Origin: a virus
Reading direction: 5' to 3' (one strand)
Virus record (IMG/VR): IMGVR_UViG_3300017527_000089
Coordinates: 1 to 26,278 of that record
DNA length: 26,278 nucleotides
In this document: piece by piece, positions 1-26,278 of the stretch
Numbering within the stretch: the first letter of the stretch is position 1
Layout: each line of letters opens with the position of its first letter
The notes under the pieces: model-generated
Databases searched by the model: none
What the model was told of the DNA's origin: nothing
The model's input: only the letters and a program-made list of their open reading frames with translations
Made by a program: the position numbers and the translations under genes

Positions 1-132
1 ACCCGGACCATCAATAGCATCCCGCCACTTTTTAGACTGATAAATGCACTCTTCTTTTACCTGCAGCGTCTTGCCCTGCGCCTTCGCAGCCCACATGTCC
101 GATACCCATTGTTCTTTTTCTCTTTGGTTCAT
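1..132 (-). CDS. Small phage protein, 3' end cut by window edge
   Basis: The first 44 codons are visible, beginning MNQREKEQWVSDMWAAKAQG, and the frame is still open at base 1. The ATG at 132 is preceded at a good distance by GAGGGG, the SD type used throughout this region, and starts 14 bases after the stop of the gene upstream. The visible part is hydrophilic and probably helical, rich in Lys, Gln and Trp, with no recognisable motif. It is the last visible gene of the leftward early transcript. Function unknown. Confidence 0.6.
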   Translation of the reverse strand, partial: MNQREKEQWVSDMWAAKAQGKTLQVKEECIYQSKKWRDAIDGPG

Positions 133-146
133 TTGATTCCCCTCAT

Positions 147-311
147 TCACCATAAATCCTGCCCAAGCACCTCTTTCTGAATCTTCCTATCCTCGATAGC
201 CCGCCTGATACGCCCTGCCTCTTTGTCTTCAGCAAAGCGCTGTTTTGCCTTTGCTTTACCTGGGATTCGCACCTGTATTTGCACTTTCCCATTGCGATAA
301 TAAGCTGCCAT
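147..311 (-). CDS. Small basic protein of unknown function
   Basis: This 54-aa protein starts MAAYYRNGKVQIQVRI and has a very basic middle (KAKAKQRF) and a charged helical C-terminus. I chose the ATG at 311 because GAGGGG lies five bases upstream, matching the SD of the next gene, and because the preceding frame ends one base before it (TGA-A-ATG). Longer forms starting at in-frame codons up to 389 are possible, but they would overlap that preceding frame. The first strand-like half followed by a basic helix could bind nucleic acid; no family was recognised. Confidence 0.55.
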   Translation of the reverse strand: MAAYYRNGKVQIQVRIPGKAKAKQRFAEDKEAGRIRRAIEDRKIQKEVLGQDLW

Positions 312-312
312 T

Positions 313-486
313 TCAACCCCTCTGGTCATATTTACCGCCCTTTCCCTCATGGTATATACCAACAAGGTACTCAGGTCCCCTCTCCTCACGTTCCACTAAG
401 GCTGACGGGCAGTGCGCGGTATGGCCCCATCTTTGCCAGCAACTCCAGACCCACTTTCTTGACAGCGCCGATGGATCCACGGCCAT
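313..486 (-). CDS. Possible small ORF, 57 aa, unknown
   Basis: The frame from the ATG at 486 to TGA at 313 encodes a coherent-looking protein beginning MAVDPSALSRKWVWSCWQRW and ending near GPEYLVGIYHEG. Its stop sits one base before the next start, as expected for coupled phage genes. The frame stays open upstream to a GTG at 603 (96 aa). The SD at 486 is poorly spaced (AAGG only two bases away), so the start is uncertain. If the longer form is used, the two dyads at 504-550 lie inside coding sequence. No family was recognised; codon quality and the stop/start junction are the only support. Confidence 0.4.
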   Translation of the reverse strand: MAVDPSALSRKWVWSCWQRWGHTAHCPSALVEREERGPEYLVGIYHEGKGGKYDQRG

Positions 487-503
487 AACCTTTTTAAGCG
501 GGG

Positions 504-550
504 TATTCCAAATGGGAATATGGCGAGACTTTTGATTCCTTGGTGGAATA
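504..550. promoter_or_regulatory. Two operator-like 17-bp dyads
   Basis: TATTCC-N5-GGAATA at 504-520 and GATTCC-N5-GGAATA at 534-550 are inverted repeats whose centres are 30 bp apart, close to three helical turns. Both are followed by TATGSC, extending the similarity. Such pairs are typical of binding sites for a dimeric phage regulator. They lie upstream of the ATG at 486. The alternative is coincidence inside a longer reading frame starting at 603, where both would encode His-Ile-Pro repeats ten codons apart. Confidence 0.4.
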
Positions 551-617
551 TGCCATAATTCATTTGTTCCTGACGCTTTCAGGTGGTCCAGACCTGTTAG
601 CACCGAAGTTACCCCAT

Positions 618-666
618 CCCTCGGGGTGAGACAAGCCCCCGGCGAAAGCTGGGGGTTTTTCTTTTA
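618..666. repeat. Direct repeat copy A, bounding the tRNA/Mom-like cassette
   Basis: A 25-base block (618-642, starting CCCTCGGGGTGAGACAAG) and a 16-base tail (651-666, GGGGGTTTTTCTTTTA) are identical to copy B at 1451-1499; only the hairpin loop between them differs. The copies are 833 bp apart and flank the tRNA-like gene, the Mom-like gene and the 74-aa gene. Confidence 0.85.
636..665 (+). terminator. Rho-independent terminator facing right
   Basis: CCCCCGGC, a GAAA tetraloop and GCTGGGGG form an 8-bp stem (one G-T wobble), followed on the plus strand by TTTTTCTTTT. It points against the genes around it, which are all on the minus strand; on the minus strand the stem has no T-run after it. 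It would block rightward (antisense) transcription. Confidence 0.7.
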
Positions 667-888
667 TTGGTTTTCAATTTCTTCCTGCGCCAGATGCATT
701 ACATCTATGCAATATTTGAGTAGCAGTTCTTCTTTCCTCGTCAGGTCTGAGATTTCTTTGTGGACCTTGATATGTTCCTGGCACTCTCCGATGCACTTGT
801 CTAACTCCTCCAAAGCATCAACATCCGGTTCGTCGTCATACGGTGTTGCCGTTTTCCACTGGTCATACCCTGCAAATGGATCTCTCAT
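664..888 (-). CDS. Helical 74-aa phage protein, unknown
   Basis: The protein begins MRDPFAGYDQWKTATPYDDE and continues as an acidic, helix-forming segment with Cys residues (KCIGEC, KYCIDV). The ATG at 888 overlaps the stop of the Mom-like gene as ATGA and has GGGAG eight bases upstream; an earlier in-frame ATG at 903 would overlap the Mom-like gene more deeply. The stop falls at the edge of repeat copy A, so this is the last gene of the repeat-bounded cassette. Its coupling to the Mom-like gene suggests they are made together, but no function can be given from sequence. Confidence 0.65.
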   Translation of the reverse strand: MRDPFAGYDQWKTATPYDDEPDVDALEELDKCIGECQEHIKVHKEISDLTRKEELLLKYCIDVMHLAQEEIENQ

Positions 889-1352
889 AATTCGTACTCC
901 CATCTGATTTTTTCTGCGGTTGTTTGCATTTTGTTTCTTTTCCTAGTGTTCCATCCTGAAACACTAGGTTTGCTACTGCACACTGCTTGCCAACCAGCGG
1001 CTTTATAAATTGTTCCGGTATGCACTTCTGTATCTTGATAACTGATTAGCGTTTTTACAGTCGGGAACTTTTTCCTGATTTCTAATCGCATAATTTTAAG
1101 CATCCTCGTTGCTGTATTTTTTGGGGCATTGTCGGCTATTGCCAATCTTCTTAATTCCAGCATATTTCGACCGTTCAACATCCTTGCTACGGGAGTAGTC
1201 CATATCGCAGATGCATAAAATCTGTTTTTGTATTCAGCAGCAAAACACGCTTGTTGAGGGCATCTTGTTATGTTGGATTGAACTACCTTTGGCAATCTAC
1301 TGTGGAATAATTCATTTAATTGAATCGACACACTTGGACTGCAAAACGACAC
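885..1352 (-). CDS. Mom-like GNAT-family protein, putative DNA base modification
   Basis: The protein (about 155 aa) has the pattern of phage Mom-like/GNAT proteins: HSRLPKV near the start, then AAEYKNRFYASAIWTTPVAR, LELRRLAIADNAPKNTATRM (acetyl-CoA-fold region) and LISYQDTEVHTGTIYKAAGW near the C-terminus. The Mu Mom protein modifies adenines in phage DNA and protects it from restriction; the same role here is inferred from family resemblance. The start is uncertain. GTG at 1352, seven bases after the tRNA end, lacks an SD; GTG at 1331 is another option; the frame also runs up to an ATG at 1442 with a good SD, but that form would translate the tRNA-like sequence. The gene is followed by an ATGA-coupled 74-aa gene. 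The lack of a clear SD may reflect dependence on processing of the upstream tRNA. Confidence 0.6.
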   Translation of the reverse strand: MSFCSPSVSIQLNELFHSRLPKVVQSNITRCPQQACFAAEYKNRFYASAIWTTPVARMLNGRNMLELRRLAIADNAPKNTATRMLKIMRLEIRKKFPTVKTLISYQDTEVHTGTIYKAAGWQAVCSSKPSVSGWNTRKRNKMQTTAEKIRWEYEL

Positions 1353-1359
1353 ATTTAAT

Positions 1360-1435
1360 TGGAGCGGCGAGATCGGAATCGAACCGTCATCTTCCTCTTG
1401 GAAAAGAGGATGCACTACCCTTATGCTATCGCCGC
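1360..1435 (-). tRNA. tRNA-Gly(TCC)-like gene with 8-nt anticodon loop
   Basis: The minus strand folds as a 76-nt tRNA with encoded CCA: acceptor GCGGCGA/TCGCCGC (7 bp), D-arm GCAT-AAGGGTA-GTGC, anticodon stem TCCTC/GAGGA, T-loop TTCGATT, and T73. Bases G1-C72, C2-G71, G3-C70, U73 and C35/C36 fit bacterial glycine identity, so TCC (1400-1402) is the likely anticodon. Two features are abnormal: the anticodon loop is TTTTCCAA (eight bases rather than seven), and the T-stem is irregular (CGG/CCG plus GAT/ATC with two extra bases). It may be a divergent phage tRNA, a decayed one, or a tRNA-like processing element ahead of the Mom-like gene. Confidence 0.65.
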
Positions 1436-1450
1436 TGAACATGATTTATT

Positions 1451-1499
1451 CCCTCGGGGTGAGACAAGCCCCCGGTTTCCGCCGGGGGTTTTTCTTTTA
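1451..1499. repeat. Direct repeat copy B
   Basis: It matches copy A at 618-666 over the 25-base left block (1451-1475) and the 16-base right tail (1484-1499), with a different hairpin loop (TTTCCG). On the minus strand its left edge supplies GAGGG, placed eight bases before the ATG at 1442. Confidence 0.85.
1469..1498 (+). terminator. Rho-independent terminator facing right
   Basis: CCCCCGG and CCGGGGG form a perfect 7-bp stem around TTTCCG, followed by TTTTTCTTTT on the plus strand. Like the copy at 636-665 it faces against the local genes. Its T-run ends in the stop codon of the ParB-like gene. Confidence 0.7.
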
Positions 1500-2345
1500 G
1501 GCATCAGATGAAAGCTGGATAATTTTAGGCAGTCTGTCTTTGACTGGGCCTACTGTTCTTATGCGCAAGCTGTTACCTGTAATTTGCTCTCCATCAACCG
1601 TCTTGTTCCATGCCTTTGTTGCGATCCATCTGATAATTTGGTGAGGCATTGAAGTCACACCAGTTGTCTTGTTAGCAACAAGACGATTTCTTAACGCTAG
1701 CGGCGGATCTCCATCTGTAAGCGATCCCTTGCCACCGACTCCACTCCAAAACCAGTTTATTAGATCATCATCTGCCGGATTTCCTTTCCCAGCAGAAAGA
1801 TGAATAATGGCCGTTGCCGTTGTCATAGATATCAAGCCGTTTGCTTTATTAGCTATATGCAATGACGCCCTCAATTCTTCTTGGTATTGCTTTGCATAGT
1901 TGATGATTTCGATATCAGAATAAGCCGCGATATCTAAAGTCTTTTTGTCCCATAAGCCTTTTTCATATTGAATGCATAGTTTGGCTGCAGAGGCCATATT
2001 TTTTGCGTTTTTTATTCCTGTATAGGCCAGCCATTGGGCAACTGTTCGAGCTTTACCCCTGTCAACAAACATGCCTGATTCTGCGATATTCCAAGCAATA
2101 GGAATCTGAACGCTAGCCCCAGACTTGATAACCGCAAGCAATCTATGCTGGCCATCAATAAGAACACCGTTAGTAATTTTTATTGTGTCACCTGTTAATT
2201 CCCAGCTACTGCTTCTCATATCTTTTGCATAATGCTCAACGCGATGCGCATCAATTTTCCTAAAATTGTTCGTATTAGCTTGTAATAATCGGCGGGCATA
2301 ATTTGGATCAATGGTCTCAATTTGAATCACGCGTTCTTCTTTCAT
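1497..2345 (-). CDS. ParB/Srx-fold-like phage protein
   Basis: The 282-aa protein has an N-terminal ParB-like core: the opening strand VIQIETIDP, a helix around residues 30-50, GDTIKITNGV, then IDGQHRLLAVIKSG (DGQHR at 64-68), which resembles the GxxR phosphate-binding box of ParB/Srx proteins. The rest (about residues 90-282) is a mostly helical phage-type domain without a recognised motif. Such phage proteins are often labelled ParB-like nuclease or partition proteins, but they generally lack a partner ParA, and none is seen here. ATG 2345 sits nine bases from GAGG; ATG 2351 and ATG 2384 (with its own AGAGGA SD, overlapping the upstream stop) are alternatives. It belongs to the same leftward operon as the methyltransferase and helicase, so a role in modification or DNA processing is an inference. 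Confidence 0.75.
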   Translation of the reverse strand: MKEERVIQIETIDPNYARRLLQANTNNFRKIDAHRVEHYAKDMRSSSWELTGDTIKITNGVLIDGQHRLLAVIKSGASVQIPIAWNIAESGMFVDRGKARTVAQWLAYTGIKNAKNMASAAKLCIQYEKGLWDKKTLDIAAYSDIEIINYAKQYQEELRASLHIANKANGLISMTTATAIIHLSAGKGNPADDDLINWFWSGVGGKGSLTDGDPPLALRNRLVANKTTGVTSMPHQIIRWIATKAWNKTVDGEQITGNSLRIRTVGPVKDRLPKIIQLSSDA

Positions 2346-2373
2346 TTTCATTTCCCTCGTTTTGTGTATGAAG

Positions 2374-2499
2374 CTACTCATCATCGTTTCCTCTCTTATT
2401 CCCTCTCGTATATTCATTCGTCCACTCCCTGAATTCAGGGCACTCCGTTTTGCAGTCCGTTCTTTTGATGCACTTATCGCATGGGCATTTAAGCGTCAT
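2374..2499 (-). CDS. Cys-rich 41-aa mini-protein
   Basis: A short frame starting MTLKCPCDKCIKRTDCKTEC carries five Cys in its first 20 residues (C5, C7, C10, C16, C20) and a charged tail (NEYTRGNKRGNDDE). This is a likely metal-binding knuckle. Its TAG stop overlaps the ATG at 2384 of the next frame, and it fills the 195-base gap between the methyltransferase and the ParB-like gene. No strong SD is visible before the ATG. Comparable Cys-rich micro-proteins are common beside phage nucleic-acid genes. Function unknown; it could be a small zinc-binding partner or regulator. Confidence 0.65.
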   Translation of the reverse strand: MTLKCPCDKCIKRTDCKTECPEFREWTNEYTRGNKRGNDDE

Positions 2500-2540
2500 G
2501 CGGTAAACCGTATCGACCGATGGTGCGCGTTGGCCTTTTT

Positions 2541-3407
2541 TCAAAACAACCCCATTTGGTCATTCATAGACCGCAGATTAGCGACAGATTGGTTGAAATA
2601 AGACTCCTTCAGCTCAACCCCGATAAACCTCCTCCCCAACTCAATCGACACATAACCCTCGGACCCGATGCCAGCGAACGGACTTAAAACCGTATCGCCC
2701 GGATTAGTCCACAACTCAACGCCACGGCGAATCACCTCAAGCTGCAACGGACAAATATGCCGCTCGTCGTCATGCTCCCTTGCAGACCTGTACTGCAACG
2801 TGTCATTCGGGTTGATGTCGGTCCAAATCGGCGATGCGATCTGCTGCCATTTCTCAACGGGATAATCAGCAGCATCATGCGTAACCTTGTCAACTGGATC
2901 GCCAGCGGCGCGCATCGTGATCAGGTAGTCAGGTATGGCCTGCCGACTCATGCTTGCATTGCTCCGCACCGTCTTATGCAGTAACCCTAGTGCCTTGGTG
3001 CGTTGCATGGCGGTCACTGGATCTTTCCAGATAACAACCTCGCTATGGTGAATGAACCCGCGGTCAATAAATGCGTTGATCAGTTCGCCGCGGAAGTCTC
3101 TAAGCCCGATAACACCATGCTTAACCTTGGATGATGGGAGCAACATGCAATGAAATGAAACGTCGCGCCCTGGCATCATCACTCGCGCCAACTCATCAAC
3201 CAGATACCCGAAATGCTGCTTAAAGTCGTCATCGCCTTTGCTGTTGCCCATGTCCCTCGGGCTGTTGCTATAGGTATAAAGCGACGCAAATGGCGGCGAA
3301 AATACTGAATAGCCGATGCTGGCATCAGGTATGCCCTTCAGCACATCGACGCAATCCCCGTGATACATCGCCCAATCTTTACCAAATTCTTGATTTATGC
3401 AGTTCAT
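2541..3407 (-). CDS. DNA N4-cytosine/N6-adenine methyltransferase, beta-class order
   Basis: This 288-aa protein has the catalytic motif IV SPPF at residues 37-40 and the SAM-binding motif FAGIG at 244-248, followed by ELGRRFIGVEL. Motif IV before motif I is the beta-class order of the N4/N6 methylase family (PF01555). The SPP[FY] form is more usual for N4-cytosine enzymes, while N6-adenine enzymes usually have DPPY, so cytosine-N4 is a reasonable guess. The length fits an orphan phage enzyme. Its ATG overlaps the helicase stop (ATGA), so the pair is translationally coupled. No restriction nuclease is seen nearby, so self-protection of phage DNA or epigenetic control is the likely role. Confidence 0.9.
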   Translation of the reverse strand: MNCINQEFGKDWAMYHGDCVDVLKGIPDASIGYSVFSPPFASLYTYSNSPRDMGNSKGDDDFKQHFGYLVDELARVMMPGRDVSFHCMLLPSSKVKHGVIGLRDFRGELINAFIDRGFIHHSEVVIWKDPVTAMQRTKALGLLHKTVRSNASMSRQAIPDYLITMRAAGDPVDKVTHDAADYPVEKWQQIASPIWTDINPNDTLQYRSAREHDDERHICPLQLEVIRRGVELWTNPGDTVLSPFAGIGSEGYVSIELGRRFIGVELKESYFNQSVANLRSMNDQMGLF

Positions 3408-4792
3408 ATCGCCCTCAAAAAGTCAGGAACAGCAACGCGATGCGCTGCCATATATTCGTTAGTGTGTCGACTGCTAGACAATACGGAGTCTCTGACAGCC
3501 TCTTGTGTTTCTGCGCTCAGTTGCTCAAACATCAATAGTGCATCACGCTCCTTGCGCTGTAGATTGGCAAGTACTGACCCCTCCATTTCAGATACATACA
3601 GATGCACGTTGACTTGGTATTTTTGGCCGAACCTCCAACATCTGCGAACGGCCTGGTAGTAGGATTCAAACGAATCAGTGACGCCAACAAATGCCACGTT
3701 CTGGCAATGCTGCCAGTTCAGACCGAATCCAGCGATCTTTGGCTTGGTAATCAATACGCGGATGTTGCCTGCTGCGAAGTCATGCAAGGCACGCTCTTTC
3801 TTTTCAATGATGTCGCTTCCACGAACCTCGACTGCATCAGGTATCGCCGCCCTGAGCGCATCCGCCTCGGCATTCAATTCGCACCATACAATCCATGCAC
3901 CATCATTCTTTGCCACATCATCCGCGCAGGATTCAACCCGATACTTGATGCTTGACTTTCTCGCTGCCCGTCGTTCTGAAAGTGTCGATGCCTCCAGAGC
4001 GAATAACATACCCTCGGATGCTTCAGCATCTGTGCCGACTGTCTCTTGAGTGATATTAATTGGCGGCAATTCATACGCGCTTGCGTCGTATCCAAGGTCT
4101 GCAGGAGAGCGAATCATCGCGCCCCATGATGAAACCCACTTCCAGAATGCTTTTCTTGCATGACCTTTCAATCGCCAGACTTGAGTTTCACCACCATCAT
4201 GCACAAAGTACTCGGAGAGCATTTCAGACCGTGAGCATATCCCCAGGAACTCTGCGTGTGTCCCTAGCTCAGTCCAATCATTAGGTGCCGGCGTTGCCGT
4301 TGCACATAATCGGTATGGGGTTTCTGCAAAGGCTACCAGCAGGTTAGCAAGTGTCTTTGTGTCATGGTGTTTGATGATGCTGGATTCATCAAGAACGACA
4401 CCGATGAACCGATCAGTGTTGAACTTGTGCAGTCGATCATAGTTGGTTATGTAGATCCCCTGCTTATCACCGATCTCCGCATCCTCGCGCACATGGACCA
4501 CATCAACACCGATGCTTGCGCCCTCTTCTACGGTCTGTTCAGCAACGGCCAGCGGGGCAAGAATCATGATGCTGCCGTTCTCCTTGCGAGCAACAACATC
4601 AGCCCATTCAAGTTGTATGCGCGTCTTTCCGAGTCCAGTATCAGCAAAGATAGCGGCACGGCCTAATCGCAAAGCCCAGCGTACTAAGGCATCCTGATGC
4701 GGGAACAAATCGCCCGATAACGTGCCTTCATAATCAAAGCCGACTGGCTTCCAGTTTGCCAGTTTATGATCAATAAAGTCTGTATAGCTCAT
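3404..4792 (-). CDS. SNF2/DEAD-type superfamily 2 helicase
   Basis: The 462-aa protein has the superfamily 2 motifs in order: Q-like FPHQDALVRW (30-39), Walker A ADTGLGKT (50-57), Walker B LDESS (134-138, DESS in place of the common DEAH), motif III ATATP (164-168), ITKPKIAGFGLNW (348-360, motif V) and QAVRRCWRFGQ (380-390, motif VI with arginine fingers). The last two are typical of SNF2-like translocases. There is no visible nuclease domain. ATG 4792 was chosen because it overlaps the upstream stop as ATGA; an in-frame ATG at 4810 has no SD. It is directly coupled to the methyltransferase, suggesting an ATP-driven translocase acting with base modification, but it could equally act in replication or recombination. 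Confidence 0.88.
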   Translation of the reverse strand: MSYTDFIDHKLANWKPVGFDYEGTLSGDLFPHQDALVRWALRLGRAAIFADTGLGKTRIQLEWADVVARKENGSIMILAPLAVAEQTVEEGASIGVDVVHVREDAEIGDKQGIYITNYDRLHKFNTDRFIGVVLDESSIIKHHDTKTLANLLVAFAETPYRLCATATPAPNDWTELGTHAEFLGICSRSEMLSEYFVHDGGETQVWRLKGHARKAFWKWVSSWGAMIRSPADLGYDASAYELPPINITQETVGTDAEASEGMLFALEASTLSERRAARKSSIKYRVESCADDVAKNDGAWIVWCELNAEADALRAAIPDAVEVRGSDIIEKKERALHDFAAGNIRVLITKPKIAGFGLNWQHCQNVAFVGVTDSFESYYQAVRRCWRFGQKYQVNVHLYVSEMEGSVLANLQRKERDALLMFEQLSAETQEAVRDSVLSSSRHTNEYMAAHRVAVPDFLRAI

Positions 4793-5067
4793 TTCTCTGT
4801 AACCATCCATAGGTTAGGAAGCCAAGCAACTAAGCGCCCGTGATATTTCATTGCACAAACGATCCCAATCGGACCGCCGCATAATGTCGCTATTATTTGC
4901 GACCAATCAGCAGATGGAACCAAACGCCAGAGCAATATTTGCGCTGTCCCGATTCCGAATGAAGTGATCACTGCCGCAACATAGTGCTTTCCGATGACGT
5001 TCTGTTGCTGAATGCCAAGCAAGAACACGGTTACAAATGCACTGCAAAATAAAGCAAGATGAATCAT
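4789..5067 (-). CDS. Small three-helix membrane protein
   Basis: The 92-aa protein has three hydrophobic segments: MIHLALFCSAFVTVFLLG (residues 1-18), YVAAVITSFGIGTAQILLW (about 28-47), and IIATLCGGPIGIVCAMKYH (about 59-77), with a cytoplasm-like tail. The ATG at 5067 overlaps the preceding stop (ATGA) with GGAG nine bases upstream. The GTAQ and ADWSQ...GGPIGIV patterns look like a conserved small phage membrane protein family, but I know of no assigned function. Its position among early replication and modification genes argues against a holin. Confidence 0.75.
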   Translation of the reverse strand: MIHLALFCSAFVTVFLLGIQQQNVIGKHYVAAVITSFGIGTAQILLWRLVPSADWSQIIATLCGGPIGIVCAMKYHGRLVAWLPNLWMVTEK

Positions 5068-5291
5068 CGGATGTGACTCCATGTCTCATAAGATGTGATC
5101 TTTTCAATCGTGCGAAAGTGGACACTGAATTTTTCAGCGAGCGCCTTGTTGGATAATCGTCTAGCTTCCTCGCGCAGTCTGTTGCGCTCGATAACAGCTC
5201 CACGAATCAGTTTTATGTCTGCTTCAGTCAGCTTTGCATTGCAGGATTCTCCCCGCCGCGCCTTTGTGTAATTCATTGGATCGTCAATCAT
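5064..5291 (-). CDS. HTH DNA-binding protein, small
   Basis: The 75-aa protein has a C-terminal helix-turn-helix: LSNKALAEKFSVHFRTIEKITSYETW (about residues 46-71), of the type that decides where a protein binds DNA. The first part, LTEADIKLIRGAVIERNRLREE, is a helix with a basic face. The ATG at 5291 has GAGGG ten bases upstream. It is coupled to the membrane protein gene by ATGA. It may be an early regulator or an accessory DNA-binding protein; the operators at 504-550 and the repeat at 6472-6493 are possible targets, unproven. Confidence 0.75.
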   Translation of the reverse strand: MIDDPMNYTKARRGESCNAKLTEADIKLIRGAVIERNRLREEARRLSNKALAEKFSVHFRTIEKITSYETWSHIR

Positions 5292-5330
5292 GCTATTATT
5301 TCCCTCGATTTCCTTTGTGTAGTTTCCCTC

Positions 5331-5777
5331 TTAGCCCTGGCTCCCTCCGCCGGGGCGTTTTTTTAGTGTCTCTTTCATCCTTCTAATATGCTCCCTGCCT
5401 ACCGCGTAATCAGGTGGCGGCTTTGGGAGCGCTTTCGGAAATGGCCTGTGCGCCGCTACCAGATACCGTCTGCACAGATGCCTGAATTGCGGCAGCGAAG
5501 GCGGCATGTCTGGCAATGAGTCCAGTCCCTGCTTGATTTCGTCGCCTGTCAGGCCGCGTAAGCCCTCTGCCCACGTCTTCAGCATATCGTCCGTCTGCTG
5601 CTGCGTACCCAGCCTTGAAGTCCATAAAGGCCCGTAGATCAGCGCGAATTTCTTAAACAGCGCGGCCGTCCAATCCTCTCTCAGCGGTTTACCCGCTGAT
5701 CTTGGAGTCGAGATAACCGTGCAAGTCTGCGTTTCGCTCTGTAGCGCTTTGCTTGCCAGATCCTTTACGCTTTTCAT
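5331..5777 (-). CDS. Lambda P-like replication protein (helicase loader type)
   Basis: The 148-aa protein resembles the conserved core of phage replication protein P: EDWTAALFKKFALIYGPLW (34-52), WAEGLRGLTGDEIKQGLDSL (69-88) and PPSLPQFRHLC (92-102). Family P proteins recruit the host DnaB helicase to the phage origin. It follows a DnaT/O-like gene, which is the usual order. The ATG at 5777 has GGGA nine bases upstream, but this makes an 89-base overlap with the preceding gene, much longer than the ATGA overlaps elsewhere. The C-terminus KKRPGGGSQG is encoded by the GC-rich hairpin at 5334-5364. It is short compared with lambda P (233 aa), lacking a long C-terminal part. Confidence 0.7.
   Translation of the reverse strand: MKSVKDLASKALQSETQTCTVISTPRSAGKPLREDWTAALFKKFALIYGPLWTSRLGTQQQTDDMLKTWAEGLRGLTGDEIKQGLDSLPDMPPSLPQFRHLCRRYLVAAHRPFPKALPKPPPDYAVGREHIRRMKETLKKRPGGGSQG
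5334..5364 (+). terminator. Terminator-like hairpin facing right, inside a gene end
   Basis: GCCCTGGC and GCCGGGGC pair over 8 bp (one T-G) around TCCCTCC, followed by G and seven T on the plus strand. It overlaps the last codons of the P-like gene, so coding pressure may explain the GC-rich stem. If real it is a third antisense-facing terminator in this region. Confidence 0.4.
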
Positions 5778-6075
5778 CGATTTTTTCCCAGTTTCGGACC
5801 GCCGCCTTCCAGTCCTTCATTTTCGATTTACCGACCATCCACCCCTTAGACTGATAAAAGTTAAAAAATGCTAAAGGATCGACGGTGTTCTTTCGCCCTG
5901 CGCAGTAATTGCTAACCTCGGTTAGCGAAGGCTTAACAAACGCGACCGCAGCCGTTTTGTATTCACCGCACCAGTCATGCTCGTTTACCCGCGACCAACC
6001 CTGACCTATCGGGGGATTTCGTCGGCAAGTTTCGGCATGAGCAAAGAAATATCTGCACCTCCCGCATCGGTTCAT
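5689..6075 (-). CDS. Zinc-finger plus DnaT/O-type replication protein
   Basis: The 128-aa protein joins two modules. The N-terminus has Cys at 4, 7, 17 and 36 in the pattern CGRCRYF...TCRRNPP...DWCGEY, a common phage zinc-binding domain. The C-terminal half has DPLAFFNFYQSKGWMVGKSK followed by MKDWKAAVRNWEK (residues 66-98), the signature at the end of many O/DnaT-like replication initiators, thought to bind ssDNA or helicase-loading partners. The ATG at 6075 overlaps the previous stop as ATGA. Its 3' end overlaps the P-like gene by 89 bases. No long O-type DNA-binding N-terminus is present, so origin recognition may be done by another protein. Confidence 0.7.
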   Translation of the reverse strand: MNRCGRCRYFFAHAETCRRNPPIGQGWSRVNEHDWCGEYKTAAVAFVKPSLTEVSNYCAGRKNTVDPLAFFNFYQSKGWMVGKSKMKDWKAAVRNWEKIDEKRKGSGKQSATERNADLHGYLDSKISG

Positions 6076-6269
6076 TCCTCCGCCCCCGGTGCTTCATCTA
6101 GCGATTCGTAGAATTGGCCGCACATCTCACATGATATTGGCTTTGGCCAGCCGCATTTACTGCACTTATTGGAACTGGCTAACCGCAGCCGCGTGTTTTC
6201 TGCTGTAAGCACCCGGATTCTGTTTGCCATCCTTTCAGCCTGTGCTGCTGTTACAAATGTTCCGCTCAT
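6072..6269 (-). CDS. Coiled-coil plus zinc-ribbon small protein
   Basis: The 65-aa protein has an N-terminal heptad-like helix (AERMANRIRVLTAENTRLRL, residues 11-30) followed by two Cys pairs at 36/39 and 47/50 (CSKCG and CEMCG), a compact zinc ribbon. The acidic tail ends EAPGAEE. The start at 6269 overlaps the preceding stop (ATGA) and the stop overlaps the next start in the same way. It probably dimerises by the coiled coil and binds nucleic acid or a protein partner; no named family. Confidence 0.7.
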   Translation of the reverse strand: MSGTFVTAAQAERMANRIRVLTAENTRLRLASSNKCSKCGWPKPISCEMCGQFYESLDEAPGAEE

Positions 6270-6430
6270 CCTGATACCCGCTTATTTTCCACCCGCTCGA
6301 CCGCCAGCATGAGCTGTGAGCGTATCCATTGTGTAGGTGTTACAAACCCCTGGCTCCGAGCCGCATCGATCACCCTGGCCCGCTGTACAGGCGTTAGGGT
6401 TAGATGCATCTTGACTAACTGATCTGGCAT
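6266..6430 (-). CDS. Small RHH-like putative regulator, first gene of leftward operon
   Basis: A 54-aa frame begins MPDQLVKMHLTLTPVQRARV and continues with a helix, a FVTPTQWIRSQL helix and a basic C-terminus. The strand-helix-turn-helix layout (short beta strand around HLTLT, helix, turn, helix) resembles Arc/MetJ-type ribbon-helix-helix proteins. The SD is ideal: AGAGGTGAGAA before the ATG. It is the first gene downstream of the leftward promoter and next to the tandem repeat at 6472-6493, so autoregulation is plausible. ATGA overlap with the next gene supports the frame. The RHH call is by pattern only. Confidence 0.7.
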   Translation of the reverse strand: MPDQLVKMHLTLTPVQRARVIDAARSQGFVTPTQWIRSQLMLAVERVENKRVSG

Positions 6431-6462
6431 TTCTCACCTCTTTCTTGGTTGCCGTTGCGGTA

Positions 6463-6492
6463 AGCATAGCAGAAAGGTGAAGGAAAGGTGAA
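6463..6492 (-). promoter_or_regulatory. Leftward early promoter
   Basis: On the minus strand TTCACC (6487-6492) and TATGCT (6463-6468) are spaced 18 bp, a fair sigma70 match placed ahead of the 6430 start. The -35 lies in the second unit of the tandem repeat. Confidence 0.55.
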
Positions 6493-6493
6493 G
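6472..6493. repeat. Perfect tandem 11-bp repeat between divergent promoters
   Basis: GAAAGGTGAAG occurs twice back to back (6472-6482, 6483-6493). It covers the leftward -35 and ends seven bases before the rightward -35, so a protein bound here could control both operons. Confidence 0.7.
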
Positions 6494-6500
6494 AAAAAAG

Positions 6501-6529
6501 TTGGAATAAGTGTAGAAAGCGGCTATAGT
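6501..6529 (+). promoter_or_regulatory. Rightward early promoter
   Basis: TTGGAA (6501-6506), a 17-bp spacer and TATAGT (6524-6529) form a good sigma70 promoter. The expected start site near 6536 gives a ~30-base leader to the first plus-strand gene and rules out an upstream in-frame ATG at 6488. Confidence 0.7.
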
Positions 6530-6565
6530 CTTTATACGGAAATCGAAAACACGAGGGAAACGAAG

Positions 6566-6730
6566 ATGAACAACATATATAAGACCTACGATCCTGAAGG
6601 CAATGCGCTGGTTTTTGAGTCACTAGCAGAAATTGCAAACGCACTCGATCTGAATGCCGACGATCGCCGCAAAGTTTTCTATCCTGGCGTCCATACCACT
6701 ATTAATGGTGACAAGGTAATCACTTACTAA
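6566..6730 (+). CDS. 54-aa early protein, unknown
   Basis: The first gene of the rightward operon encodes MNNIYKTYDPEGNALVFESL and ends VHTTINGDKVITY. The ATG at 6566 has GAGGG eight bases upstream and lies downstream of the promoter; an in-frame ATG at 6488 lies within the promoter and is therefore rejected. The FESLAEIANALDLNADDRRKV segment is a helix pair, and the start and end look like beta strands, so it may be a small mixed fold. No family recognised. Its stop overlaps the next start (TAATG). Confidence 0.7.
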   Translation: MNNIYKTYDPEGNALVFESLAEIANALDLNADDRRKVFYPGVHTTINGDKVITY

Positions 6731-6906
6731 TGTACGAAGACAAATACAGATGCCTGGATTGTGGCGACGAATGCAAGATAGTCGAAGAGACCTTTGACTA
6801 TGCGGGCACGCACTGCACGCATGGAAAATCAGGCACGCACCACACAGGCCACTATGTGTCCGACTGCTGTCTGGCTGAGTTTGAATGGATAGGGGAAACA
6901 GAATGA
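6730..6906 (+). CDS. Cys/His-rich 58-aa zinc-binding protein
   Basis: The frame starts MYEDKYRCLDCGDECKIVEE and includes THCTHGKSGTHHTGHYVSDCC. Three Cys near the N-terminus (8, 11, 15), an H-C-x-H segment and a late Cys pair form a likely zinc-binding module. The start overlaps the preceding stop (TAATG) and the end overlaps the next start (ATGA), with no gap, so the frame is well supported despite its small size. Function unknown; such zinc micro-proteins are common in phage early operons. Confidence 0.7.
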   Translation: MYEDKYRCLDCGDECKIVEETFDYAGTHCTHGKSGTHHTGHYVSDCCLAEFEWIGETE

Positions 6907-7061
6907 AAATCTACCAATTATCAACCCGTTCTCGGGTTGTCCAAACACGCAGCTGGCGATACCTGCAAGCGCTCGTCCATGACGACTGGATCACGGTCAG
7001 CAAGCACCCTGCAGCAATCCGCCGCCTGCCTGAAGGCGTCAAAATAATAGGGAGCGCATAA
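6903..7061 (+). CDS. 52-aa basic early protein, unknown
   Basis: The protein starts MKIYQLSTRSRVVQTRSWRY and has a basic, strand-like N-terminal half followed by AAIRRLPEGVKIIGSA. It is strongly basic overall, which fits nucleic-acid binding, but no motif was recognised. ATGA overlap with the zinc-binding gene before it supports the start; GGGGAAACAGA provides the SD. Confidence 0.65.
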   Translation: MKIYQLSTRSRVVQTRSWRYLQALVHDDWITVSKHPAAIRRLPEGVKIIGSA

Positions 7062-7169
7062 ATGAAACCTTGGGAAACAGAACCAGAAGTGACCGTCATG
7101 GTGAGCGTATACGGCCTTGCTGGCCTCGCATTCACCATCTATGTATTGATTGATATGGGGGTGATGTAA
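7062..7169 (+). CDS. 35-aa single-helix membrane micro-protein
   Basis: The frame encodes MKPWETEPEVTVMVSVYGLA and continues with a hydrophobic helix (GLAGLAFTIYVLIDMGVM) that ends the protein. GGGAG lies seven bases before the ATG and the stop overlaps the next start (TAATG). One TM helix with an acidic N-terminus; function unknown. Confidence 0.6.
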   Translation: MKPWETEPEVTVMVSVYGLAGLAFTIYVLIDMGVM

Positions 7170-7357
7170 TGCAGTCGTTTAACAACCTGATGCTACACAA
7201 GATCGCGTCAATCAAGGTAGAAAATCCAGTCCAGCTTGAAAGTACAGGCACTTGGGTAATGGGCATCACGTTTACTGATGAGTCTGGAAGCGAGATGAGT
7301 ATCTCCGCCTTTTCCGATGACGTCGAAAACCTCGCCATAGGGGATTCTGATGAATGA
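7169..7357 (+). CDS. 62-aa early protein, unknown
   Basis: The protein starts MQSFNNLMLHKIASIKVENP and looks like a small beta-rich acidic domain (GTWVMGITFTDESGSEMSIS) ending GDSDE. TAATG links it to the micro-protein before it, and it overlaps the next gene by eight bases. No recognised motif. Confidence 0.65.
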   Translation: MQSFNNLMLHKIASIKVENPVQLESTGTWVMGITFTDESGSEMSISAFSDDVENLAIGDSDE

Positions 7358-7541
7358 TTCAGAGATAGAGGAGCTGTCCGAACTGGCTGACGAAATTCTT
7401 GTTGAAGAAGATCCGCGAGTGTTGGCAGATCACATAGCCGATTCAATCGAAGAATGGTTACGCATCAGCGGATGCAGTACCCGCGATGCAATGTGGATGA
7501 AGAATGAACTACGCTTCTGGAGGAATTATGCGAACGTCTGA
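7350..7541 (+). CDS. 63-aa acidic helical protein
   Basis: The protein starts MNDSEIEELSELADEILVEE and is almost wholly helical and acidic in the first half, followed by EEWLRISGCSTRDAMWMKNE, giving a mixed charged C-terminus. It overlaps both neighbours (8 bases before, 14 after), placing it in the operon immediately before the annealing protein. It may be a DNA-mimic or adaptor by charge, but that is speculative. Confidence 0.65.
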   Translation: MNDSEIEELSELADEILVEEDPRVLADHIADSIEEWLRISGCSTRDAMWMKNELRFWRNYANV

Positions 7542-8148
7542 AAGCATCGCCGCACTAGCCGACGCACTTGGAAAGGCTCAAAGCGAGATGACTGGCGCAA
7601 AGAAGTCAGCAGATAACCCTTTCTTTAAGAGCAAATACAGTGACCTGACTGCGGTCATGGATGCGATTAGCAAGCCCTTTGCCCTGCATGGACTGTCGTT
7701 TGTGCAGTCGCCAGGGTTTGCAGATGGAAACATCTGCGTCACTACCCGGATCATGCACAGCTCGGGGGAATGGATCGAGGGCGATTGCATTCTGCCGCCT
7801 ACCAAAGCAGACGCACAGGGATACGGGAGCGCGATCACCTACGGGCGCCGTTATGGATTGCAGGCAATGGCTGGCGTTCCAAGCGTAGATTCTTCGGAGG
7901 ATGATGACGGCAATGCAGCGGTAGAGGCGGCGGAAAAGCCTGCGGGAAGGGTAAACCGTACCAAGGGGCAGGAATACATCAAGCTAATGCAGGACGCGCT
8001 GTATAACGAAGACGCGCTCGGGTTGAAGCAACTTCGCGACGAACTTCAGAGCGACGAAGCGATGTTGCAATTCGTTTGGAATTACTTTAACTCAAGCCAG
8101 AAGAAACAGATTCGCGAACTGGCGCACAGCGTAGCCAATGAGAATTGA
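7528..8148 (+). CDS. erf: ERF-family single-strand annealing recombinase
   Basis: The 206-aa protein carries the ERF core: MRTSESIAALADALGKAQSE, then SADNPFFKSKYSDLTAVMDA (residues 28-47), LSFVQSPG, the strands ICVTTRIMHSSGEWIEG, and YGSAITYGRRYGLQAMAGV, all characteristic of the family. ERF proteins anneal complementary single strands during phage recombination and genome circularisation. The C-terminus is a helical tail. ATG 7528 has GGAGG four bases upstream; an ATG at 7504 belongs to the upstream overlap. It is followed by a NinB/Orf-type gene and an SSB-tailed protein, a coherent recombination module. Confidence 0.93.
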   Translation: MRTSESIAALADALGKAQSEMTGAKKSADNPFFKSKYSDLTAVMDAISKPFALHGLSFVQSPGFADGNICVTTRIMHSSGEWIEGDCILPPTKADAQGYGSAITYGRRYGLQAMAGVPSVDSSEDDDGNAAVEAAEKPAGRVNRTKGQEYIKLMQDALYNEDALGLKQLRDELQSDEAMLQFVWNYFNSSQKKQIRELAHSVANEN

Positions 8149-8527
8149 AGTCAACAACATGGGCGACCATATCGCACTGGTAGAGCGTATGGCCCAGCGC
8201 CGAGATATAAAGCCATACGTTATCACTGTAGACCTCGCTGACGGGCGCACAGCGGCCCAGAACGATCTTATGTGGCCGAGTCTGCGGGAGATCAGCAAGC
8301 AAGTAATGTGGCATGGTGAAAAGTTAAGCCCTGAAGATTGGAAGGACGTTTTCACCGCAGCACTGAGAAAACAAAGAGCAGTGCCAGGTATAGAAGGTGG
8401 GCTTGTCTTTCTCGGCCTGCACACATCTAAGATCAGTAAGCAGGAAATGTCGGACCTGATGGAATTGATATTCTCCTTTGGCACTGATCACAACGTGGAA
8501 TTCAAGGAGTCAAACGATGGAATATGA
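8138..8527 (+). CDS. ninB: NinB/Orf-type recombination mediator
   Basis: The 129-aa protein has the NinB signature RTAAQNDLMWPSLREISKQV and LSPEDWKDVFTAALRK, and ends in a helix-rich domain with MELIFSFG. Lambda NinB (Orf) binds ssDNA and SSB and replaces host RecFOR in phage recombination; the length (lambda Orf is 146 aa) fits. The ATG at 8138 overlaps the ERF stop by 11 bases; an in-frame ATG at 8159 is an alternative as neither has a strong SD. Acts with the ERF protein upstream. Confidence 0.9.
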   Translation: MRIEVNNMGDHIALVERMAQRRDIKPYVITVDLADGRTAAQNDLMWPSLREISKQVMWHGEKLSPEDWKDVFTAALRKQRAVPGIEGGLVFLGLHTSKISKQEMSDLMELIFSFGTDHNVEFKESNDGI

Positions 8528-8762
8528 CAATACAAACCGTGGATCAATCTGGAAGAACGAAAAGAAAACCACTGACCGACACCCTGATTTTACCGGGTCG
8601 CTGAATGTGGAAGGCGTTGATTTCTGGGTATCGGCATGGAAGCGCAAGCCAGACGCCAGCCCAAATGCACCAGCACTCAGTTTTTCAGTAAAGAAAAAGG
8701 ATGCGCCGCCGATACATCAACCAGAGGCGCAACCAGCCTTGAATGATGACATACCTTTTTAG
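8517..8762 (+). CDS. Small conserved protein with SSB-like C-terminal tip
   Basis: The 81-aa protein starts MEYDNTNRGSIWKNEKKTTD and has a compact beta-rich core (HPDFTGSLNVEGVDFWVSAW, then ALSFSVKKK), followed by a Pro/Gln linker and the terminal residues NDDIPF. E. coli SSB ends DDDIPF, the peptide that docks exonuclease I, RecQ, RecO and other partners, so this protein may recruit such partners. ATG 8517 has GGAG seven bases upstream; the ATG at 8478 lies inside the NinB gene. The core resembles a small family seen in phages and plasmids, often called DUF736-like, but that is by memory of its pattern. Confidence 0.75.
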   Translation: MEYDNTNRGSIWKNEKKTTDRHPDFTGSLNVEGVDFWVSAWKRKPDASPNAPALSFSVKKKDAPPIHQPEAQPALNDDIPF

Positions 8763-8770
8763 GGGGAAAC

Positions 8771-8932
8771 ATGGACATACTTTGCATACTGATTTCAAGC
8801 GCATGCGGCTTTGCTGTCGGCGCATCCACGGTCGCTCTGTTTGCCATCAACGGGAATGACTGGGGAGAACATGAAAAGGACGAACATGAAACATCTATAG
8901 ACGTACCGGCCTGGCTAAGGCAAGCAGAGTAG
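8771..8932 (+). CDS. 53-aa membrane micro-protein, last early gene
   Basis: The frame starts MDILCILISSACGFAVGAST with one TM helix (ILCILISSACGFAVGASTVALFAI) and a charged, likely cytoplasmic tail (WGEHEKDEHETSIDV). GGGGG is six bases before the ATG. Its stop lies two bases before the end of the convergent late operon. Function unknown. Confidence 0.65.
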   Translation: MDILCILISSACGFAVGASTVALFAINGNDWGEHEKDEHETSIDVPAWLRQAE

Positions 8933-8934
8933 GA

Positions 8935-9276
8935 TCATAGCTCAGCAGTCCAAGCCACTACGTCTGTGCCATCACAAACGAGGATAACTTTGTCGCCCTG
9001 GGTGACCGCCACGCCTGACCCGGCACTGGTGGTAACGGTCAGGGTGTAGGCACCTGACGTATTGTTATGCACAAAATAAATCTTCCCCTCAGCGGGCACC
9101 ACAACGTCTGTATTAACGCCCAGTGTGCCGGTGTACTCATGTATTGCATTCTGTGCCTCAACATCGCTGAGCGTGACCGTAGCGCCTCCTGCCGCTGATT
9201 TGGACAGGTAGCCCATAGTAATACTGTTGAAGACGGTTTCAGGATTGGCCGGGTTGGCTGGCATTTCGATTGACAT
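8935..9276 (-). CDS. Small structural protein, tail-tip associated
   Basis: The 113-aa protein starts MSIEMPANPANPETVFNSIT and has a beta-rich core KIYFVHNNTSGAYTLTVTTS and GDKVILVCDGTDVVAW. This motif, a beta domain ending in a GT-x-V-x-W turn, is seen in C-terminal and accessory tail-fiber proteins. It starts in the stop of the large tail-tip gene (TAATG), so it is likely an accessory tip or fiber part; it could also be a chaperone. It is the last gene of the late operon. Confidence 0.65.
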   Translation of the reverse strand: MSIEMPANPANPETVFNSITMGYLSKSAAGGATVTLSDVEAQNAIHEYTGTLGVNTDVVVPAEGKIYFVHNNTSGAYTLTVTTSAGSGVAVTQGDKVILVCDGTDVVAWTAEL

Positions 9277-12200
9277 TAGGCTACGCCTCCTCGGGCGAAG
9301 TGGTTAGCGCGTTGGGTTGCGTCAAGTTCTGCGTCATATTGTGAGACCTCATCAATGCGCCCATCAATGGTTGCAATGGTGGTAAAGGCCGTACTCTTGC
9401 CGATACTCAATTGGTCAAGCGTTCCGGCCCATGACAGGCCGCTGGTTCCTGTCGCGTACAACGCGCCGTTGATATAGATGTCAACGTCAGTGATCCCGCT
9501 GAAATTACAGATGACGTGGTACTTGGTGCCGGTTGAAAGTGCCGCTCCGGTCACGTCTACACTAAAAGCTGAAGCAGCCACGTTGCCTAAGAAATGAACC
9601 TTGTCATCAGAGCCAACCACAAGCCAGCGTTTCCAGTAATAACCGCTAGGCGCATCATGCCCAACAAGCAACGCATAGTTACTGCCTGGGAAGGCGTCTA
9701 CCTCAAAGACACATTCTATACATTTGACGCTACGCAAAACGGATTGGGATATAGCCCCGTATACCTGCGCGTCCGACCCATCGAAATCGACGCATTTGCC
9801 GGTCTTGATTAGAGGGAATTGATCCAGCGTATACCCGCCCGCATAGGTCAGGTCGTAACTGCTTGAGCCTGCATCGTCTGCCGTGGTCCCGCTTGTCTCA
9901 TCAAGCCTGTGGTAGGAAATCAAAGACGACTCAGCCAGTACCGCTCCTGGATAGTCGAGCGTCAGTCCTATGTTAGAAGTAGCTAAGTGGCCGTTGCCTG
10001 CTAGGGCCGAGACTTGCGACACCCTCCAGGCCAGCTCATCACGCACCGCTCCAAAGTCTGCGATTTGGTGAGTGTGGCTGTATTGGTAGATGTTTGTCCC
10101 GGTCACTGTGACAGGGCGCACCACGGTATCTGCATCGTCAAGAATTTCTACTAGGTATGTCTCGGCTGATTCCGAATTCGATACTTGCCAGAAGGCCCTG
10201 CCGATCAGCCTGTCCTGCCGCATCCATTCAAGATCCCAATTGCTTGACCCGTCAATCTCGCCATGTAGCCGTGTTGGTGCAAAGCATTCTAAGGCTTCAG
10301 CCGTGAAGGTATAGCGTACATCAATGGCGCTGGCTGCCGTGCGGCCCAGTGTGATCCCTCGAAGGATCTCAACGGCATCGATGCTTGACGCACCATAGAC
10401 CACCCTGCCAAGTGTAGTTTCATCCAGAACAACGAACTGGTCACCAATCGCATGGTTGCCGACTGCGGCTTGAGTATCGCGTAACCCCCTGGCCAAGTCG
10501 GTTACAGCCCAACTACCATCTGTATTCTGTGAGGCAGTGACGAAAGCAATGATCTCAAAATTGCCATTGCTGCCCCACGCCGCATAGCTTGGCGCATCAC
10601 GGGTAGTGCTGGACAGCGCCCCAGCAATCAATCTAACGGTCAGCTCGGTGGTGGTATCCCAGAACCCAGCCCGTCCAGTTGTTGGGGCATCGACTGCCGT
10701 ACCCATTACCGCCTGTGTAGTCAGTGTTTCGACGTATGAATAGCTCAGGCCGTCAGAACTACGCTGTATCTCAGCCCCTGGCCAGTTAGCAGTAAAACTT
10801 GTTCCAGCAGTATATACCCCTGGGTTGTTATCAATGGTTCGCAACAAAGGGATATCAAGCGGCCAAAGGATTGTTGCACCAAGGATATTCACAGAGCCAT
10901 CAGTAGAGCGAGGATCGCCCCCTACGGCATAGTTAGTAAAGACGCTTGGCACCTCACGCAGGCCGACAAGATCAATCATGCGGCCATCAATGATCGAGGC
11001 GTTAGCCGCGCGATAGGTGTAATCGACCCCGTCGTAAGTGGTGCTTAGCACCTCGCCCGGCTGCACATCGTCAATGGTTGACGGCATGCAGGTTGCTTTG
11101 TACTGCTCGGATTCAATGTGCAGAAGGTGCAGAAATACATCAGCAATTTGCGCGCCTTCGTCATTGCTCAGAGCAATCGCAAGGCTGACCCGCTCAGTGG
11201 TGCCGCCTGTCGATGCTTGCCGCCTTGCTAACTGCGTCGACGCCTCATAGTTGTGATCAGGATCGACGAATGTTATCTCAACCATATCAGGCAGTTCGTT
11301 GCCTGCCCTGCGTGTTACCGTCCACGCTGGCGGCGGGCTACTACCATCTATGTGTGCGCCGATCTCATCTTCAGTTAGTGTTACAGATGCTGTGGCACCC
11401 CGTAGAATAGCTGTCAAGTCGCCAGACCTCGGCACGTAGTCAAACGCGTAAGCCATTTGTAGCTGTGAGATAACCGCCCTGCGACTTGTCGCCTTTGATA
11501 CCCCGATGCCTCGCACATCAATTGCAGACAGTGCGGTTACATCAATATCACCAGCCACTAATTCTGTGTTTTCAATACTTAGATCACTGACGACATCATC
11601 TAGGGACGCGACCTGTCCTGATGCAGCAAACAGATTTGCAGAGTGTGCGTCTTCATCGTTATAGGGGCCATACCAGACACGGCCCGAAACAGAATGATAG
11701 AGGGTTAGCGAAGTACCCGAAGCAATGCCGGAGTATTCAACAGGGGCTGTGGTCAGATCATCCAAGCGCAGCTCATAGACGCTGGTCGTTATCTGCATCA
11801 TCAACGTGTTGTTTCCGGCGTGGTAGAACACACCACCCGGCCCGCCTAAAATCACTGTGCCGCTGATCGAATAGTCGGTATTAAAATTGACAGTATTTAG
11901 AAGCGTTCCGTCATCATCGAATTCCTTGAAGATGGCCGGAGTATTGCTCTCAAGCACCCACCATGAATCATCACCACGCACAGCGTATAAGGCTGCACTG
12001 CTGATAGCGGTCGGCGTAGTAAATTGCAACAGCGTTGAATCTAAAACGGATATGGCCCAAGCGGTCGCAGACACATCTGCATCAGCGAGGAAAACAAGAA
12101 TATCTCCTTCACCGCTGCTGTAAATCTCAGAGGTAAAATACCAGCCTGTTGGCGGCTCTACTTCGGTTTCAGTGTCAAATCCATAATAGAAGTCATACCC

Positions 12201-13280
12201 ATTGAACGCACCACGGTTGATTATATAGAAAGGTTTAGCGGCTGGGTTTACATCGTACCAGTCGTAAACCAGATCAAGCATATACTTCGTGCTGGTCTTC
12301 GCAGGTGATATGTCAGTAACAACTCCGCTTATAGCGTCAATCGTCCAGATATATTGAGGCGTACCTTCTTCCCCTGCGATAACCGCTATCTCTCCAGGCG
12401 TCGCTATATATCCGACATCTGTCAGGGTCAGTTTAGGTTTAAGCGTAGGGTTGCTGAAGTCTTCAATTGACCCTGCAGGCGTCTGCCATGCAACCGTCCT
12501 GGTTAGTGGATTAACTGCGGTGATCGCGTAAGTCTGGCCGATAGATCTGGACAGGGGGAATATCAACAGATCAGTCAGCGGCTCGATTAGCCCGCCTTGC
12601 CGCTCTGAGTCTTCACCTGTGACCATAACCTGCGTGGCTTGCAGCGTGGTCCCGGATGTAGCCGCAACCGCAATTAGGAATTCGAAGTTGATAGCAAAGC
12701 TGTTGCCGAATTCCGAGTGCGCGAAGTCTTCAAATACAACGTGGGCCGTGCCCCGATAAGCAGGTACATTGCCAGCGCCATGGGTCGCTTCCATCGTCGG
12801 GTCTGGGTTCTGCGTTTCGGTGCCTGGGTATAGTGTGTAGTTTAGCCAGTCAGGCTTGACCACTCCGGCTGTTGGGCTGGCATCAAAGATAACCCGCCCA
12901 TTGGCTTTGATCTGCAGTACAGCTTGGATCTCCCCATCATGAACCGCAATGTCCATATCGGAAAAATAGGTGTAGGTTGTGGTGGTATGCGTTGGCCCGC
13001 CCTTGGCGCTTTGCTCGTCTTCGGTCGCAACCTCTCTAACCGGGCTGGCATCAATTATATTCCCAGCAACCGGGAACACGCCCCAGACCCTAGGAAGTAT
13101 CTGGCCATAAGCCGATGTAGTAACAGAACCATCTTCGATGCGCGGTCCTGAAGCATCAGTATCTTCGGCTAGAAGAACCCCAGCACCATAGGATGCAACG
13201 GCAAAACCAATCTGGCCGCCAATACCCGGAGCAATGAAGTTGCCAATTGCAGCGCCTGCAAGCCCTATTGCTAGCCTCAT
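9276..13280 (-). CDS. Tail tip/host-specificity protein (J-like) with C-terminal LamG domain
   Basis: This 1334-aa protein is the longest in the window. It starts MRLAIGLAGAAIGNFIAPGI, a Gly/Ala hydrophobic N-terminus found in J/GTA-tip proteins, followed by GQILPRVWGVFPVAGNIIDA. A middle portion has the GTA-like segments MVEITFVDPDHNYEAS and REVPSVFTN, and the C-terminal 215 residues (about 1120-1334) begin LISYHRLDETSGTTADDAGS and include a concanavalin/LamG fold pattern (YNFSGITDVDIYINGALY-like strands, then IDGRIDEVSQYDAEL). Such C-terminal lectin-like domains bind glycans, so this is the probable receptor-binding end. It sits after NlpC/P60, where J is expected. The ATG at 13280 overlaps the preceding stop (ATGA). 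Confidence 0.88.
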   Translation of the reverse strand: MRLAIGLAGAAIGNFIAPGIGGQIGFAVASYGAGVLLAEDTDASGPRIEDGSVTTSAYGQILPRVWGVFPVAGNIIDASPVREVATEDEQSAKGGPTHTTTTYTYFSDMDIAVHDGEIQAVLQIKANGRVIFDASPTAGVVKPDWLNYTLYPGTETQNPDPTMEATHGAGNVPAYRGTAHVVFEDFAHSEFGNSFAINFEFLIAVAATSGTTLQATQVMVTGEDSERQGGLIEPLTDLLIFPLSRSIGQTYAITAVNPLTRTVAWQTPAGSIEDFSNPTLKPKLTLTDVGYIATPGEIAVIAGEEGTPQYIWTIDAISGVVTDISPAKTSTKYMLDLVYDWYDVNPAAKPFYIINRGAFNGYDFYYGFDTETEVEPPTGWYFTSEIYSSGEGDILVFLADADVSATAWAISVLDSTLLQFTTPTAISSAALYAVRGDDSWWVLESNTPAIFKEFDDDGTLLNTVNFNTDYSISGTVILGGPGGVFYHAGNNTLMMQITTSVYELRLDDLTTAPVEYSGIASGTSLTLYHSVSGRVWYGPYNDEDAHSANLFAASGQVASLDDVVSDLSIENTELVAGDIDVTALSAIDVRGIGVSKATSRRAVISQLQMAYAFDYVPRSGDLTAILRGATASVTLTEDEIGAHIDGSSPPPAWTVTRRAGNELPDMVEITFVDPDHNYEASTQLARRQASTGGTTERVSLAIALSNDEGAQIADVFLHLLHIESEQYKATCMPSTIDDVQPGEVLSTTYDGVDYTYRAANASIIDGRMIDLVGLREVPSVFTNYAVGGDPRSTDGSVNILGATILWPLDIPLLRTIDNNPGVYTAGTSFTANWPGAEIQRSSDGLSYSYVETLTTQAVMGTAVDAPTTGRAGFWDTTTELTVRLIAGALSSTTRDAPSYAAWGSNGNFEIIAFVTASQNTDGSWAVTDLARGLRDTQAAVGNHAIGDQFVVLDETTLGRVVYGASSIDAVEILRGITLGRTAASAIDVRYTFTAEALECFAPTRLHGEIDGSSNWDLEWMRQDRLIGRAFWQVSNSESAETYLVEILDDADTVVRPVTVTGTNIYQYSHTHQIADFGAVRDELAWRVSQVSALAGNGHLATSNIGLTLDYPGAVLAESSLISYHRLDETSGTTADDAGSSSYDLTYAGGYTLDQFPLIKTGKCVDFDGSDAQVYGAISQSVLRSVKCIECVFEVDAFPGSNYALLVGHDAPSGYYWKRWLVVGSDDKVHFLGNVAASAFSVDVTGAALSTGTKYHVICNFSGITDVDIYINGALYATGTSGLSWAGTLDQLSIGKSTAFTTIATIDGRIDEVSQYDAELDATQRANHFARGGVA

Positions 13281-13681
13281 GCATCAACTCCTGGGAATGC
13301 GTAACAGCCACGCACCCGATTAAACCACTTGTCATCGATCCGATGCTCAATCACCCCGCGCTGATTGTCAGCATGAACCATACCGTACGGGGTAATGATC
13401 GCAAGATGCTGCGGTTGCGTATCAAATGCCATGTGAATAATGTCGCCGCTTTGTAATTCGTTAAGGGCTACCGGGTCGCATACATCACCTAACACCCGCT
13501 GCATCATGCGGCCACTCGGCACCCGGCCATAATGGCTAACGTCAAAGGTAGACAGTTTCAAGTCATGCGCCACCCTGATCAGAAGTCCAACACAATCCAG
13601 CCCGTAACGCGTCCTGCCCTGGTGCTGGAATGGCGTACCGAGGTAGCTTCTAGCGGATGAGATGATCATGTCACGTAACAT
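13277..13681 (-). CDS. NlpC/P60 cysteine peptidase, tail assembly
   Basis: The 134-aa protein has the NlpC/P60 catalytic pattern: ARSYLGTPFQHQG, then GLDCVGLLI with the catalytic Cys at residue 30, QHLAI with His at 92, and MVHADN with His at 103. In phages of this type, the enzyme sits at the tail tip and cuts peptidoglycan to help DNA entry. It is the expected partner between DUF2163 and the J-like protein. The start is uncertain: ATG 13681 (used here) overlaps the upstream gene by 11 bases, while ATG 13669 leaves one base between the genes. Neither has a strong SD. Confidence 0.88.
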   Translation of the reverse strand: MLRDMIISSARSYLGTPFQHQGRTRYGLDCVGLLIRVAHDLKLSTFDVSHYGRVPSGRMMQRVLGDVCDPVALNELQSGDIIHMAFDTQPQHLAIITPYGMVHADNQRGVIEHRIDDKWFNRVRGCYAFPGVDA

Positions 13682-14462
13682 TTTTGCCAATCAAGTCTTT
13701 GATCCCAGGCACATGTGGAAACCCACGGAAGTTATCGACATTGGAAAAAGTGGCTTTGCAGGTTGCAAGCGTCCGGTCGCAACCCTGGTAGATATCAAAG
13801 GTGTCACCGATCTGCATATCATACGGTACGGGCTCATACAGCTCGACCGTATCACTGACAGCAACATACCTCTTCACATCAAAGGTTAGTCCGGCATTAA
13901 GACCAGTTAGAAAAATAACCTTGCCGCCGTTATAAAAAGCATCAGCCTCAGTGATTGCCACATCGATAAACGAAAGAGGCCCGACCACCGTAGTTACACT
14001 GCCGCTATCGCCGCTCAGTGAATATTTGCACCGAGTATCGCCAAGGTCAGCATCGCACCTGATCTGCACCGTGCGTCCTAGCGGTTTCTGTAACTCTGAT
14101 TCCATGCTGTTAGACGTTGTGCTGTATTGATCATCCATTAACTCAACAGCACCGAGAAACCCGACAAGCAAGGTGCGTTCGCTAGTTAGCGCAGACCAGT
14201 CGACCTCTATTATTTCAACCCTTGCACCATCCCATTTACCAGTGCGCATATCTGCGGCGGTAATATCACTGCTGTCTATGAGGCCGGTCAGCGTCTGGTT
14301 ATCTGACTTGAGCTCTGTCCCGCGCTCGATAGCAGAAGGAACAAAACCTATGGCAGCTTTATAGGTTGTACCGCCAATGAGCAGGTCAACGTCATGGTCA
14401 GTGAAAGCAAATACCGTGGTGTCTTTCCGCGTGACCTTCCAACATGAGGCGAGGGTAGTCAC
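13671..14462 (-). CDS. DUF2163/BR0599-type minor tail protein
   Basis: This 263-aa protein has the DUF2163 layout: KVTRKDTTVFAFTDHDVDLL at the start, GWxx-like TGLIDSSDITAADMRTGKWD, and the C-terminal BR0599 signature GCDRTLATCKATFSNVDNFR followed by GFPHVPG. In the Rhodobacter gene transfer agent, the equivalent proteins form the hub around the tail tip. Start ATG 14462 overlaps the DUF2460 gene (ATGA). Its Cys pair near 136-146 (IRCDADLGDTRCKYS) is typical of the family. Confidence 0.92.
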   Translation of the reverse strand: MTTLASCWKVTRKDTTVFAFTDHDVDLLIGGTTYKAAIGFVPSAIERGTELKSDNQTLTGLIDSSDITAADMRTGKWDGARVEIIEVDWSALTSERTLLVGFLGAVELMDDQYSTTSNSMESELQKPLGRTVQIRCDADLGDTRCKYSLSGDSGSVTTVVGPLSFIDVAITEADAFYNGGKVIFLTGLNAGLTFDVKRYVAVSDTVELYEPVPYDMQIGDTFDIYQGCDRTLATCKATFSNVDNFRGFPHVPGIKDLIGKNVT

Positions 14463-15103
14463 TCGCGCACCTCAACAATCTCACAGGCAAGCGAGCCAAT
14501 TAGCCCGCTGTCACAGTTGGCAGTGTTGATTGCAAAGTCAAGGTTGTCCACGTTAAATCGGGCAGGTACCTCGAACTCATACCCAGCTGTAACCACCTCA
14601 CCAGTGGCCAGACCTGTCGCTAGCGTAATCACCCCGGTGTTGTAATTCACCGTGTAATCCCCGCCGCTTGTTTTGGAAACCGTATCTATTGCTACTACCA
14701 GGGTGCCAGAAGTCGGGCGGGTAATCTTGCGCAGCCTGGTCACTCCCCCCGCTGGGTAGTTCTTAATCACCTGCACAGATGTCTCGCCACCCGTTGCCGT
14801 GTGCAGCGTCTGGTCTGTATTGGCTGGCGTTGCTGATAGAGCACAGGATTTTCTGTCCCTGGGGTCTGAAAAGTTAAACGTGTTGGCCCGGCCTGCCGCC
14901 GCATGATAATAGTTGTTCAGTGTTTCAAGTTCGGTCTGTGTGCGGTTTCCTAGGTCAACCGAATACTGGTGCAGCGGATATGTCCAGGATTGATTGCGCT
15001 CTTCCTTCCCGCTATGTGCCCTCACCACAGTCGTTTGATAGATCGGCCCACCCGCTGAACCATAAGACAGCGACGCAGGAAACGAGGTTGTTAGATGTGT
15101 CAT
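14459..15103 (-). CDS. DUF2460-type distal tail protein
   Basis: The 214-aa protein starts MTHLTTSFPASLSYGSAGGP and has the DUF2460 pattern: RNQSWTYPLHQYSVDLGNRT, LETLNNYYHAAAGRANTFNF and DPRDRKS, then FEVPARFNVDNLDFAI near the end. In gene-transfer-agent and related tails the DUF2460 protein is the distal tail protein joining the tube end to the hub. It overlaps both neighbours by four bases. Length is normal for the family. Confidence 0.92.
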   Translation of the reverse strand: MTHLTTSFPASLSYGSAGGPIYQTTVVRAHSGKEERNQSWTYPLHQYSVDLGNRTQTELETLNNYYHAAAGRANTFNFSDPRDRKSCALSATPANTDQTLHTATGGETSVQVIKNYPAGGVTRLRKITRPTSGTLVVAIDTVSKTSGGDYTVNYNTGVITLATGLATGEVVTAGYEFEVPARFNVDNLDFAINTANCDSGLIGSLACEIVEVRE

Positions 15104-17025
15104 ACAGCCGCCTGTGCCTGTCTAAGTGCCAGCCCTGCCGCCCGGGCCACCTGTGATTGATTGCGCACGAAAGAGCCAGCATCTTGCACGCCCTGCACAA
15201 CCACGTTAATGGTCGCGCCCGGTGTATTGGTTTCTATACGTCCGTTAGTTGAAGGCACGAACAACTCTGGGCCATTCTCGCCAACTACATAGGGTTGATT
15301 AGATGCGACAGGCCCACCGACTGCGCGGCCAAATAACGCGCCAATATTAAACCCACCGGAACCGCCAAGGAAATTGCCAAGAGCATCGGTCAATGGCCTG
15401 GTAATCAGGGAGCGAGTCAAAACACGCAGCAAGTCCTGCTCTAATCCTTTCAGCACATCTTTAAACGATTTAGCCTCTATGATCGCGTCACCAAAACTGT
15501 CAGCGATAACTGGCCCAAGTTCATCACCAAGCGACTTGAGTTTGTCTGCGCTCTCTGCCGCCTTGTCAGTTGCATCACCCATGTTATCCATTGCGGCAAA
15601 AATTGCTTCTCCGTAAGTATCCGCGCTGATCAGACCAGCGGCAAATGCATCTTCAATCTTCGCCAACTGATCAGCAACTTCCTGCGCCGGGTTAACCGAG
15701 CGCGTCAACGCGGATGCAAACTGTTCAAGTTCTGCCCTGGATTGCGCCACGCCTTCCATTGCTTTTTGTTGCTCATTGAATGCATCTATCTGTGCTTGCA
15801 AGCCAAGCGTCAATTGTATCTGTGCACTGCTCGCGCCGAGCTGCCTGAGTTCATACTCTCTTAATTGAGCATTAGTAAATCCAAGCGTGTCAGCTTCTTT
15901 TTGCAGGTTTGCTACATAATCCTGGATTGACTTCAGTCGCTGTTGAGCAAGTTTCGCAGAGGCGGCGCGTTGCTTTGCTAACTCTTTCTCTCGTGCTGTT
16001 TGCTCAGCAAGCCCAGCATTATAAGTGCCGGTGTAGGTTACACCGTCGCCTAACGCATCATTTAATAAGTCCTGTGCAGTCGCAGACTTTCCGAGACTAA
16101 GCGCAAAACCTTCAAGGTTTTTTGATAGCGAATAGTAATCATTTGCTGCGCGCTTAAAGCCTTTGCTTAAGGTGTCGAACCCAGCCGCTGCTGCTAAGGA
16201 GGACAGATCATTTTCTATAGCGGCAAGTACATAAGTAATGCCACTGCCCGCTTTTGATATAAAAGCAATCAAACTGTTAAACGCATCCCCAACCACTTTA
16301 ACCGCTTTAGGAATAGCAACCGTCAGCCAGTTGACAACAGCAGTTATTGCAGGCGCAAGCGCCGCCACTATTTGCTTGCCAACTCCCTGGAATACCGCCC
16401 CAAGCCTGACCATTGCCTTGTTTGCTTCTGCTGCGCTCTGCGCTGTCTCCTTATCAAGCGTTTTGCCTAATGCGTCTGCGTCAGCTCTCATCTTCCGCAT
16501 CGCAGCCGATCCGCCTTCCATTGTCTGCAGAAGGGACACACCTTCTGTATCAAACAATTTCATGGCCAGCCGGACTTTATCCGATTGCTTTCCTACGCCA
16601 CCCATTGCGTCGGCAATCAGCTCAAACTGCTGTTCAGGCTTTAGATTATTCAGGTCTTGAGCAGATAACCCCAATTCCCTTAATGCGTCTTTCGCTTCGC
16701 CTGTGCCGTTTGCCGCCTCTGCGATCCTTCGCGTCATGCGTTGCCAACCGGTTGTCAGGGTTTGGAATGTAACGCCTGTAGACTCAGCAACTAACTGATA
16801 CTGAGAGAGTGCCTCTGTTGAAGCACCTAAGCGAATGCTCAGATTGTTTATATTGTCGGCTGCATCAATAGACGCAGACACAATCTTTGCAAATCCGCCA
16901 ACACTTACCGCCGCGCCAAGGCCAGCAAGCCCGCCCTTTAAAGTAGACATGCTTCTGGTAATCGAACTAAAACCCTTTTTGGTTTTATCGAGTAATCTTA
17001 TCTCTTGAACGATTGGTTTCGGCAC
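15100..17025 (-). CDS. Tail tape measure protein
   Basis: The 641-aa protein sets tail length. It starts (GTG 17025) MPKPIVQEIRLLDKTKKGFS and has an early hydrophobic region with the helical core (LKGGLAGLGAAVSVGGFAKI), long coiled-coil segments (around residues 340-460), Gly-Leu-rich membrane-like segments near 220-270, and a C-terminus with VGENGPELFVPSTNGRI near 581, typical of phage tape measures. GGAG lies eight bases before the GTG. It overlaps the end of the frameshifted chaperone (16985) by 41 bases. By the usual rule of about 1.5 angstrom per residue, 641 aa would give a tail of roughly 100 nm. Confidence 0.92.
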   Translation of the reverse strand: MPKPIVQEIRLLDKTKKGFSSITRSMSTLKGGLAGLGAAVSVGGFAKIVSASIDAADNINNLSIRLGASTEALSQYQLVAESTGVTFQTLTTGWQRMTRRIAEAANGTGEAKDALRELGLSAQDLNNLKPEQQFELIADAMGGVGKQSDKVRLAMKLFDTEGVSLLQTMEGGSAAMRKMRADADALGKTLDKETAQSAAEANKAMVRLGAVFQGVGKQIVAALAPAITAVVNWLTVAIPKAVKVVGDAFNSLIAFISKAGSGITYVLAAIENDLSSLAAAAGFDTLSKGFKRAANDYYSLSKNLEGFALSLGKSATAQDLLNDALGDGVTYTGTYNAGLAEQTAREKELAKQRAASAKLAQQRLKSIQDYVANLQKEADTLGFTNAQLREYELRQLGASSAQIQLTLGLQAQIDAFNEQQKAMEGVAQSRAELEQFASALTRSVNPAQEVADQLAKIEDAFAAGLISADTYGEAIFAAMDNMGDATDKAAESADKLKSLGDELGPVIADSFGDAIIEAKSFKDVLKGLEQDLLRVLTRSLITRPLTDALGNFLGGSGGFNIGALFGRAVGGPVASNQPYVVGENGPELFVPSTNGRIETNTPGATINVVVQGVQDAGSFVRNQSQVARAAGLALRQAQAAV

Positions 17026-17460
17026 GCTTTTTACTCCACTCTACCCATCCTGAATATTCCGCAATTGACATTTCCATGACTTGCGCCACAGTCATGCCGA
17101 GCATGGAGGCCATATCAAACAGCCCGCCAAGCTCATTTATGGCTTTTTTTCGTCGCCTTCCTCTGGATCTCCAATAGATATGATCTCTTCAACCAACCGA
17201 TTGATAATGGAAACCTCACCATGAGAAACCATCGCCGAGAAATCGAATTCGTCAAACATCGGTGTACCGTCTTCTTTCTTCGCCCGCACTTGGATAAGAC
17301 GACACGCCTGGCGGAATTGATCCTTTTCCGCCAGGATTGCCGCTGATTGACCAACCGTAGCAGGTCGCACATAGATCGTTACGCCCCACTCAGGGATTTC
17401 TAATGATCCCAGGGTAAGCCCTGCATAATGCTGCTTAACCTTCTCGGCAAATGCACTCAT
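16985..17460 (-). CDS. Tail chaperone GT-type product made by -1 frameshift
   Basis: Slipping back one base at A AAA AAG (17143-17149) joins the first 106 residues of the shorter frame to a 52-residue extension, AINELGGLFDMASMLGMTVA followed by QVMEMSIAEYSGWVEWSKKR. That extension is typical of gpGT-type tail assembly chaperones (MTVxQVMEMSIxEYxGW). It has no start codon of its own that makes sense. The product would be 158 aa. It lies between the tail tube and the tape measure, the classical position, and its end overlaps the tape measure start. An SD-like AGAGGAAGG upstream supports the slip. Seen in sequence: the heptamer and open frame; the frequency is unknown. Confidence 0.85.
17137..17460 (-). 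CDS. Tail assembly chaperone G-type, zero-frame
   Basis: The 107-aa protein starts MSAFAEKVKQHYAGLTLGSL and looks like a phage tail chaperone: EIPEWGVTIYVRPATVGQSA, then CRLIQVRAKKEDGTPMFDEF, and FSAMVSHGEVSIINRLVEEI near the C-terminus, before EEGDEKKP. It is expected to coat the tape measure during tail assembly and to be present in excess over the frameshifted form. The start at 17460 overlaps the tail tube stop (ATGA); an in-frame start at 17505 would run deep into it. Its last codons make up the slippery site. Confidence 0.87.
   Translation of the reverse strand: MSAFAEKVKQHYAGLTLGSLEIPEWGVTIYVRPATVGQSAAILAEKDQFRQACRLIQVRAKKEDGTPMFDEFDFSAMVSHGEVSIINRLVEEIISIGDPEEGDEKKP
17143..17164 (-). 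promoter_or_regulatory. Programmed -1 frameshift site of the tail chaperone
   Basis: On the minus strand A AAA AAG (17149-17143) is the most slippery bacterial heptamer and is in the zero frame. AGAGGAAGG (17164-17156) stands nine bases upstream, the spacing of the SD-like stimulator in E. coli dnaX. The zero-frame stop TAA comes one codon later. Confidence 0.85.
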
Positions 17461-17879
17461 GGCACAGCGGTCGTCGTCAGCCCGCCGTTGACAGTCAATG
17501 ACCATGACGCCTCAACAATGCCGTCAATTGACCCAGTGCGCGAATTCTCCGTCAAGTTAGCGCCGCCGGTTGGCGTCTTGTAGTAGGTCGAGCCAGACCC
17601 GGTGCCTCCAGGGTAGATTTCCATATACACATCATTCGCGACTGTCATCTCTTCTTGATTCGCGCCAGTAGTCGCATCCCACCAAGCGTTAAGCGCTACC
17701 GTGGTCTCTACCGCGCCTGCCGTATATTGCTTTGTGCAATCGCCGATCTCAGACGAGTCCAGACGTTCTGCCGTTTCGGAATAGTTCCAATCCCGAATCC
17801 TGAGAATTTGCGTGGCACCAGAAGTTACCGCCGCATCCTTTACTTTGATGATGCCGAGGCATCCACGTGTTACCGCCAT
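17457..17879 (-). CDS. Major tail tube protein
   Basis: The 140-aa protein starts MAVTRGCLGIIKVKDAAVTS and includes IRDWNYSETAERLDSSEIGD and TKQYTAGAVETTVALNAWWD, then VYMEIYPGGTGSGSTYYKTP and a final beta strand EASWSLTVNGGL. This matches the TP901-1/V-type tail tube family, where a beta-sandwich ring stacks to form the tube. It is placed between the tail terminator and the chaperone, as expected for a tube gene. The ATG at 17879 sits 10 bases after the upstream stop. No extra C-terminal Ig domain is present. Confidence 0.88.
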   Translation of the reverse strand: MAVTRGCLGIIKVKDAAVTSGATQILRIRDWNYSETAERLDSSEIGDCTKQYTAGAVETTVALNAWWDATTGANQEEMTVANDVYMEIYPGGTGSGSTYYKTPTGGANLTENSRTGSIDGIVEASWSLTVNGGLTTTAVP

Positions 17880-17889
17880 CTTACTATCC

Positions 17890-18357
17890 TCATATCACGC
17901 CGTAAGGCATTTGAATTAAACATGTAAACTCTACAGACACCGATACCGTGTCTCCTCCAGGTTCAGGGTATTCCACCGTTCGCCCTGAATAACCAAAATC
18001 CAGAGCCAGCCCGCTTAACGTCCTGTCGGCAACATTAAGCGTAGCATTGAATATGTCTTGAAATAATAAATGCGCGGTTAGTGTTACCTCTGCATCGACA
18101 TAGCGAATAAACGAATCGACATTAATTCGCATTGTCGTATGTATTGGTTCCGCGCCCCATCCTGTCGTCTCATCTGCCTCATCAGAGGTGTCGTATATGT
18201 TTAAGACTGGGCCTGTGTCAACATCGTCAGGGTTGGCCTTGCGCATACCCAGGTGCACCTGATTACCGGCGTTAGTGTTATACCCATTGGCAACCGTTAT
18301 AGCTTCAAGCCTTGTTTGTATTGCATCCAATACTTGATAAGTCACAGGGTTTGTCAT
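17890..18357 (-). CDS. Tail terminator-like protein (U-type)
   Basis: The 155-aa protein starts MTNPVTYQVLDAIQTRLEAI and has a mixed alpha/beta pattern: TGPVLNIYDTSDEADETTGW, then HTTMRINVDSFIR and a C-terminal strand SVSVEFTCLIQMPYG. The N-terminal helix beginning with VLDAIQTRLEAI and the later strands are common in tail completion proteins of the U/gp17 type that cap the tube before it joins the head. The gene order (connector, this, tube, chaperone) supports it. It is coupled to its neighbour by ATGA. The family call rests mainly on position. Confidence 0.7.
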   Translation of the reverse strand: MTNPVTYQVLDAIQTRLEAITVANGYNTNAGNQVHLGMRKANPDDVDTGPVLNIYDTSDEADETTGWGAEPIHTTMRINVDSFIRYVDAEVTLTAHLLFQDIFNATLNVADRTLSGLALDFGYSGRTVEYPEPGGDTVSVSVEFTCLIQMPYGVI

Positions 18358-18668
18358 CTAGCCTGCTCCGTTAAAACCAGCGCCCATTCGGTATTGTTTT
18401 TTCTCTCAACACTATCCACGACATAAACCTTTGTGCTTGCCAGTGTAAGCAAGTCACCACGCCCCGGCATAGTTATGTCGCTCACCTTTACATGCGCAGT
18501 GGCTAACGCTTCCGATGTTTCACTTGCAACACCAAACAACGAATTTCCATCGTCAAATATTGAATAAATCGAGACAGCAGTCTCACCTACCTCCTTATAG
18601 GTCACAAGCTGACCAAGGCCAGAATAAACAGCATCAACCATTGCTGACTCTGTGTTTTCCCAGCTCAT
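18354..18668 (-). CDS. Head-tail joining protein (FII-like)
   Basis: The 104-aa protein starts MSWENTESAMVDAVYSGLGQ and has a beta-rich second half with ITMPGRGDLLTLASTKVYVV followed by WALVLTEQAR, similar to the lambda FII/Phage_attach family, whose beta-barrel joins the head connector to the tail. The start overlaps the frameshift-extended gene's TGA (ATGA), and the stop overlaps the next start. This gene order fits a neck protein. By eye only. Confidence 0.72.
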   Translation of the reverse strand: MSWENTESAMVDAVYSGLGQLVTYKEVGETAVSIYSIFDDGNSLFGVASETSEALATAHVKVSDITMPGRGDLLTLASTKVYVVDSVERKNNTEWALVLTEQAR

Positions 18669-19080
18669 TTATGCTTCCTCAAAATATCCTCAACCATGTC
18701 GCCTGCCATCTCGGTCCAGCGGTACACATCATCTGAATCTGGCTTGGTCTGCTGCTGGTTGCCGGGGTCACCCTCGATGGTCCCAATCAACAGCCCCAAT
18801 TCAACACCGTGCTTGTCGATGAACCACTGGCTGACCCTTAGCGGGTCGGGTTTCCCTTTGGCTTATCACCAAGTCCGGGCATTTTCCCGAGCGCTTCTTT
18901 TGCCTTGGCGCCTTCATTTGCCACCGTTACCACGGCTCCAGCAAGCCCCATGCTTAGAGCGTTCGCCTGGGCATTAGCCATGCCGTACCATTCTGCAGTG
19001 ACGTAACTAATACGCTCCTCGGCTTCATTAAACTGCTCAGCCACAACCTTAACCACTTCACCTTTTGCATTTTCACTCAT
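18665..19080 (-). CDS. Candidate -1 frameshift product, possible head-tail protein
   Basis: Slipping back one base at 18847-18859 would join 76-78 residues of the short frame to an open 60-62-residue extension, KPDPLRVSQWFIDKHGVELG followed by LLIGTIEGDPGNQQQTKPDS and ending MAGDMVEDILRKHK. The extension has no usable ATG at its start, yet ends in an ATGA overlap with the FII-like gene, as real genes here do, and it looks protein-like. The joined product is 138 aa. An ordinary frameshift mutation that split one gene is the main alternative; translation starting at TTG codons inside the extension is a third. Located in the head-tail connector area, so it may be a connector. No family recognised. 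Confidence 0.55.
18833..18859 (-). promoter_or_regulatory. Candidate -1 frameshift signal, twin heptamers plus hairpin
   Basis: In the zero frame A AAG GGA (18859-18853) and A AAC CCG (18853-18847) are two overlapping X-XXY-YYZ heptamers. A hairpin, GACCC-GCTAA-GGGTC (18847-18833), begins five bases after the first, in the usual spacing for a stimulator, and its loop holds the zero-frame stop TAA. Confidence 0.5.
18838..19080 (-). CDS. Zero-frame product, small helical late protein
   Basis: The 80-aa protein starts MSENAKGEVVKVVAEQFNEA and is almost entirely helical; the middle (YGMANAQANALSMGLAGAVV) is Ala/Gly-rich. It ends GDKPKGNPTR. ATG 19080 overlaps the stop of the membrane micro-protein upstream (ATGA). 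The A-N-x-Q-A pattern is shared with the protein from 19221-19505 (SLANTQAMNQLRMTLLG), suggesting a distant relation. Its last codons are the slippery sites of the extension. If the gene is really one frame broken by an indel, this is its N-terminal part. Confidence 0.6.
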   Translation of the reverse strand: MSENAKGEVVKVVAEQFNEAEERISYVTAEWYGMANAQANALSMGLAGAVVTVANEGAKAKEALGKMPGLGDKPKGNPTR

Positions 19081-19217
19081 CTTGAATACCCCATTTGATA
19101 TGCTTGCATTCGCAGGAATGTTTCAAACATACCTGCCCAATTCGGTAAAAAAACGAGGGCAGCAAGCAAGGCTATTAGCCCCGCAGTCACTAGCACTTGC
19201 TCGCCGCCCCTACTCAT
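19077..19217 (-). CDS. 46-aa single-helix membrane protein, lysis region
   Basis: The frame starts MSRGGEQVLVTAGLIALLAA and continues LVFLPNWAGMFETFLRMQAY, one TM helix (about 8-25) followed by an amphipathic helix. The start lies just past the upstream TAA and its stop overlaps the next ATG (ATGA), so the frame is well supported. It could be an antiholin or small membrane partner of lysis, by position only. Confidence 0.65.
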   Translation of the reverse strand: MSRGGEQVLVTAGLIALLAALVFLPNWAGMFETFLRMQAYQMGYSR

Positions 19218-19220
19218 TTC

Positions 19221-19505
19221 TTAACCCGTTACCGGGGGAGTCGTCTGGAACATCTTAGCGAGCATCCCCAGCGCAGCAACGTCTTGCCCACCTTCTGCCG
19301 GACTGACGGAGATAATCGACTCCGACACTTTACCCAGCAAGGTCATACGCAACTGGTTCATTGCCTGCGTATTCGCCAAAGATTCGGCGTATCCGGCATT
19401 GGTATAGAATGCGGGGCCATTACCCTTGACCACCAAATCCGTCGCAGCGACTGCTTCGGATTGTTCCTTTACGACTTCTGAGCTGTCATTTGCTGAATCA
19501 GCCAT
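19221..19505 (-). CDS. Small late protein, RebB-like pattern uncertain
   Basis: The protein starts MADSANDSSEVVKEQSEAVA and includes VVKGNGPAFYTNAGYAESLA, followed by NTQAMNQLRMTLLGKVSESI, and ends MFQTTPPVTG. The GNGPAFYTN...NTQAMNQL pattern recalls the RebB/killing-trait family of R-body-associated small proteins, but the match is from memory. ATG 19505 has an excellent SD (AGAGGTG, six bases away). The frame continues upstream to a TTG at 19652 through a Trp-rich segment (LRQWLLLWWIFHSLAPQRGR); that extended form would be 143 aa with an N-terminal membrane segment, overlapping the holin-endolysin stop. Both starts may be used; the internal one is better supported. Confidence 0.6.
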   Translation of the reverse strand: MADSANDSSEVVKEQSEAVAATDLVVKGNGPAFYTNAGYAESLANTQAMNQLRMTLLGKVSESIISVSPAEGGQDVAALGMLAKMFQTTPPVTG

Positions 19506-19641
19506 GTCATTCACCTCTACAAAATCGGCCTCCCGCAAAGCCTCATCATTAGAGGCTGCTGCCCTACCTCGCTGCGGGGCGAGGCTGTGGAAAATCCACC
19601 AGAGCAGCAACCACTGTCGGAGCGTTATCTCTGCTCCAAAT

Positions 19642-20430
19642 TCATCCGCCAATCATCTCGCCAAGGAAAAAGCCCTTGGGGTCATACTCAACATGGATGT
19701 GCGCGCCTCCGGTGGCTCCGCCCTCAAAGATCACGTCGTAATCCTCACCAAGCGCGGTACTCAGCGCAGCCGTTACGGCCTGTGGGTCGCTCAAGGTGCG
19801 CGAACGTAGATCCAGGGCAAGCCCTTCATCGTGCAGCGACTTATCCGACTTTGGCCGGATAGCCGAGGTAATCACGAGAGGTACACCACGAGCGTTATAT
19901 AAATTGCGAGCAGCAGTAATAACTGGAGCCATGTGTTTGATATCCAGGCCATCGATTACCACACCTACTTTTAATTGCACATCTGGGAATTTATCTTGCA
20001 GCCAATCAGATGCCTTGCGCTTGTTCAGTACCAGCTTTGTCGCGGCCTCTGCTGCATTACCGAACCCCTTGTCTTTGCGCCAATGGTGTTCGACCCTGCC
20101 ACCAAAATAAAACATGATGACGGTCGTCAATAGCCACCACATCGGCTCAGGAATGGTCTGCAACCCGCCGTTGATCACGGCCAACTGCGCCGGATCGTTC
20201 CAACTCATATAGAAATAGGAACCGATCATCGCAAGTGCTGCGGGCCTGGGCAGACGGTTGATGCCGTCAATCAGGGAATCGAACCACGTGCGTCCGTTGC
20301 CGAACTCGGCGGCGAACTGCTGCAGGCTCGCCATCTCTTCAGCATGCGCGTTATCCTCTTGGGCGGCTTTACCCTTCTGATAGCCGCCAACGAGGTCGCC
20401 AATGATTGGGATCACAGACCAGAAGCTCAT
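19642..20430 (-). CDS. Fused GTA-type holin and M15 peptidase endolysin
   Basis: This 262-aa protein joins two lysis functions. Residues 1-118 match the GTA 3TM holin: GNGRTWFDSLIDGINRLPRP (45-64), TM segments about 64-77 and 97-113, and EPMWWLLTTVIMFYFGGRVE. Residues 145-262 carry a zinc peptidase of the M15 (D-Ala-D-Ala carboxypeptidase/endolysin) type: the SxHxxGxAxD motif SLHDEGLALD (H200, D207) and HIHVEY (H244, H246). Catalytic zinc ligands are intact. With N-in and three helices the peptidase would face the periplasm, so the fusion would be a membrane-tethered lysin that needs no export. The ATG at 20430 overlaps the micro-protein before it (ATGA). Confidence 0.88.
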   Translation of the reverse strand: MSFWSVIPIIGDLVGGYQKGKAAQEDNAHAEEMASLQQFAAEFGNGRTWFDSLIDGINRLPRPAALAMIGSYFYMSWNDPAQLAVINGGLQTIPEPMWWLLTTVIMFYFGGRVEHHWRKDKGFGNAAEAATKLVLNKRKASDWLQDKFPDVQLKVGVVIDGLDIKHMAPVITAARNLYNARGVPLVITSAIRPKSDKSLHDEGLALDLRSRTLSDPQAVTAALSTALGEDYDVIFEGGATGGAHIHVEYDPKGFFLGEMIGG

Positions 20431-20510
20431 ATTAATCCGCTTTCAAAAAGTGAAAACACAACAAGACCAAGAACCACAATATTAGTAAGACGTAAAAAAG
20501 CATCGGTCAT
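20427..20510 (-). CDS. 27-aa membrane micro-protein
   Basis: The frame starts MTDAFLRLTNIVVLGLVVFS and is one hydrophobic helix of about 17 residues ending in ESGLI. It starts in the preceding stop (ATGA) and stops in the next start (ATGA), the same double overlap as real genes here. A length of 27 aa is close to the limit of what can be supported without data. Confidence 0.5.
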   Translation of the reverse strand: MTDAFLRLTNIVVLGLVVFSLFESGLI

Positions 20511-20629
20511 ACGATCAGCCCTATCACCAGAACAACAGCGCCACCCAGCAAGAACGCACCACCCACCGTCCGTAGAGGATGGTCAGCAATCATGTGCAAA
20601 ATCTTCGCCTCAAAGTCTCGCCTGTTCAT
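20507..20629 (-). CDS. 40-aa membrane micro-protein
   Basis: The frame starts MNRRDFEAKILHMIADHPLR, then one TM helix (TVGGAFLLGGAVVLVIGLIV). GAGGTG lies five bases before the ATG at 20629, and both ends overlap neighbours as ATGA. The basic amphipathic N-terminus and C-terminal TM suggest a small holin-type or regulatory membrane protein. Confidence 0.65.
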   Translation of the reverse strand: MNRRDFEAKILHMIADHPLRTVGGAFLLGGAVVLVIGLIV

Positions 20630-20883
20630 TCTGGCACCTCACAATTTATCTGATCGATGTAAAGCTCCCCGGCAATCTCATTCTGTTGAAAACATAGCTC
20701 GCTTAGCAGTTTGTCCCTACGCTCGCCCATTGCGGCGGTATTCCTGCCGCCAATATTCATGAACGTACGTACCTCATTGAAGAAGTCGTCATGATAATGT
20801 TGTTCGGTAGAATCACTGATTGCATCCCAAACTGACAACACAAGAATGATGGCAATCAGACTCCCTGTAATCCACTGCTTCAT
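20626..20883 (-). CDS. 85-aa protein with N-terminal membrane anchor, possible spanin
   Basis: The protein starts MKQWITGSLIAIILVLSVWD, an N-terminal TM anchor (residues 4-20), followed by a hydrophilic mostly helical periplasmic part (DDFFNEVRTFMNIGGRNTAA, then RRDKLLSELCFQQNEIAGEL). An inner-membrane spanin (Rz-like) would have such a layout; the coiled coil is short, so other roles are possible. Start ATG 20883 was picked over 20895 for its ATGA overlap with the upstream stop. Located between a coiled-coil membrane protein and the holin-lysin. Confidence 0.6.
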   Translation of the reverse strand: MKQWITGSLIAIILVLSVWDAISDSTEQHYHDDFFNEVRTFMNIGGRNTAAMGERRDKLLSELCFQQNEIAGELYIDQINCEVPE

Positions 20884-21080
20884 GATCCCACCCACGCTTT
20901 CAGGTCTGGGTAGAATTGCATCAAGGCAATCGCCCCAACCAAGCCCCAGATGATCCGCTCAAGATATACAAACCTGTCCTCGTGCCCGTTCAACCGCTCA
21001 GAATGCTGGGCAACCATCGCTTCGATTGCCTCGATTTTCCCGTCACGTAGCCCAGCCTGATAGTCATGCTCTGTGTTCAT
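20880..21080 (-). CDS. XhlA-like coiled-coil membrane protein
   Basis: The 66-aa form starts MNTEHDYQAGLRDGKIEAIE and has a helix with heptad spacing (AMVAQHSERLNGHEDRFVYL) followed by one TM helix (IIWGLVGAIALMQFY) and a short tail. This order, an amphipathic helix then a TM near the end, recalls XhlA/haemolysin-type phage lysis accessory proteins. A GTG at 21119, directly after the upstream stop, would give 79 aa; neither start has a strong SD. It sits at the head of the lysis cluster. Confidence 0.6.
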   Translation of the reverse strand: MNTEHDYQAGLRDGKIEAIEAMVAQHSERLNGHEDRFVYLERIIWGLVGAIALMQFYPDLKAWVGS

Positions 21081-21119
21081 AGTTATTACTTTTTGACCGC
21101 CATGCGTTTCTATGTCCAC

Positions 21120-21629
21120 CTAGATTCTTACAGCACGGAATTGACCATTGCGCAGAGTTATCGTTGCGGTCCCGCTTGCACGTACCGCCAAGCCCACGGT
21201 ATCGCCTGCTACGAGGTTCCCAGATGCCACGATACCCATCACCCCATCGCCGCCCGCTGTGAGCGTCCTGCGGCTGCGGTAAGGCGTCAGCCCACCGTTC
21301 TTGGTTACAGCTATTTCCACCCATCCCGCGATGTTAGAAAACAGACCCAGGGAAACGTCCACGGCATAAACCCCATCGGCACCAGCGGCCAGGATGAAAT
21401 GCCCCTGCGTCAGATCTTCGGTCAGTCCCTTCGTGTCAATGGAATTGCTGAACCACTCGAACGGTTGCCATGCGGTAGTGAGGGCAACCGTGTCGTCGTC
21501 GTTGCCGTACAGCGTGCCGCCAACGGAATTGAGCGAGTCAAGTAAGTTGCGCACCTTCTCAGCAGTCACGCCACGCAATTGGCCGTCAGCAAAATCGGTT
21601 GCCAGTTCGTCAGCGGTTTTGATCGTCAT
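21120..21629 (-). CDS. Fiber-like protein with C1q/jelly-roll-type C-terminus
   Basis: The 169-aa protein starts MTIKTADELATDFADGQLRG. The C-terminal two-thirds has the strand pattern of C1q/TNF-like trimers: GVYAVDVSLGLFSNIAGWVE, IAVTKNGG, then LVAGDTVGLAVRASGTATIT and a final strand. The N-terminal helical segment VRNLLDSLN could trimerise. Such domains often end phage fibers and decorations and bind receptors or glycans. It is linked to the preceding gene by ATGA. No database match was made. Confidence 0.65.
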   Translation of the reverse strand: MTIKTADELATDFADGQLRGVTAEKVRNLLDSLNSVGGTLYGNDDDTVALTTAWQPFEWFSNSIDTKGLTEDLTQGHFILAAGADGVYAVDVSLGLFSNIAGWVEIAVTKNGGLTPYRSRRTLTAGGDGVMGIVASGNLVAGDTVGLAVRASGTATITLRNGQFRAVRI

Positions 21630-22084
21630 AGAAACTCACCCGTAAATTCGTTTGAAAACTCACCAGCAAAGATACGTGGTGATTGACCTAGGAAAACATG
21701 CGCCCAGTTGGGATTCTCGATGGTCGGTGGTGTAGAGCCAGTTGGATTGCCGTCCTGATCGTATGTGACATGATCCTTCATCAGCGCCAGCACTTCTGTC
21801 GGGTCTGTCGGCCAGAAGTCGAGCGAGTCTGTAGCCGGACCTTGCTCCCATGAATACGAAGCAGCAACGCTGCCTGCTGTGTGCGCCTCTAAGGCGTCAA
21901 TCAAAGCCTGTATTGCTTCGGTGCCGCCTATGACGTTGTAGACTTCACGGCTCCCAGAAGACTTCCAAAAGCCTGTCACCGCGTTGTCGTAGGTATAAGC
22001 CCAGACCGGCGGGGTCTCCCCTTCTAGCGGGGCTATGGCATCCCAGGTCGAGGGCGTGCAAATGATCCAAGTGTCTTTGCTCAT
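21626..22084 (-). CDS. Small late protein between fiber-like genes
   Basis: The 152-aa protein starts MSKDTWIICTPSTWDAIAPL and includes VWAYTYDNAVTGFWKSSGSR and LIDALEAHTAGSVAASYSWE, ending EFSNEFTGEFL. It is aromatic-rich and probably beta-rich. No family was recognised. It lies two bases downstream of the large fiber-like gene and overlaps the jelly-roll protein by ATGA, so the three probably form one assembly. It may be a fiber chaperone or a decoration protein; this is by position. A second in-frame ATG at 22108 would overlap the previous gene. Confidence 0.6.
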   Translation of the reverse strand: MSKDTWIICTPSTWDAIAPLEGETPPVWAYTYDNAVTGFWKSSGSREVYNVIGGTEAIQALIDALEAHTAGSVAASYSWEQGPATDSLDFWPTDPTEVLALMKDHVTYDQDGNPTGSTPPTIENPNWAHVFLGQSPRIFAGEFSNEFTGEFL

Positions 22085-22086
22085 GG

Positions 22087-24051
22087 CTAGAAATTGTCCT
22101 CGATCCAATCGGTGCCTTCATCGGTGTTGTAGACTGCAATTGACTCAATCAATAACGGCCCCGCTGTATTCCCTTGGCCTATTGAAACCCGGTCGTTTGA
22201 CACAAACGCCCCATCATAATTATTTTCACTCCCCCAAGACCATGACCCAGCTTTATTTCTGCCCATTCCGTACTTCGTCGAATTCCAGTATGTGGCGATG
22301 AACATATCTGTATCAGCAGAAATCGAATGTGCAATAAATCCATTCGTTGACCCATCATTTACTTTGAAATTCGTAAGATCAAAATATTGCCATGTGTAAG
22401 GCGTTGCTGATGACGCAGACAGAATCCCGAAATTGCCTGCAGGGATACTTGCCGCATCGAAGCCGAATTGCAGCTTGCAAATAGCCATACCCTCACTCTG
22501 CGGCGTGGTCAGCGGGTAGCTAAGCGTGTCAGCGACGCGGGTTGCTGCTGCGCCAGCCGTTTCAATGAACGAGGTTGGCACCGATCCGGCCTCAAGCTGG
22601 AATCGATCAGGCGAGCCGGTAACGGTTACCGTTACCGTTCCTGCGCCTGTCACCGTGAACAGGTCAGGCGTTCCGTCGGTTGCCGTACCTCCGCCCGTTA
22701 TCGTGGCCGTGCCAGCAGTGACTGCGACAGAATCAGAACCTTCCATCCAGCACACATAATCGCCGGTCCCTAGTGATCCAGTTGTCTGCGTTGCGGGCGC
22801 GGTTGAATTGAGTAGTTGATTCGTCGCCGCAGGCTCCATCAGCAGACTTGGCGCGGGCGATATGAGTGCGCCGGTCGCCTCGGTGACTACGTTACTTGCG
22901 ACTGTATTGCCATTCACTCGCGGCGAGAACAGGACGCCATCGACAAATGCTCCGTGTGAGGCTTCTTTGACAGACACGTTATCAAGAACAAGCGAGCCAC
23001 TCGTCTGCGTATTGTTTAAAAGAAGTCGCAAATCATTTGTGCTTGCGGCAACCTCAACAAGAGTATGCGTTCCAACCGTGGAGGGTGCTGTATCTGTCGA
23101 CCCAGTAAAGCCCAATGATGAAATTAAAAACTGCTGCCCTGTCCCAACCAAAGAATTACTTACCACCTCATACACAATCACATAAGTTTTCCCAACAATT
23201 GCGCCAACATCTTGCTGAAATACCGCGTTATATGTGCCGTTCCCAGTGAGTGTCAGCACACCACCTGAAACGCTTGCTTGTGAACCAAGCGTCCACTCGC
23301 CGGCATCATCAAATCCGCCATCAGTTACAAGCTCATCACCCGTAGCCACCCCAACGGAAACATAAGAACCAGGGAGTGTCGGGTCGTCTGAACCTGTGGT
23401 GTTTTCGGCTTGCGCTTCCGTAACAGTAACTTCGGTTGCAGTTAACCCAGCCGCTTTTAGTATTGAAATTGTTGCATCACCTGTATCAGTTGCGGCGAAT
23501 GATGCGGCAACTGAATAAACAGTTGGAGTGCTTGTCAAAGTGATATTGATACCACTTACTTCGCCAATCGCATTGCTTATGATTCTTAGCCTAGTTGTTC
23601 CAGCTCCCGATAACTTAACCCTAACAACAAATGATAAACTTTCTGGATTTATAAAAAATTTACTATATAGCTGATCGTTTGTGGCGGGCAGAGAAACTGT
23701 ATCTGCCGCAGTAGCAGAAGCTGTTCCTGACGTTATCCAACTAGCGTCCTGTAAATCTTCTGAAGCGGTTACAAGATTCCGCACCACCCGCGCCCCATCG
23801 AAGCGGGCGGCGTTTGCTGGTACTTCGCGCAGGATATCCTCATGGTCTGTCACCATCGCGGTACTGGCACGAGCGTATGTGGCGTCTGCGCCTAAGCTGG
23901 TGTCGGTGGAGAATAGGCGCTGGAATAGGGCTCTGACACTAACCATCGAAGCAAAAGGCGCTAGCAAGCCCATTGCCTCCGCCTCTGTCTGGTGCGTTGA
24001 GTCCTCAAGCAAACCCAGCTTCAGAAACTTATTGTTATGCAGCCACGGCAT
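22087..24051 (-). CDS. Large fiber/appendage-like protein with repeated CBM-like beta domains
   Basis: This 654-aa protein starts MPWLHNNKFLKLGLLEDSTH and has ATYARASTAMVTDHEDILRE, then VPANAARFDGARVVRNLVTA (residues 57-96), an arrangement common at the start of phage spike and appendage proteins. The rest is Thr/Ser/Gly-rich and beta-predicted, with two CBM4-like jelly-roll segments, around residues 90-230 and 240-365 (ELVTDGGFDDAGEWTLGSQA is typical), and a C-terminal lectin-like part ending ESIAVYNTDEGTDWIEDNF. It is likely to bind glycan. Its place right behind the capsid genes and a terminator, far from the tail tip, is unusual for a tail fiber and suggests a capsid-borne or separate appendage. 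The SD is GGGGTGG. Confidence 0.7.
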   Translation of the reverse strand: MPWLHNNKFLKLGLLEDSTHQTEAEAMGLLAPFASMVSVRALFQRLFSTDTSLGADATYARASTAMVTDHEDILREVPANAARFDGARVVRNLVTASEDLQDASWITSGTASATAADTVSLPATNDQLYSKFFINPESLSFVVRVKLSGAGTTRLRIISNAIGEVSGINITLTSTPTVYSVAASFAATDTGDATISILKAAGLTATEVTVTEAQAENTTGSDDPTLPGSYVSVGVATGDELVTDGGFDDAGEWTLGSQASVSGGVLTLTGNGTYNAVFQQDVGAIVGKTYVIVYEVVSNSLVGTGQQFLISSLGFTGSTDTAPSTVGTHTLVEVAASTNDLRLLLNNTQTSGSLVLDNVSVKEASHGAFVDGVLFSPRVNGNTVASNVVTEATGALISPAPSLLMEPAATNQLLNSTAPATQTTGSLGTGDYVCWMEGSDSVAVTAGTATITGGGTATDGTPDLFTVTGAGTVTVTVTGSPDRFQLEAGSVPTSFIETAGAAATRVADTLSYPLTTPQSEGMAICKLQFGFDAASIPAGNFGILSASSATPYTWQYFDLTNFKVNDGSTNGFIAHSISADTDMFIATYWNSTKYGMGRNKAGSWSWGSENNYDGAFVSNDRVSIGQGNTAGPLLIESIAVYNTDEGTDWIEDNF

Positions 24052-24079
24052 ACACCACCCCTAAGATGAATAACGCTTG

Positions 24080-24104
24080 AAAACCCCCGGCATTGCGCCG
24101 GGGG
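24080..24104 (-). terminator. Terminator after the capsid/decoration genes
   Basis: On the minus strand CCCCCGGC and GCCGGGGG form a perfect 8-bp stem with a 5-base loop, followed by TTTTC. It lies 28 bases before the 24051 start, between the decoration protein and the fiber-like gene. The T-run is short (four), so readthrough is likely and no new promoter was seen, suggesting that capsid genes are expressed more than those downstream. Confidence 0.7.
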
Positions 24105-24115
24105 ATCAATACGCA

Positions 24116-24511
24116 TTAACTGGTTGCGTAAGCACCATTGCCAGGCAGCAACTTAACTACCACCGTGGTGGCAGTACCAGCCGCCGCTTTTGCATCCATC
24201 GCAATGCCAAAATCTTCAACATCGCCGCCGGTTGCGGTATGAGCGTTATCCTCAACCTTGGCAATTGACGAATCCCAGTTGACGGTCTCACCTTGCACGA
24301 TAACCGCGCCAGTAGCAGCAGGCATCGTATAGACACCTTCGATACTGCAAGCAATAACGTCACCAGTAGCACCGGCAACCTGAGCAACACCAACGCTGCA
24401 CCCTGCAGCATTGGTCGAACCAAACACGCGAATCTCATCAACCACGACCGCACCCGTACAAGTGTAATCAATGGTGGACTTTTCGCCCTTTACATAAGTG
24501 GCTGTAGCCAT
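24116..24511 (-). CDS. DUF2190-type capsid decoration protein
   Basis: The 131-aa protein starts MATATYVKGEKSTIDYTCTG and is Gly/Ala/Val-rich and beta-predicted: AVVVDEIRVFGSTNAAG, then VAQVAGATGDVIACSIEGVY, and DFGIAMDAKAAAGTATTVVV near the end. This is the DUF2190 pattern found next to phage major capsid genes, now taken as a capsid decoration/stabilising protein. GGAG lies eight bases before ATG 24511. Its position directly downstream of the capsid gene is standard. Confidence 0.87.
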   Translation of the reverse strand: MATATYVKGEKSTIDYTCTGAVVVDEIRVFGSTNAAGCSVGVAQVAGATGDVIACSIEGVYTMPAATGAVIVQGETVNWDSSIAKVEDNAHTATGGDVEDFGIAMDAKAAAGTATTVVVKLLPGNGAYATS

Positions 24512-24539
24512 TTCTAAATCTCCAAAAAGTCTAAGGCAA

Positions 24540-24584
24540 TGCCCTGGTTGCCCAGGGCAAATCATTCACCTAATTGATTAGGTG
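24540..24584. repeat. Two perfect hairpins in the capsid-decoration gap
   Basis: TGCCCTGG-TTGC-CCAGGGCA (24540-24559) and CACCTAAT-TG-ATTAGGTG (24567-24584) are perfect dyads with 8-bp arms. The second contains the capsid gene stop codon. Neither has a T-run, so they are more likely mRNA-processing or stabilising elements, or protein sites, than terminators. Confidence 0.65.
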
Positions 24585-26278
24585 ACACCATCGTTATAGT
24601 AGAGGCCGCGATAGTCTTCTGCGGTAGCAGCAACGTCACAACGCACCTTGTACTCTATGCCGTCAATGCTCCAGCCATCCTTGCTTTCCATATACGGCGT
24701 TTGCTGACCGTTGAGGAAACCAACAACAACCTGATTGGTTGCACCAGCAACAAACCAGCCAGAGGAGTTAAACGTATCCAGACGGTGATCCGCCGTTACC
24801 ATCAGCGACCCCTGGAATGGGTTTGGCGGCAACGTACCGGCAGAACCGGCAGGATCGTACTGTGCAGCCATCAAGACAGCAGCAGTGGTCTCCAGCGCAA
24901 TCGGCACAATCAGATGACGCCCACGCAAACCAATGGTTTTGCCTTGCGGGTCAGTCTGAGTAGCCATCGCTACCCTGGCTGCATTCAGCGTGGTTACAGA
25001 CGGTGCAGCACCAGAGGTAACGTAGTTGGCGTGCGTTGCCGCATCCCACAGCGCCGTTGAATCCTGCAGCATCGTCGTACTCAAGCCAGTAGTCAGCACC
25101 GCATAGACAGTATCGCCAATCTTGCGATTAGCAGCAGCACCCATCGCACGCGGAACCGATCCCAGGGCATTGAGATCGTCATTTGCAAGGGCTTGGCGGG
25201 TGATACCAAACAGTTTGCCGTATGTGGCAAGCTGAATGGTCTCTTTCAGATCACTCATGTCGCCATATTCGTACTCGGCACCTTCGCGCACCTGATCAAG
25301 ATCGGTGAACAAGGACATATTGAGCAAGCTGGTTGCCTTGAAGTCTGGAACACTGCGGGTATTAGCCCAACGATTCCAAGTCTCATCTGCATCAGTAAAC
25401 CCATCAATCATGGATTTATTAGCCACATTCTCCAGAACACTGGCGAAATGGCTTGAGCTATGTGACGGTGAACGCTTCATAGCCTGACCAATGATCTGGT
25501 GCTTTTCACCAACAGCCCGTTCGCCATTCATACGCAGGTAGTTGCGTGCCATGTCGGCCACTGACATCGAATACCATTCGGTGCTTCGGCACTCTTCGCG
25601 TGCAGCATCATCAACCTTGTTGCCTGCCTGAATATGCAAGCTGGTTTCCATTGCACGGCTGAACTTGTCAGCTTGGTCAACACCCGCTTCGATACGCGGT
25701 GATTTGTTGAACTTCGGCAGATTGTTGAAGGCGCTGCCCTCAGACTGTCGCGCACTGACATCGACTGAAACAAACCCCTCTGCAATAGCGTCGAGAATGG
25801 CCTCTTTCGCCTTGTCAACCGAGATGTCAGGAGAGCTCTCACAGGCACGGTGCAGGTCTTCAAAGGTATCGCCATACTTGTCTTCGTACCGCGAGAACAA
25901 GTCAGCAATATCTTCACGGCGCTTTGATTCAATCTTTGCGCCTTCTTTGCGTTCACGCTCAACCTTCAGGCTGAACAGTTTTAATTCGCTCCCTACTTCG
26001 GGAGTGGCCTGCCGCGTTTCAGTTTCGGCAGGACCATCAGTTTTGACTTCATCAGTCATCTTCTTAACCTCTTGATGGTTACGGTTTACACCCACGCGAC
26101 TGTCGGCAGGTACGGTTACAAGACTCGCCTCAAGAGGCGTAAACCTCGTGACACGAACGATGTCGTTTTCTTCCTCGTCATACGTGTCTATCCGATAACC
26201 GATAGACAAATCTCGGAGAATGTCGTCTTCCACGTCACGCCAAACCTCTGTCGCGCGCGGGTTCTTTGAAAATCTCAA
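24578..26278 (-). CDS. Prohead protease-major capsid fusion, 5' end outside window
   Basis: The frame is open at the right edge and encodes at least 567 codons. The visible N-terminal part has LSIGYRIDTYDEEENDIVRV and FTPLEASLVTVPADSRVGVN, the end of an HK97-type (U35) prohead protease. A charged linker then leads to a helical scaffold-like section (about residues 100-170) and a major capsid protein with HK97-fold traits (MSLFTDLDQVREGAEYEYGD, and SLMVTADHRLDTFNSSGWFV near the end, then YKVRCDVAATAEDYRGLYYN). One frame carries protease, scaffold and capsid. The internal ATG at 26059 with AAGAGG eight bases upstream could also start a separate 493-aa capsid protein. Confidence 0.88.
   Translation of the reverse strand: MRFSKNPRATEVWRDVEDDILRDLSIGYRIDTYDEEENDIVRVTRFTPLEASLVTVPADSRVGVNRNHQEVKKMTDEVKTDGPAETETRQATPEVGSELKLFSLKVERERKEGAKIESKRREDIADLFSRYEDKYGDTFEDLHRACESSPDISVDKAKEAILDAIAEGFVSVDVSARQSEGSAFNNLPKFNKSPRIEAGVDQADKFSRAMETSLHIQAGNKVDDAAREECRSTEWYSMSVADMARNYLRMNGERAVGEKHQIIGQAMKRSPSHSSSHFASVLENVANKSMIDGFTDADETWNRWANTRSVPDFKATSLLNMSLFTDLDQVREGAEYEYGDMSDLKETIQLATYGKLFGITRQALANDDLNALGSVPRAMGAAANRKIGDTVYAVLTTGLSTTMLQDSTALWDAATHANYVTSGAAPSVTTLNAARVAMATQTDPQGKTIGLRGRHLIVPIALETTAAVLMAAQYDPAGSAGTLPPNPFQGSLMVTADHRLDTFNSSGWFVAGATNQVVVGFLNGQQTPYMESKDGWSIDGIEYKVRCDVAATAEDYRGLYYNDGVT
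26059..26073 (-). promoter_or_regulatory. Internal ribosome binding site before the capsid part
   Basis: On the minus strand AAGAGG (26073-26068), eight bases and ATG (26059) form a strong in-frame start, beginning MTDEVKTDGPAETE, at the junction between the protease and capsid portions. It would let capsid subunits outnumber the fusion. Confidence 0.6.

Follow-up and report, generated by a model that had tools for sequence, protein, structure and literature searches.

The window (the whole stretch of DNA analysed here, 26,278 nt in length) represents a fragment (26 kb) of the genome of an uncultured tailed phage, whose tail is GTA-like (DUF2460, a phiJL001 gp84-like hub, NlpC/P60 and an Rcc01698-like protein) and whose capsid is of the Phage_capsid_4 / Mu gpT type. 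A sequence-only reading had placed a candidate -1 frameshift in the neck/lysis region of this phage, and its position between the lysis genes and the head closure gene is borne out. The genes that surround the candidate are the following:

18354..18668, minus strand: Hc1 / Phage_attach head closure gene, downstream of the candidate (PF05354, E 9.5e-7; PHROG 82, E 2e-4)
19077..19217, minus strand: gene upstream of the candidate for a 46-aa protein starting MSRGGEQVLVTAGLIALLAALVFLPNWAG, with one transmembrane helix apparent from the sequence
19221-19652, minus strand: 143-aa orphan, upstream of the candidate
19642..20430, minus strand: lysis gene, GTA_holin_3TM (PF11351, E 3e-14) with an apparent M15-like peptidase C-terminus

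Past Hc1, the gene order continues with the tail terminator and then the major tail protein. On the other side, the 46-aa protein is holin-like in size, and the stop of its gene overlaps the ATG at 19080 of the candidate. This small membrane protein gene, located between the lysis gene region and the frameshift candidate, is shorter than the usual ORF cut-offs. In the product of 19642-20430, holin and endolysin apparently form one polypeptide; its C-terminus shows a weak PHROG endolysin match, and its nearest phage matches are Microviridae proteins (36-41% identity). The C-terminal part of the 143-aa orphan resembles, by eye, RebB (R-body) proteins. A RebB likeness of this orphan and of the zero-frame protein described below received no support from Pfam, although the RebB search was silent in every control genome as well.

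The candidate gene itself consists of an 80-codon ORF and an open -1 frame, which overlap by only about 8 codons, with two slippery heptamers inside the overlap:

19080 (ATG) to 18840-18838 (TAA), that is 18838..19080, minus strand: zero-frame ORF, 80 aa
18870-18865, minus strand: SD-like GGTGAT, candidate stimulator, 5 nt upstream of AAAGGGA
18859-18853, minus strand: slippery heptamer A_AAG_GGA, in phase, an E. coli high-level motif according to PMC4066793
18853-18847, minus strand: second heptamer A_AAC_CCG, in phase, covering the first base of the hairpin
18847-18833, minus strand: 5-bp hairpin GACCC-GCTAA-GGGTC (15 nt, -7.8 kcal/mol)
18665..18853, minus strand: -1 extension, 62 codons plus TGA, assessed by codon log-odds
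18799-18797, minus strand: TTG, rival start of a 44-aa gene, with GGTG (18808-18805) 5 nt upstream (-5.6 kcal/mol)

The zero-frame ORF starts behind an SD of -6.1 kcal/mol and ends, in its own frame, with CCA AAG GGA AAC CCG ACC CGC TAA. The two heptamers share one base and are both in X_XXY_YYZ phase, as had been described. A hairpin five nucleotides past AAAGGGA, with the zero-frame TAA in its loop, had been reported as well and is indeed present. The -1 frame is closed just upstream by TGA TAA and is open from about 18862 to the TGA at 18667-18665, which overlaps the ATG (18668) of Hc1, so that the 62 codons after the slip and the ATGA overlap agree with the earlier description. Translation also gives the 138-aa total product that had been announced, with the same length from a slip at either heptamer. 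The longest homopolymer at the shift site is three bases, and transcriptional slippage was ruled out, given that the site has no homopolymer run.

The -1 shifting of all 64 heptamers has been measured in E. coli (PMC4066793), and A_AA.G_GG.A is among the three motifs that were retained in that study for a genome survey since they 'exhibit high level frameshifting'. In the same study, CCN codons shift on average less than UUN and AAN codons. The operative shift site is most likely A_AAG_GGA, and A_AAC_CCG is probably a secondary one. The spacing of the hairpin is right for AAAGGGA only, and AAACCCG overlaps its first base. According to the rules for stimulatory hairpins given in PMC4066793, the structure should start 4-10 nt past the motif, hold a G-C closing pair plus at least 3 more pairs, reach at least 7.6 kcal/mol and measure 17-140 nt. 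The hairpin of the candidate fits in spacing (5 nt), closing pair (G-C), number of pairs (5 bp) and energy (-7.8 kcal/mol), whereas its 15 nt fall short of the 17-nt minimum. Against shuffled sequences it is ordinary (fold z -0.7 to -1.2).

The sequence-only reading had missed the element upstream of the heptamers. GGTGAT is a perfect 6-nt complement of the anti-SD (-8.8 kcal/mol). The SDs at those neighbouring gene starts that were checked are weaker (-5.8 to -6.4), and SDs stronger than GGTGAT occur at a few starts elsewhere in the window. No start codon is present at a spacing that GGTGAT could use. Taken from the SD core position, the distance of GGTGAT to the P-site codon amounts to about 10 nt, which is within the range known for dnaX, and also for IS911. 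GGTGAT is absent from the SD words given as experimentally stimulatory in PMC4066793.

The rarity of this combination has been estimated against 5719 in-phase sites in 20 genes of the candidate's own phage. Any X_XXZ_ZZN heptamer was found at 15 of these 5719 sites (0.26%), and one of the 21 motifs chosen as usable in PMC4066793 at 7 of them (0.12%). An SD match at least as strong as GGTGAT lies upstream of 2.8% of gene sites, and a hairpin passing the energy rule lies downstream of 16%. With about 7 sites available where the frames overlap, the joint chance of heptamer, SD and hairpin is ~4e-5, a figure that stands before multiplication by the 30-40 gene junctions from which the sequence-only reading could choose.

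The extension has been examined with codon log-odds, for which 20 genes of the window served as the training set. The 56 codons past the zero-frame stop score 0.18 per codon in the -1 frame (in-frame mean 0.166, sd 0.067), and the out-of-frame windows of equal length all stay below 0.18; therefore, the -1 frame is translated in some way. This signal is unevenly distributed. From TTG 18799 onwards, the 44 codons that lead to the stop are clearly coding, score 0.201 and carry the clearest coding signal of the region, while the preceding 20 codons, counted from the heptamer, average -0.066 per codon, a value typical of open non-coding windows and as low as that of only 2.6% of true coding windows. 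The low score of the first 8 codons of the extension is weak evidence, because they are common to the zero frame and constrained by the heptamers. The 12 codons between the zero-frame stop and the TTG score 0.107 in the -1 frame, with a slight lead over the zero frame when the same codons are summed (1.28 versus 0.77). By codon usage, the stretch from heptamer to TTG is thus ambiguous.

The best reading of the locus, held with a little more than even confidence, is that -1 programmed frameshifting yields an 80-aa helical protein and a 138-aa fusion. It is favoured since three elements of a frameshift signal come together within the 8-codon overlap or beside it. The efficient heptamer, the SD, the hairpin, the coding-like -1 frame and the similarly built chaperone shift in the same genome have all been counted in its favour, as have the joint rarity of the signal elements and the location of the shift site in a predicted disordered linker. 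What has been counted against it is that no homologue turned up in the searches described below, that codon usage before the TTG is not clearly coding, that the hairpin is short and ordinary against shuffles, that GGTGAT is not a listed stimulatory word, and that phage frameshift genes other than the tail chaperone are uncommon. Frameshifting at A_AAG_GGA is regarded as plausible and unproven: the sequence elements, their phase and the coding character of the extension taken as a whole have been shown, and we infer the slip, its efficiency, the ratio of the products and their function. It has not been rated higher mainly because of the ambiguous codon usage between the heptamer and the TTG.

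That ambiguity bears directly on a serious, if unlikely, rival, according to which the extension is a separate 44-aa gene that starts at TTG 18799 behind the SD GGTG, by ordinary initiation or by coupling, and the heptamers are coincidental. The extension had been said to have no start of its own, which is wrong: the TTG, 38 nt past the zero-frame stop, is in the -1 frame, and GGTG stands at a core-aligned spacing that is normal for initiation. These 44 codons carry the clearest coding signal, and 22 open -1 codons upstream of them are expected by chance in 17-29% of cases. However, the separate gene requires TTG as a start codon, its GGTG is equalled in strength at 27% of random sites, and the efficient heptamer, the hairpin and the rarer SD GGTGAT would all remain coincidences. 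A candidate start codon is present in the extension, though it is not clearly convincing.

The tail assembly chaperone gene of the same phage provides a positive control for the frameshifting reading:

17505-17137, minus strand: tail assembly chaperone gene, with a -1 frameshift and its extension at 17149-17025
17143..17149, minus strand: chaperone heptamer A_AAA_AAG, with SD-like GAGGAAGG 6 nt upstream (-7.3)

In the related phage L004 (6395-6900), the site is A_AAA_AAC with a homologous -1 extension and an SD-like element 6 nt upstream (-6.0), strong like that of the window, and downstream structure is found at the chaperone sites of both the window phage and L004. Judging from these sequences, the chaperone frameshift of the window would be of the ordinary G-GT type, conserved in L004, and the first of the two frameshift candidates in the sequence-only reading appears to be this ordinary case. 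It is thus very probable that the chaperone gene of the window phage employs -1 shifting, with SD, heptamer and structure arranged as in the candidate.

The predicted products have also been examined. AlphaFold, run without an alignment, models residues 3-65 of the zero-frame protein as a single helix (pLDDT 84); the tail, starting near residue 66, is predicted to be disordered and contains the shift site. For the extension, the model consists of two strands and a helix (pLDDT 71, pTM 0.32), the first strand lying upstream of TTG 18799 with low confidence. This model suits a two-domain fusion and offers weak evidence for it. A fold search with the extension gave no significant match. A weak Pfam match below the cut-off (E 0.003), between the zero-frame protein and a fatty acid synthase helical domain, was set aside, as it looks like an effect of helix composition.

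Homologues of the zero-frame protein, the extension or the fusion were not found in plasmids and GenBank phages, nor in IMG/VR and GTDB contigs, where the scans are pattern-based and mainly sensitive to close relatives, and the exact 23-nt shift site has no other occurrence in IMG/VR. A search with the capsid profile identified 14 relatives; none of them holds a credible match to either half, and other genes fill the interval there. The closest phage found, IMGVR_UViG_3300028840_000353 (identity of 74% in the capsid and 46% in Hc1), has an intact 117-aa ORF before Hc1 that is unrelated to the candidate, and L002/L004 carry the intact, unrelated 117-aa gene ahead of Hc1. In those Vibrio and Alteromonas phages that the tape measure links to the window phage, adaptor or neck genes occupy the corresponding place, and no kinship of these genes to the candidate was seen in the comparison run. 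In the sequences compared, the interval between the cement protein and Hc1 is a variable cargo region, wholly different between phages with related capsids. Lysis and tail-fibre-like cargo is observed in this interval in the window (18668-24116) and in L002/L004, L010 and L015.

These comparisons bear on another explanation, namely that a one-base indel (a natural mutation, or else an error in sequencing or assembly) has split a single 138-aa gene and that the frame overlap is accidental. It would gain from a relative that encodes the gene as one uninterrupted frame; no such relative has been seen, but neither has any relative of the gene been found at all. That the source is one uncultured contig and that the two-frame form occurs in no relative found count in favour of an indel. 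Against it, runs of one base at the site do not exceed three, which makes an ordinary sequencing indel unlikely; the frames overlap very briefly, and the heptamer, the SD and the hairpin would all have to be chance. An indel is improbable, and a less serious rival than a gene starting at the TTG. A start of the extension at a non-standard codon (such as ATC 18820, for 51 aa, which sits 14 nt past AAGGG), or a region that is partly untranslated, is very improbable, since such codons are very rarely used and ATC 18820 has a weak SD (-5.0), whose zero spacing is unfavourable.

Under programmed frameshifting, the majority of the ribosomes would terminate at the TAA (18838) and release the 80-aa, mostly helical protein. 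In a minority of them, the anti-SD would hold GGTGAT about 10 nt behind the P site with the hairpin ahead, and the ribosome would slip back one base on A_AAG_GGA, with tRNA-Lys moving from AAG to AAA and tRNA-Gly from GGA to GGG. The shifted ribosomes would translate 62 further codons to give the 138-aa fusion, whose layout would be a long helix, a flexible Gly/Pro/Lys linker and a small second domain. The position of the gene suggests an accessory role of its product in the neck or in lysis, with short and long forms made in a fixed ratio. The chances appear evenly balanced that recoding sets a second step of morphogenesis or lysis besides tail assembly in this phage, by means of a fixed ratio of helical protein to fusion and the A_AAG_GGA heptamer.

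Such an arrangement resembles the -1 signals of the dnaX/IS911 type in its upstream SD-like element, its in-phase X_XXZ_ZZN heptamer, its hairpin a few nucleotides downstream and the zero-frame stop close behind. In contrast to them, the candidate presents A_AAG_GGA instead of A_AAA_AAG, GGTGAT as the SD register and a hairpin of just 5 bp, and it belongs to an orphan phage ORF. With the G-GT chaperone shift of lambda it has in common a phage late gene, a -1 shift close to where the first ORF ends and a minority product extended at its C terminus, whereas it lies between the lysis genes and head closure rather than between the major tail protein and the tape measure, and the proteins are unrelated. 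As in T7/T3 gene 10, Lactobacillus phage A2 and Listeria PSA/A118, the frameshift would add a small C-terminal domain; instead of a major capsid or tail protein, the core is in this case a short helical protein, and the extension has no Ig-like match. Frameshift extensions carried by a fraction of phage capsid or tail proteins have been reviewed (PMC5009743).

In a phage set surveyed in PMC10885494, tail assembly chaperones account for 2397 of the 2476 joined genes, and the phage frameshift genes known otherwise are a few capsid and tail proteins. Against this background, the candidate, which had been put forward as a possible new recoded phage gene, may be hypothesized to be one on the basis of one orphan sequence, and would, if true, be a known kind of recoding in an unusual gene position. 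It would add a site overlooked by automated gene callers, with a modest effect unless relatives appear. If one phage had two recoded genes, the second of them in the interval from lysis to neck, the range of functions controlled by recoding would widen, and the A_AAG_GGA heptamer of this second gene would differ from the motifs that dominate the known phage and IS cases.
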